A DNA stretch of 64,000 bases. Source: an uncultured Chloroflexota bacterium (GTDB taxonomy: Bacteria > Chloroflexota > Anaerolineae > Promineifilales > Promineifilaceae). This document shows, piece by piece, positions 1 to 64,000 of the stretch (position 1 is its first letter; each line of letters begins with the position of its first letter). The notes beneath the pieces were generated by a model that saw nothing but the letters and a program-made list of their open reading frames with translations, was not told the origin of the DNA and ran no database searches. Where the stretch lies: positions 1 to 64,000 of the forward strand of contig CAADGU010000056.1 in NCBI GenBank assembly GCA_900696625.1. The letters run 5' to 3'. Position numbers and translations under genes: made by a program.

Positions 1-90
1 CCCAGACCGCGCAGGCGGTCTTTGCAATTGTTGCCGCGAATTCCATTCGCCGGGCAAAATGACACTTTATGGCCTTTGGCAGTATAACTG

Positions 91-138
91 CCCACTGCTA
101 ACTGCTCACTGCCAACTGCCAACTGCTTACTGCTTACC
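91..138. repeat. Degenerate short tandem repeat (CACTGCTAACTG family)
   Basis: ccactgctaactgctcactgccaactgccaactgcttactgctta. Confidence 0.8.
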
Positions 139-143
139 ATTTA

Positions 144-1634
144 CTATCCCCCCACCCGCCGGCTCTCCCGATGCCAGCCCGACAGCAGCCGTTCTGAGGC
201 CGCCGGGTCAAACTGCTGGTGACGCCGGATATAGGTAATGGCGGCGATGACCGCCAGGTCGCGCAAATGGGGCGCGGCTGTGCCATTTTCCAAAACTGGT
301 TCTTTGAGGGAGCCGGTGTGGTAACGGCCGTTCACAAACCCCTCCGCGGCCACAATTTGTTGTAATAACGAAATATTGGTGGGAATGCCGGTCACAGCAA
401 AATCGGCCAAGCCCTGGCGCAGGCGAGCCATGCTGGTCGCCCGATCCGGCCCCCAGGTCGTTAGTTTGGCAAAAAGCGGCGCATAAGCCGCCGGCACCTG
501 GCAGCCGCTATAAGCATACGTATCTATACGAATATCCGGCCCCGTAGGCAACCGCAGCCGCGTCAATTTGCCCGGACTGGGCAGGAAGTGCCGCCAGGGG
601 TCTTCGGCATAAACACGGGCCAACATCGCCCAACCACGCAGTTGAACGTCCGCTTGCCGGAATGAGAGGGATTCCCCGGCAGCCAGGCGCATTTGTGCCT
701 GCACCAGGTCTACCCCGGCGCGCATCTCCGTCAGGCAATGTTCCACCTGAATGCGGGCTTTGATTTCGCTAAAGTAAACATGGCCCTCATCCGTCACCAG
801 GAATTCCACCGAGCCAACATTCTGGTAGTTAAAGAGGCGGGCAATGGCCACGGCCGTGGCACACAACATCTCTCTTTGGGCTGGCGCCAGGGAGGGGGAC
901 GGCGACTCCTCAATCACCTTCTGATTGTGGTACATAATTGAGCCTTCGCGCTCGCCCAGGCAAACCAGATTGCCATACCGGTCGCCCACAATCTGAACGC
1001 TAATCTGGTGCGCGGGCAAGATCGCTTTCTCCAGGTAAAAGCGCAAATTAGCGCGCAAATTGCCGTAGTCGGCTTGCGATTGCTGCCCCTGGCGAATGGA
1101 CGCCGCCAGCCACTCAGATGAGGGCGCCAGCCGGGAACCACGCCCTCGCCCGCCCCGGTAGGATTTGATGACCAGCGGATAGCCCATCTGATCAGCGGCT
1201 TGTTGCAAGGCATCGGCATCGTCACGGCCGTAAGCCTCCGGCGAGCTCTCTACCGTCAAAAAACCAGCCTCCCGCACCCGCGCCAACGCCGCCAGCTTAT
1301 CCCGCGTTTGCTGCAATACCTCCGGCGGCGGGCCAATAAAGGCTATGCCTGCATCCAGACACGCCTGGGCAAAAGCTGCCTCTTCGGACAAGAAACCATA
1401 GCCTGGATAAATAGCATCTACTCCCCGTTCCCGCGCCAGCTTCACCATCGCCTGGTCATCCATGAAAAAGGCCGGGGACTCTACCCGCACACACTCATCC
1501 GCCAGCCGCACATGCAGCGAACTGATGTCCGAGGGGTCATATACGGCAACGGCCGTGATCCCCATCTCCCGACACGCCCGCACCGCCCGCACCGCAATTT
1601 CCCCCCGGTTGGCAATTAAAATTTTGTTGAACAT
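144..1634 (-). CDS. Acyl-CoA carboxylase biotin carboxylase subunit (divergent; no BCCP domain)
   Basis: MFNKILIANRGEIAVRAVRACREMG N-terminus, PGYGFLSE, RIQVEH; start refined to the ATG at 1634 from ORF 144..1709. Confidence 0.88.
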   Translation of the reverse strand: MFNKILIANRGEIAVRAVRACREMGITAVAVYDPSDISSLHVRLADECVRVESPAFFMDDQAMVKLARERGVDAIYPGYGFLSEEAAFAQACLDAGIAFIGPPPEVLQQTRDKLAALARVREAGFLTVESSPEAYGRDDADALQQAADQMGYPLVIKSYRGGRGRGSRLAPSSEWLAASIRQGQQSQADYGNLRANLRFYLEKAILPAHQISVQIVGDRYGNLVCLGEREGSIMYHNQKVIEESPSPSLAPAQREMLCATAVAIARLFNYQNVGSVEFLVTDEGHVYFSEIKARIQVEHCLTEMRAGVDLVQAQMRLAAGESLSFRQADVQLRGWAMLARVYAEDPWRHFLPSPGKLTRLRLPTGPDIRIDTYAYSGCQVPAAYAPLFAKLTTWGPDRATSMARLRQGLADFAVTGIPTNISLLQQIVAAEGFVNGRYHTGSLKEPVLENGTAAPHLRDLAVIAAITYIRRHQQFDPAASERLLSGWHRESRRVGG

Positions 1635-1653
1635 CTCCACCTTCCTGAATGGG

Positions 1654-1710
1654 GTGGCAGGTGGCAGATAAAGGCAATCACCTGCCACTTGCCACCTGCC
1701 ACTTGCCACC
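1654..1710. repeat. Tandem-repeat hairpin (GTGGCAG / CTGCCAC family) between biotin carboxylase and carboxyltransferase genes
   Basis: ggtggcaggtggcag...cctgccacttgccacctgccacttgccacc. Confidence 0.8.
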
Positions 1711-1715
1711 TTCCC

Positions 1716-3275
<1,560 letters not shown>

Positions 3276-3338
3276 GACTACAGCGGATAGTGAAATGAAC
3301 GGATTTTCTTCATCTGTTCATTTCTTCATCCGTTGTTG

Positions 3339-4013
3339 TCATCCCGTGGCAATGGTCATCACAAAGCCATCCTCCACCCGCCACCAGCCGGTTAAGGGAG
3401 GGGCAGGTCGGGGTAAACGGCCGCTATCGCAGCGAATGGCAAAGGGCGTCCAAATCCCCGGCGGCGGCGCCACCGGCTCAACCAGGCAGCTAATGGCCCG
3501 CGTATCCACCGACAGCCCCAGGTGGAGGGCTTTTAACACCGCTTCTTTGGCGCTCCACACGGCCGTTTCCCAAACCGCCCGTTCTGGCCCCACCAGCCCA
3601 TAACCCAACGCAATTTCCGCCAGCGTAAAATACTCTTCGGCAAAACCTGCCGGGCGTGGCCGATTCAATTCCATATCGGCCCCGATGGGGGCATGTGCTT
3701 TTTCCACAGCGGCCACAAAGGCACGGCCGTGGGCATGGCTGATGGAAATGGAAAAGCGGTTATCGGTAATCGGTAATCGGTAGTCGGGGACACCATCGGG
3801 ATTGTTGGTAATCGTGATCATATCCAGGGGCAGCGTCACGCCGTCTTTTTCCCAGAGTACCGTTTGCAGCAGCCGCTTGGCCGTCCAGCGGCCAAGCAAC
3901 CAATCCGTGCGCCGTTTGTCCGTTTTCAACTCCTGCAAACGTGCCAACTCCACATCCGTCAGGTAGTCGTCAGCCGGAACTTCAGTCAGTGTTTGTGTTA
4001 ACCAGTGAATCAT
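3339..4013 (-). CDS. Sfp-type 4'-phosphopantetheinyl transferase
   Basis: GADMELNRPR and WSAKEAVLKAL motifs; adjacent to PKS/FAS genes. Confidence 0.85.
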   Translation of the reverse strand: MIHWLTQTLTEVPADDYLTDVELARLQELKTDKRRTDWLLGRWTAKRLLQTVLWEKDGVTLPLDMITITNNPDGVPDYRLPITDNRFSISISHAHGRAFVAAVEKAHAPIGADMELNRPRPAGFAEEYFTLAEIALGYGLVGPERAVWETAVWSAKEAVLKALHLGLSVDTRAISCLVEPVAPPPGIWTPFAIRCDSGRLPRPAPPLTGWWRVEDGFVMTIATG

Positions 4014-4104
4014 GGGGAATTAGGAATTAGGAATTATGAATTAGGAATTTATGAATGGCCAGCGCCATCCATCCTTCATAATTCATAATTCATCCTTCAT
4101 AATT
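4014..4104. repeat. Tandem-repeat hairpin (AATTAGG / CATAATT family)
   Basis: gaattaggaattaggaattatgaattagg...ttcataattcataattcatccttcataatt. Confidence 0.8.
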
Positions 4105-6676
4105 GAACATTGCCGGGCAGCGTCACCGTCCGGTAAGCGGTTAGCACCACAAAGACATGGCCGGTTTCATCCACCACCTGGGCGTTGAATTCCTCACCGC
4201 CGTTGACAGCTTCCACAATGGCATACAGGCGACGGCCGTCCGCCTCCCGCTCCTGTTTATAAGCCGTCACCGCGCCAATCGCAAACGGCAGGGCCATCGT
4301 CCGCTGCTGCCGGATTTGCCACACACCCGCCGTCTGGAAGCACAGTTCAATCAGGCGCGGGGCCATCAGTTCCGGCGCGTCGGCCGGATTCATGTTGGGC
4401 GGCAGCTTTTCCGCCAGCAGCCCAATCGCCCGGCTGCCTTCCACCTGCACCGATTCCAACACCTGATAGGCCGGGCCGTGGAAATAGATGTTGTAAATAG
4501 CGTTTGCTGTCACATCCATCTGCTGTGGGGGCGTAAAGGGCACGGGCACGGCCGTTGGCGCTACCTTACTCATCCGCACCACCGCCGTGAAGTGCAGCTT
4601 TTCCTGCAAGCCACCCTTCAATTCACGGCGGGAATAGAGGGAGGCATAAACCAGCAGATCGTCACCATCGGGCACGCCTGCACTGAGCGGCAACCGAAGG
4701 TTACTGGCCGAAGTGGCCGTACCCCGCAAATACAACGTCTGCGGCTCCATCCGGTAAAACTTAAAGGGCGCGTGGAACTGTTCGTTGGTCACGGCCGTGA
4801 CTTCATAACCCGGCGCCATCGTCTTTGCCAACTCCGCAAACGCCTCCGTGCCCATCACCCCCGGCAGCAGCGGCGTCCCATCCATCGCATGGTCAAACAG
4901 GAACGGCTGCCTCTGCGGGTCCAACACCGTCTCCACTTCCCACCCGCCATACACCTTCGCCGCTACCACCTGCTCTACCAACAAAAAACCCTCTGTGCCT
5001 CCGTGACTCTGTGGTAATTTAATCCCCCCCGTTTCATCCCACTCATCCACCAGCAGACCCAACTTACCGCCCACCAGCACTTCACCATCCCCCACCAGTA
5101 ACTCCCGGCGCACGGTGGGGATACCGGCGGCTGGCGGCAGCATCTCAATACCCGCAAACTCCATGATCTTGGGAATCGAGCCGCGTGTGGCCATGCCAAT
5201 GCCGCCCCAGGCCGTCCAATCAATGGCAATCGCCTTCGTCTCTGGCCGCGTGCGTTGTAAGCTGCTGGTAATTTTGCACAGCAGGTCATTGGCCGCACTG
5301 TAATCCGTCTGCCCGGCGTTGCCAAAACGGCCCGCCACCGAACTAAAGACCACCGTCGCGCCAATGGGCAAATCCTGAGCCGCGTGCAGCAGGCTGTAAA
5401 AACCGTCTGCCTTAATGTCATACACCAGGTCAAACTGGGCCGCGTCTTTCTGATTCAGCGCCTTGCTAATCTCAATGCCGCCGGCATGAACCAGCACATC
5501 TATCCGGCCAAACTTCTCCCGGATTTTGGCCACAATCCCGGTCAGGGCTTCGTGATCGAGCAGGTTGACGCTGCGATACACGGCCGTGCCCCCCGCCCTT
5601 TCCACCGCTTCAATGGCACTCAACGCCGCTTCTAATCGCTCCACCGCCGCCAGCTTCTTCTCAATCATCACCGGCGTTGGCTTTTCGCTCGCCGCTTTGG
5701 TCTCTTCAATAAGCCGCTGCTTCAGGGCGTCCTTGTCGGCGCGAAACAGGGCAATTTGGGGATCAGTGCGGTCAGGTTCCGGCGTCAAATCCAGCAGGTA
5801 AAACACGCCGCCGCTGGCCGCGGCCAGGTCGGCCACAATGGCGCTGGTAATGCCACCCGCCGCCCCTGTCACCAGGAAAACAGCGTCGCGGTTAAATTGT
5901 GGCCCGGTCGGGAGACCGACCACAGCGTCGTAAGTTGCGGGCTGCTCCATCAGGGTGATGGTGTAACGGCCGTCCCGCCAATACCCCACCTCCACGCAAC
6001 CCGGATCCGCCAGCGTTTCCGCTATCAACAGGTCGGCAAAAGCGGCCGTTTTGCGGCTGGCCTCGAAATCTACGGCCTTGACTAAGACGGACGGCCGTTC
6101 CCTTTTGTACGCTTTGGTAAACCCTGTGACGCCGCCGCCCAGTGGGGCTATGGCCGGTTCCGGCCCATAGCCGTGCAGCCCGCCCAACCGTGTCGCTGCC
6201 ACCAGGAACGCGCCCGGTTCAGACACGGCGTCATAGAGCGCCCGCATGGTCACGGACAAATTTTTCACCCGCGCCCGGTTCGCTTCCCGCCACTCATCCA
6301 AAGTCATGGCTGCCAGATCAGGCTCAACATCCAGCGCCACCAGCCAGTAGACGCCCTGCACCGGCCCGTCCGCCAGCCACGTTTGCGCCTGCGCTGCCAA
6401 CGCTTCAGCAGCCAGGGTGACATCCAGCGTCAACACAGTCACGCGAAGCTTTTCCAGCTTTTTGACGAGCGCCTTGCCAACGCCGCCCTCATCCTGGGCC
6501 ACGATCACACGGCTGGCCTCGTTTAAGAGAACACCGGTTGGTTTGCATTGGGTGAGCGACGGCCGTAACGCCGGCAACGGCACACGGCGCGGCATCGTGT
6601 CCGCATCGGCCAATGTATATTCCGGTTCAATTTGGGGAATCAGGGGTGGCGCAGTAGTCGTCTCCGGGGCGACCAC
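4097..6676 (-). CDS. Type I PKS/FAS-like protein with ketoreductase (KR) and hotdog dehydratase (DH) domains
   Basis: LVTGAAGGITSAIV NAD(P)-binding motif, FSSVAGRFGNAGQTDYSAAND KR active site, FDHAMDGTPLLPGVM DH motif (HxxxGxxxxP). Confidence 0.88.
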   Translation of the reverse strand: MVAPETTTAPPLIPQIEPEYTLADADTMPRRVPLPALRPSLTQCKPTGVLLNEASRVIVAQDEGGVGKALVKKLEKLRVTVLTLDVTLAAEALAAQAQTWLADGPVQGVYWLVALDVEPDLAAMTLDEWREANRARVKNLSVTMRALYDAVSEPGAFLVAATRLGGLHGYGPEPAIAPLGGGVTGFTKAYKRERPSVLVKAVDFEASRKTAAFADLLIAETLADPGCVEVGYWRDGRYTITLMEQPATYDAVVGLPTGPQFNRDAVFLVTGAAGGITSAIVADLAAASGGVFYLLDLTPEPDRTDPQIALFRADKDALKQRLIEETKAASEKPTPVMIEKKLAAVERLEAALSAIEAVERAGGTAVYRSVNLLDHEALTGIVAKIREKFGRIDVLVHAGGIEISKALNQKDAAQFDLVYDIKADGFYSLLHAAQDLPIGATVVFSSVAGRFGNAGQTDYSAANDLLCKITSSLQRTRPETKAIAIDWTAWGGIGMATRGSIPKIMEFAGIEMLPPAAGIPTVRRELLVGDGEVLVGGKLGLLVDEWDETGGIKLPQSHGGTEGFLLVEQVVAAKVYGGWEVETVLDPQRQPFLFDHAMDGTPLLPGVMGTEAFAELAKTMAPGYEVTAVTNEQFHAPFKFYRMEPQTLYLRGTATSASNLRLPLSAGVPDGDDLLVYASLYSRRELKGGLQEKLHFTAVVRMSKVAPTAVPVPFTPPQQMDVTANAIYNIYFHGPAYQVLESVQVEGSRAIGLLAEKLPPNMNPADAPELMAPRLIELCFQTAGVWQIRQQRTMALPFAIGAVTAYKQEREADGRRLYAIVEAVNGGEEFNAQVVDETGHVFVVLTAYRTVTLPGNVQL

Positions 6677-6687
6677 CAGGCCACCCT

Positions 6688-9600
6688 CTATGCTTTTAAA
6701 TCCGACGGCTGCTCCACAACGGCTGCCAGATCAGGCCGCATCTCGCGCACAAACCCCACCACTTTTGCCAACGTGTTGTAATCCCGCAGGCTCAAGTCAT
6801 CGCGGCGCGGGATGTTGAACTCGGTACGAATCGCCAGGAACGTCTCCGCCTGTTTCACCGTGTCCACGCCTAAATCCGCCTCCAAATCCAAGTCCATTTC
6901 CAACATATCCGTCGGGTAGCCAGTCTGTTCGGCCACAATCGCCAGAACTTTGTCGGCGATGGGATCGGAGATTGGAGATTGGAGATTGGAAGGCTTGTCC
7001 TGAGCCAAGTCGAAGGATTGAGAGATTGACGGAGCGACTTGCTCACTGCTCACTGCTAACTGCTCACTGCTTACCAAATCCGGCCGCATCTCGCGCACAA
7101 ACCCCACCACCTTCGCCAGCGTGTTGTAGTCGCGCAGGCTCAAGTCATCGCGGCGCGGGATGTTGAACTCGGTACGAATCGCCAGGAACGTCTCCGCCTG
7201 TTTCACCGTGTCCACCCCCAAATCCGCCTCCAAATCCAAGTCCATTTCCAGCATATCTGTCGGATAGCCGGTTTGTTCGGCCACAATCGCCAGGACTTTG
7301 TCGGCGATGGGATCAGCGATTGGAGATTGGAGAGTAGAGATTGGGAGATTGGGAGATTGGGAGATTGGTTCGACCATTGGGCTTCCGACTTCGGGCTTCG
7401 GCTCACCAATAGCTGCTGGTGGATTCCCATTTACTGGCACAGGTATCGCCTGTACTGGCGCTGGCGCTGATTGTGGCGTAACGGCCGTCGGCTGATTATT
7501 CACCGGCTTCGGCTGCACTTGAACCGGCGCAGGCACGGGCATAAGCGCCGGTACGGCATACGGCTCACGGATTACGGCATACGGTATACCGCCCCCCGTC
7601 CGCACTACCGGCTCCGTACCATACTGCCAGGTGGAGGGGCACGGCCGTCTGCCCGGCGCACCCTTCGCCACAATCCGCAAATTCCGCTTTTCCACTTCTA
7701 GTTCAGCGAAATCGTAGCCACTGACATCATCCAGCCACTTCTGGTAACGGGGTTTGTTTTCCACTCGATCCAACGCACCGGGAATACGCCGCGTCAGCGT
7801 AAAGGAAATTTGCGAACCAAAACCGGCGGCCAGATGCAGCGCATACTGCACCGGATAGCGCCCGCCCCGGCTCAGGTTCAATTCACCCAAATCCGGGTCA
7901 ACCTCTTTGTAATTGGGCACCGGCGGCACAATGCCGTATTCCAGGATTTTCAGAGCAATCACATCTTCGACGCCCACACCCATGGGATGGCCGGTAAAAC
8001 CTTTGGTATTCGCCACCACAATCTCTTTGGCCGCTTCGCCAAATGTCTGCCGCAGGGCCACCACTTCCGCCGAAGCCGAACCGCCCCGCGCCGGGGTGTA
8101 CGTCTCATGGGACATAAAGACCAACTGTGGCGCAATGTTGTAGCGATTGAGGCCAAAACGGGTTTCGGCCGTCGTCATCAGGTCGTTCATCACCTGGGCA
8201 ATGTGGTCTACGTCCAGCCGCGAGCCGTGGAAGGCGCTGTTGCGGGTTTCGCTGCTCAAGAGTTCCACGATGCCGCGCATGCCGCGCTCCTGCACCGCGT
8301 CTTCGCTTTCCACCACCAGCGCGCACGCGCCCATGCCCAAAATGGTGCCGTGCCGCCGTTTGTCAAAGGGCAATGCCGCTTCTTGTACACGGTCATCGGT
8401 GGCAGCCGCCCCCACTGCCAACATGCCGGCCCCAACCCATTCCAGCAAATGGTCGCCGGTCACGTCGTCGGCAGCCACCACAATCACGCGGCGGCAACGG
8501 CCGTTGCGTATCCAATCCTCCGCTATCGTTATCGCCTGGGTGGTGCTGGCGCAGGCCGCATTCACCTGCGTATTCGGGCCGCGCGCGCCGATATATTCGG
8601 CGAACTGGCTGTGCCCCATACTCAAAATACGGAAGATGAAGCGGCGGTCAAAGATGTACGGTTCACGTTCCATCACTTCGCGCAAACTGTTAATCCGCCG
8701 CGTGATTTCCAACAAGGTCTGGTTGTCGTTGCAGGTGCGGCGCAGTTGATCCAGCATCTCCAGTTGTTCCAACCGGCTTTGATAGGTGTAATACTTTTCA
8801 AAATCCTCCGCAAAACGGTCGCCGCCGGGGAAAGCACTGGCAAAAATCACGCCTGTCTCATCACGCAGTGATTCCGGCAGCATCCACCGCTGCGGCAGAG
8901 AAGAGCCATTGCTGGCATGTTTGTAAGTCATCACCAGGGGAATGCCCGCTTCGCGCAGCGCATCCAGCCCGGCAGCAATGGCTAACTGCGTGGTTATATC
9001 CAGGGCATCTACCAATTTTTGGGGTACGCCATATTCTTCCGCCAGGTCAAATGAACCGGGGCGGCCGGCGATACGCACCACCTCATCAGGGTTATCAATG
9101 GTCGAAAAACTACCACCACCGTCGGCCGCTTTCACCACACGGGTAATTCGTTTGGCCACCATCTTCTGGCGGAAGCGTTCGGGAATCAGGTCTACAAACT
9201 GTTCCCCCTGCAAAATGCGCCAGGCATTGTCCGGGGCCATCACCGCCTTTTCCGCACCCGGCAGCCCCAGCCCCGTGCCGCTGATGACGACGGAACCGAG
9301 AGGGGGATGGGCGCGGTTGTAGGGGAGATTAGAAGATTCGGTAATTCGGTAATTGGGTAATTGGGTAATTGGGGTATTAGGATATTGGGATATTGCCTGG
9401 GCTTCAGGCAAGGAAGTACCGTTGGTTTTAGGGGCCATTGTTTCCTCTCTTCTCACTGCTAACTGCTCACGGACGCTGCGTCCGTCGCTTACTGCTAACT
9501 GCTCACTGCTAACTGCTAACTGCTTCCCCGCATAACCCGCCGCATATAGCGCACAGAGCGCCTGGTTAAAAGCGGGCAGTTCGCCGGGTTTGGGATGGTT

Positions 9601-12303
9601 GGTCAACAGGGCCAGCACATCGTTTTTGTCTTTGAATACGTCGTTGGCAAAACCGCGCAGGGCGCGTTTGGGGCCAACTTCCACAAAGGCGCGCGCGCCA
9701 AAGTCATAGAGCGTGTGCAGCCCTTTGACCCATTGCACGGTAGCAGCCACCTGTTGTTGGAGGTTGTCCTTAATGGCATCTACGGCCGTCGGGTAAAAAT
9801 CACCGGTCACGTTGGTGATGATGGGCAGGGTGGGCGGCGCAATGTGCAGCCGGTCCAGTACCCGGCGCAGCGGCGCGCTGGCGGGGGCGATGATGCTGGT
9901 ATGGAAGGCATGGCTAACGGGGATGATCATCGCCTGGTACCCGGCTTCCTGGAAGAGGGTCACGGCCGTTTCCACGGCCGTACTCGCCCCACCAATCACA
10001 CACTGGCTGCTGCTGTTGATATTGGCCGGAATCACATAGCCCTCCACTTGCTTCAAGGTGGCCTCAATCACGTCATAGGGGGCCAGGACGGCGGCCATCT
10101 TGCCGTTATCCTCCAGCTTCAGGCTGGCCATCTCGCCACCCCGCGCCGCCGCCGCTTCCAGCGCGTCGGCAAAGGGCATGATCCCGGCCACAATCAGCGC
10201 CGCATATTCACCCAACGAATGACCCACCACCACATCGGGGCTGAAACCAAAGCGTTGCAGCAGCCGGTACATAGCAATATCCATTGTCAGCATCGCCGGT
10301 TGGGTGATCTCCGTTTGCATCAGGTCAAAAGTGGCTTTGTTCACGGCGGCGTTGTCGTTCGGGTCTACAAAGATGAAATCGGTCAGCGGTTTGCCCAAAA
10401 TGGGCGTCATCACTGCGTCCGCTTCATCAAAAACGGCCTGCACCTCTGGATAGAGTGCGGCCAATTCCCGGCCCATGTTCACGTACTGGCTGCCCTGGCC
10501 GGGAAACATGAAAGCGACCTTGCCTTCCGGTTTACCCGCGCCGCGATAAATGCCCTGCGCCTCGACCGCTTTCCAGGCTGATGGCGCATCTGAAACCATG
10601 AGCTTCTGCGCCTTTTGCAGCCGATCCAGCAGTTCCGCTTGATCGCCAAAATCAATAAACAGCCGCTCTGGGGATTCAATCACGGCCGTGTCCGGCAACT
10701 CTTTGGGCGGCGTCCAACCTGTCTCCACGCGGTTCAAGAATTGGTCAAGTTTTTCCTTCAATTCCTGCGGCGTCGCCGCACCAACTGCCAGAATCCCTCT
10801 TACTGGCTCCAACTCCTTTGCTTCTTTTGCCTCTTTGCCGCTTTGCGTTTCAAATTTTTCCACCGCAAACACCTTCTTCGGCTGCGTCAGTTCGCCGGGG
10901 CGATGTTCTTCCAACACCAGGTGGAAATTGGTGCCGCCGAAGCCGTAGGCGCTGACGCCGGCGCGGCGGGGTGTGCCGTTGGGCGGTTCCCAGGCACGGC
11001 CGTCGTGCAGCAAATAAAATGGCGTTTGGCTGAAATCCACATATGAATTGGGCGGATTGGCATTCAGCGTGGGCGGCAGGAATTTGTGGTGCAAGGCCAT
11101 GACCGCTTTGAACATGCCGGCGGCGCCCGCGCCCGCTTTCAGATGGCCGATGTTGCTCTTAACCGACCCCAGGCCAATGCTATTTCGTCTGGCGTGACCA
11201 AACACGGCCGTCAAACTCTCCACTTCGGCCACATCACCCACCGGGGTGCTGGTGCCGTGCGCTTCCACCAGGGTAGCCGTGGCCGGGTCTAAACCAGCCA
11301 CTTCCCAGGCATGCTGCATGGCTAACTGCTGCCCAATGGGGTTGGGGGCGGTAATGCCTTTGCCTTTACCATCACTGGCGCCGGCCACGCCGCGAATGAC
11401 GGCGTAGATTTTATCGCCAGCGTGTTCCGCATCTTCCAGCCGCTTGAGCAGGAAGAGAGCCGCGCCTTCACCCATGACAAAACCGTCTGCGCCATCGCCA
11501 AACGGCCGTGTGCCCGTGGCACTGAGCGCCCCAATTTTGCAAAACTTGACAAATGGCCCAATGCCCATGTTCCGGTCTACACCGCCGGTGATCACCGCGT
11601 CCACTTTATGCTCCATCAGCAGTTCGATGGCTGCTTCCACGGCGGCAAAGCTGGAGGCGCAGGCAGCGTCGGTGATGAAGTTAGGGCCGCGCAGATTGAG
11701 CATGTTGGCGATACGGCCGCTGACGATGTTGGGCAGTTCGCCGGGCATGGAATCTTCGGTGATGGGTGGATATTGCTCGTCTATGTGGTCATGCCAGCCG
11801 GCCAGAATGGCCTGGCGGGTGGGGGTGGGCAAGGCGGCAAATTCGGACACGGCCGTCAGCGCCCGCGCATAATTGGGGAAGGCAATCCGTTCGTTGGTGG
11901 TGTAGTGCAGTTCACCGCCCATGGCCGTGCCGATGATGGTAGCCGTGCGTTCGGTGTTTAACGGCCGTGCCGGATAGCCATAATCGCTCAGCACATCGGC
12001 GGCGATGGTCAGCGCCCACTGCTGCCCTTCGTCCATCGCCGCCGCCACTTTGGGCGGCATGCGAAAACGCTTCCAATCAAATTGAAAACCCCGCACCCAT
12101 CCGCCGATTTTGGTGTAAGTCTTGTCCGGCGCTTTCGGATCGGGGTCGTAATAATCTTCAATGCGCCACCGCTCCGGCGGCGTTTCCGTGATGCTGTACC
12201 GCTTGTTCAGGATGTTTTGCCAGAATGTGGCCGCGTTCAGCGCCTCCGGCATAATGGCCCCCAACCCCACAATGGCGATGGCTCGGTCTGAGGTGTCGCT
12301 CAT
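6688..12303 (-). CDS. Type I polyketide/PUFA-like synthase, KS-AT-KS-ACP-ACP
   Basis: KS1 [56 protein letters not shown]2 [36 protein letters not shown]; two near-identical carrier domains at the C-terminus. Confidence 0.93.
6712..7317 (-). repeat. Tandem duplicated carrier-protein domains (two near-identical copies, about 6712-6960 and 7079-7317) separated by a repeat-derived linker
   Basis: Both copies encode [83 protein letters not shown] nearly identical. Confidence 0.9.
9324..9526. repeat. Coding-embedded tandem repeats forming the AT-KS2 linker
   Basis: GGTAATTCGGTAATTGGGTAATTGGGTAATT and CTCACTGCTAACTGCTCAC...ACTGCTAACTGCTCACTGCTAACTGCTAACTGC. Confidence 0.9.
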
Positions 12304-12331
12304 TTTCGTTCACTCCCTTTTTTGTTAGGAA

Positions 12332-12394
12332 AGTGAGCAGTTGGCAGTGAGCGGTTAGCAGTATCTCGGCTGCTCACTGCTCACTGCTTACTGC

Positions 12395-12406
<12 letters not shown>
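12332..12406. repeat. Inverted short tandem repeats (AGCAGTGAGCAGT family)
   Basis: gtgagcagttggcagtgagcggttagcagt...ctgctcactgctcactgcttactgctcactgcttac. Confidence 0.85.
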
Positions 12407-14053
<1,647 letters not shown>

Positions 14054-14075
14054 CGCTGTCTCCTCTATATCAATC

Positions 14076-14136
14076 AGTAAGCAAAAAACAGTAAGCAGTG
14101 TACTCACCGCTCACTGCTCACTGCTTACTGCTCACT
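14076..14136. repeat. Inverted short tandem repeats (same family), downstream of the conserved glycosyltransferase intergenic region
   Basis: agtaagcaaaaaacagtaagcagtg...ctcactgctcactgcttactgctcac. Confidence 0.8.
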
Positions 14137-14452
14137 TTTCAAACATGCGGTTCAGGGCGTTTTGATTGTGGAATAATTCACAATATCCAGTGTTATTGTA
14201 GGTCAAAGAGAGGGGACGCCAGAGTGACAAGTGTCACGTGATACAAAGGCGAAAAGCATAATGCAGTGTGTCATGGGTGCAACATCCCCACGGGCAGTAG
14301 GCGTTTACAAGCTGTTAGAAAGTTTGTAACCTGTAACCAGTAATATGTGTTTACCTCTGAGTTCAACGTAGTAAAGCAATTATATAGATCACTCAGTTTT
14401 CTGTAGCGGCATCAAATCGTAGAATTATTCATCAAGTGGAGGATGTATTGAA

Positions 14453-15520
14453 ATGGCTATAATGACAACTACTTTAGTTTCCCGTTTTTTGTCCCCCCAG
14501 GTCAGGCAAAAACCACTCGTCAGTTTGATCGTGCCTACGCTCAATGAAGAGCGCAATCTCCCCCAACTATTTGCCTCGATTCCCGACATGGTGGATGAGG
14601 TAGTGCTGGTTGACGGCCGTTCCACCGACCGCACCGTGGAATTGGCCAAAGAATTGCGCCCGGACATCGTCGTTGTCCACCAGAAAGGCAAAGGCAAGGG
14701 CAACGCGCTGCGCCAGGGTTTTGAAGCCGCCAGCGGCGAGATCATCGTGATGATAGACGCCGATGGCTCCACCAACCCCGCTGAAATCCCCAACTTTGTG
14801 GGCGCTTTGTTAGCCGGCGCCGATTTTGCCAAAGGTTCCCGTTTTATGCAGGGTGGTGGCACATCCGACATGGAACCGCATCGGTATCTGGGCAATCAGT
14901 TTTTTGTCTGGACGGTGCGCCTCCTGTTTGGCGGCAAATATACCGACCTTTGCTACGGCTACAACGCTTTCTGGGCCTGGACGCTGCCGCTGTTAAGCCT
15001 CAATGGTGACGGTTTTGAAATTGAGACGATGATGAACGTGCGGGCGCTGCAAGCCGGCCTGCGCGTGGCCGAAGTGCCCAGCTTTGAAAACCGGCGTTTT
15101 ATGGGCCTCTCTAACTTGAATGCTTTTCGAGATGGATTCCGCGTTTTGGGTACCATTTTCAAGGAATGGCTCAATAATCCCGGTCTGCGTGCCGTGAAAA
15201 AACAAGAAAATTCGGTCGCCCAGGAAACATTTGAGGAAGCCTTCCACGCCCTGCTGGAAGATACAAACGAATTTGTGAAAATGAGCTACCAGTTGCCCAA
15301 TGACCGGTTAAAGCATTTGGCTGCCAAACTGCTCGTTCGCTTCGACGCCCTCATGGCAACCGAGATGAACTGCGCCGTCTGCCACGAACTGCAAACGCGC
15401 TATGCCGAACATTACCGGGATATCTATGCCAGCTACCTGCTCTCGTATATCCAGAAGGACAAGGCCGGGGCGATGCCACTACCTCAGCCCGTTTACCAAA
15501 CAGCGCCTTTGTCCGGCTAA
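14453..15520 (+). CDS. Glycosyltransferase family 2
   Basis: VSLIVPTLNEERNLPQLFASI, VLVDGRSTDRT, DADGSTNP. Confidence 0.88.
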   Translation: MAIMTTTLVSRFLSPQVRQKPLVSLIVPTLNEERNLPQLFASIPDMVDEVVLVDGRSTDRTVELAKELRPDIVVVHQKGKGKGNALRQGFEAASGEIIVMIDADGSTNPAEIPNFVGALLAGADFAKGSRFMQGGGTSDMEPHRYLGNQFFVWTVRLLFGGKYTDLCYGYNAFWAWTLPLLSLNGDGFEIETMMNVRALQAGLRVAEVPSFENRRFMGLSNLNAFRDGFRVLGTIFKEWLNNPGLRAVKKQENSVAQETFEEAFHALLEDTNEFVKMSYQLPNDRLKHLAAKLLVRFDALMATEMNCAVCHELQTRYAEHYRDIYASYLLSYIQKDKAGAMPLPQPVYQTAPLSG

Positions 15521-15564
15521 CCAATACATCTGCCTCAGAATTAAGAATTGAATAATTTGTATGC

Positions 15565-15607
15565 GATTGGAGATTAGAACGATTCATCCAGACTCTAATC
15601 TCCAATC
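15565..15607. repeat. GGAGATT-family hairpin
   Basis: GATTGGAGATTAGA / TCTAATCTCCAATC perfect arms. Confidence 0.85.
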
Positions 15608-15644
15608 TATGCTACGCATATTATTTGATTCCTAATCCCCCCAT

Positions 15645-17210
15645 TTGGTTATGATAAATAATAGCAACCTTCCTGCACACACTTATCAAATCTTGCTCAT
15701 CGAAGATGACGTGAGCGCCTCCCGGTTAATTTCTGCGATGCTGGAACGAGGAGGGTACACCGCCCTTATCGCCAATTCGGGAAACGAGGGCATCACGTTA
15801 GCTCTCCAGGAGCGTCCTGACTTAATCTTGTGCGACGTGATGATGCCCGACGTCACCGGTCTGGACGTATTACGCACCTTACAGAAACAATCTGATACAG
15901 CGACGATTCCCTTTATTTTCCTGACAGCCCTTGCCAGGCAGGAAGATATGCGGGTGGGCATGGAATTGGGTGCAGACGATTACCTGACCAAACCGATACA
16001 TACTGAGGTTCTGCTCAATGCGGTCGGCAGCCGCCTGAGACGGCACCAGCAATTACAAACAGACCGGTTGGCCCATTTCACGCAGCGGTTAGTTCTGTCT
16101 CAGGAACACCAGCGGCAGCAGATGGCTTCTATGCTGGATAACAAGCTGAACCAATCGCTGCGCAGCCTGCAATTTGTTTTGAACATGTTGGCAGCGCCAG
16201 CACATGATGACGCCACCTTGTACAACGGCGCAAAGGAGATGCTAGGCGAATTAATTCTCCAGGTAGAGGGGATGGCCCAGGAAATGCACCCGACGATTCT
16301 GGCACGTCTGGGGTTAGCGCCAACTCTCCGTTGGCTCTCCGAACAATTTGAGCTAACCATTGAACTAGACATGCCGCATGTGGCATACCAGTTTGAGCCA
16401 AAGGTGGAGGTGTGTGTATTTCGCCTGGTTCAAGAAGCGCTCAACAATATCCAACGTCATGCCCAAACAGATCATGCGAAAATTTCGCTGAATTACGTAG
16501 CGCCATACCTGGAAGTGCGCATTGAAGATAAAGGGATGGGATTTGATTTGGAGCGCACCTTACAATCAAGCCAGAGTATGGGTTTGCAATATATGCATGG
16601 ATTGGTAGCCTGGGCGAACGGCGAACTGCATATCACGTCCGGGCCAGGTGAGGGCACGGCCGTATATGCACTTCTGCCTCAAGCTAATGCCATTCCGCTC
16701 AGTCCCTCGCCCATTTCGCCGGATTTGCTGCGAATGGCCGGCCGCACCCAACCATTAGAATCAACGGGGGAAACGGCCGTAACCGTCAAGATATTGCTGG
16801 CCATTGAACAACCCTTACAGTTACAGGGAATGCACAAGTTATTGGCACGCAATCCCCACTTTGAGGTAGTAGGCGAAATTCAGGATTTGACTCAGGTAGC
16901 GGACGCCATTGAAACGTACCAACCACAACTGCTCATCATAAATCCTCTCACCGAGGGCAAAAGCCAGGCAGAGGTATTGCAATCTATCGTTGGGGCGCGT
17001 CCAGGCACGGCCGTCTTAGTCATCAGCACCGCCACCCACAACGAATATATACGGGCGGCCTTTGAAAGCGGCGTGTTAGGCTATATCCCCAATACCGCCA
17101 CCATCACCGATTTGCATACCGCCATCATGCGCGTCGCCCGCAAACAATACTACGTCAGCCCTGGCCTGTCATTTGATCTGGCACAGTGGCAAGAAGCACG
17201 GGCAGATTGA
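15645..17210 (+). CDS. Hybrid signalling protein: REC - degenerate HisKA_3/HATPase - degenerate REC
   Basis: LLIEDDVSASRL...LILCDVMMPDVTG...LTKP (REC1); LVQEALNNIQRHA and GMGFD (HATPase_c); C-terminal REC-like fold lacking the phosphoacceptor Asp. Confidence 0.85.
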   Translation: MVMINNSNLPAHTYQILLIEDDVSASRLISAMLERGGYTALIANSGNEGITLALQERPDLILCDVMMPDVTGLDVLRTLQKQSDTATIPFIFLTALARQEDMRVGMELGADDYLTKPIHTEVLLNAVGSRLRRHQQLQTDRLAHFTQRLVLSQEHQRQQMASMLDNKLNQSLRSLQFVLNMLAAPAHDDATLYNGAKEMLGELILQVEGMAQEMHPTILARLGLAPTLRWLSEQFELTIELDMPHVAYQFEPKVEVCVFRLVQEALNNIQRHAQTDHAKISLNYVAPYLEVRIEDKGMGFDLERTLQSSQSMGLQYMHGLVAWANGELHITSGPGEGTAVYALLPQANAIPLSPSPISPDLLRMAGRTQPLESTGETAVTVKILLAIEQPLQLQGMHKLLARNPHFEVVGEIQDLTQVADAIETYQPQLLIINPLTEGKSQAEVLQSIVGARPGTAVLVISTATHNEYIRAAFESGVLGYIPNTATITDLHTAIMRVARKQYYVSPGLSFDLAQWQEARAD

Positions 17211-17227
17211 CGCTAAATTGAGGTTCC

Positions 17228-18160
17228 ATGAATTTTTCTGTGATTATTTGTGCGCATACGGAAGAGCGCTGGCAAGATTTAATCGAAGCGGTGGCTTCGG
17301 TAACCAATCAGACCCTCCCCCCCCACCAAATTGTCATCGCCATTGACCATAACCCGGCCATGTTGGCCCGCGCTCGCGCTCAATTTCCAGAAGCGACGGT
17401 GGTGGAAAATGTGCAAGAACGGGGCCTAAACGGCGCCCGCAACAGCGGCGTGGCCGCTACCACCGGCGAGATTGTGGCCTTTCTGGATGATGACGCCATT
17501 GCTGCACCGGATTGGTTGGAACAGTTACAGGCAGCGTATACGGCCATACACATCGTTGGCGCAGGTGGCAAAATCAATCCTCTGTGGCTCAACGGCCGTC
17601 CCCGCTGGTTTCCCGAAGAGTTCAATTGGGTTGTGGGCTGCACCTATCGCGGCCTGCCAGAGCAAACCGCCCCGGTACGCAACCTGATCGGCTGCAACAT
17701 GTCCTACCGCCGCACCGTGATCGAGCAATTGGGCGGCTTCCGCAATGGCATTGGGCATGTAGGCGGCCGCCCACAAGGCGATGATGAGACCGAATTTTGC
17801 ATCCGGCTGCGCCAGGCCATGCCCCAGGCCACCCTGCTGTACCAGCCCCAGGCACAAGTATCCCACAAAGTACCCGCCGGTCGCGCCAATTTTGGCTACT
17901 ATCGCTGGCGTTGTTACCTGGAAGGGCGCTCCAAAGCGCTGCTCTCCCGCCTGGTGGGCGCCAATGACGGCCTGTCTACCGAGCGCACCTACACCCTGAA
18001 AGTATTGCCCAGCGGCATGTGGGTCGGCCTGACCGAAAGCGCCCGCCACCGGAATCTGGCCGGTATTGGTCGGTCAGCGGCCATTGCCGCAGGCCTGTTT
18101 ATCACCACCTTCGGCTATGGGCTGGGGCGTCTGACTCTCGTCGGCAAAAAGGTTGAGTAG
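17228..18160 (+). CDS. Glycosyltransferase family 2
   Basis: NFSVIICAHTEERWQDL, GLNGARNSGVAATTGEIVAFLDDDA. Confidence 0.9.
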   Translation: MNFSVIICAHTEERWQDLIEAVASVTNQTLPPHQIVIAIDHNPAMLARARAQFPEATVVENVQERGLNGARNSGVAATTGEIVAFLDDDAIAAPDWLEQLQAAYTAIHIVGAGGKINPLWLNGRPRWFPEEFNWVVGCTYRGLPEQTAPVRNLIGCNMSYRRTVIEQLGGFRNGIGHVGGRPQGDDETEFCIRLRQAMPQATLLYQPQAQVSHKVPAGRANFGYYRWRCYLEGRSKALLSRLVGANDGLSTERTYTLKVLPSGMWVGLTESARHRNLAGIGRSAAIAAGLFITTFGYGLGRLTLVGKKVE

Positions 18161-18181
18161 CCAGGGGATAGGGGTTACGGT

Positions 18182-18231
18182 ATAACCGTAGACCCTAAGG
18201 GTTTCCGAAAACCCTTAGGGTCTACGGTTAT
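18182..18231. terminator. Strong intergenic hairpin
   Basis: ATAACCGTAGACCCTAAGGGTTT / AAACCCTTAGGGTCTACGGTTAT long inverted repeat between glycosyltransferase genes. Confidence 0.6.
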
Positions 18232-18246
18232 TTTAGGATTGATTTC

Positions 18247-19509
18247 ATGCGATTAGTCATGTTAACGCAATTTTACCCGCCTGTTTTGGGTGGGTTGGAG
18301 CGGCACGTCAAAGATTTGAGCGAGGCGCTGGCAGCGCGGGGGCACGAAGTGGCCGTCATCACCCTGCGGCAGGGTGGCTGGGGCCAGGACATGCCCGCCT
18401 ATGAAGAGGTGCAGGGAGTGCGTCTGTACCGCATTCGCGGCACGGTGTCACGGGCAGAAAAGCTGCTGTTTGTGGATGCACGGCGCAGTTATGCCCCCCC
18501 TTTTCCTGACCCGGAACTGGCGCTGGCTATTCGCCGCATTCTGGCGCAGGAAAAGCCGCACGTTGTCCATGCCCACAACTGGCTCTCCTTCTCCTACCTG
18601 CCGCTGAAACGGTGGAGCGGGGCCAAACTGGTCATTACGCTGCACGAGTTTGGCCTGAGTTGTGGCAAGTGGACGTTCATTCATCAGGATGCCTTTTGCA
18701 GCGGCCCGGCATGGGGGAAATGCTGGCGCTGCCTGAATGACCACTATGGCCTGGCCAAAGGGACGATGACTCATCTGGGGCAGCGCACCATGCGTCGGGC
18801 ACAAGACCGGCGCGTGGACATGTACGTGCCCGTCAGCCAGGCAGTAGCCGAAGGCAGCCAACTGGTGGACAGCGGCCTGCCCTATGAAGTGGTGCCCAAC
18901 TTTATCCCGGACCACATCGCACCGCCGCCGCCTGATTGGGAAGAACAGTTGGCGCAGCTGCCGACCGGGCCGTTTATGTTGTTTGTCGGTTCTTTTGGTA
19001 AACAAAAAGGGATAGATGTGCTGCTGGAAGCATACCGGGGATTAGAAACGGCCGTTTCTACCCAGCGCCCTGTCCCCCTCGTCCTCATTGGTTATGAACT
19101 CAGCGACTTTCCCCTGTCACAACTGGATATTCCGCCCCAGGTGCATATCTTCAAGAACTGGCCGAACACGGCCGTCATGGAGGCATGGCGGCGCAGTCAT
19201 ATCGGCATTGTGCCTTCCAACTGGCCGGAACCCAGCCCCACCGTCGTCATGGAAGCGATGGTCGCCGGCGTACCCGTCATTGCCAGCCGCGTCGGCGGCA
19301 TCCCCGACATTGTGGCCGACGGTGAAACCGGCTTGCTGGTGCCACCCGGCGATCCGATTGCTTTACGCCAGGCCATGTCCCGGCTGCTGCATGACCCGGC
19401 TTTGTGCCAGCAAATGAGCGCCGCCGCCCGCCAGCGTGTCACCAACTTCCAGGCGCACACCGTTGTTACCCGCATCGAAGGCATCTACCAACAGCTTTGC
19501 CAAACATGA
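18247..19509 (+). CDS. Glycosyltransferase family 4
   Basis: FYPPVLGGLERHVKDLSEALAARGHEV, SNWPEPSPTVVMEAMVAGVPVIASRVGGIPD. Confidence 0.92.
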   Translation: MRLVMLTQFYPPVLGGLERHVKDLSEALAARGHEVAVITLRQGGWGQDMPAYEEVQGVRLYRIRGTVSRAEKLLFVDARRSYAPPFPDPELALAIRRILAQEKPHVVHAHNWLSFSYLPLKRWSGAKLVITLHEFGLSCGKWTFIHQDAFCSGPAWGKCWRCLNDHYGLAKGTMTHLGQRTMRRAQDRRVDMYVPVSQAVAEGSQLVDSGLPYEVVPNFIPDHIAPPPPDWEEQLAQLPTGPFMLFVGSFGKQKGIDVLLEAYRGLETAVSTQRPVPLVLIGYELSDFPLSQLDIPPQVHIFKNWPNTAVMEAWRRSHIGIVPSNWPEPSPTVVMEAMVAGVPVIASRVGGIPDIVADGETGLLVPPGDPIALRQAMSRLLHDPALCQQMSAAARQRVTNFQAHTVVTRIEGIYQQLCQT

Positions 19510-21422
19510 AAGACATCCTGGCGCATCCACGTCTGCACTGGCTGGAGCTGTGGCTCTTCCCGCCCCCGTTGGCGGCCCCCGCACACGGCGATTTGCCCTA
19601 CGACGAAAGCGAAAATCAGAAGTGGGGTTGGGCGCCGGCCATCAGCTTTGCCGGGGCCGTCTGTTTGCTGGTGGTGGCCTGGGGCTTCAACGGAGCGCGC
19701 CGCGACGATCCCTATCACGAACTGATTTTCTGGCTGGGCATCCTGACCTTTTATGCCCTGATTGTCTGGCGGTTGATCTCGCCGCTGGCCTCGCGCCGTG
19801 AACGAGTGGTGCTGGTGCTGCTGGCGGGCATCGGCCTGTACATGGTCAAGGTGATGCACAGCCCGCTTTACTTCACCTTTTACGATGAGCTGCTGCATTA
19901 CCGTACCGCCGCCAATATCCTGGAAACGGGTTTTCACTTCCGAGAACACCCACTGCTGCCCGTCAGCCCCCTGTACCCTGGCCTGGAAAACATCGCCATC
20001 GCCCTGGTCAACCTGAGCGGTTTGAACATTTATTACGCGGGCATTATCACCATTTTGGTAGCGCGGGCCGTGTTTGTGCTGGTGTTGTTTCTCTTTTTTG
20101 AGAAAACGAGTGAATCGCCCCGTCTGGCGGGAATAGCTACGGTTATTTATGCCGCGAACCCGCACTTTATCTTTTTTGACGCCCAATTTTCGTATGAATC
20201 GCTGGCGCTGGTTTTTGTGGTGATGGTGTTTTTAGGTATTCAATACCGGATGACCCATCACAAAGACAAACCGCTGGGGTCTTCGCTGCTCATTATTTTT
20301 GGCATTTGCGCCACGCTGGTGACGCACCATGTTACCAGCTATTTCTTGCTCATCTGCCTGACGTTGTGGGCGGTGGTGGCTTATTTTTTCCCATATGAGG
20401 GACAAAGCCGGACGATGTTGTTTGGCACGGCCGTACTCGCCCTGGTCGCTATCCTGTCGTGGATGATGTACGTGGCCATCATCACCATTGATTATTTGGT
20501 GCCGGTGCTGTCCGGCGCGGTGTTTGATTTGTTCAAGGTGTTGGTGCGCGACGAAACGGGGCGGCAGCTATTTTCGGCGCAGGGTGAAAATGCCCTGCGC
20601 CTGTGGGAGCGGGTCATCGTTTACAGTACGGCGCTGTCTATTTTGCTGGGGCTGATGCTGGGCGCGATTGTCATCTGGCGGGAGTATCGCAACCGGCCAA
20701 CCTATCTCTTTCTGTGCATCATTGGCCTGCTGTATCCAATTACGCAACTGCTCCGTTTTACGGAAAAAGGGCCAGAGATCGCTTCTCGCATTGGCCCGTT
20801 CATGTTTTTTGGCATTGCCTTTGTGCTGGCGGTGAGCGTCGCTAAGCTGTACCCTGCCGCTGGCGTCTCCTGGGCGCGATGGCGACATGTGGCGCTCACG
20901 GCCGTCATCGTCCTCATGTTTTGGGGCAACTTCCTGGTCAGCTTTCCGCGCTGGGCGTTAATGCCCGGCCCGTACCGATCTGCCGCCGATACCCGCTCGG
21001 TGGAAGTGCAAGGGCTGGCCGCGACGGAATGGATACGCGACTATTTGGGGCCGGAACACCGGCTGGCGGCCGACCGGATCAATGGCTTGTTACAGGTAGC
21101 TTACGGCCGTCAGTATCAAGTAACCGGTTCGTGGAATAACATCAACGTGCCCGGCGTTTTTCTGGATGTGCCCTTCACGGAAGTGGAATACCGCACGCTC
21201 TGCGAAGGGCAGGCGGAGTATTTGATTGTAGATTACCGTTTTAATTCCCATCTGCCGTTGTTGGGCTTTTACTATGAAGACGCCGAAAGTGAATTGCCCT
21301 ACACGGAACCGCTGGAAACGGCCGTACTCGATAAGTTCAGAGCGCGTGACGAATTCAGTCTGGTTTACGATGGGGGCGATCTGGTCATTTACCAGGTGGA
21401 TTTGAGCAACTGTGACCGCTAA
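19506..21422 (+). CDS. Multi-pass membrane protein, probable cell-surface polysaccharide/glycosyltransferase-associated
   Basis: Many hydrophobic segments; start refined to the ATG at 19506 overlapping the upstream stop (ATGA). Confidence 0.7.
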   Translation: MKDILAHPRLHWLELWLFPPPLAAPAHGDLPYDESENQKWGWAPAISFAGAVCLLVVAWGFNGARRDDPYHELIFWLGILTFYALIVWRLISPLASRRERVVLVLLAGIGLYMVKVMHSPLYFTFYDELLHYRTAANILETGFHFREHPLLPVSPLYPGLENIAIALVNLSGLNIYYAGIITILVARAVFVLVLFLFFEKTSESPRLAGIATVIYAANPHFIFFDAQFSYESLALVFVVMVFLGIQYRMTHHKDKPLGSSLLIIFGICATLVTHHVTSYFLLICLTLWAVVAYFFPYEGQSRTMLFGTAVLALVAILSWMMYVAIITIDYLVPVLSGAVFDLFKVLVRDETGRQLFSAQGENALRLWERVIVYSTALSILLGLMLGAIVIWREYRNRPTYLFLCIIGLLYPITQLLRFTEKGPEIASRIGPFMFFGIAFVLAVSVAKLYPAAGVSWARWRHVALTAVIVLMFWGNFLVSFPRWALMPGPYRSAADTRSVEVQGLAATEWIRDYLGPEHRLAADRINGLLQVAYGRQYQVTGSWNNINVPGVFLDVPFTEVEYRTLCEGQAEYLIVDYRFNSHLPLLGFYYEDAESELPYTEPLETAVLDKFRARDEFSLVYDGGDLVIYQVDLSNCDR

Positions 21423-22182
21423 AGTAACCAACCGGCTCATTATGATATTGGTAACGGCCGTGCTGATGCTGCTAACCCTGCTGGAATGGGAACTCAGCGC
21501 TGTGCGGGTCTTGTTTGCCGTCGCCCTGGTGGGCATCCTGCCCGGCTACGCCCTGACCACCGCCATATTCGTCAAATACCCACTCGGTTTTGCCGAGAAG
21601 TTAGCCTTCAGCTGCGGCCTCAGTTTGGGGCTGGCCGCCGTTGGCGGGCTGCTGCTGCACTTCACGCCCTGGGGGTTGCAGCCAGCCTCCTGGGTCATCT
21701 ATCTGGGCGGTATTACCGTGGTCGCCAATGCCCTGGCCCTGGGGCGTATGCAACAAACCACGCAGGTAGACCTGAGCGTCATTCACGTGCCGCTGCGCCT
21801 GCACCAACTGCTGCTCATGCTTCTGGCTGGCATCGTGATCATGGGCGCTTATCTGACGGCTCGCGCCGGCGCCGAAAACCGGCCGGCGCCCCAGTTCACC
21901 CAATTATGGCTGCTATGGGCCGATGAGTCACAAAGCGAAGTCCAGCTAGGCATCCAGAACCAGGAAAACGGTATCCGGCAATACCGGCTGGTACTGAGTA
22001 CCCGCCAGGGTCAGGCGCAGGAATGGCCGAACATTGCGTTGGCCCCTGGCGAAACCTGGCAAACCACGTTCCCGCCGCCGCCAGCCGTTGGCGAAACTGA
22101 TTTTATTAAGGCCACCCTTTACCGGCTAGAAGCGCCGCAAGAAATTTACCGTGAAGTCTATCTGCGGCGCATTGCCCGGTAG
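21412..22182 (+). CDS. Membrane protein, DUF1616-like
   Basis: VRVLFAVALVGILPGYALTTAIFVK...LAFSCGLSLGLAAVGGLLL; overlaps upstream gene. Confidence 0.6.
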   Translation: MTAKVTNRLIMILVTAVLMLLTLLEWELSAVRVLFAVALVGILPGYALTTAIFVKYPLGFAEKLAFSCGLSLGLAAVGGLLLHFTPWGLQPASWVIYLGGITVVANALALGRMQQTTQVDLSVIHVPLRLHQLLLMLLAGIVIMGAYLTARAGAENRPAPQFTQLWLLWADESQSEVQLGIQNQENGIRQYRLVLSTRQGQAQEWPNIALAPGETWQTTFPPPPAVGETDFIKATLYRLEAPQEIYREVYLRRIAR

Positions 22183-22193
22183 GAGAGAAAAAG

Positions 22194-23525
22194 ATGCCCA
22201 CCCGGCTACACATGATGCTAACAAAGAATTGGTGGATAGACATGCTGACCAGCAACCGGGTCATTTTGGTAAATGCCCTGTCGCTGGTGGGCACCCTGGT
22301 GGTCACGTCTGGCCTCGGTTTTGCCTATTGGTGGGTGGTGGCGCGGCAGTTTACGGCCGCCGAAGCGGGGCTGGCGGCAGCGGCCGTTTCCGCCATGTTA
22401 TTGCTCGGTACCATCGGCATGATGGGCATGGGCACTTTGCTGATTGGCGAACTGCGCCGCCGTTCGCAAATTGTGGTCTCGCTCATTACCACGGCCCTGG
22501 TGATTGTGGCGGTGGCTTCGCTGCTGTTGGGGGCCGGTTTTGCCGTTGTTGCCGCTTATTTTTCGGCCGATTTTGCCCTGCTGACGGCCTCTTGGTTCAA
22601 TTTCCTCTTGTTTACGGCCGGGGTGGCGATCACGGGCATGGTGTTGGTGCTGGATCAGGCGATGCTGGGACTGCTGCACGGAAGCTGGCAGTTATGGCGC
22701 AATGCCGTTTTTGCCATTAGCAAGCTCATCCTGCTTGTGCCCATTAGCTACTATTTTCGCACAGCCGGGGCGATGGCGATTTATGCCGCCTGGTTTACAG
22801 GCAATATCGTGTCGCTGGTTTTTCTGGTGGGGCTGGTAGGGCGGCGACGGCTGCTGACGGCCAATTACCGGCTGCGCTGGGATGTTTTCCGCGAACTGCG
22901 GGGGATGGCGCTGGCGCATCATATTCTGAATCTGTCCTTGCAAACGGTGCAGTTTGCGATGCCGGTCATTGTCACCGTCATGCTGTCACCGGAGGTGAAC
23001 GCCAGTTTTTACGTGGCCTGGCTGGTAGCCAGCAGCCTGTTCATTGTGCCCACTTCGCTAACGCAGGCGCTTTATGCCATCAGTGCCGCCGATGTGTCTA
23101 TGCTGGCGCAAAAAATTCGCTTCACGCTGCGGGCTTCGTTCATTGGAGTGGTGGCGGCAGGGCTGGTTATTATGGTGGGTGCGGAGTTTATGCTGAACTT
23201 TTTTGACCCGTCTTATGGTGAAACGGCCGCCATGAGCCTGCGCATTTTGCTGCTGGCGGCGCTGCCTATCATTGTCCGGGTGCATTACGTGGCCATTCGC
23301 CAGATCAGGCGTGAGCTGAAACAGGCAGCGACGTTGTTTCTGGCGGCGGCTTTTCTGGAATTGTCGCTGGCAATTACCGGGGCGGCGGTGGGCGGCCTGA
23401 CGGGGCTGAGCGCCGGTTGGGTGCTGGCTATCTATCTGGAGGGGGTCTGGATGGCCCCGGCTGTGTACCGGGTGGCGGCGCAGGCTAAAACAATCCCGCC
23501 GGCTACCGGAGAACCCGTTCATTGA
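22194..23525 (+). CDS. Polysaccharide biosynthesis / Wzx-like flippase
   Basis: About 12 hydrophobic helices in a MATE/Wzx-like pattern, within a glycosyltransferase cluster. Confidence 0.7.
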   Translation: MPTRLHMMLTKNWWIDMLTSNRVILVNALSLVGTLVVTSGLGFAYWWVVARQFTAAEAGLAAAAVSAMLLLGTIGMMGMGTLLIGELRRRSQIVVSLITTALVIVAVASLLLGAGFAVVAAYFSADFALLTASWFNFLLFTAGVAITGMVLVLDQAMLGLLHGSWQLWRNAVFAISKLILLVPISYYFRTAGAMAIYAAWFTGNIVSLVFLVGLVGRRRLLTANYRLRWDVFRELRGMALAHHILNLSLQTVQFAMPVIVTVMLSPEVNASFYVAWLVASSLFIVPTSLTQALYAISAADVSMLAQKIRFTLRASFIGVVAAGLVIMVGAEFMLNFFDPSYGETAAMSLRILLLAALPIIVRVHYVAIRQIRRELKQAATLFLAAAFLELSLAITGAAVGGLTGLSAGWVLAIYLEGVWMAPAVYRVAAQAKTIPPATGEPVH

Positions 23526-23531
23526 GGCAGC

Positions 23532-24338
23532 ATGGCACTAGATCGCGTTGAAAGCTGGGTTGTGGCCGGGGCCGCCGGTTTGGTGGCACTGTTGGCTGAA
23601 CTGCTGCTGATGCAGTCGTTTGTGTTGTCTGGCATGACGCTGTACAGCGTGCTGCTCATTCTGCTGCTGCTGTATGGCACTTTTCGCTGGCCGCATCCGC
23701 AGCACGAACTGCTGGTGCTGGCGATTCCCTCTATACTGCGGCTACTGGCTTATACGCTGCCGTTGGCTAATCTGTCACCCTTGTTTGCCCAGATGATGGT
23801 GAGCGTACCGGCGGGGTTAACGGCCGTGACCTTCGTCTGGCTGCTGGAACAAACCTGGCCGAACCTGCGCTTCGCCTGGCGGCAATTACCGCTCTATTTG
23901 CTGCTGGCAGCGGCGGGCGCGGTGGCAGGCTGGTTGTTATTCCAGTTCCAACAACCGCCGCCGCCGGATACAGGTAGCCCTTTGCTCTGGTTTTTTTATA
24001 TCTTTGTGCTGGTGGTAGCCATGGCTTTTGTGGAGGAATGGTTGTTCCGGGACATCATGCAATCTGCCCTGACCCGGCTGTGGGACAATTGGCTGCTGGC
24101 AGGATTGGTGGTGGCCCTTATTTACACAACTTTGAGCCTGGGGCTAGGGTCTTGGCCTTACGTTTTGCTCGTTTTTATCATGGCGCTGGCGTTGAGTTGG
24201 CTGCGGCAGGCCACCGGCAATCTGCTGGGCGTTTGTGTGGCGCATGGCGCGGCTAATTTGATGTTTTTTCTCATTCTGCCGGGTCTGGGCAGTGGGGGCA
24301 CATTGGCCCGGTTGGTGACCAGTGGGGTGTTAGGATGA
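23532..24338 (+). CDS. CPBP family intramembrane protease
   Basis: FVEEWLFRDIMQSAL and later CVAHGAANL motif. Confidence 0.8.
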   Translation: MALDRVESWVVAGAAGLVALLAELLLMQSFVLSGMTLYSVLLILLLLYGTFRWPHPQHELLVLAIPSILRLLAYTLPLANLSPLFAQMMVSVPAGLTAVTFVWLLEQTWPNLRFAWRQLPLYLLLAAAGAVAGWLLFQFQQPPPPDTGSPLLWFFYIFVLVVAMAFVEEWLFRDIMQSALTRLWDNWLLAGLVVALIYTTLSLGLGSWPYVLLVFIMALALSWLRQATGNLLGVCVAHGAANLMFFLILPGLGSGGTLARLVTSGVLG

Positions 24339-24568
24339 ATGTATTGTTTCCGCCGGCGGCGCTGACGGCCGTGCGCCAGGAAGAACTGTACCTGTACTTG
24401 CAATTGATTGCCGTGTTTACGCTGCTGCTGCTGCTGATCGGCCGGGAACTGACCATCGGCCTGAAGTTCCCCTATGCCCGCTGGCGGCGGGTGTCGCTGG
24501 TGGGCATTGTGCCCTTGCTCTTCGCCTTTTTGCTCATTCTACTCTGGCACATCATCCGCTCCACATAG
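24335..24568 (+). CDS. Small two-helix membrane protein
   Basis: ATG overlaps the preceding stop; two hydrophobic segments. Confidence 0.5.
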   Translation: MNVLFPPAALTAVRQEELYLYLQLIAVFTLLLLLIGRELTIGLKFPYARWRRVSLVGIVPLLFAFLLILLWHIIRST

Positions 24569-24571
24569 GTC

Positions 24572-25879
24572 TCACTTCCGTTGGCGCAGCAGGCGGCGGG
24601 TCTGGCGGCGGCTTTTCAGGTAAGCGTAGCCACCATACAGCATCCCGCGCAGTTCCAACCCATTCAAATCGGCGGGGTAGTCGGCCTGCTTTTTACTGTT
24701 TTTGAACGATTGCGGGCTGAGCAGCAGATAGACACCATACGGAATGCGCAGCACAAAACCGGGGATACGGCCGGGATTATCCCACATCGTTTTGGTGAGA
24801 AAGGCGGTAAAGCCGACGCCATAGTTGTAAATCTGCTTTTGCAGCGCGGCGTATTCGCGGCGGTGAATGTGCTGCAAAAAGGCGGTTGGCTCATAGACCA
24901 ATTGGTAGCCGGCAAACAGGAGTTGCACGTACATCGCCAGATCATCGCCACAGGTGGTAATGGTGCCCGCGCCCAGGGCTGGGTCAAAGTAGCCCACTTT
25001 TTCCAGGGCGCTTTTTTTGATGGCCAGGTTGGCGCCTGTGCCAAACAGACCGGCGGAGAGAGGGTAAAACGGCCGTGCCGGTTTGTGCGCCCCCATATCA
25101 TAAATCTGCCGCTCGTACCCCTTGTTGAACCCACCCGACTGCTCAAACCAAAGCTGCTCCACCGTGTCCAGTTCCGCCGGGATGGTCAGCCCATTGACAC
25201 CACCCACGTTGTCGCCCGCGGCAAAGCCGCGCAGTACGCCGATTAGCCAATGGGGGTCCACAATCACATCATCATCGGTATTGGCGATGATCTCCCCCCG
25301 CGCCGCCATCGCCCCGGTGTTCCGTGCCCAACACTGACCCTGGTTTGGTTCCACCACATAGCGTATGTGGGGCAGATGCCCATACTTTTCCTGTACCACC
25401 TGCCGGGTGGCATCGGTGCGCGGCGCATTATCCACCACCACCACCTCGTAATTGGGATAATCCAGCGCCAACACCGAAGTCAGGCACACATCCAGCATAG
25501 ACGGCCGTTCATGCGTGCAAATAACCACACTGATCAACGGTGGGTTTTCTAACAAACGGGCCTGCTCTTGCTGGCACAAGGGTAGCTGCGGGTGGGAAAT
25601 CCCCGTCAGGGGCAGTTCGGTCAGGCGCGGCCAACCATCCCCCTCTAAATGCGCATTGATCGCCTGGCCCAAAGCCGCCCAAATGGCCGGGGCATAAGCC
25701 GCCGGCAGCAGCGTTTCTTCCGGCAAAGGCAGTTCCACAAGCCCCAGAGGATAATTGTGCAGACGCACCAGCAGTTGCACCGCGCCATAACGCACTCCTG
25801 TATCGGGGTTAACGGCCGTAATGGTGGGTAAGACAGAGCTTAACTCTATTTTCGTAACATATATCGGTTGGAATGTCAT
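24572..25879 (-). CDS. Glycosyltransferase family 2
   Basis: ISVVICTHERPSMLDVCLTSVLALDYPNYEVVVVDNAP; ANTDDDVIVDPHW. Confidence 0.9.
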   Translation of the reverse strand: MTFQPIYVTKIELSSVLPTITAVNPDTGVRYGAVQLLVRLHNYPLGLVELPLPEETLLPAAYAPAIWAALGQAINAHLEGDGWPRLTELPLTGISHPQLPLCQQEQARLLENPPLISVVICTHERPSMLDVCLTSVLALDYPNYEVVVVDNAPRTDATRQVVQEKYGHLPHIRYVVEPNQGQCWARNTGAMAARGEIIANTDDDVIVDPHWLIGVLRGFAAGDNVGGVNGLTIPAELDTVEQLWFEQSGGFNKGYERQIYDMGAHKPARPFYPLSAGLFGTGANLAIKKSALEKVGYFDPALGAGTITTCGDDLAMYVQLLFAGYQLVYEPTAFLQHIHRREYAALQKQIYNYGVGFTAFLTKTMWDNPGRIPGFVLRIPYGVYLLLSPQSFKNSKKQADYPADLNGLELRGMLYGGYAYLKSRRQTRRLLRQRK

Positions 25880-26001
25880 ATGCAGCTTATTTTCAGGTTA
25901 GCGTATAATGTTTCACCGAACGAATACTGGATAATACCTGAAATAAAGAGTATCGTCAGGAAATGTACCAAACCCTGTAGAGTTACAAAGAGAAAAAGAA
26001 T

Positions 26002-28266
26002 ATGCTAACTAAACTCCATTTTATTACCATTTTTTGCCTGACTTGTTTCTTTTTGGGCGGGGGCATTACCCCGGCTGTGGCGCAAGAACAAGGAATACCA
26101 GAGCAAGAAGTACCGGAAACAACCAGCCGGTCGTTTGCCGATTTAGGCTACGAGGACTTACGGTTAAAAGGGCTGTATGGCATCAGTTCACTGTGGATTC
26201 CCTTCCAGTCTGATTGGCCTATCGCCGATGATGTGCAATTTGAATTGACTTATACCGGCTCTCCCCTGCTGAACAGTGACGCCGCCATTGTGACCATTCT
26301 GGCGAATAATCAGGAGGTGACCAGTTTTCGGCCGGTGGGCGACGGCCGTCCACACACCATCACCTTCTCTGTGCCGCCAGGGCAACAACTACCCGACGGC
26401 ATCAACCTCACCTTTGCCGGGCATTTGCGGCTTACCGACGACCCCTGCGAAGACAGTTTTAACGTGGGCCAATGGCTTACCGTTCACAACAGCAGCCGGG
26501 TCAGCGCCAAGCTGCTGCCCACCTCACCCACACCCGAAATCACCGATTTACCCCAGGCGATTGTGGTGCAAGGCAGCCAAAACCCACCGCCCATCATCTT
26601 CGTGCTGCCAGAAAATGCGGATGATCTGACGTTAACAACCGCCGCCCAGGTGGCCGCCCGGCTGGGTGATGGCCTGACGGCCGATCACCTGCCCATCCGC
26701 GTGGCCACTGCCAACAGCCTGACCGACGCCGACAAAAGGAATGCCAACCTGGTTCTTATAGGTTTACCGGGCAACCAGCCCCTCATCCAAGAGTTAAGCA
26801 GCCTGATGCCGGTACCGCCGGCCGCGGCCGGGTTCGTGTCTCAGGACGGCGTGTTGATTCCCCCCGGTGATGGCGTCATCCAGATATTTTCTTCCCCCTG
26901 GCAGCCGCGCCATCATATCTTGCTCGTCAGCGGCAATGACGCCGCCGGGCTGGCCAAGGCCGGGCAGGCTTTTGCCCACCAACCCACTTTTGCATCATTA
27001 ACCGGCTCCTTCCATTTTGTGCGCGATCTGGTCAACCGGCCAGAGCCGGCTGTGCCCCCACCCTGGACCACGGCCCAAACTACCTTTACCCAATTGGGTG
27101 AAGTGGATCGTGAGGTGGTGGGGCTGGGGCTGACCGACAGTTCATACTTTTTCCAATATCCACCGGGGGTTATGCTGGCCGATAATGCCAAACTGGTGCT
27201 GCATCTGGCGTTCAGCCCGGCCTTACGCGCCCAGGGTTCTTATGCCGAGGTGTATGTCAATGACATTTACGTGGGGGCGGTGGAGGCAGCCCGCGCGGGC
27301 GGTGGGGCCTGGGTCTCGTTAGACTTACCGGCGCAGGCGTTGAACGAGTTGATTCCTAACGGCCGTGCCCGCGAATTAAATGTCAACCTCGCCATTGCCA
27401 ATTTGCTGCCCGCCAATAACTGCGAACAGGTCAACGCGGAAAGCAGTTGGACCAAAATCTACGCCGATTCCTATTTTCAGTTTGACTATCTGCCGGTGGA
27501 ACTGCCTGACCTTTACCACTTCCCTTACCCGTTTGTGACGCCGGAGAACCATACGCCGGTACGGCTGGTTTTGCCACAAACGCCCACCGTTGAAGAGCTG
27601 CAAACGGCTCTTTCCATATCGGCGCTGATGGGCAGCCAGGGAACAACCGATTTGGCGGTGGATGTCGTGCGGAGTACGGCCGTTGATCCTGAAGCCCTTG
27701 CCGGCCATCACCTGGTTCTTATTGGCACACCCTTTGACAACCCGGCGCTGCAAGAGGTACTAACCGGGCAGCAAACCAGTATGCCGGTGGAGGTATATCA
27801 GATTTTGGGCGCGCCAAACGCTGGCTTTTTCCATATGCTTACTTCTCCCTGGGACGAAGAGATGAGCGTATTGGGCATCTACGGGGAAATGGAAACTGGC
27901 TTTAAGATAGCGGCCGATACGTTGTATGAACAGGGCCGGCTGGCGCATGAATCCGGCTCAATTGCCCTGGCCCGCACCGGAGAACCGCCGGTGATCATTT
28001 ACCGGGAAGCCGGATTGTCAGACCCACAGTTTGTGCAGCCAGACATCATTCTGTCGGAATCCGGCCAACAGCCAAATGTCGTCACCGATCCCACGGCAAC
28101 GGCCGTGACCGCCAACGAATCCACCGCTCCCGTCAGCGAAATGGAGGCCGGTTCCGGCAACAGACTCACCAACACCGAACAACTGATTTTGATCATCACC
28201 GCCTTCCTCATCATTCTGGTAACGGTAGCGGCGCTGCTGCGCATCGCCTGGCGTATTCGGGCATAA
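26002..28266 (+). CDS. Cellulose synthase regulatory subunit BcsB-like protein
   Basis: Signal peptide, YFQYPPGVMLADNAKLVLHLAFSPAL, duplicated beta-rich domains, C-terminal TM helix. Confidence 0.75.
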   Translation: MLTKLHFITIFCLTCFFLGGGITPAVAQEQGIPEQEVPETTSRSFADLGYEDLRLKGLYGISSLWIPFQSDWPIADDVQFELTYTGSPLLNSDAAIVTILANNQEVTSFRPVGDGRPHTITFSVPPGQQLPDGINLTFAGHLRLTDDPCEDSFNVGQWLTVHNSSRVSAKLLPTSPTPEITDLPQAIVVQGSQNPPPIIFVLPENADDLTLTTAAQVAARLGDGLTADHLPIRVATANSLTDADKRNANLVLIGLPGNQPLIQELSSLMPVPPAAAGFVSQDGVLIPPGDGVIQIFSSPWQPRHHILLVSGNDAAGLAKAGQAFAHQPTFASLTGSFHFVRDLVNRPEPAVPPPWTTAQTTFTQLGEVDREVVGLGLTDSSYFFQYPPGVMLADNAKLVLHLAFSPALRAQGSYAEVYVNDIYVGAVEAARAGGGAWVSLDLPAQALNELIPNGRARELNVNLAIANLLPANNCEQVNAESSWTKIYADSYFQFDYLPVELPDLYHFPYPFVTPENHTPVRLVLPQTPTVEELQTALSISALMGSQGTTDLAVDVVRSTAVDPEALAGHHLVLIGTPFDNPALQEVLTGQQTSMPVEVYQILGAPNAGFFHMLTSPWDEEMSVLGIYGEMETGFKIAADTLYEQGRLAHESGSIALARTGEPPVIIYREAGLSDPQFVQPDIILSESGQQPNVVTDPTATAVTANESTAPVSEMEAGSGNRLTNTEQLILIITAFLIILVTVAALLRIAWRIRA

Positions 28267-28281
28267 GTGGTCACCGGGTAA

Positions 28282-29031
28282 GTGATGATGCGCATTGATA
28301 TTCTCACTCTCTTACCGGAAGCATTTATTTACCTGAATTACAGCATCTTACAGCGGGCGCAGGCGGCGGGGCTGGTGGACATTCACCTGCACCACCTGCG
28401 TGAGTCTGCCACCGGCAAACACCGCGTCACCGATGAACCCCCTTTTGGCGGCGGCGGCGGCATGGTGCTGAAACCGGAGCCGATTTTCACGGCCGTAGAG
28501 AGCATTCTGCAAGGTGAGCAGATGAATGATCACCCCATCATCCTGATGACGCCGCAAGGACGGCCGTTTACCCAATCTATCGCCCAAGAATTATCCCAAC
28601 ACGAACGATTGCTGCTCATTTGTGGCCGGTATGAAGGCGTAGATGAACGAGTGCGGCAACACCTGGTGACGGATGAAATTTCCATTGGCGACTATGTGCT
28701 GACCGGCGGAGAACTGGCCGCGATGGTGGTAGTAGACGCCGTGGTGCGGCTGCTGCCGGGGGCGTTGGGAGCCGCGGGCGCGGCGGAGACGGACAGCCAC
28801 GCCACCGGACTGCTGGAAGGCCCCCATTACACCAAACCGGCCAGTTTTCGGGGTTGGGATGTGCCTGATGTTTTGCGCTCTGGTCATGCGGGGCAGGTTG
28901 CCCGCTGGCGGCGGCAAGAGGCACTGCGCCGCACCTGGGAACGCCGCCCGGACTTGCTGCTCACGGCCGTACTCTCCGAAGAAGACAAATGGTTCCTCGG
29001 CCAACTGGCGGCCGGTGAGGAAGATACTTGA
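28282..29031 (+). CDS. trmD: tRNA (guanine-N1-)-methyltransferase
   Basis: [69 protein letters not shown]. Confidence 0.95.
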
Positions 29032-29099
29032 GCGGGCAACCGGCTAAAGCCGTTACATAGAGCAGAACCATGCCCCTGCTGGGCCAGGGTAATTCCCCA

Positions 29100-29735
29100 T
29101 TATCCTGCACCATCCAACCCGTAGACGATTGACTTTACGCCATTATCTTCCATCACTGTATCGGCTGAAAAGGAGAGAAGCGAAATCACCATGAGCAAAT
29201 CCATGGCGGAACCACCGGCGTTGAGGGCCACAAAGAATAAGAGGATGGGCACAAGGAGCATGGGTACAACCAGCATCAATGGCACACCAACCAACGTCAA
29301 TAAAACCAGCGGCGCCAGTCCCACGACAAGAACCTGATTGCGCGAGAAATAAACCCCAGGCGGCGCGGCGGTATATGGGGCCAGACCTTGCAGGCCAAAT
29401 CGGGGACGCCGGCCGGAAAATCCCCAATAAAACAGGCCATGTACCAGTTCGTGGATGATCAGCACCAGGATCAGGGCGATGACAAAATCACGAATCAGGA
29501 TAAAAGGCAAGCTGAACAGTGTGCCTGTGGCCGTGGTGGTGAGCATATCACTCAGCCGTATGCCAGCCAGCGCCGCAGGGCGAAATGTGGTGATGAATTG
29601 TGTGAGGAGCCAGATCGTGACGACGAGCAGCGCGCTGCCGGTCAGAACGGCAGCCACAGCATATTTCCAATTCTTCAATGGATCAAGAACAGCCTGTTGG
29701 CTGTAACCAGGCGGCATGGTTGTCCTCGCTTTCAT
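29100..29735 (-). CDS. DUF3267 domain zinc-metalloprotease-like membrane protein
   Basis: IIHELVHGLFYWGFSGRRPRFG (HExxH). Confidence 0.75.
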   Translation of the reverse strand: MKARTTMPPGYSQQAVLDPLKNWKYAVAAVLTGSALLVVTIWLLTQFITTFRPAALAGIRLSDMLTTTATGTLFSLPFILIRDFVIALILVLIIHELVHGLFYWGFSGRRPRFGLQGLAPYTAAPPGVYFSRNQVLVVGLAPLVLLTLVGVPLMLVVPMLLVPILLFFVALNAGGSAMDLLMVISLLSFSADTVMEDNGVKSIVYGLDGAG

Positions 29736-31306
29736 AAAATCTCCATTTGTCGCCGCCGCACCAGTAGCGCCAGCCCCAACAGCGGCAGGCTGACGGCGAT
29801 ATAAAACCAGGGTACCCCCATCGCCAGCGCGTCGCCGGTGGCGCCGGTGATGTCAAAAGCAGTCAGCCCGTTCAGCGGGCCGAGATACCAGTAGATGAGC
29901 AGTAGAATTTGCAACGGCCGTTCCGTTCCCCCCACCACACCCAACAACAGCGCCAGCGAAGGGATAAACAACGCACCCGCCACAAAACCGGGCAGCAGGG
30001 CCGGTTCTGTTAACAAACGGAGCAGCACCCCACTACCCACGATGCAATAAAGCAGAACGCCAGCCATCCAGGTCGCCGGTAATTGCCGCCACAGGGGCGA
30101 AGGGGCGCTGAACAGCAGTTGGTCCACCCCGTATTTGCGCCCCCGCATCCCCATCTCTGACCAAAGCGGCAGGGGCCAGAGCCAGACCAGAGGCAGCAGC
30201 CAGCGCTGCACTGTTTCCAGTGGCGCCAGCAGACAGGCCACAATCAGCCCGGCAGCAACGGCGTACCAGAGGGCAGAGCGGCCTTTGAGCAGAAGTTTGA
30301 GTTCGGCAGCGACGATTTGGGCGAAGAGACTGATCTGATTGTGGGAAGGGGCAACCAGCGTCAACTGGCCGCTGTGTGCAATGTTAGTTTGGATGGTTGC
30401 CTGTTTGTAAAACGATTTGCTAAATCGTTTAACCGGCATCCACTGCCGCCAGGTGGTAAATCTCCGGGCGCGTGGCGCACGCAGACGATATCGTGCCGGG
30501 TCGAAGCGGTCGAAGGGCAAGGCCGCCAACGCCGCCAGCAGCAGAGCGGCGGCTAGATAAATCAGGCGTGGCCCAGCAACGGCCGTCCAATCAAAACCGC
30601 CCCAGAGGAACGTCTGCATTTCCACAACTTCGGTGGCGCCCAAAACGATACCGCCGCTGTAATCCGCGCCCTGTGCGCGGAGGGCAACGGCCATTTCCTG
30701 CTCGATGACCTGAAAAGCGAGCAGATGGCCGCCCACCGCCGGAATCATGAAAAGCCAGAGGAAGAAGTAAAGGACGTTGCCGCCCGTTTCCCGCAAAAAG
30801 GGGGAGCAGTCGAAGAAAACGGCCGTAGCCGCCGCCAGCAAAACCACGGGCACAGCAAATACCAGGAACGGCATCAACAGTTGGTACAGGTTGAGCGTCT
30901 TGTCCTCGCCGTGAATGAGCAGCATCACCAGAGCGGCCAACGCCAACACGCCGACGATGACGAGGAGAACGGCCGTGTTGCTGGCAAATTTGCCCCACAC
31001 ATACGCCAGCCGGCGCAACGGGGAAGCTGCTAAAATTTGCCCCACACCCGTTTGCCGGTCTTGCTGCACATTGCCACGTACCAGATAAAAACCGATCAGC
31101 GACAGGAAAAAGGTCAGGGTGATGGCCATCAGCGTGCCAATCCAGGCGGCATTGTATACACCCCGGTAGCTGCCCAGGCGTAAGACGAAAAGGCCGTTGA
31201 TGACCTGGTACCCCAACAGAACGGCCAGGGCGACAATTACCAGAAAGCTAAAGCGGCGCACCCGCTCGCGGAAATCGGCCAGAGCCAGATGGTAAAGGGC
31301 GTTCAT
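29732..31306 (-). CDS. ABC transporter permease
   Basis: Multiple TM helices; overlaps ATPase gene. Confidence 0.8.
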   Translation of the reverse strand: MNALYHLALADFRERVRRFSFLVIVALAVLLGYQVINGLFVLRLGSYRGVYNAAWIGTLMAITLTFFLSLIGFYLVRGNVQQDRQTGVGQILAASPLRRLAYVWGKFASNTAVLLVIVGVLALAALVMLLIHGEDKTLNLYQLLMPFLVFAVPVVLLAAATAVFFDCSPFLRETGGNVLYFFLWLFMIPAVGGHLLAFQVIEQEMAVALRAQGADYSGGIVLGATEVVEMQTFLWGGFDWTAVAGPRLIYLAAALLLAALAALPFDRFDPARYRLRAPRARRFTTWRQWMPVKRFSKSFYKQATIQTNIAHSGQLTLVAPSHNQISLFAQIVAAELKLLLKGRSALWYAVAAGLIVACLLAPLETVQRWLLPLVWLWPLPLWSEMGMRGRKYGVDQLLFSAPSPLWRQLPATWMAGVLLYCIVGSGVLLRLLTEPALLPGFVAGALFIPSLALLLGVVGGTERPLQILLLIYWYLGPLNGLTAFDITGATGDALAMGVPWFYIAVSLPLLGLALLVRRRQMEIL

Positions 31307-32187
31307 CGAGCTGCCTCCGGTCGCGGGGCGATGAAGTAGAGGTAGGCGTCTTCCAGTGTGGCGGGCAGCGGCGCGGCGTCCGGGTGCGGCGCGTGGTCAC
31401 TGACAATGCGGGCCAAGACGCCATCGGCGCGGCGGATGGTGTTGGCGACAAGATGGTGTTGGCGAACGGCCGTTAAATCACCACTGGAAATCACCCAACC
31501 CCACACCTTGCCTTCCACCGCGCGCAACAGTTCTTCAGGCAAGGCGTGATGCAGGAGACGGCCGTCCGCAATCAAGGCAATGCTGGTCGCTGTCGCCTCC
31601 ACATCGGAGACAATGTGAGTGGACAACATGACAATCCGCTCGCCGGCCAGGTCGGCGATCAGGTTGCGGAAACGCACCCGCTCCTCCGGGTCCAGGCCCA
31701 CCGTCGGCTCGTCTACAATGAGCAAGTGCGGGTCGTTGAGCAGCGCCTGGGCAATGCCCACCCGCTGCCGCATCCCGCCAGAAAAGCCACCGATGGGCCG
31801 GTAAGCGGCGTCGGTGAGATTGACCAGTTGGATAAGTTCGTCAATGCGGCAGCGGGCCTGGGTTCGCACCAGCCCTTTCACCGCCGCCAGATAAGTCAGG
31901 AACTCGACCACATTCAGGTTGGGGTAAACGCCAAAATCCTGGGGCAGATAACCCAAAACCTGGCGCAAATGGTCTGGCTGCCGGGCTACGTCCACACCGT
32001 TCCAGGAAATGGTTCCGCTGGTGGGATGGGTAATAGTGGCGATCATACGCATGACGGTGGATTTGCCCGCCCCATTTGGCCCCAGCAGACCCAATATCCC
32101 CGGCCCCAGACGCAGGCTGAAATCGCGCAATCCCCATATGTTACGGCCGTATTGTTTGCTCAGGTTCTCAATTCGCAATTCCATCAT
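31303..32187 (-). CDS. ABC transporter ATP-binding protein
   Basis: LLGPNGAGKST Walker A, FSGGMRQRVGIAQAL signature, LLIVDEPTVGLDP. Confidence 0.96.
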   Translation of the reverse strand: MMELRIENLSKQYGRNIWGLRDFSLRLGPGILGLLGPNGAGKSTVMRMIATITHPTSGTISWNGVDVARQPDHLRQVLGYLPQDFGVYPNLNVVEFLTYLAAVKGLVRTQARCRIDELIQLVNLTDAAYRPIGGFSGGMRQRVGIAQALLNDPHLLIVDEPTVGLDPEERVRFRNLIADLAGERIVMLSTHIVSDVEATATSIALIADGRLLHHALPEELLRAVEGKVWGWVISSGDLTAVRQHHLVANTIRRADGVLARIVSDHAPHPDAAPLPATLEDAYLYFIAPRPEAAR

Positions 32188-32744
32188 GCGTTCCTTATAG
32201 TAGCGGCGTCAATGCTGGATAAATTCTTGACTTCAAACACCAGTAACAGGCTAAAAACAACCTCAACCCCGATCATCAATCCGGCCACGACAGATGGTGG
32301 GAAATTGATTCCGATGAGCAGCGCGGCAATCGGGATAATGACCGACAGCGCCATGTAGCTTCTGGATTGGTACAGCCAGCCATAGGGCAACAAATGGGCG
32401 CCAAATATCATCGCCAGGATCATCACCATTTTCTCTGGGGCAGCGTTATATACCCACATGGCAATCAGCAGATAGAGCATTTGATTGAGGGAAAACAAGA
32501 CGCCCAAATTGGTCAGCGGATTACCCTTATTGGTGAAATCTACCCGAATCAGTTTGGAAATGGCAAAGGCCAGGGGCAGCAGCGGGGCCGTAAAACAGAA
32601 GGTAAGCAGGTTTTTGGTCAGGATAGGCAAATCGGTCAAATGGACAATGAAGACGGCCGTCCATATGAGGATCGAAGCCAGAATAAAGTGTAACCCTTTT
32701 TTCTGCCGGTACGCGCTATCGAATCGCATCTCATCTAAATTCAT
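32184..32744 (-). CDS. Membrane protein
   Basis: Overlapping ATG/stop with ABC ATPase gene; several TM helices. Confidence 0.6.
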   Translation of the reverse strand: MNLDEMRFDSAYRQKKGLHFILASILIWTAVFIVHLTDLPILTKNLLTFCFTAPLLPLAFAISKLIRVDFTNKGNPLTNLGVLFSLNQMLYLLIAMWVYNAAPEKMVMILAMIFGAHLLPYGWLYQSRSYMALSVIIPIAALLIGINFPPSVVAGLMIGVEVVFSLLLVFEVKNLSSIDAATIRNA

Positions 32745-32775
32745 CTCGAAACCCCTCTTGTGCCTGGCGGGGCGA

Positions 32776-33669
32776 TTAACTGCCCGCTACCAGGACAACC
32801 CTATTGACAATGAAAAATCCTATATGGGCTGCGGCGTGCGCCACCATCGCCGTTTCCAAATTGCGCCGCCAGAAAAGCCAGCCAAAGAGCAGGCCGCCCA
32901 ACGCATTCAACAAAATGGTGCGGAAAATAATCAGCGGCGTCAGGACAACTATCCCCGCCAACGCTGGCAAGTGGCCTACGCCGAACAGTATAGCCGCCAG
33001 GATGATCGCCAGCCACATAATGGTCGGCCGGGGCGTGCCCTTTCCCCGCTGTAAAATGCGCCAGCCTAACCAGGCGAGCAGGCTCATAAAGCCCCAACGC
33101 AGCATCAACTCTTCGGTAATGCCGCCGTACAGCAGACCCATCAGGAGTTGCGTGAAGGGGTTGCCCTCGGTCGGCATTTCACCGATGATCTCGGCGTTGG
33201 CAAAGGGATTTATGAGCTGGTCCAGCCCCAAAACGACGATGGAAAAAAACAGACCAGACATAAATGCCAGGGGGATATGGGGCCGCAGGTTGGGCCAAAC
33301 GACTTGCTCTGAGCTTGTCGAGGGGGCCGTTCCCGTCCGCACCTTCTCCGCCACCAACGAGCGCAAGCCGATCCGATGGGCCAGCAGCGTCCCCACGGCT
33401 ACGGTAATTGCCAACAAGATGATGGGGTTAAGCAGCGACAGCAGGACAACCACGGGTATAGGCATCGCGGCCAACTCTGGCGGCAGCGCGTCCAATTGCG
33501 TCATAATCAACGGTATCAGCGATAGAACACCGAGAAGTCCCAGGCCAAAGAGGGCCAGAAAAGTTTTACCAAAGTGGGTATCGTCGGTAGGCGATGTGCC
33601 TTTCATACTGGTTGGGTTTGTCACAATATTCACAATTTCCTCCGTCGCTTTGCGGCAGAACAGCATCAT
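32776..33669 (-). CDS. CPBP family intramembrane metalloprotease (true start possibly 33606)
   Basis: YGGITEELMLRWGFMSLLAW and MVAHAAAHIGFF motifs. Confidence 0.85.
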   Translation of the reverse strand: MMLFCRKATEEIVNIVTNPTSMKGTSPTDDTHFGKTFLALFGLGLLGVLSLIPLIMTQLDALPPELAAMPIPVVVLLSLLNPIILLAITVAVGTLLAHRIGLRSLVAEKVRTGTAPSTSSEQVVWPNLRPHIPLAFMSGLFFSIVVLGLDQLINPFANAEIIGEMPTEGNPFTQLLMGLLYGGITEELMLRWGFMSLLAWLGWRILQRGKGTPRPTIMWLAIILAAILFGVGHLPALAGIVVLTPLIIFRTILLNALGGLLFGWLFWRRNLETAMVAHAAAHIGFFIVNRVVLVAGS

Positions 33670-33697
33670 GACCGCATGTTTCTTTAATTGTCAACAG

Positions 33698-33742
33698 GAT
33701 AACGGCCGTTTAGACGTAGCCGCATGGGGCAAAAGGCGTATT
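33698..33742. promoter_or_regulatory. 45-bp intergenic element, copy 1
   Basis: GATAACGGCCGTTTAGACGTAGCCGCATGGGGCAAAAGGCGTATT; same length and alignment as copies at 36928 and 41003. Confidence 0.6.
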
Positions 33743-33746
33743 ACCG

Positions 33747-34730
33747 TCACTCGCCGACTATTTCCGACAAGAACAGCCGCGTCTCGGCGGCAATGGTTTC
33801 GGCCGCCAGGTTATGGACGTAGTGGCTCACATCCAACAGCAGGTAACGGCCGTTGGGCGCTTCTTCCGTGTAGGCGACCAAAAGCTCAACCCAATTCCGT
33901 ACCGGCAAATCGGCCCCGTTAGAAATAAAGAAATAGATGGGCACAGCAGGGATACCCTGGGCGACGACTTGTTCAGCGTTGGCCTGGGTTGCGTCAATTT
34001 CGGCCAGCATATTGGCCGACCAGGTGCGCCGGTACAGCATGGCGCAGTAGGTGGCTGCTTCTTCATCCGTTAAATGCCCCTGGCTGACCGCTTCCGACCC
34101 ATGGCAAAGCGCCGGAACCAGGCGCAGCAGACCGCTGCGCGCCACAAAAGCCCCCAGGCCGATCAGCAGCCGGGGCGGCGGCATTTCGGCGTACACCGGC
34201 GGCACGGCTGGATCCAACCCGACAATCGCCACGACTTCTGCCGGGTAGAGATTGGCCCAATGCAGCGCTTCCAGGCCGGACATGGAGTGAGGCAACAAGA
34301 CGTAAGGCGGGTCTTCCCCCGCAGTTGCCAACGCTCGCCGGGTTTCAGCGACCACCGTGTCTATGTCGCGGGGCGTGTCGCTTTCGTCGCTCCAGCCGTA
34401 GCCCGCCCGCTCCACCACGACAATGCGATAATCGTCGGACAGGCGGCGGTAAAGTCCTCTAAAATCGAGCGTGGGGGCGGTGGTCCCGCTGCCCGACAGG
34501 AAAACCAGGGTTGGCTCGCCTGTCCCTTCGCTGTAGACGTGCAGCCGATGACCGTTAACTTTTACCACTTGACCCGGCGGTGGATAAGCTGCTTCTTCGC
34601 GTGGCAGTTGCAGTCGGTGGTTGATGGTGCTTCCACCTACCAGGAACACCAGGAAGAGACACAGGCCCAGGGCTATCCATTGCAATCTTTTTGTCATCAT
34701 AACCCCAATAAGTTCCAATAAGACAGCCAC
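33747..34730 (-). CDS. Alpha/beta hydrolase
   Basis: PTLVFLSGSGTTAPTLDFRGLYRRL, YVLLPHSMSGLEA (nucleophile elbow HSMSG). Confidence 0.85.
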   Translation of the reverse strand: MAVLLELIGVMMTKRLQWIALGLCLFLVFLVGGSTINHRLQLPREEAAYPPPGQVVKVNGHRLHVYSEGTGEPTLVFLSGSGTTAPTLDFRGLYRRLSDDYRIVVVERAGYGWSDESDTPRDIDTVVAETRRALATAGEDPPYVLLPHSMSGLEALHWANLYPAEVVAIVGLDPAVPPVYAEMPPPRLLIGLGAFVARSGLLRLVPALCHGSEAVSQGHLTDEEAATYCAMLYRRTWSANMLAEIDATQANAEQVVAQGIPAVPIYFFISNGADLPVRNWVELLVAYTEEAPNGRYLLLDVSHYVHNLAAETIAAETRLFLSEIVGE

Positions 34731-36787
34731 CAGACCAGGGCTAACGCCAGAACTGACAGCAGCGTCAGGTGTAGTTTAGGCCAGAGGGCAACGGCCGTTT
34801 CCCGCCAAACCAGGATGACGCTGCCCAACAGCCCTGCGGCGGTCGCCGCCGCCAGCCAGGGCAACAACAACACCAACTCTACCCCAGACGCCTCGCCGAA
34901 GAACAGGCGCGGGACGCCAAAGGCCGGGTCCACGTCGCCCACCAGGCTGGCGAAGGAGAGCAAAAAGAGAAGGAAAGACAGGGAAAAAGCAACGGCCGTC
35001 CAGCGGCTCAGGCGCAGGGATAACAGCCCCTTCGCCCGACTCAGGGCAGGCTGTTTCACCCCAGGATGGCGCAGCCAGCCAACCAACCAGCCAAAACCGG
35101 AGAGGATGAACAGCAGCAGCGTCAAGCCAATCAGCAGGGCGCTGATAGAAAGTGTGGCATACCAGGGTGCCTTAAAGGCAGACGTGGCGGTGAAGTTGAG
35201 GAAAGCAGGACGGCCGTCCAGCGACAACCACTGCCTGCCCTCAGTATCGGTGTGGAAAGCCAGGTCGCCCTGCCCCCATTCATGGCGGAACAGCCCTGGT
35301 TCAACTTCCACATACCGCTCCGGGCGACCCTCTACCATCACCTGCAAATAGCCGTCTCGCGTGGCGCTGACCTGGGCCGCTTCTAGCAGGCGAAACACCG
35401 TTGCCGGGCCACTGAAATCAGCGCGGGCCAGGTGGTATTCACCCGTATAGTCGGCCAACCGGCTGGCGGCGTCCGGCGCGGGCGTCGGGACGGGCAGAAC
35501 AGGCGCGGGGTAATATTGGTCCATAAACCGTTCCCAAAGCTGCTGCGGGGCGTCTACGCCGCCAGCGCCGTTGTAGGCGACGTACAGCCCCACGTTTTCG
35601 GTCGGCAGCAGGTAGAGACCGGCATTAAATTGGAAGGCGGAGCCGCGATGGAAGAGGACGTCATGCCCGTTGCTTCGCTGCATCATAAAGCCATAGCCCA
35701 TGCCGTCCAGGCGCGGGTCGGGGGTGTAGTGGCGGCGGTGCATCAGGTAGACTGTTTCGGGCTGGAGGATGGTAGCGTCGGCGTAACGGCCGTTTTGCAA
35801 ATGGGCGATCATAAAGCGGCTCATGTCGGCCGCCGAGGCGCTCATCGCTCCGGCCGGATACGGCGGGGAAAAGAGGAATCCGCCCGGCAGAGTACTAAGC
35901 TCGCCCGCGCCATAGCCAATCGCCAGGTCGCTGCGCAACTCTGGCGGCACGGGCTGGCGCAGTGTGCTGTGGCGCATCTCCAGCGGGGCGAAAATATGGG
36001 TTTCCACGTAATCAGCGAAAGGTTCGCCGGAGACTCGCTCGACAATGTAGCCAGCCAGGGCTGTGCCGTAGTTGGAGTAAGCCTGTGTCTGTCCTGGCGG
36101 GAAAACCCGCGCCGGTTGCAGTTCAACCAGGTATTGGCGCAAGGGCATCATCTTCTCTGCCGAGAGGACAAACAGCGCTTCGCCCTGGTCGGCAAAACCG
36201 GCCGTGTGGGTCATCAGGTAGGCCAGGGTGATGGGTTCCGGAAAGGTGGCGGGAATAGTGAAGTCCAGATAGTCGTTGACGTCAGCGTGCAGGTCAAGCC
36301 GTCCCTGTTCCGCAAGCTGCATCACGGCCGTCCAGGTGATCAGCTTACCCACCGAACCGGTACGCAAAAGGGTGCGTTCCCCATCCATCAGCCGGTTTTG
36401 GGCCTGGTCGGCCAGGCCATACCCTTTAGTCAGGATTGTTTCACCACCAGCGACAATGGTTACAGCCGCACCGGGGATGCCCAGGTCGGCCAGTTGGGTG
36501 GTGATGGTTTTGTCCAGGAATTGCTCCAGATGGGGCAGCACGGCCGTTTCACCATTGGCCTGGGCGTGTGTGGGCTGGGGGGAAGCGATCAGTAAACCGA
36601 ACAGAGCTAACAACACAAAACCGGATGATCCAGAATCGCGCCGTGACCACCGTTTTTTGAACAGAACCGCGCCTAGGGTAACCATTGCCGTGCCCATGGC
36701 CAGGTAAACCAGGCCGGCCAATGAAGCGCGAGGGGCTAAGTCGGAAACAGCAACGGCCGTTAAGAAATTCGTGATTATTCCTTGCAT
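34697..36787 (-). CDS. Serine hydrolase (class C beta-lactamase/PBP-like) with C-terminal TM helices
   Basis: RTGSVGKLITWTAVMQL (SxxK), YSNYG, HRGSAFQF. Confidence 0.88.
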   Translation of the reverse strand: MQGIITNFLTAVAVSDLAPRASLAGLVYLAMGTAMVTLGAVLFKKRWSRRDSGSSGFVLLALFGLLIASPQPTHAQANGETAVLPHLEQFLDKTITTQLADLGIPGAAVTIVAGGETILTKGYGLADQAQNRLMDGERTLLRTGSVGKLITWTAVMQLAEQGRLDLHADVNDYLDFTIPATFPEPITLAYLMTHTAGFADQGEALFVLSAEKMMPLRQYLVELQPARVFPPGQTQAYSNYGTALAGYIVERVSGEPFADYVETHIFAPLEMRHSTLRQPVPPELRSDLAIGYGAGELSTLPGGFLFSPPYPAGAMSASAADMSRFMIAHLQNGRYADATILQPETVYLMHRRHYTPDPRLDGMGYGFMMQRSNGHDVLFHRGSAFQFNAGLYLLPTENVGLYVAYNGAGGVDAPQQLWERFMDQYYPAPVLPVPTPAPDAASRLADYTGEYHLARADFSGPATVFRLLEAAQVSATRDGYLQVMVEGRPERYVEVEPGLFRHEWGQGDLAFHTDTEGRQWLSLDGRPAFLNFTATSAFKAPWYATLSISALLIGLTLLLFILSGFGWLVGWLRHPGVKQPALSRAKGLLSLRLSRWTAVAFSLSFLLFLLSFASLVGDVDPAFGVPRLFFGEASGVELVLLLPWLAAATAAGLLGSVILVWRETAVALWPKLHLTLLSVLALALVWWLSYWNLLGL

Positions 36788-36801
36788 ATCATCCTTCCTT
36801 T

Positions 36802-36895
36802 GTAAGCGTTCAGTCCCTCAAGAGACCTGACAGGTTTTTGGCCTGCAAAGTTTCAAGTTGAACTGGTAAAAAACCTGTCAGGTCTTAACGGTTAC
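36802..36895. repeat. 94-bp palindromic intergenic repeat, copy A (MITE/REP-like)
   Basis: GTAAGCGTTCAG...AGACCTGACAGGTTTTT...AAAAACCTGTCAGGTCT...AACGGTTAC; 2 mismatches over 94 nt to 40875..40968. Confidence 0.85.
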
Positions 36896-36927
36896 CTTCC
36901 TTTTGCATTGTGGGTACTTAACTTGAG

Positions 36928-36972
36928 GATAACGGCCGTCCCGGCGTAGGCGCATGGGTCAAACGGCGTATT
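36928..36972. promoter_or_regulatory. 45-bp intergenic element, copy 2
   Basis: GATAACGGCCGTCCCGGCGTAGGCGCATGGGTCAAACGGCGTATT. Confidence 0.65.
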
Positions 36973-37082
36973 GGGGTAGTATGGCGGAGGGGGTGTGTCT
37001 TGCGGTACGGCCGTTTTATTCCTATACTCTGCCGGATTAACGGCCGTCAGAAAGCGCACGAATTCTCGAAGGAGGTATTGAG

Positions 37083-37730
37083 ATGCCGGAATTGATGAGA
37101 GAGAGACGTAATTATCAAGCCGAAGTTCATTTTGCGCTGGGGGCCGTCATCCAGGGCATCATCGTCGCCGCGCTGGGTGACGAAGTCGCCAGCGTCCTGC
37201 GCACCCAGTCTTTGTTGGAATCAATCCCGGTCTTCTTTGCCGCAGCGCAAAGCCTCCTGATCTGTATCGTGTTCTGGTACAGGTTTATGGATGACTACTT
37301 CTTTGGCTTCCGGGTCCTGGTGATGACGGCCAATACACATTTTTTCTTTGCCTGTTTGTATCTGGTTCTCGGCCTGCAACAGCTTGTCGCCATTCGCTTC
37401 GTGGATGCCCCGCGAGCCTGGATGACGCTATATGTCTTGTTAATTGCCACCACGGTGCTGGGGTCTCGACTGGTATCAGCACGGGCGCAGATCATCAACG
37501 AGGCAGGGGTTAGAGCAGCACTGGACTATGATCCCGGTTCGAAGATGTTTCTCGCCACGTATGTGGCCTCGGTGCTGTGTTTGGTCTTGTGGAATGTGAT
37601 ACCTGCGGTGAATGTGGTCTGGTTTCACATGCTGGCGCTGACTATATCCGCCGTTGGACTGGTCCTGCTGGCGGTCTTCTCCATCCGGGTGTTTCGGCGG
37701 CACCTGGATGTTGGCCGGGAAGTGACGTGA
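37083..37730 (+). CDS. Hypothetical membrane protein
   Basis: Six or so hydrophobic segments; GGAGG upstream of ATG. Confidence 0.65.
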   Translation: MPELMRERRNYQAEVHFALGAVIQGIIVAALGDEVASVLRTQSLLESIPVFFAAAQSLLICIVFWYRFMDDYFFGFRVLVMTANTHFFFACLYLVLGLQQLVAIRFVDAPRAWMTLYVLLIATTVLGSRLVSARAQIINEAGVRAALDYDPGSKMFLATYVASVLCLVLWNVIPAVNVVWFHMLALTISAVGLVLLAVFSIRVFRRHLDVGREVT

Positions 37731-37740
37731 GCGCGGCGAA

Positions 37741-40521
37741 TTATAACAGCCCCAACTCGCGTCCACGCGCTACAGCCTGCGTGCGGTTTTGAACGTACAA
37801 CTTGCCGTAGATGTTCTCCATATGCTTCTTCACCGTCGCCGTGGCGATAAACAATCGCTCCCCAATTTGCCGGTTGGTCAGCCCTTCGGCCGCCAGCCGC
37901 AGCGCCTCTAGTTCCCGTTCGCTGAGTGGTTCGGCCAGCCAGTGGGCCAGATCGGGTGTTATTTCGGGCGGAGTGGCTGCTGGCTCTGGCCCTGTGGTCG
38001 CCTCTGGCGGCGAATGACCGGGTATCGGCTTGGCCTCAAAAGCAGTTAATAATTGGGCGGCGTAGGCGGACACGGCCGTATCCGCCAACACCACCCGCGC
38101 CAACAATTCCCCCAACGGCCGTCCCTCATCCACAAACAGGCGTAAATACCCCTCCGGCTCCGCCAACGTCAGAGCGCGACACAGCGTCTTTTGCGCCGTT
38201 TCCGAATCACCTTGCGCCTGCTGCGCCAACGCCTGAATAGTCAAAATCTCGATAACCTTTCCGGCGCGGCCGGCCGCTTCCGCGCCGCATAAAAGCTGCG
38301 CTAACAGGTCGTTCGCTTCGTCTGTCTTGCCCTGCGCCAGCCAGATGCGGGCCAGCAGAGTATATTCAAACTCGAACCAGTCGCCCGGTGCTGTCGCCGA
38401 TTCCAGCCCATAATTGGCCATCAACCGCGCTGCCCAGGCAGCCGCCTGTTCCAGGCGCCCCTGCCGCAGCCAGAGCCGGGCCGTCGCCGCCCCCAGGCGC
38501 AAATCCAACAAGGCCATCTGCGTGGGCTGCATCACCGCTGCCGCCAGACGCAGTACAGCGTGGGCCTCATCCGGCGCACCCTGCGCCTGCCGCAGTTGGG
38601 AGAGTGCCATCGCCCCATTCAAAACCGTTGGTCCCAATCCGGCCTGCCGGGCCAACTGTACTGCCTCTTCCAGGTAGGCGGCGGCTTCATCCAGTTGGTT
38701 GCGTTCATAATAAAGCCGTCCCAGCCCTACTTTGGGGATACTGGCAACCGGCAGTGGTCGGTTATGACGGCCGTAAGCCAGATGTTGCGCCTGTTGCCAG
38801 ATGGCGCTGGCCTGATGCAGTTGGCCGCGCAGCTCCGCCAGTTCCGCCTGTGCTGCCAGCGCAGACAATAAGGAAAACCGGTTGTCCACCTCAGCGGCGA
38901 TGGCAGCGGCGTTGCGATACGCCGCAGTGGCGGCATCCAGCCTGTCTTGCATCCGGTAAGCGTGACCGAGCATAATTTCCAACGTGCCCCGAAAACGAAG
39001 CTGGTCGTCGGGGAGTTCTGCCCGCGCCTGCAAACAGTAGGTGAGCGCATCGGCAAAACGGCCGTGATTCAAAGCAATTTGCCCCTGCAAAGCGGCTAAC
39101 TCCACATGCCAGTCACGGCCGTTTGGTTCCTGGGCCAGCAGCGACGGCAAAACGCGCGCAAAGTAAGCCTCGGTTTCGGCCATCTTTCCGGCGTACATCA
39201 ACGTCCAGGCCCGCCCCATGGCCAGGGGGCCGCTGCTGTCTACCAGTTCCGGCGGCAGCAAATCCAGCCAGCGGCGCAGGGTAGCAACTTCCCCTTCGGT
39301 GCGCAGCTTCCAGCGGGCCGCTTTTACCAGTTCACCCGCCCGCGCCAGGTCTCCAGCAGCCAGCGCGTGGCGAATGGCGTCGCCCGTAAGTTCCTGTTGG
39401 GCGCACCATTGGCTGGCTCGCCGGTGCAGCACTGCTATCTGGTCAGGATATGTCTGTTTGAGCCGGTGCCGCAGCAGGTCGGCAAACAGGCGGTGGAAAC
39501 GATACCACTGCCGCCGGTCGTCCAGCGGCGTCAGGAACAGGTTGGCAGCTTCCAACTGTTCCAGGGTGGTTTGGGCATCGTCCGTTTCTAAGACTGCCTG
39601 GCACAAGGGAGCACACAGCCGGTCTAAAATGGCGGTGCGTAAGAGAAAATCTTGAATTTGCGGTGGTTGTTTATGCAGCGCTTCCTCGATGAGGTAATCC
39701 AAGACGTAACGATGGCTGCCGGTGAAATTGGCGATGAAATCGGCGCGGGCGGCGTTATCGGCTAGAGGCTGCATGGCCAGGGCGGCCAATTGCAGTCCCG
39801 CAATCCAGCCTTCGGTGCGAGCCTCCAGGGCGGCTACATCTTCTGGGACCAGGTTGAGACCCCATATTTGTTGTAGGAAGGTAGCCGCTTCAACGGCCGT
39901 GAAGCGCAAATCAGCCGCCCGCAACTCATTCATCTCCCGTCCCGCGCGCAGACGAGACAAGGGCAAGGGCGGGTCGGCACGGCTGGCGATGATCAGCCCC
40001 AGTTGCGGCGGCTGCCGGTCAAGCAGGTAGGCCAGGCTGTCATGGATGGCTTCGTTTTCAATGACGTGATAATCATCCAGCAATACGATCAGGCGGTCGC
40101 TCCGGGCAGCCAGTTCGTTGATGAGGATAGCGAGGACGGTGTGAGGAGATGGGGAGTCTGCGGATTGCAGGAGGGCAACGGCCGTTTCACCCAATTCCTC
40201 ATCTGCCGTTTGCAAAGCGGCGATCAGGTAGCGGAGAAACAGGGTCAGGTCGTTATCTTGCTCGTCCAGCGAGAGCCAACAAAAATGAGTAATGGAGAAT
40301 GAGGCTGGATGAAGTTGAGATTCATCCGGCCCTATTTCTGACTCATAATGCTGAATCCACTCGGCCAGCAAGGTCGTTTTGCCAAACCCTGCTGGAGCGG
40401 AGATGAGGGTGAGTTTACGATCAAGCCCGTCATGAAGCCGCCCCATGAGGTGGGGGCGGTCTACCAGATTGGGTCGCACGGTGGGCGGCCACAATTTGGT
40501 CGTCAGAATAGGTTGAGACAT
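37741..40521 (-). CDS. MalT/LAL-type LuxR family transcriptional regulator
   Basis: LTLISAPAGFGKTTLLAEW Walker A, TPR-like middle, C-terminal LSERELEALRLAAEGLTNRQIGERLFIATATVKKHMENIYGKL HTH. Confidence 0.95.
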   Translation of the reverse strand: MSQPILTTKLWPPTVRPNLVDRPHLMGRLHDGLDRKLTLISAPAGFGKTTLLAEWIQHYESEIGPDESQLHPASFSITHFCWLSLDEQDNDLTLFLRYLIAALQTADEELGETAVALLQSADSPSPHTVLAILINELAARSDRLIVLLDDYHVIENEAIHDSLAYLLDRQPPQLGLIIASRADPPLPLSRLRAGREMNELRAADLRFTAVEAATFLQQIWGLNLVPEDVAALEARTEGWIAGLQLAALAMQPLADNAARADFIANFTGSHRYVLDYLIEEALHKQPPQIQDFLLRTAILDRLCAPLCQAVLETDDAQTTLEQLEAANLFLTPLDDRRQWYRFHRLFADLLRHRLKQTYPDQIAVLHRRASQWCAQQELTGDAIRHALAAGDLARAGELVKAARWKLRTEGEVATLRRWLDLLPPELVDSSGPLAMGRAWTLMYAGKMAETEAYFARVLPSLLAQEPNGRDWHVELAALQGQIALNHGRFADALTYCLQARAELPDDQLRFRGTLEIMLGHAYRMQDRLDAATAAYRNAAAIAAEVDNRFSLLSALAAQAELAELRGQLHQASAIWQQAQHLAYGRHNRPLPVASIPKVGLGRLYYERNQLDEAAAYLEEAVQLARQAGLGPTVLNGAMALSQLRQAQGAPDEAHAVLRLAAAVMQPTQMALLDLRLGAATARLWLRQGRLEQAAAWAARLMANYGLESATAPGDWFEFEYTLLARIWLAQGKTDEANDLLAQLLCGAEAAGRAGKVIEILTIQALAQQAQGDSETAQKTLCRALTLAEPEGYLRLFVDEGRPLGELLARVVLADTAVSAYAAQLLTAFEAKPIPGHSPPEATTGPEPAATPPEITPDLAHWLAEPLSERELEALRLAAEGLTNRQIGERLFIATATVKKHMENIYGKLYVQNRTQAVARGRELGLL

Positions 40522-40616
40522 AGAGACATTATAATGTGCCTCTCCGTTCTGCCCAAACGAGGCCTTCCCTCAAATGATAATATCATCGCCCAGCACGGCA
40601 CAACCCGATTTCATCT

Positions 40617-40832
40617 TCACGCCTCGTCATTGTTTTGCTGTTGTACAGACAGTAATGGCAGGCCCAGGTCGCGGATGCGCGTCAGAATGCCGTGCAGGGC
40701 GGCCTGATCCGCCACTTGTCCATGCAAAAGGGTCGTGCCGTCTTCCAGATGACGCAGGTTCAAACCATCAAATTCGGCAGCCCAATCCGGGTCCAGATGG
40801 CCTCTGATGCGGATGTAGTAAATGTCAGGCAT
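40617..40832 (-). CDS. Small conserved hypothetical protein
   Basis: MPDIYYIRIRGHLDPDWAAEFDGL...GTTLLHGQVADQAALHGILTRIRDLGLPLLSV, upstream of LAL regulator. Confidence 0.65.
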   Translation of the reverse strand: MPDIYYIRIRGHLDPDWAAEFDGLNLRHLEDGTTLLHGQVADQAALHGILTRIRDLGLPLLSVQQQNNDEA

Positions 40833-40874
40833 GGTGTTCCTCGTTAAAACTGTGGGGCAATTTGATGTTTTGCT

Positions 40875-40968
40875 GTAAGCGTTCAGTCCCTCAAGAGACC
40901 TGACAGGCTTTTGGCCTGCAAAGTTTCAAGTTGAACTGGTAAAAAACCTGTCAGGTCTGAACGGTTAC
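40875..40968. repeat. 94-bp palindromic intergenic repeat, copy B
   Basis: 98% identical to 36802..36895; long internal inverted repeat plus matching outer ends GTAAGCGTTCAG/CTGAACGGTTAC. Confidence 0.85.
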
Positions 40969-41002
40969 GTTTTGCCCATTGTTTTTGGGTAACTGGCTAT
41001 AA

Positions 41003-41047
41003 GATAACGGCCGTTCCGGCGTAGGCGCATGGGTCAAAAGGCGTATT
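41003..41047. promoter_or_regulatory. 45-bp intergenic element, copy 3
   Basis: GATAACGGCCGTTCCGGCGTAGGCGCATGGGTCAAAAGGCGTATT. Confidence 0.65.
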
Positions 41048-41068
41048 GTCTGTTAACATTGCCTGGCT

Positions 41069-41524
41069 ATGAACAGGATGCAGGTACAGGCCATATCCGG
41101 CAGGGGCGACCAGGCTGACCTGCCGCTGCCTGCGGGTAAGGGCAGCTATGCCCTCCTCTTGCACCTGGCAGAACCGGCCTGGATTGAGGTGGGGCAGTTG
41201 GGGCGGTGGCCGTTTGCCGCCGGGCATTATCTCTACCTGGGCAGTGCGTTGGGGCCAGGGGGATTGGCGGCGCGGCTGCGGCGCCATTTATCGCCGGTGG
41301 AACGGCCGTTTTGGCACATAGATTATTTGCGGCGTCAGGCAGTGGTCACGGCCGTGTGGGTTCAGCAAGGCCCGGCGCGCCTGGAATGTACCTGGGCGAC
41401 GCTGGCCGCCCAATGGCCGGACGTCACCATCCCCGTCCCCCGTTTTGGCGCCTCAGATTGCCGCTGTGCGGCGCATCTGGTTTATAGTTCTTCAGGATTT
41501 GGCGAGATGGGGCGTGATGCGTGA
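41069..41524 (+). CDS. GIY-YIG/DUF123 family protein
   Basis: GSYALLLHL...GHYLYLGSALGPGGLAARLRRHL...FWHIDYLRRQA...RFGASDCRCAAHLVY. Confidence 0.85.
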   Translation: MNRMQVQAISGRGDQADLPLPAGKGSYALLLHLAEPAWIEVGQLGRWPFAAGHYLYLGSALGPGGLAARLRRHLSPVERPFWHIDYLRRQAVVTAVWVQQGPARLECTWATLAAQWPDVTIPVPRFGASDCRCAAHLVYSSSGFGEMGRDA

Positions 41525-41575
41525 GGGCTTTTTATACTTGACCAGGAGAGAGAGTGATTACAGGAGAGTGATGTA

Positions 41576-42361
41576 ATGAAAACACAATTTATGCTAACCC
41601 CTTACTTTTTGGATCAACCAGTGCCGCCATTAGAAGAGCTGGCGCAACCGGACTGGGTGGTCAACCGGCGGGACTTGCCAGCGGCGGCGGTGCAAACGCG
41701 CCTATCGGTGCTTCATGCAGCTCTGGCCGATCAGGTGGCTACGGCCGTAGCCGCCCACCGCCTGCCTGTTTCCGTCGCCGGCGATTGCTGTGCCACTTTG
41801 GGCGTGATGGTCGGTTTACAGCGAGCGGGCGTGGAACCAACCTTGATCTGGTTTGACGCTCACGGCGATTTCAATACCTGGGAGACCACGCCCAGCGGCT
41901 TTCTGGGCGGTATGCCGCTGGCGATGCTGGCGGGGTTGGGTGAGCAGACAATGGTGCAGGCGTTGGGTCTGCGCCCTCTAGCGCCAGAACACATTGTGCT
42001 GACAGACGGCCGTGATTTAGACCCTGGTGAACGAGACCTGATTGCCGGTTGTGGCCTGGTGCATTTGCGCGACCCCCGCAGTTTGTTGGAGTATCCGTTG
42101 GCGGCACGGCCGTTATACATCCACTTTGACACTGACATCCTCAACCCGCTGGACGCACCGGCGATGAGTTATCCGGCCGAAGGTGGCCCACGGGCCGCGG
42201 CGTTAACGCCGATATTTCGCCATCTGGCGCAGAGTGGTCAACTGACGGCCGTGTCCCTTTCCACCTGGAACCCGAAGCTCGATGCGGATGGGCGATCCAG
42301 GGAAATCTGTATGGGGCTACTCAGGGAGTTGCTAGACGCCGCCCCGCAAACAGACGCCTAA
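41576..42361 (+). CDS. Arginase/agmatinase family protein (divergent metal site)
   Basis: LIWFDAHGDFNT, HFDTDILNPLDAPAM; first motif AGDCCAT instead of GGDHS. Confidence 0.8.
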   Translation: MKTQFMLTPYFLDQPVPPLEELAQPDWVVNRRDLPAAAVQTRLSVLHAALADQVATAVAAHRLPVSVAGDCCATLGVMVGLQRAGVEPTLIWFDAHGDFNTWETTPSGFLGGMPLAMLAGLGEQTMVQALGLRPLAPEHIVLTDGRDLDPGERDLIAGCGLVHLRDPRSLLEYPLAARPLYIHFDTDILNPLDAPAMSYPAEGGPRAAALTPIFRHLAQSGQLTAVSLSTWNPKLDADGRSREICMGLLRELLDAAPQTDA

Positions 42362-43806
42362 AGATTAACCAGGGTGCGATGAATCTCCACCATCGCCAGT
42401 GTGTCCAGGTGGCAGTAGGCGCGTAGTTGGGCGGCCAGTTGCTCTTTCACGGCCGTGTCCGCCTCCCCGACCATCTGCTCCCATACCACCTGCGCCTGCT
42501 CCCCATTTTGCACATCTAACCGCTGATAGCTCAATGCCGGGGCCAATACAGGCAGGACGGATTTCAACGAGTTGGAGCCACCAAAACGGTAATGGCGGTA
42601 ATGTTTTCTGAAGATGTTCAGTTGATCCCACAGCCGGTCAACCATGCCTGACAAACGGGGCGCATGTTCGGGAAAGGCATCGGCCAATTCGGCCAGCCGC
42701 CCTTTCTCAAACGGGGCATAGTACACGATGATGCTGCCCGTTTCGCCGATGTGTTCCAGGAGGGAGTGCAGCAACGGCCGTCGTGGATCATCTGCGCCCG
42801 TGTGTAAATACTCCCGGTGGCTTAAGTTACCATCGGCGTCCAGGATGTGGCAGCTATATTGAAAGGGGGTGTGCTGGTAGGGTTTACACCCGGTAAAGGT
42901 GGGAATGGCGGGATCAATGGTCTCAAAGTCAAAAAAGTAGAGCGGGTAAACCAGGGTGTCGAGTTCCCGGCGAATGGCGTCGCAGTCTATGGTCATTTCC
43001 TGCCGGGTCAACTGCTGCACAAAGGCAGCCGCTCGTTTATCGGCCAATGCAAAATCGGGCGGGATGTCACGGATATAGCGAATACCAGCCGCGGCCAGCT
43101 GCTGCTCCAGGGCTGGTTTGAGGTGGGGCACATCATAAATCGTCAAGCCATCCACGCTTTGCCAGCAGTGGGCATAAAAGGGGCATGGCTGGGGCTTCAG
43201 GCAGTGCCGGCCGATAGAGACATCAGGCACGGCCGTTTGTGCCACCACCTGGCGCATGGCAGCCACATCCGCGGCGGCCTGTGGCAAAATGGCCTGGACA
43301 TCGGCGGTGACATCGGCCAGGGCAAAGAGGTTGCTTAAATCCGGGTAGCGACAGTCATTGTTCAGGTGCATCAGGCTGGCCTGGGTGATGTTCAGCCCGG
43401 TCTGAGCCAGCACATACCACTGGAAAGCCACATCGGGCAGGTACTCGTCGGCTTTGTAGCCGGTACTGGATTTCACCTCGATGAGATGCCAGCCGGTTTT
43501 GGTGCGCGTCAGAATGTCCACCTTCACCAGCAAATCGGCGGTGTGGAAGGTGGCCTGGAAAATCGTGGTGGCGCCTGCGGCAATGGCTGCCGCTGTCAGC
43601 GGGGCCATCTCTTCGGGGTGCGGGCGATAGGGAATGGTACGGCCGTCGGGAAACCGCTCTCTGGCCCGCACATCTACGTCTTGCCCGGCGCGCAGGCGGC
43701 GCTGCATGGCCGGGTCTGGCGGCGCAGCCAGGTGGGGCCGGTAGGCCGCCAGCCAAAACGCTTGGGCACATTGGGTGAAAGATAGGTAAGCCGTTTTAGT
43801 GAGCAT
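42358..43806 (-). CDS. DUF2779 domain-containing protein (nuclease-like)
   Basis: LTKTAYLSFTQCAQAFWLA N-terminus, IEVKSSTGYK, YFFDFETIDPAIPTFTG...IVYYAPFEKGRL. Confidence 0.8.
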   Translation of the reverse strand: MLTKTAYLSFTQCAQAFWLAAYRPHLAAPPDPAMQRRLRAGQDVDVRARERFPDGRTIPYRPHPEEMAPLTAAAIAAGATTIFQATFHTADLLVKVDILTRTKTGWHLIEVKSSTGYKADEYLPDVAFQWYVLAQTGLNITQASLMHLNNDCRYPDLSNLFALADVTADVQAILPQAAADVAAMRQVVAQTAVPDVSIGRHCLKPQPCPFYAHCWQSVDGLTIYDVPHLKPALEQQLAAAGIRYIRDIPPDFALADKRAAAFVQQLTRQEMTIDCDAIRRELDTLVYPLYFFDFETIDPAIPTFTGCKPYQHTPFQYSCHILDADGNLSHREYLHTGADDPRRPLLHSLLEHIGETGSIIVYYAPFEKGRLAELADAFPEHAPRLSGMVDRLWDQLNIFRKHYRHYRFGGSNSLKSVLPVLAPALSYQRLDVQNGEQAQVVWEQMVGEADTAVKEQLAAQLRAYCHLDTLAMVEIHRTLVNL

Positions 43807-43946
43807 AGGTCATCATCCTGACACAGACTTTTAATTCTGTAGCCTCAGCGGTGAATGATAATGGGCGAACGGTGGGGCAGTCATCCATATTTGTTGCTAC
43901 ACTTCCTCCGGCGACCAATATCCGATTACCGATTACGGAGAATAAC

Positions 43947-45014
43947 ATGCGTGGATGTTTACAGGCAACAGCAGGATTTGTGGCGGCGCTTTTTGTACTC
44001 ACGGCCGTGACCGCCCTCATTGGCTATAACTTAATCGTCGTGGCCACTGACCGGGAAACGGTCAAGGGGCTGTTCACCGGGCTGGATGAGGTGGTGCGCC
44101 AGACAGCGCCCGCCCTCATCATCGAAGCGGCGCGACAGGAGGCGTTGGCGCGGGGTATTACCGATCTGCCCATTGATGAGGGTCAGTTGCAAACGGCCGT
44201 GGCCACCGTCATTCCCCCTGGCTGGATGGACGCCCAGGCGGAAGCGGCCGTAGACGGGTTGTATGATTATCTGGAGACGGGTGATCCGGCGGATGCGGAA
44301 GTGACGTTGGACACACGGCCGTTGCTCGATTCGCTGCGGGGAGCGGCGGGGCAGCAAATGGTCACGGCCGTGATCGCCAATCTGCCCCCCTGCACCAGTG
44401 CCGTGCCCAATTTCACCACCGTTGGCAACGTGGATATTCCCGACTGCCTGCCGCCGGGAACAGACGTGCAGCAGATCAGCAGTGTGGTGCATACGGCCGT
44501 TGTCAACGCCATTGACCAAAATCCTGAACTGGTGGCTAATGCCGGCGTACTGCGGCTGCCCCTCTTTGGTAATGAGGCCAGCAGCAGTCTGAACAGTGAG
44601 CGCCAGGCGCAATGGGCGCGTTTGCAGCGCAATTTTGCTTTCGCCCGCACCTGGGGCTGGACTTTATGGCTGCTGCCGTTGGCCTGTTTGCTGCTGATTG
44701 CGCTGTTGGTGGCGCGTTCGCTGTCCACCTGGGGACATTGGTGGGGTTGGCCGCTGGTGATCGCCGCCGTCACCGTCCTCTTCTTCGCCATCGTCACCCC
44801 GGCGCTGCTGATGTTTGTGGCGCGCACGGCCGTGCCGCCCCCCACCGACCCCCTGGCTTTACCATTGCGCCAATTGGGCCTCAATCTCATCACCACCGTC
44901 ACCGACCGCTGGCTGGTGCGCATCTATTTTCAGGCGGGCATCCTGCTGGCGTTGGGGGTAGGGCTTATTTTGATGGCGTTTGGGGTTACGGCCGTGCGGG
45001 AAAGAGGATATTGA
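43947..45014 (+). CDS. Hypothetical membrane protein
   Basis: N-terminal TM, extracellular domain, three C-terminal TM helices; start refined from 43851. Confidence 0.65.
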   Translation: MRGCLQATAGFVAALFVLTAVTALIGYNLIVVATDRETVKGLFTGLDEVVRQTAPALIIEAARQEALARGITDLPIDEGQLQTAVATVIPPGWMDAQAEAAVDGLYDYLETGDPADAEVTLDTRPLLDSLRGAAGQQMVTAVIANLPPCTSAVPNFTTVGNVDIPDCLPPGTDVQQISSVVHTAVVNAIDQNPELVANAGVLRLPLFGNEASSSLNSERQAQWARLQRNFAFARTWGWTLWLLPLACLLLIALLVARSLSTWGHWWGWPLVIAAVTVLFFAIVTPALLMFVARTAVPPPTDPLALPLRQLGLNLITTVTDRWLVRIYFQAGILLALGVGLILMAFGVTAVRERGY

Positions 45015-45077
45015 GATATTGGGATATTGGTCGAGCAGCAATACCCCAATATCCTAATCTCCCAATCTCCCAATATC
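45005..45077. repeat. GGATATTG-family inverted tandem repeats
   Basis: ggatattgagatattgggatattgg...ccccaatatcctaatctcccaatctcccaatatc. Confidence 0.85.
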
Positions 45078-45141
45078 AGGTATAATCTCCACCAACACAT
45101 TCCCATAAACCAACTGATTTCAACCACAAGGCAGGCAGCCC

Positions 45142-46086
45142 ATGTATGGACAAGAAACCGACCCTGATTACCCCACAAAACTAGCTGAATTTGAAGCCCG
45201 CATTGCGCGCGGCGAAAAAATTGAACCCGGCGACTGGATGCCCGAACGCTACCGCAAGCAGCTCGTCCGCATGATCTCCCAACACGCCCACAGCGAAGTG
45301 GTGGGCATGTTACCGGAAGGGGCCTGGATCACCCGCGCCCCCAACCTGCGCCGCAAACAAGTGCTGCTGGCCAAAGTACAAGACGAAGCCGGACACGGCC
45401 AATACCTCTACCACGCCGCCGAAACATTGGGTGCAACCCGCGAAGAAATGCTACAAGCCCTGCTCACCGGGCAAGCCAAGTATTCCAGCATCTTCAACTA
45501 CCCCACCGTCACCTGGAGCGACATGGGCGCGATTGGCTGGCTGGTGGATGGCGCGGCCATTATGAACCAGACCATGCTGGCGCAATGCTCCTATGGCCCA
45601 TACTCGCGGGCCATGGTGCGCATTTGCGCCGAAGAAGGTTTCCACAAGAAGCAGGGGCAGGAGATGATCATCCAATACGCCCAGGGCACACCCGAACAAA
45701 AAGCGATGGCCCAAGACAGCATCAACCGCTTCTGGTGGCCCACGCTGATGATGTTTGGCCCCCACGATTCCGCTTCCACCAACTCTGACGAACTCACCCG
45801 TTGGGGCATTAAAACCAAAAGCAATGACCAACTTCGCCAGGAATTTGTGAACGAGCTTGTGCCCCTGCTGCACGCTTTGGGGCTGGAAGTGCCCGACCCT
45901 GACCTGCGCTATGATGAAGAATCCGGCAACTGGATTTCCGGCGAAATCAATTGGAACGAATTCTGGCAGGTGGTGAAAGGCAACGGCCCCATGAACGCTG
46001 CCCGCCTGCAAGCCAGACAAGAAGCCCACGACAACGGCCGTTGGGTGCGCGAAGCCCTGGCGGCTTATGCGGAGCGTGATGTGTGA
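45142..46086 (+). CDS. paaA: 1,2-phenylacetyl-CoA epoxidase catalytic subunit A
   Basis: [39 protein letters not shown]...[20 protein letters not shown] (di-iron ligands). Confidence 0.93.
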
Positions 46087-46115
46087 GATTTTCACACATC
46101 ACGCATCACAAAAAT

Positions 46116-46679
46116 ATGGACACTCAATGGCCTCGTTATGAGGTATTCAAACAAGATCGCCCCGGCGAACCGCACGAAAGTATTGGCACCGTTCATGCGG
46201 TGGATGCGGAGATGGCATTGCAAAACGGCCGTGACCTCTTCGCCCGCCGCCCCAAATGCCACAGCCTGTGGGTGGCCCGCGCCGACGCCATCACCAGCAA
46301 AACGGCCGAGCAGCTCGCGGCCAAGGAACTCGCCACCGACAATTCCTGGCAGGCAGACATTGACCCGCAAGCGCCCACCGAAACCTATCTGGTCTTTCAA
46401 AAACAGACCGAACGGCGCGGCATGACCTTTACCACCCACGTCGGTGAGGTGGAGGCCAGTTCACCGGTCCATGCTTTGCAGCAAGCCATCGCCATTTTCC
46501 CGGCAGAACAGGTGTTTGTGTGGTGGGTGTGCCCGGCATCGGCCGTGACCCGCAGCGAAGAAGCCGACACTCTGCCCATGTTCGCCCCCGCCCAAGACAA
46601 ACTCTACCGCCTGCCCAACCAGTATCGCACGGTGTTTACCATGCAGAAGATCAAAAGAGGAAAAGATGTTATTGAGTAA
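46116..46679 (+). CDS. paaB: Phenylacetyl-CoA epoxidase subunit B, apparently two PaaB-like repeats
   Basis: MDTQWPRYEVFKQDRPGEPHESIGTVHAVDAEMALQNGRDLFARRPKCHSLWV and second YLVFQKQTERRGMTFTTHVGEVEASSPVHALQQAIAIFP. Confidence 0.85.
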   Translation: MDTQWPRYEVFKQDRPGEPHESIGTVHAVDAEMALQNGRDLFARRPKCHSLWVARADAITSKTAEQLAAKELATDNSWQADIDPQAPTETYLVFQKQTERRGMTFTTHVGEVEASSPVHALQQAIAIFPAEQVFVWWVCPASAVTRSEEADTLPMFAPAQDKLYRLPNQYRTVFTMQKIKRGKDVIE

Positions 46680-46725
46680 TTGGGTAATTGGGTAATTGAG
46701 TAATTACCCAATTACCCAATTACTC
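46674..46725. repeat. Perfect 24-bp inverted repeat made of TAATTGGG tandem units, overlapping paaB stop
   Basis: GAGTAATTGGGTAATTGGGTAATT-GAGT-AATTACCCAATTACCCAATTACTC. Confidence 0.9.
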
Positions 46726-46735
46726 GCGCCCCACT

Positions 46736-47491
46736 ATGAACGCCCACCACCAATCCGCCCTTGCCCAAAAACTGCTTTTCCTGGCCGATGATGAATTGAT
46801 CCTGGCGCATCGCAATTCGGAATGGACGGGACACGGCCCCATTTTGGAGGAGGACATTGCTTTTACCAATATCGCCCTTGATGAGATGGGGCACGCCGCC
46901 ACCTGGCACCGGCTGCGGCAAGAGTTGACGGGAGAGGAGGTGGACACGGCCGTGTTCTTCCGTGACCCCGCCGCTTACCGCAATGTGCAACTGGTGGAAC
47001 TGCCCAATAGCGATTGGGCGTTTAGTATGCTGCGCCAATACCTGTTTGACGTGTACGAACTGGTACATCTGGCGCAGTTGGCCGCCAGCAGCTACCGCCC
47101 ACTGGCCGAAGCCGCCGCCAAAATCCGCATCGAGGAGATTTACCACCTGCGCCATACTGCTGCCTGGGTCACGCGCCTGGGATTGGGCACGGCCGAAAGC
47201 AATCAACGGATGCAGGCCGCCCTGGATACCCACTGGCCTTATGCTCACCAGCTTTTTGTGGAGATGCCGGAAGATGCGGTATTGGCGGAAATGGGTACGG
47301 CCGTGTCCCCCACCAGCCTGCTTGATGAATGGCAGCAAATCACCACTGCCCACCTGACCCAGGCCAACCTGATTATCCCCACCAACCACACCCCACCCAC
47401 CACCGACCGCGCCGACCACACCGACCACCTGACCAGCCTGCTGGCCGAAATGCAATCCGTCGCCCGCCAATACCCAACGGCCGTGTGGTAA
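46736..47491 (+). CDS. paaC: 1,2-phenylacetyl-CoA epoxidase subunit C
   Basis: LLFLADDELILAHRNSEWTGHGPILEEDIAFTNIALDEMGHA. Confidence 0.93.
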   Translation: MNAHHQSALAQKLLFLADDELILAHRNSEWTGHGPILEEDIAFTNIALDEMGHAATWHRLRQELTGEEVDTAVFFRDPAAYRNVQLVELPNSDWAFSMLRQYLFDVYELVHLAQLAASSYRPLAEAAAKIRIEEIYHLRHTAAWVTRLGLGTAESNQRMQAALDTHWPYAHQLFVEMPEDAVLAEMGTAVSPTSLLDEWQQITTAHLTQANLIIPTNHTPPTTDRADHTDHLTSLLAEMQSVARQYPTAVW

Positions 47492-47500
47492 TCCCTGTTC

Positions 47501-47547
47501 GTAGTAGGCGATTTATCGCCTGCTGAAGGCGATAAATCGCCTACTAC
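47501..47547. repeat. Intergenic hairpin between paaC and paaD
   Basis: GTAGTAGGCGATTTATCGCC / GGCGATAAATCGCCTACTAC. Confidence 0.8.
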
Positions 47548-47560
47548 AAACGGGAAATGA

Positions 47561-48046
47561 GTGATGATAACCACAACCCACATCTGGCAAGCCCTGGAAG
47601 AAGTCAAAGACCCGGAACTCCCCCACGTTTCGGTCGTCGAAATGGGCATCGTGCGTGACGTGCAGCTTGAAGCCGACCGCGTCCACGTCAAAATGACGCC
47701 CACCTTCTCCGGTTGTCCGGCATTAGATGTGATGCGCCATGACATCGCGGCGAAGGTGCGCGAACTGGGATTTACTCAGGTCACCGTAGAAACGGTGCTG
47801 CACCCGCCCTGGACTTCTGATTGGATCGCTGATTCGGCGCGGGACAAGCTGCAACAGTTGGGCATTGCCCCCCCCATCCGGCATGGCGGCAACCTGATTC
47901 CTATTGCCTTTCTGGATGTCGCCACCTGCCCCCGCTGCGGCTCCTCTAATACCATCCTCAAAAACGCCTTTGGCCCCACCCTGTGCAAAAGCCTCTGGTA
48001 CTGCCACGAGTGCCAAGATGGGTTTGAGCAATTTAAGGCACTGTAG
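47561..48046 (+). CDS. paaD: Phenylacetyl-CoA epoxidase maturation/assembly subunit D
   Basis: WQALEEVKDPELPHVSVVEMGIVRDV; CPRCGSSNT...FGPTLCKSLWYCHECQDGFEQFK. Confidence 0.92.
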   Translation: MMITTTHIWQALEEVKDPELPHVSVVEMGIVRDVQLEADRVHVKMTPTFSGCPALDVMRHDIAAKVRELGFTQVTVETVLHPPWTSDWIADSARDKLQQLGIAPPIRHGGNLIPIAFLDVATCPRCGSSNTILKNAFGPTLCKSLWYCHECQDGFEQFKAL

Positions 48047-48091
48047 GGAAGTTTCGGCGATTGGCTGATCAACCAATCGCCGAAACTTCCC
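48046..48091. terminator. Hairpin after paaD
   Basis: GGGAAGTTTCGGCGATTGG / CCAATCGCCGAAACTTCCC. Confidence 0.65.
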
Positions 48092-48217
48092 CCTTACCCT
48101 GGTGTTTTCTCAATCGGCATAAGCGCCACCCTACACACGGCTTGACAATTTGGTGGTTGCTTCTAAAATTGCCTCCCCATTACATGTGGAATTCAAAATT
48201 TGAAGGAGATCAGGTAA

Positions 48218-48457
48218 ATGAGTGATACACAGACTCGTATAACCGCTATTATCGTGGATTTATTAGGCGTAGACGAAGAACAGGTAGTACCTGAAGCGCG
48301 TTTCCGTGAAGACCTGGAAGCTGATTCGCTGGATTTAGTCGAACTCATTATGGCTTTTGAAGAAGAGTTTGGCGGCGAAATTTCCGATGATGAAGCCCAA
48401 AAAATCACGACTGTGGGCGAAGCGATCTATTATATTGACCACCGCATGGCGGTTTAA
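48218..48457 (+). CDS. acpP: Acyl carrier protein (canonical DSL motif)
   Basis: [59 protein letters not shown]. Confidence 0.95.
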
Positions 48458-48480
48458 CGCCTGGCCTGAGGCAGAGTACG

Positions 48481-49143
48481 CTAGTGCTGACGGGCCGGCG
48501 TACTCCGCTTTTTTCCCACCATTTGTACTATTTGCCACACACTGACCCCGGCAATAAGCAAATGCCCCACCCCGTTTAAGATCAATCCCCACCCATAACC
48601 CACCGACATTCCCACCAACTGCGCCACATTGGGCTGAATTTGCAGGTACACCCGTGTGGGCAGCACTGCGCCTATCAGGCCCAACAGGGTCAACAAGAGC
48701 CAGCAGAGCCACTGCCTGGTTTCAATTTTCACCAACCAACACAGCACAACGGCGGCAACGACAGCCAGCAGCACCAGGCCAATCCACTGGACACGGGGCA
48801 TGTATTCGTGGCGCGTCGGGCCGGTAATGTCCTCGATGGCGGGGAATGCCTGCCAGCTAATGAGCAGCGCCAGACCACGCATGGCCCAACTCTGCCAACG
48901 GCCGTTGCCCCACAACAACGTCAGCATCACCAGCATCAGCGCCAGGGTAATCGGCGGCAGGTAAAACAGATTGCGTTCCAGCCCTACCCCCATAAACTTG
49001 ACCCACTCGCCCAACTCAATACCCAAAAAGCTAAGACCGGCCCCCGGCCCCGGCAGCCAAACCATGAGGTAACCGACGAATACGGCCGTCAGGCCAACTT
49101 GCAATATCGTCTGACCTTGTCTACCAGGCATGATTTTTACCAT
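48481..49143 (-). CDS. Hypothetical membrane protein
   Basis: Multiple TM helices. Confidence 0.6.
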   Translation of the reverse strand: MVKIMPGRQGQTILQVGLTAVFVGYLMVWLPGPGAGLSFLGIELGEWVKFMGVGLERNLFYLPPITLALMLVMLTLLWGNGRWQSWAMRGLALLISWQAFPAIEDITGPTRHEYMPRVQWIGLVLLAVVAAVVLCWLVKIETRQWLCWLLLTLLGLIGAVLPTRVYLQIQPNVAQLVGMSVGYGWGLILNGVGHLLIAGVSVWQIVQMVGKKRSTPARQH

Positions 49144-49148
49144 TTTGA

Positions 49149-49583
49149 CTAGACATCAGATCTGGAGTCAAGAATTTGAAGCAGTTCGGCACTTGAGATG
49201 ATAGAGATACCCATTTCTGCCAGAAGGTCATTAACTTCTGGGGCCATTAAGTCTTTGTCAACGGTCAGGATGTAATCGGCCAGCCCAAAGATGGCTACGG
49301 CAATCACCTTGTCATCATCTGGATCACGGCAGAGCCGGGGAACTTCCGGTGGCTCAATTAACTCAATATCATCGAGCAAATGGCTGGTAAAGGCACGTCG
49401 TAGTTCAGGGTAGATTAAGGCAGCAACTTCGGGATAAGCCAGTACATGCAAGTATTCATCAACTAACGACGGAGAGGCCACAACCGTAAATCGCGCTGCC
49501 TCCCACGCCATAACAAAGGTAGCCAATTCAGGAGGTCGCAATAGGGCTGCCACCAGTTGGTTAGTGTCCAAGACTACACGCAT
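49149..49583 (-). CDS. PIN-domain toxin of a toxin-antitoxin system
   Basis: MRVVLDTNQLVAALL...DPDDDKVIAVAIFGLADYILTVDKDL. Confidence 0.88.
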   Translation of the reverse strand: MRVVLDTNQLVAALLRPPELATFVMAWEAARFTVVASPSLVDEYLHVLAYPEVAALIYPELRRAFTSHLLDDIELIEPPEVPRLCRDPDDDKVIAVAIFGLADYILTVDKDLMAPEVNDLLAEMGISIISSAELLQILDSRSDV

Positions 49584-49589
49584 GTGGTA

Positions 49590-49859
49590 TCAATTGGCAC
49601 GCGGAGTCTGCCGGGCACGCCGTACCAGGCTAACAATATCCTCATCGGAGGGGGAAATTGTGTCGGCATAGTCACGTACAGCCTCCCGTATCGCCCGGCG
49701 TGTGGCCGCAAAGCGCGCTCGACGGGCTGTGTCTTGAAGTAGTTCTATCACCGACGGAAGCGGAACGACAAGCACTTTCGCGCCAATTTCCACACCTGGC
49801 GGCGCTTTGACAGTCCGATCAGGCTCTACCACTGCTATTGTCGTTGTGATTGATGACAT
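49590..49859 (-). CDS. Putative antitoxin partner of the PIN toxin
   Basis: Small ORF directly upstream of the PIN gene; start refined to MSSITTTIAV. Confidence 0.6.
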   Translation of the reverse strand: MSSITTTIAVVEPDRTVKAPPGVEIGAKVLVVPLPSVIELLQDTARRARFAATRRAIREAVRDYADTISPSDEDIVSLVRRARQTPRAN

Positions 49860-49943
49860 AACGATCTCCAGATTCGCTGGGCGCCAATGAAAGCTGTTGT
49901 CATTATACCGTAATCTATTGTCTGGCAACTACCAGTTACCCCA

Positions 49944-51104
49944 TTATTTCTTTTCGGCTTTTCTCTCCCACACGGCCGTCAGCCGGGCGTCTTCCTCGGA
50001 TTGGTCGGCGAAAAATTTGTCCAGGGCGTGGCTCTGGCGCTGGCGCAGGGCCAGCAGGGCGACGGCGCGGATGTCTTCTGGGGTCACGGCCGTGCGCTCA
50101 TCCGCTGCCGCATGGGCACGGGCCGCTTCAAACAGGGTAATCTCCGCGCGCCCGGACTCGATTTGCAGCGCCGCTACCAGCGCCAGCCCCAACTGGCGGG
50201 CTTCATCCGCCAGCGTCACCTGGGGCAGGCGGTCACGGGCCTGCTGAATTTCGTCAGCCAAAGAGAGGGTGGCCTCGGCATAACCGGCCGCAAAGAGGTC
50301 CGGCTGCCGCCGATAGATAGCGGCGCGTTCATATGCCTGGTAGCGCAAGTCACTGTCCGCCAGGCCACGCACAATGGCCCGCAGCCCAAAACGATCCATC
50401 AGCTGCGGGCGCAGCCAGCCCTCCTCCGGGTTCATCGAGCCGATGAGCATGATGCGCGCTTTGTAGGTCAGCTTGAGCGGGCCACGACGCACAGTGTAAT
50501 GCCCTTGCGCCGCCGCGTCTAACATGGCGTCGGTGATCACGTCATCCAGCAAATTCACTTCGTCAATATAGACGATGTGCCCATCGGCGTGGCCGAGCAG
50601 CCCTCGTTCCAGCCGCACCTTTTGCTGTTCCAGCGCCAGCCGCTCGTTGATGCCGCCGACCACATCTTCCAGACGGGAATTCAGGGGTAGTTCAAAAATA
50701 CGCACTTTGTCGGCGGTGGTCAGCGGATCGCCATAACCAAATTTGGTGGCACAATCCTTACACACCCCGTCCATACCATAGAGTGCCACATCTTCTTCGG
50801 TGCAGCCATAGGCGCACAGACTGCGCCGGGTAGTAGGCAGCAGATCGGTGAGGGCGCGCACGGCCGTTGTTTTGGCCGTACCGCGTGGCCCAATGAGCAA
50901 AACGCCGCCAACGAGTGGGTTGATCAAGGAGAGCGTCAACGCCAGCTTCATTTCATACTGGCCGACAATAGCTAAGAAGGGGAATGGCTCGACTTCGGCC
51001 ACGCCGATGTCCGGCGCAGGCAGGCGGCTCACCTGCCCGGCGGGTGAGGCCAGCAAAATCTCCAGCAATTTGGAGCGGGGTTGGCCGGATGTTTCGTCAC
51101 TCAT
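49944..51104 (-). CDS. Magnesium-chelatase (ChlI/BchI)-like AAA+ ATPase with Cys cluster
   Basis: LIGPRGTAKTTAVRALTDLLP, CAYGCTEEDVALYGMDGVCKDCATKFG, YIDEVNLLDD, GSMNPEEGWLRPQLMDRFGL; start refined to MSDETSGQ. Confidence 0.88.
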   Translation of the reverse strand: MSDETSGQPRSKLLEILLASPAGQVSRLPAPDIGVAEVEPFPFLAIVGQYEMKLALTLSLINPLVGGVLLIGPRGTAKTTAVRALTDLLPTTRRSLCAYGCTEEDVALYGMDGVCKDCATKFGYGDPLTTADKVRIFELPLNSRLEDVVGGINERLALEQQKVRLERGLLGHADGHIVYIDEVNLLDDVITDAMLDAAAQGHYTVRRGPLKLTYKARIMLIGSMNPEEGWLRPQLMDRFGLRAIVRGLADSDLRYQAYERAAIYRRQPDLFAAGYAEATLSLADEIQQARDRLPQVTLADEARQLGLALVAALQIESGRAEITLFEAARAHAAADERTAVTPEDIRAVALLALRQRQSHALDKFFADQSEEDARLTAVWERKAEKK

Positions 51105-51576
51105 GGGCGTCTTGTCGGTGCTGCTGCAAGCGATAAGCCTGGCGTTGGGCGGCGCGTTCAAAGCGCGCCTGCTCTTCGGCGGTGGTGCATAAGAGCGGGG
51201 GAACGGGGGTGGGACGGCCGTGTTCGTCCAGCGCCACGTAGACAAAAAAGGCGGTATTGGTGTGGGTCGTCTGCCCGGTGAGCACATCTTCGGCGGTGAC
51301 AACCACGCGCGTTTCCATCGAGGTACGCCCCACCCAACTGACCTCGGCCGTGACCGTCATCAGGTTGCCGATGTGTACCGGCGAATGAAAACGCATAGAG
51401 TCTACAGCGACGGTGACAGCCGGATGGCGCGCATGTCTGATGGCCGCCATACCGCCCGCCTCGTCACAAATCTTCATAATATAGCCGCCATGCACATTGC
51501 CCATGACGTTGGCGTGTGACGGCCCCATGACCTGGGTGAGGATAACGCGGGATTCGGTGGGGCTTTTGGGGGGCAT
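51097..51576 (-). CDS. Acyl-CoA thioesterase (hotdog)
   Basis: MGPSHANVMGNVHGGYIMKICDEAGGMAAIRHA. Confidence 0.9.
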   Translation of the reverse strand: MPPKSPTESRVILTQVMGPSHANVMGNVHGGYIMKICDEAGGMAAIRHARHPAVTVAVDSMRFHSPVHIGNLMTVTAEVSWVGRTSMETRVVVTAEDVLTGQTTHTNTAFFVYVALDEHGRPTPVPPLLCTTAEEQARFERAAQRQAYRLQQHRQDAHE

Positions 51577-51580
51577 TGGG

Positions 51581-51638
51581 GTGCGTGATGCGTGATACGT
51601 GATGCGTGACCAGAAATCTCACTCGTCACACGTCACGA
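51581..51638. repeat. GTGATGCGT-family inverted tandem repeats
   Basis: gtgcgtgatgcgtgatacgtgatgcgtgac...gtcacacgtcacg. Confidence 0.8.
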
Positions 51639-51639
51639 T

Positions 51640-51991
51640 TCAATCCATATCCGGCCGGGTTTCGGAGACGTAGCTTAACTTTTCGGGGTACTCCTCAAAC
51701 ATATCAATAATCTGGTGCGGCAGCGATGGGAACATGGGGGGGAGGGGTACGGCCGTTGGTAATTTAATGCGCTCTGAGGGAATAGTCGGCGGTTTCATGA
51801 GCGGTCGGTCAATGGGGCGGGTACGCTTGCGCAGCAGGCGTTGATCATCACTGAGAAAACCAAGATAGGAGCCGCCGGTATCAAACACTTCACGTCCCAC
51901 GACAAAACCAATCCATTCCCCATCCACGTTAAAAACGTTGCCTTTTTCATACACAGCCACCCACTCGCCATCTGATCGGTAAATTGGAATC
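51640..51991 (-). CDS. Hypothetical protein
   Basis: MIPIYRSDGEWVAVYEKGNVFNVDGEWIGFVVGREVFDTGGSYLGFLSDDQRLLR; probable start within ORF 51640..52023. Confidence 0.55.
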
Positions 51992-52150
51992 ATTTCTCCT
52001 CTTATTATGACTACAGGTCGCAACAGCCAACGTGAGGGGCACGATACGGCAATGCGCTGACTTTGGTTCCTTAATTACGCAAGCAGCATTATAGTGAAGG
52101 GGGCACAGGTGGGCAACTTATGTAATGGGGCAGGGGGCCGGTTATTTTGG

Positions 52151-53263
52151 TTATATGTTGGAGAAGGCGGAGAGTACGGCCGTATCCCTTATGCCCTCGG
52201 CCGTTTCCGGCAGCGGCACGGCCGTGTGCTGCCGTATCCAGGTAGTGAAAATGTGACCATTCACCAGCACCTCACGCCCCCGCTCCACCACCAGGCCAAA
52301 CTGCCGCAACCGCTGTTCGGCTTCGGCCAGGGCAAAGGGGCTAAAAGGCACAGAGGGCGTCACCGGGACCGCCACCAATTCGGCCAATATCTGGCGCTGG
52401 CAGGCGTCAAAATGCGCCCACCACTGGCTAAAACAGGGGGACAATTCCGCGACGAGCTGTGTCTGCACGGCGCCGGCATTGGGCATACCATCCAGCCGTT
52501 TGTGGTACAGCCAACGCGCGGCCGTTAATTGCAGTAAAAAAGGCAGTGTGCCTGCCAGCCGTTCTATTTGTTGCACGTCGGTGGCGCTGAAAGGGGTTCC
52601 GGTCTGGAGGGCGGGATGGGTGATCAGGGGAGGGATGACGGCCGTTTCCAGTTCGGCCAGATAAATGGGCGTGGGCGAAAAAATGTTGAAAAACGGGGAA
52701 GTGGCTGGCAATCCCAGGTGGCTGCCCATATGGTACAAGTCAGTCAGCGCGGTGGTGACACAGACAAAGTCGTAATCATTGACGCTGGTCATAGCCCGCA
52801 GTTCCGTCAGAAAATGGCGGTCAAACGCCTCGGTATGCAGCGCGTCAAAATCATCCAGCAGCAGCACAATGCGATGCAAAGGAAAATGGCACAGAAACGC
52901 CTCCACATCGTAAATGCTGGTCTGCTCCGGCGGCGACTCTTTCCACAAAAAACCGGTATGCACCTGGCCCAGGCTCATCTTGAGCTGGGTCAATATGCGG
53001 TAATAAAACTGGCCCGGCGTTTTGCAGGAGGTCATGTCCACATAGACCATCACCATGCGTTCCGGGTGGCGCACGTGGCGCACCATCACCGTGGGGTGGG
53101 CAATATGGCGCAAAAAGGAGGTTTTGCCAGAACGGGGCAGCCCGATGATGTTCGCCGATTGGGGATGAGCGCCGCCGATAATTTCAAAGAGTTGCGTGAT
53201 CTGGCGTTGACGGCCGTAAAAATCAGCAGGGCTTTGCACAGGATGACCAACAGTGTAAGGCAT
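52151..53263 (-). CDS. AAA/STAND-like ATPase
   Basis: FYGRQRQITQLFEIIGG...NIIGLPRSGKTSFLRHI Walker A; RIVLLLDDFDAL Walker B. Confidence 0.8.
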   Translation of the reverse strand: MPYTVGHPVQSPADFYGRQRQITQLFEIIGGAHPQSANIIGLPRSGKTSFLRHIAHPTVMVRHVRHPERMVMVYVDMTSCKTPGQFYYRILTQLKMSLGQVHTGFLWKESPPEQTSIYDVEAFLCHFPLHRIVLLLDDFDALHTEAFDRHFLTELRAMTSVNDYDFVCVTTALTDLYHMGSHLGLPATSPFFNIFSPTPIYLAELETAVIPPLITHPALQTGTPFSATDVQQIERLAGTLPFLLQLTAARWLYHKRLDGMPNAGAVQTQLVAELSPCFSQWWAHFDACQRQILAELVAVPVTPSVPFSPFALAEAEQRLRQFGLVVERGREVLVNGHIFTTWIRQHTAVPLPETAEGIRDTAVLSAFSNI

Positions 53264-53562
53264 AATTGCGCTCCTGTCTGCGTAAAACCAGATGGCTCAC
53301 CACACAAGGCAGGCTTCTCATGGCGGCGGCAGGTATCAAATTGATTTACTACAACGTGAAAAAGCTTCTCGACTATTATGCCCACATCAACCTCAAAAAT
53401 ATAGCCAACCTGATAGGAGAAAAGTACCAGCAGGCAACTTCGAATGTGGCGCGGTGGTGGCAGCGGCCCATGAAGACCACGCCCATAACAAAAGTAACAA
53501 AACCAGCATTGCTTAATCATGAAAGAACCTCTCTACACAGACACCCACCCCAAAAAGAAGCG

Positions 53563-53804
53563 ATGCAAATCGAAATTATTCGGCGTATGCCAGCCTGGAA
53601 AAAATTTCGTTTGTAGAGGGATTGAATGAAATGATGAGGGCAATGGCGGTGAGTGGCCTCAAAGAACGCCACCCAGAAGCCACTCCCCAACAAATTCACC
53701 GCATGTTAGCAGATCTCATGCTTGGGCCAGAACTGGCCCAAAAGGTGTATGACCATAGTGGGCAGCCGCACTTAGGGTTGCTGATTTGCTGGAACGGGCA
53801 CTGA
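53563..53804 (+). pseudogene. Short conserved hypothetical gene split by a frameshift at an A6 tract
   Basis: Frame 1 MQIEIIRRMPAWKK then frame 0 ISFVEGLNEMMRAMAVSGLKERHPEATPQQIHRMLADLMLGPELAQKVY; joined by -1 at 53599-53604. Confidence 0.65.
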
Positions 53805-53951
53805 GCGCGGCGTAGCCGGCCCAACTAACTGTTGGGGTCAGAAGCAGATTTTGGGTCACGGCCGTGCGAAAAATCGTGCAACAGTGGGTGAAAAACAGAC
53901 CGGCGGCAAGCAAACAATTATGCTGTGGGGCTTCGGACTTCCGGCTTCGGC

Positions 53952-55106
53952 TTACGGGCCTCGGTCAAGGCCACATAGCTGCTCGTAGAGCGTGCGCAGT
54001 TGCCGGGCAGATTGCTCCCAGGTGAAGCGGCGCGTCTGGCGGAAACCGGCGGCTACCAGGCGGGTGCGTTCCGCCGGGTCGGCCAACAGGTGCTGGATGG
54101 CCTCTGTCCAGGCAGCCTGGTCATGTGGCGAAAGTTGGATGGCGGCGTTACCCGCCACTTCGGGCAAGGAGGAGGCGTTGGAGGTGATGACCGGGACGCC
54201 GCAGCCCATGGCTTCCAGCAGCGGCAGGCCAAACCCTTCATACAGGCTGGGGAAAACAAACAGGGCCGCGCCGCTGTACAGCGCCGGTAAATCATCATCG
54301 GCGACAAAACCGGGGAAATGGACACGGCCGTCCATCCCCTGCCGCCCCACCTCTGCCATCATCTCCTCCATCAGCCAGCCTTTGCCGCCGGTGATTATCA
54401 GGTGGTGGGGGTGGGTTTGGGCAATCGGCTGGAAGGCGCGGATAAGCATCTGATAATTTTTGCGCGGCTGTACGGTGCCCACCGCCAGGATATAGGGCGC
54501 GTCTCCGAGTTGGTATTGGCGGCGCACGGCCGTGAGCTTCTTTTCGTCTGTCACCGGTTGGAAACGACTATGGACGCCGCTGTATAGGACGGTCACTTTA
54601 TCGGGCGATACCTGCCACACGGCCGTCAGGTCATCCTTTGTCGCCTGTGAATCGGCCAGAATGTGCGTGGCGCGGCCAATTGACCAGGGCACAACCTGGT
54701 TCAAATAAGATACCAGCCGTTCGGGAAAAACTTCCGGGTAATGGACGAAGGAGAGGTCATGCACGGTGAGCAGCGTGGGGATACGGCCGTGAACCGGCGG
54801 CAGCACAAAATCAGGCGAATGAAACAAATCCAGCTTGCCGGTGAACGCCTGCACCGGCAATGGCAGCCGCAGCCTGTACCACAGCCGGTAGAGCCAGCGT
54901 TCGTCTACCGGCGCCGTGTGCAAGTGGACATTGTCAGTTTGCGGGATGGGATGGGGAACAGGGGAAGCGGTGGGGTTTTTGGCGGCGAAGAAATGGTATT
55001 CGTTGTCGGGGTCTACGGCCGTGAGCGCAAATATCAACTCGCGGGTATAACGGCCGATCCCTCCCCCCTGGGTAATGGCAGCGGTGACATCAATGCCAAT
55101 TCGCAT
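53952..55106 (-). CDS. Glycosyltransferase family 4
   Basis: RIGIDVTAAITQGGGIGRYTREL, VGTVQPRKNYQMLIRAF, FPSLYEGFGLPLLEAMGCGVPVI. Confidence 0.93.
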   Translation of the reverse strand: MRIGIDVTAAITQGGGIGRYTRELIFALTAVDPDNEYHFFAAKNPTASPVPHPIPQTDNVHLHTAPVDERWLYRLWYRLRLPLPVQAFTGKLDLFHSPDFVLPPVHGRIPTLLTVHDLSFVHYPEVFPERLVSYLNQVVPWSIGRATHILADSQATKDDLTAVWQVSPDKVTVLYSGVHSRFQPVTDEKKLTAVRRQYQLGDAPYILAVGTVQPRKNYQMLIRAFQPIAQTHPHHLIITGGKGWLMEEMMAEVGRQGMDGRVHFPGFVADDDLPALYSGAALFVFPSLYEGFGLPLLEAMGCGVPVITSNASSLPEVAGNAAIQLSPHDQAAWTEAIQHLLADPAERTRLVAAGFRQTRRFTWEQSARQLRTLYEQLCGLDRGP

Positions 55107-55163
55107 GGAGATGGGAGATTGGAGATTGGAGATTGTTCAGTCTCTAATCTCCAATCTCTAATC
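55101..55163. repeat. GGAGATT-family inverted tandem repeats
   Basis: gggagattggagattggagatt...ctctaatctccaatctctaatccc. Confidence 0.85.
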
Positions 55164-55164
55164 C

Positions 55165-55758
55165 CTATTTGTCCACATCGCCATAGGTCCAATAGCGATT
55201 CATAAAGAAGTTCCAAAACAAAATAACCAGCACCGACAACGCCAGCGCCAGATTATCGCCAATGCGTTGGGCAATTTCCGGGCCGAGACCACCAAACAGT
55301 TCGGCAGCAAGCCGGGTAAACGGCAAATGGGTCAGGGCAATAATGGGCAGACGCAGCACAATCCCGGATACGCTGACCAGGAAAAACTGAGCAAACTGGC
55401 GCACAATGGGCTTGGAACGGGAATCGGGGTAGGTCCAGTAACGGTTCCAGGTGAAGTTGCTGATAATGGCGCATACGAAGGAAATAGTACCTGCTAATAA
55501 AGCGGGGATGGTTCCTTCTATCCATTCCTGGCTTAAACCAAGCGAAAGCAAAAATTCGTCAAACGGTGTACCTGGTAAGATGAGGCCGCTAAATGGGCCT
55601 AACAACAAATTGTAAATGCCAAAGTCCACCACAAAACCAATGGCGCCTACAACCAGGAATTTGATAAACCGTTCCGCCTCTTTGGAATTGACGCCAAAAC
55701 GCCCAGCCGCATTTGCAAATATCGCTACCATAGAAATAATAATCTCCCATTCCTTCAA
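55165..55758 (-). CDS. GtrA family membrane protein
   Basis: RFIKFLVVGAIGFVVDFGIYNLLL...NFTWNRYWTYPDSR...NFFMNRYWTY. Confidence 0.85.
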   Translation of the reverse strand: MKEWEIIISMVAIFANAAGRFGVNSKEAERFIKFLVVGAIGFVVDFGIYNLLLGPFSGLILPGTPFDEFLLSLGLSQEWIEGTIPALLAGTISFVCAIISNFTWNRYWTYPDSRSKPIVRQFAQFFLVSVSGIVLRLPIIALTHLPFTRLAAELFGGLGPEIAQRIGDNLALALSVLVILFWNFFMNRYWTYGDVDK

Positions 55759-55795
55759 ATTTTATGAGTTCTTCGTTTCCAACAGCCGCCGAATT

Positions 55796-57373
55796 TTAGC
55801 GGATAAAGGGTGTTTCCTTCAATCCCTCTTTAGTGCTGTTTGCCCTGCGCTCATATTCCAGCAATTGCAGCAAACCGAACATCACACCCAGGTGAATATA
55901 GATATTGTTGACGTATAGTTTATCTACCAGATGATGAACCGTCACGGCCGTCCACGCCCCCAATAATCCTAAGGCAATGCCCCGCACCGGCCAATCAAGC
56001 TGGCGTAACTGGCGGATGGTCTGAAAGAAGACGGCCGTCCACAGCAACAGATACGCTGCCAGCCCCCAAACGCCCGTTTCCGCCAGGATATTCAAATAAT
56101 AGTTGTGTGCATGGCCCAACGGATAGGGCCAATTGAGGAGGGCATAGGTATCATAAACCGGTTCATAATTACCAAAACCTACACCGAACCAGATGTTATC
56201 GCGGGCCATATCCAGCGCCGCCTGCCAGTGTGCCAGCCGCTCTAATACGGCATAGTTGGCGTCGTTGATACCCACACCACGCACATCACCAAAACGCAAA
56301 TCGCCGCTGAAACTGGTAATACGCTCCGTGACCGAAGCGGGCACAATGCCGGCCCGCACCCCGCCAAAAAAGAGCAGCCCGGCTACGGCTAACAAGGCCA
56401 CGCCTTGCCACAATTTTTTCGGCCAGAACAAGACCATCAGCGCCCCACCAACTGCCAGGCTTAACCACGCCCCACGGCTCCAGGAGAAGATAACAGCCAG
56501 GGTGCAGAGAACGGCCGTGACGCCGGTGAAGAGCGCCAGGGTGAAGAGGTGAAGGGGGACGTGAGGCGTGAGGCGTGAGGCGTGAGGCGTGAGGCGTGAC
56601 ACTTGCCACTTGCCACCTGCCACTTGCCGCCAAAGAGCAGCGATTGCCCCTAAAAACGCGCCCACGGCCAATAGCGCCGTCAAGTTCATGTAACCGGCAT
56701 AAGGATTGGGCTGTTCAAAGGTGCCATAAGCGCGGTAAAAACGGCCGAGTACCAAAAAATGCTCTGGCCCGTCGCCGCGCAGCCCAAACTGCCAGATGCC
56801 AATGAGCGCCTGGCTTAACCCGGCGAGGAAGAGCGTGGTTAAGACGGCAAACGTGAAGCGTAATCGGTAATCGGTAATCCGTAATCGGTTTACGGAATAC
56901 GGATTACGGTTTACGGATAAATTCACCACCAGCAGCATCACGGCCGTAACCTCCAGCCACTTGAGCAGCTCTTTGAGACCAAATGAAAGGGAGGGGGCAT
57001 TGAGCAAAGAAAGCGCCGCCACAAAAGTGAACAACGCCAGGGGCACAGTTAAAAACGTGCGGGGGATAAAAATCTGCCGGTAAGCCAGTCCGCGCCCCAA
57101 CCAGACGGCAAGAGTAACCAATAGCAGTAATTGGCCGCTGTCCAGCAGCGATGGCCCCCGCACAATGTTTTCCCATGCGCCCCAGGGCGCAGCCAACAGT
57201 GCCGCAAACAAACCAACCAGGGGATTGATGAAAGTGAGCAGGAGAACGGCCGTGCCCCCCACCAACGCCACCGCCCATACCAACGGCAGCCGGGCCAACA
57301 AAATGCCCAGGAGTACGGCCGTGACAATACCCGTTAAGGGCCAATTGGCGCGGTGGATAGAGAGGATTTTCAT
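55796..57373 (-). CDS. O-antigen ligase/polymerase-like protein
   Basis: Many TM helices; GFGNYEPVYD...HAHNYYLNILAETGVWGLAAYLLLW motif. Confidence 0.88.
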   Translation of the reverse strand: MKILSIHRANWPLTGIVTAVLLGILLARLPLVWAVALVGGTAVLLLTFINPLVGLFAALLAAPWGAWENIVRGPSLLDSGQLLLLVTLAVWLGRGLAYRQIFIPRTFLTVPLALFTFVAALSLLNAPSLSFGLKELLKWLEVTAVMLLVVNLSVNRNPYSVNRLRITDYRLRFTFAVLTTLFLAGLSQALIGIWQFGLRGDGPEHFLVLGRFYRAYGTFEQPNPYAGYMNLTALLAVGAFLGAIAALWRQVAGGKWQVSRLTPHASRLTPHVPLHLFTLALFTGVTAVLCTLAVIFSWSRGAWLSLAVGGALMVLFWPKKLWQGVALLAVAGLLFFGGVRAGIVPASVTERITSFSGDLRFGDVRGVGINDANYAVLERLAHWQAALDMARDNIWFGVGFGNYEPVYDTYALLNWPYPLGHAHNYYLNILAETGVWGLAAYLLLWTAVFFQTIRQLRQLDWPVRGIALGLLGAWTAVTVHHLVDKLYVNNIYIHLGVMFGLLQLLEYERRANSTKEGLKETPFIR

Positions 57374-57478
57374 GTGATCGGGAGATTGGAGATTGGAGAT
57401 TAGAATATTGGGAGATCAGGAGATTGAGAGATTGAGAGACTGTAATCTCTTAATCTCTCAATCTCCCCATATCTCCTC
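57374..57478. repeat. GGAGATT-family inverted tandem repeats
   Basis: gggagattggagattggagattagaatattgggagatcaggagattgagagattgagag...ctcttaatctctcaatctccccatatctcc. Confidence 0.85.
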
Positions 57479-58420
57479 TTACACCCGCCCCCGAAAATAA
57501 GCAATCGTTTCTGTTAACCCTTCGGTCAGATTTACTTTTGGCTCCCAACCCAACGCCTGCCGCGCTTTGCTGATGTCCGGGCGGCGCACTTTGGGATCAT
57601 CGGTAATACGGTCATCTTTTGGGTGAATAAAGACAATCTCCGATTCACTTTGTGATATTTCTTTGACAGCCTCGGCGAATTCCAAAATCGTCATTTCGAC
57701 CGGGTTGCCGATATTGACCGGCAGCTTTTCATCAGAGTGCAGCAGCCGGTATATTCCTTCAATTAGATCACTGTAATACTGGAATGAACGGGTACGGCTG
57801 CCATCACCATACACGGTGATGGGCTGGTTGGTGAGCGCCTGGTAGACAAAGTTGGGCACAACACGGCCGTCATGCAGCCGCATCCGTGGCCCATAGGTGT
57901 TGAAAATACGCACTATGCGCGTTTCCAGGCCATGATACCTTTGGTAAGCCAGCGTCATGGCTTCCGCAAACCGCTTGGCCTCGTCATACACCCCGCGCGG
58001 GCCAATCGGGTTCACATGCCCCCAATACGTCTCCGGCTGCGGGTTCACCTGTGGGTCGCCATACACCTCAGACGTGGATGCCAGTAAGTACCGCGCGCCT
58101 TTGGCCTTCGCCAACCCCAATGTATTGTGCGTACCCAATGACCCCACCTTCAGGGTGGGAATGGGATGTTCCAGATAATCGTTTGGGCTGGCAGGCGAGG
58201 CAAAATGCAGCACAGCATCCAGCGGTCCGGCCACATAGATATAGTTGCACACGTCTTGCTCAAAGAAACTAAACCGTTCATGCCCCATCAAGTGGGCAAT
58301 GTTGTCCATATTACCGGTGATCAAATTGTCCATGCCGATGACCTCGTGACCTTCGGCAATAAACCGGTCAGACAGGTGGGAACCCAGAAAACCAGCAGCT
58401 CCTGTAATTAAAACACGCAT
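57479..58420 (-). CDS. NAD-dependent epimerase/dehydratase, UDP-glucuronate decarboxylase-like
   Basis: [76 protein letters not shown]. Confidence 0.92.
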
Positions 58421-58778
58421 AGTAGCCTCCAATTCAAATACATCTTGATATTGTAACGTGGGTAAAGGTGGGTGACGAATGGTTACGGCCGTTTGGCCCG
58501 AAATCGTATATCATGCGCAGCTTACACGTTGGCTATCTTTTATCGTGAACACCAGTTATCATTCAGAATAACAACCCAAAAGCCATTATCCTCTACAACA
58601 GTGATAAATATCCTGCCAATTTGGTGACGTTCCCCCCATCCCCTGCGGCCAAATATCGCGCATCATTATCCCAGTACATCTTAACAAACCACATCCCACC
58701 CCATGCCACTCCCACCGCCATGCCTATTTCGCCGCAAGTCTATACCTGATAAACATACTTTTACAAGGAGCAAATCAA

Positions 58779-60383
58779 ATGTCTGAATTTAGCCCGATCT
58801 CGCGTAGCCCAATCGGCCTGGAAACCCATGGCCTGAACAATCTAAAAACCGTTTACTGGAATCTGCCCACCCCGTCACTTTACGAAGAGTCACTCAAGCG
58901 GCACGAAAGCATCATGGCCCATCTGGGGCCACTGGTGGTACGCACCGGCCAATTCACCGGGCGCTCCCCCAACGACAAATTCATCGTCAAAGAACCCAGC
59001 AGCCAGGACAACATCTGGTGGGGCAAAGTCAACCGCCCATTTGCAGCCGACCGCTTCGAAGAACTGCACCGGCGCATGGCCTCTTATCTGCAAGGTAAAG
59101 ATGTTTTTGTGCAGGATTGCTGGTGTGGCGCTGACCCCGACCACCGGATGCCGGTGCGCGTTATCACCCAATACGCCTGGCACAGCCTGTTTGCCCACAA
59201 TATGTTCATCCAGGCCACGCCAGCAGAACTCAGCACATTCCAACCCGAATTTGTGATCATTGACTGCCCCGGTTTCCATGCCTTCCCCGATTACGACCAC
59301 ACCCATTCCGATGTGTTCATTCTGGTTGATTTTGGCAAGAAGATGGTGCTCATCGGCGGCACCGAATATGCCGGGGAAATCAAAAAATCCGCCTTTACAT
59401 CTATGAACTACTTCCTGCCCTTCAAAGAGGTGATGCCCATGCACTGCTCCGCCAACATCGGCCAGAACGGTGACACCGCTATTTTCTTTGGCCTCAGTGG
59501 CACGGGCAAGACCACCCTCTCCGCCGACGCCTCGCGCACCCTCATTGGCGATGATGAACATGGCTGGAGTGACAATGGCATCTTCAACTTTGAAGGTGGC
59601 TGTTATGCCAAAGTGATCCGGCTGGATCCAGCGGGGGAACCGGAAATCTACGAAACCACCCGGCGTTACGGCACTATCCTGGAAAATGTAGGCATTGACG
59701 TGAACACCCGACGGCTGAATTTGAATGATGCTTCGCTAACCGAAAATACACGGGCGGCTTATCCCATTTCCCACATCCCCAATGCTTCCCGCACCGGGCG
59801 TGGCGGACATCCCCAAAACATCATCTTCCTCACGGCCGATGCGTTTGGCGTCTTGCCCCCCATCGCCAAATTGACGCCGGAACAGGCCATGTACCACTTT
59901 ATCTCCGGTTACACAGCCAAGGTAGCGGGCACGGAACGGGGCGTGACGGAGCCGCAGGCGACGTTTAGCGCCTGTTTTGGCGCGCCGTTTATGGCGCAGC
60001 ACCCCAGCGTCTACGCCGAACTGTTGGGTAAGAAAATTGCCGAACATAAGGTGCAGTGCTGGCTGGTGAACACCGGCTGGACAGGTGGCCCTTATGGTGA
60101 AGGGCACCGCATGAAGCTGGCGCACACACGGGCAACGGTAAATGCGGCATTAGACGGCCGTCTCGCCCACGTCGAATATATCACCGACCCCATCTTTGGC
60201 CTGCAAATCCCCACCACCTGCCCCGGCGTACCCACCGAGGTGTTGCAGCCGCGCCAGACGTGGGCTGACCCGAATGCCTACGACACCCAGGCGCACAAAC
60301 TGGCGGCGATGTTTATTGAGAACTTCAAACAGTTTGCCGACCAGGCGTCTACGGCCGTTGCTGCCGCCGGCCCACAAATATAG
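58779..60383 (+). CDS. pckA: Phosphoenolpyruvate carboxykinase (ATP)
   Basis: GRSPNDKFIVKEP, FFGLSGTGKTTLSAD, GWSDNGIFNFEGGCYAK, NTGWTGGPYGEGHRM. Confidence 0.96.
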   Translation: MSEFSPISRSPIGLETHGLNNLKTVYWNLPTPSLYEESLKRHESIMAHLGPLVVRTGQFTGRSPNDKFIVKEPSSQDNIWWGKVNRPFAADRFEELHRRMASYLQGKDVFVQDCWCGADPDHRMPVRVITQYAWHSLFAHNMFIQATPAELSTFQPEFVIIDCPGFHAFPDYDHTHSDVFILVDFGKKMVLIGGTEYAGEIKKSAFTSMNYFLPFKEVMPMHCSANIGQNGDTAIFFGLSGTGKTTLSADASRTLIGDDEHGWSDNGIFNFEGGCYAKVIRLDPAGEPEIYETTRRYGTILENVGIDVNTRRLNLNDASLTENTRAAYPISHIPNASRTGRGGHPQNIIFLTADAFGVLPPIAKLTPEQAMYHFISGYTAKVAGTERGVTEPQATFSACFGAPFMAQHPSVYAELLGKKIAEHKVQCWLVNTGWTGGPYGEGHRMKLAHTRATVNAALDGRLAHVEYITDPIFGLQIPTTCPGVPTEVLQPRQTWADPNAYDTQAHKLAAMFIENFKQFADQASTAVAAAGPQI

Positions 60384-60398
60384 TAGTTGTGCCAGCCT

Positions 60399-60436
60399 AA
60401 AGACCCGAAGGGTTTTTGAAACCCTTCGGGTCTTTT
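60399..60436. terminator. Intrinsic-terminator-like hairpin after pckA
   Basis: AAAGACCCGAAGGGTTT-TTG-AAACCCTTCGGGTCTTTTA. Confidence 0.75.
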
Positions 60437-60505
60437 ATTTTCCAATGAAAGCTGAAAAGTGATTTTTCCCTGTGCCCAACCCCACAATACCTCTACAATA
60501 GGGGC

Positions 60506-62584
<2,079 letters not shown>

Positions 62585-62596
62585 GCGAATGCTCAA

Positions 62597-62905
62597 CTAG
62601 CTCACCTTCGCTAACTGCAATTCTTCCCGCACCACCCGGCGCATGATGGATTCCCAGTCTTTGTCTTGATTTTCAATAAACTCACGCAAGGCCTGGTTCA
62701 TCAAAGCCTGATAACTGCCGCCACCTTGTTCGTTGATCTGTTCACGGAACCAGTTCAATATATCCGTGTCAATGCGGATGGTAATGCGCGTTTTATTGGG
62801 TGCAGTCGGCACAATTGGCCCTCGTCTAGCGTGGCTAAAATCATATTCCTCTCTCATATCATTTTCTTGTTTGTTCATATGCTCTTTTTTCGTTTCTTGT
62901 TGCAT
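62597..62905 (-). CDS. BrnA-type antitoxin
   Basis: TRITIRIDTDILNWFREQINEQGGGSYQALMNQALREFIE ribbon-helix-helix-like. Confidence 0.82.
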   Translation of the reverse strand: MQQETKKEHMNKQENDMREEYDFSHARRGPIVPTAPNKTRITIRIDTDILNWFREQINEQGGGSYQALMNQALREFIENQDKDWESIMRRVVREELQLAKVS

Positions 62906-63128
62906 ATCTGGCGGAGATTAACCGAATGTTATCTCCGCGATATGTGAATACAACAGTAAGAACTTCTCCCAAATGATCCATTCCGATAGCGACAAATCGG
63001 TCTTCGTCATAGTGCCCAATATCCTCCTGCCACAACATATCTTCATCTTCCAGAACAGCCACAGCATCGGGGAAATGGATACCATGTCTTAACCGATTAA
63101 CTTCTGCCTTGTCTGGATCCCATTCATA
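62859..63128 (-). CDS. BrnT-type toxin (5' homology extends beyond the GTG of ORF 62859..63062; no ATG/GTG/TTG found there)
   Basis: YEWDPDKAEVNRLRHGIHFPDAVAVLEDEDMLWQEDIGHYDEDRFVAIGMDHLGEVLTVVFTYRGDNIRLISARYATRNEKRAYEQTRK. Confidence 0.75.
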   Translation of the reverse strand, partial: YEWDPDKAEVNRLRHGIHFPDAVAVLEDEDMLWQEDIGHYDEDRFVAIGMDHLGEVLTVVFTYRGDNIRLISARYATRNEKRAYEQTRK

Positions 63129-63189
63129 ACTCGTGCAACAATTGTATGCACAAATGGCATACAGTCAATGCTCATAGAAATGGATTATT

Positions 63190-63993
63190 TTAGGAGGTTA
63201 CAGCAACTCGGCGGCAGGTGAGGCGGATGATGCGGCGAGATGTGTCTGTGACCCTCACCCGTTCATCCACCTGCTGCCCCACCAGCCAGACCAGATGCGC
63301 CTCATGGGACACGATGGGCCACAACGGCCGTAACGTCTGTGCGATCTTCCGGTTAATCATCACCTCTTTCACGGTGGCGTGACGGCCGTGCATCCCCAAC
63401 GGTTGGAAACGTTCACCCGGCAGCCGGGGACGCACCGTCAGTGTGTCCCGGTCGCCCACATCCACAAACGCCACCCAAGGGTCTGCGTTTTGGGAGATGG
63501 CCCCTTTGTCCCCTTCATACACCCGCGCATACAACCACCAACCGCCACCCAACGCCATCTGTCCGGGAATGAGAAGTTGGACGGCTTCAGCCGTCGGCAT
63601 CTGCGGGCCAAAAGGAAGTGGCTCGCCCGCTTCATCACTCACCAACAGGATACGCTCATATTCCAGCCACAGCCGCAGCCCACCCGGTAAATCCATTTGT
63701 GAACCAGTGACGCCCTGTTCCACCAGTTCCCGCGCCAGTTCTACCACTTGAAAGCTAATATCGGTTTGCGACGGCCGTAACGCCAACATCCCCCACCGCA
63801 GCGCCAGCCGCCGATGGCTGAGCGGCAGTTCCCGCCAACGCGCCCGCGCCAGCGCCAGCCAACCCTCCCCCTGCTCCACATAAATTGATTGCCAGAATGG
63901 CTGAAACCACTCCTCTAACAGGGCATAATCCGCCGCCGTGATAGTTGCCAATTGCTGTAAATGGGCGCTGATTTGCGGATTGTATTGCGCCAA
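63190..63993 (-). CDS. tilS: C-terminal part of tRNA(Ile)-lysidine synthase (truncated by window edge)
   Basis: VRPRLPGERFQPLGMHGRHATVKEVMINRKIAQTLRPLWPIVSHEAHLVWLVGQQVDERVRV; reading frame likely continues beyond 64000. Confidence 0.7.
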   Translation of the reverse strand: MAQYNPQISAHLQQLATITAADYALLEEWFQPFWQSIYVEQGEGWLALARARWRELPLSHRRLALRWGMLALRPSQTDISFQVVELARELVEQGVTGSQMDLPGGLRLWLEYERILLVSDEAGEPLPFGPQMPTAEAVQLLIPGQMALGGGWWLYARVYEGDKGAISQNADPWVAFVDVGDRDTLTVRPRLPGERFQPLGMHGRHATVKEVMINRKIAQTLRPLWPIVSHEAHLVWLVGQQVDERVRVTDTSRRIIRLTCRRVAVTS

Positions 63994-64000
63994 CAGCGGC

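Follow-up and report, generated by a model that had tools for sequence, protein, structure and literature searches.

What is the short intergenic element that recurs three times around the gene for a LAL/MalT-like regulator in the window (the whole stretch of 64,000 nucleotides analysed here), and does that regulator read it? LAL/MalT-like regulators are numerous but few of their binding sites are known. Our reading, to which we give a probability of about 0.84, is that each copy is a regulated promoter of a leftward operon, and that its core is the putative binding site of the adjacent LAL, which would act there as an activator. The copy number, position, orientation and conservation of the element, its spacing to a -10 box, its co-occurrence with the LAL and the existence of parallel modules are observed directly; from these we infer physical binding by the LAL, activation rather than repression, and a ligand.

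Copies and anatomy of the element

The preliminary description reported three copies of a degenerate 45-mer in one orientation, and its coordinates were exact: matches without a single mismatch begin at 33698, 36928 and 41003, identically oriented and all between genes. The number expected from 100 dinucleotide shuffles was 0. The genome-wide motif search that it had proposed, run over the 6.95-Mb assembly with the core pattern at ≤3 mismatches, returned the three window copies and nothing else, all in promoters and none intragenic. A profile model was also built on seven sites, three from the window and four from a second genome, G042. This profile scored the window copies at 59–61 bits, and no additional weak site anywhere in their own assembly exceeded 14.3 bits, the score of the best other spot; overall, true sites (≥53.7 bits) were well separated from all other sequence (≤16.7 bits). 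Three window matches, none in shuffles and no further genome copies show the element to be real and local.

Read on the gene-facing strand, all seven sites have the form AATACGCC-N-TTTGMCCCATGCG-N-CTACGCC, then 11 bp, then a -10 box; in the three window copies, on the minus strand, the core is AATACGCC-N-TTTGMCCCATGCG-S-CTACGYC. This 30-bp core contains hexamers in direct order, TACGCC, TGCGNC and TACGCC (boundaries as read from the seven aligned sites), of which the middle one (TGCGSC in the window copies) directly abuts the second TACGCC. The last box shows single variants in copy 1 (TACGTC) and on contig C239 of G042 (TGCGCC). The direct repeat noticed earlier can thus be refined to TACGCC...TACGCC, an outer pair whose starts are 22 bp apart when the gene-facing strand is read. 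Pattern and seven-site profile together place the cores on the minus strand at 33713..33742 (copy 1, AATACGCCTTTTGCCCCATGCGGCTACGTC), 36943..36972 (copy 2, AATACGCCGTTTGACCCATGCGCCTACGCC) and 41018..41047 (copy 3, AATACGCCTTTTGACCCATGCGCCTACGCC), and alignment of the seven sites places the -10 boxes on the same strand at 33696..33701 (TATCCT, 11 bp past the core), 36926..36931 (TATCCT) and 41001..41006 (TATCTT).

The GATAACGGCCGT end of the 45-mer falls outside the operator core: it combines most of the -10 box with the octamer ACGGCCGT. Base composition predicts 1.6 occurrences of this octamer in the window, where 140 were counted. The octamer is iterated genome-wide, and it fills the spacer between core and -10 box in this genome only, not in G042. 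A literature search for the ACGGCCGT repeat gave nothing relevant.

A TAnnnT -10 box lies at a constant 11 bp past the core in 7/7 sites, and a -35 consensus is absent: TGCGNC, a poor match to TTGACA, stands 17 bp ahead of the -10 box in 7/7. Constant -10 distance without a -35 consensus is the pattern of a sigma-70-type, activator-dependent promoter, and short direct repeats at seven promoters in two genomes are the pattern of a MalT-type operator; the MalT box consensus itself, GGA[TG]GA, is missing from all seven cores.

Regulator, target operons and a second genome

The proposed cognate regulator, a protein of 926 aa encoded at 37741..40521 on the minus strand, is by its domain content a genuine LAL protein, as judged from Pfam, a structure match and a 61% identical orthologue. 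Pfam domains comprise an AAA_16/NPHP3_N ATPase, TPR_MalT (E=5e-69) and a GerE HTH (E=7e-18), and the MalT structure 8bob matches residues 6–425 (E=7e-50). It is not a MalT equivalog by NCBIfam NF003420 (452 bits, cut-off 537). Among the LALs aligned, the recognition helix TVKKHMENI is common to this protein and its G042 orthologue only. ACATTATAAT stands ~9–10 bp before the LAL ATG in both genomes, which suggests that the gene has its own near-leaderless promoter.

All seven sites face genes on one side and the window copies face minus-strand genes, so that the likely targets, as predicted from this arrangement, are the three leftward operons behind copies 1, 2 and 3. Copy 1 precedes a CPBP/Rce1-like membrane protease (32776..33669) and a DUF7010 membrane protein (32184..32744), both assigned by Pfam, then an ABC ATPase (31303-32187) and, at the end of the operon and overlapping the ATPase gene, an ABC-2-type permease (29732-31306); these four minus-strand genes overlap or are shortly spaced. 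The true start of the protease may be a GTG near 33633, with GGAGG ahead of that codon. PADLOC matches of the ABC ATPase were discarded, being explained by the common ATPase domain. Behind copy 2, also on the minus strand, come a membrane serine hydrolase of beta-lactamase fold (34697..36787; Pfam, 65% identical G042 orthologue) and an alpha/beta hydrolase (33747..34730; Pfam, 74% identical orthologue at the same position in G042). Copy 3 is followed by the gene for a 71-aa small protein (40617..40832, minus strand) and then by the LAL gene; the small protein is a predicted target in view of its 81% identical orthologue below a G042 site and its linkage to LALs. Of the regulon first proposed, therefore, the CPBP protease, serine hydrolase and small ORF are retained as likely targets, and the membrane protein at 37083 and the GIY-YIG protein at 41069 are dropped, because all seven sites face away from the side they occupy and no homologues lie near the G042 sites. 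Membrane hydrolases, a CAAX-type protease and exporters would fit an envelope or antimicrobial response, which is a guess.

The element was sought, with mismatches allowed, in 52 genomes of the family and 396 of the class (417 distinct), and besides its own genome only G042 gave convincing matches. Single 3-mismatch matches in two others (G335 and G004) were at chance level, since reversed-pattern controls gave similar counts. An exact scan of 84,980 GTDB genomes, possibly without records of the window's own genome, recovered the same G042 contigs only, from Anaerolineae MAG CSSed162cmB_92. In the class sample a close orthologue of the LAL was likewise confined to G042 (61% identity, 1169 bits), the next-best relative reaching 46% identity and ≤667 bits. 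Element and close LAL orthologue therefore co-occur in the same two genomes, both of them fragmented draft assemblies, and neither of the findings that the preliminary description had named as contrary to its proposal, copies inside genes or copies without the regulator, was encountered. As only two genomes carry the element, this exclusive co-occurrence counts as one evolutionary association.

The four G042 sites lie on four contigs. One (C100) precedes the orthologue of the 71-aa protein; another (C238) precedes an operon of the serine hydrolase and alpha/beta hydrolase orthologues; a third stands just 3′ of the LAL gene, ahead of a 200-aa protein and an MFS transporter; and the remaining one precedes a hydrolase/protease/ABC operon. 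At C100 the small ORF is followed in turn by a DUF7010 gene, only 20% identical to that of the window. Orthologous targets thus sit under the element at unlinked loci, in the same orientation and with the same -10 offset, and comparison of the orthologous promoters, from another genus, gave 87–93% identity in the core against 28%, the random level, in the flanks. Moreover, homologues of the serine hydrolase (38–46%) occur in six further genomes without either the element or the LAL orthologue, indicating that the element goes with the regulator and not with the family of the target.

Small-protein family and other LAL modules

The 71-aa protein has no match in Pfam, NCBIfam or PHROG, and homologues were found in 40/52 family genomes. 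Among the matches listed, at least 56/100 lie ≤1 kb downstream of a LAL gene on the same strand. A single-sequence structure prediction gives a ferredoxin-like beta-beta-beta-alpha-beta fold (pLDDT 90), with weak likeness to ACT, Lrp-type and acylphosphatase domains (E about 0.01–0.06); ubiquitin-like matches were rejected as short (residues 27–54) and of a different fold. The consistent linkage of the family to LALs, and its lack of a Pfam or NCBIfam match, suggest a component of this type of signalling that has gone unrecognised.

The 56 LAL/small-protein intervals were fetched for operator comparison, and most contain a repeat operator whose sequence varies with the LAL helix. Helix TVKGHN.. 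goes with CAAYACY-N6-CAAYACTwwAGT.., T[MLI]RTHT.N with AATCACC-N5-AATCACCA..TGGTGATGA..CTCACCA, TVKAHT.. with AAATAAACCCCCAAATA, TVKKHTTH with GATTACACC, [VA]KWHAHN with CCTATCGGCCGATAGG, TVLYH.KN with AACCACAG repeats and TVKKHMEN, the window type, with TACGCC. Across 49 modules helix identity was correlated with operator similarity (Mantel r=0.67, p=0.001), and the correlation persisted given the similarity of the rest of the HTH and of the small protein (partial Mantel 0.35, p=0.001), a test that controls in part for relatedness among modules. Before partialling, the rest of the HTH did as well as the helix (r 0.68 vs 0.67), as expected from shared ancestry. In 11/18 and 7/11 modules of the two most populous classes, the last box and TA[TC]nnT are exactly 10 bp apart; the other offsets between 4 and 19 gave no match. 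One class-specific operator is present as a single copy, adjoining its LAL, in all four genomes that have it. Operators of other classes often include an inverted box and, 12 bp upstream, an outer box; the window core has neither.

The association reaches beyond the phylum, to plasmids: in Deinococcus and Chlorohelix a LAL gene lies directly ahead of the small-protein gene, and in Acaryochloris the small protein is preceded by AATCCCCA boxes of similar geometry and, a few genes upstream, by a LAL. A literature search for LAL modules in Chloroflexi gave nothing relevant. From these sequence comparisons, the element apparently belongs to a wider, undescribed set of switches matching each regulator's helix. 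We lean, by a little, towards a more general proposal: that a LAL, an operator-promoter of fixed geometry and a ferredoxin-like protein of about 70 aa form a widespread undescribed module, multiplied in Chloroflexota and also present on plasmids of Cyanobacteriota and Deinococcota, in which paralogue-specific operators match helices and the small protein may carry the ligand of its LAL or act as a partner in feedback. Since the small-protein gene would mark the operator of each LAL, dozens of operators may be read beside their regulators; the DNA specificity of LALs becomes directly testable, regulons in uncultured Chloroflexota become predictable, and sets of possibly insulated activator/promoter pairs are on offer. 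Were the module proposal true, each genome would have many insulated switches, and the code relating HTH to DNA would be readable.

Alternative explanations and known systems

Might the LAL repress when bound to the element? Repressors, too, use sites that overlap the -35 region, as this one does, and a studied LAL, SCO6993, a large ATP-binding LuxR that binds its target promoters, represses them (PMC9628970). However, the type member MalT works as an activator (PMC9628970), and the distance from operator to -10 box is fixed within classes, as contact with polymerase would need; this constant spacing and the missing -35 consensus lead us to favour activation, and make repression improbable, if the least so of the alternatives. 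It is somewhat less probable again, and in our view unlikely, that the operator-promoter serves a different regulator (LuxR-type, a response regulator or an alternative sigma factor) and that the neighbouring LAL is coincidental. With only two genomes informative, another trans-factor might be limited to the same two, but one would then have to account for the G042 site right behind the LAL gene, for the gaps beside related LALs, which hold analogous operators changing with the recognition helix, and for a housekeeping-like -10 box in 7/7 sites.

Local spread of the 45-mer as a REP/MITE-like repeat, mobile or extragenic, is very hard to credit, despite the richness of the genome in the octamer and the presence of a true dispersed repeat next door. 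The latter is a MITE-like sequence of 95–98 nt on the gene side of copies 2 and 3 and absent from copy 1, forming hairpins of no assigned strand between copy 2 and its gene (36801..36895) and between copy 3 and the small ORF (40874..40968), outside the operator in both cases. It has about 40 or more copies in the genome and folding z of -3.4 and -4.0, and none was seen in the G042 promoter sequences compared. The element, by contrast, has three copies in 6.95 Mb, all in promoters, with constant orientation and gene spacing, and is kept at orthologous promoters in another genus where the flanks are random; a REP/MITE identity was therefore rejected. Its upstream, intergenic location would also suit an RNA feature (leader, riboswitch or terminator), yet no stable fold of the core was found in the three copies (z 0.0, -0.95, 0.55), Rfam gave no match, and the -10 box lies downstream of the element, which would consequently be untranscribed from that promoter. 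Of all the readings this is the one we consider nearest to negligible.

The earlier proposal of an operator for the MalT-like regulator accordingly receives strong comparative support: the element and the LAL orthologue were found in the same two genomes only, orthologous targets carry the element at unlinked loci, the promoter geometry is fixed and the family as a whole offers a parallel, all of which points to LAL-dependent promoters. At such promoters, an ATP- and ligand-bound LAL would oligomerise and, by analogy with MalT, its GerE domain would bind hexamers of the TACGCC type across the -35 region; the core, 11 bp upstream of the -10 box, would stand in for a -35 element, and the bound LAL would recruit housekeeping RNA polymerase. 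This would switch on the 71-aa protein, the serine hydrolase with the alpha/beta hydrolase, and the CPBP protease with DUF7010 and the ABC exporter.

The arrangement resembles that of the E. coli and Klebsiella maltose genes, where a STAND/LAL regulator acts through short direct repeats upstream of several operons, direct-repeat box pairs being, according to the title of Vidal-Ingigliardi 1991 (cited in PMC8265627), a feature of all maltose promoters; reading of the boxes by GerE is predicted here. It differs in box sequence (TACGCC/TGCGNC rather than the GGA[TG]GA of MalT; PMC9628970) and in its genes, which encode membrane hydrolases, a protease, an exporter and a small protein and include no sugar genes. 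With the Streptomyces LALs, of which SCO6993 is an example, it shares the large ATP-binding LuxR architecture. The sites of SCO6993 are reportedly unrelated degenerate palindromes, and a recent LAL study was unable to derive a consensus (PMC9628970), whereas the operator described here is long, well conserved and at a fixed spacing to the -10 box. Closest are the LAL/small-protein modules of family f1 and of the Acaryochloris, Deinococcus and Chlorohelix plasmids, in which a LAL near the same small-protein family is accompanied by a repeat operator whose last box is about 10 bp away from a -10 box; box sequences differ from class to class, and the small ORF, which precedes the LAL gene in the window, follows it elsewhere.

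Possible start sites of the LAL and CPBP genes

The sequence ACATTATAAT was present upstream of both genes encoding the large ATP-binding LuxR (LAL) regulator, at 40522–40540 in the window and in the region preceding the orthologue of the Anaerolineae MAG CSSed162cmB_92. In each case it ended about 9–10 bp before the LAL ATG, a distance that suggests near-leaderless transcription of the regulator. Within the CPBP protease gene, at 33633–33669, GGAGG precedes a GTG near 33633, and this GTG, instead of the ATG at 33669, may be the start.

A MITE-like hairpin between promoters and genes

The promoter–gene interval was occupied by a MITE-like hairpin of 95–98 nt in two of the three operons, at 36801–36895 between promoter copy 2 and its gene and at 40874–40968 between copy 3 and its gene. 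Its terminal inverted repeats were imperfect (GTAACCGTTCAG and CTGAACGCTTAC), and upwards of about 40 copies were present genome-wide; copies were found too on C518 and C279, contigs carrying other LAL genes.

The 71-aa family and its plasmid-borne homologues

The 71-aa protein (40617–40832) represents an uncharacterised family tied to LAL genes in several phyla; it had no match in Pfam or NCBIfam, and modelling predicted a ferredoxin-like fold. Upstream of a homologue on Acaryochloris marina plasmid pREC3 (L138:4830–4960), AATCCCCA repeats occurred at a similar spacing and, with TACTTT as a −10-like box, constitute a predicted cyanobacterial LAL operator. A further homologue (52%) was detected on the 10 kb Pseudomonas sp. 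DR48 plasmid pDR48-2 (L145), a small record without annotation, which is an odd place for the family and possibly reflects contamination.

An iterated palindrome

The palindrome ACGGCCGT occurred at 140 sites across the whole window (1.6 expected), or roughly one per 460 bp, and was also abundant in the CSSed162cmB_92 loci and in some other genomes of the family. The literature searched yielded no description of it; it is iterated similarly to HIP1 of cyanobacteria, although the two differ in sequence.
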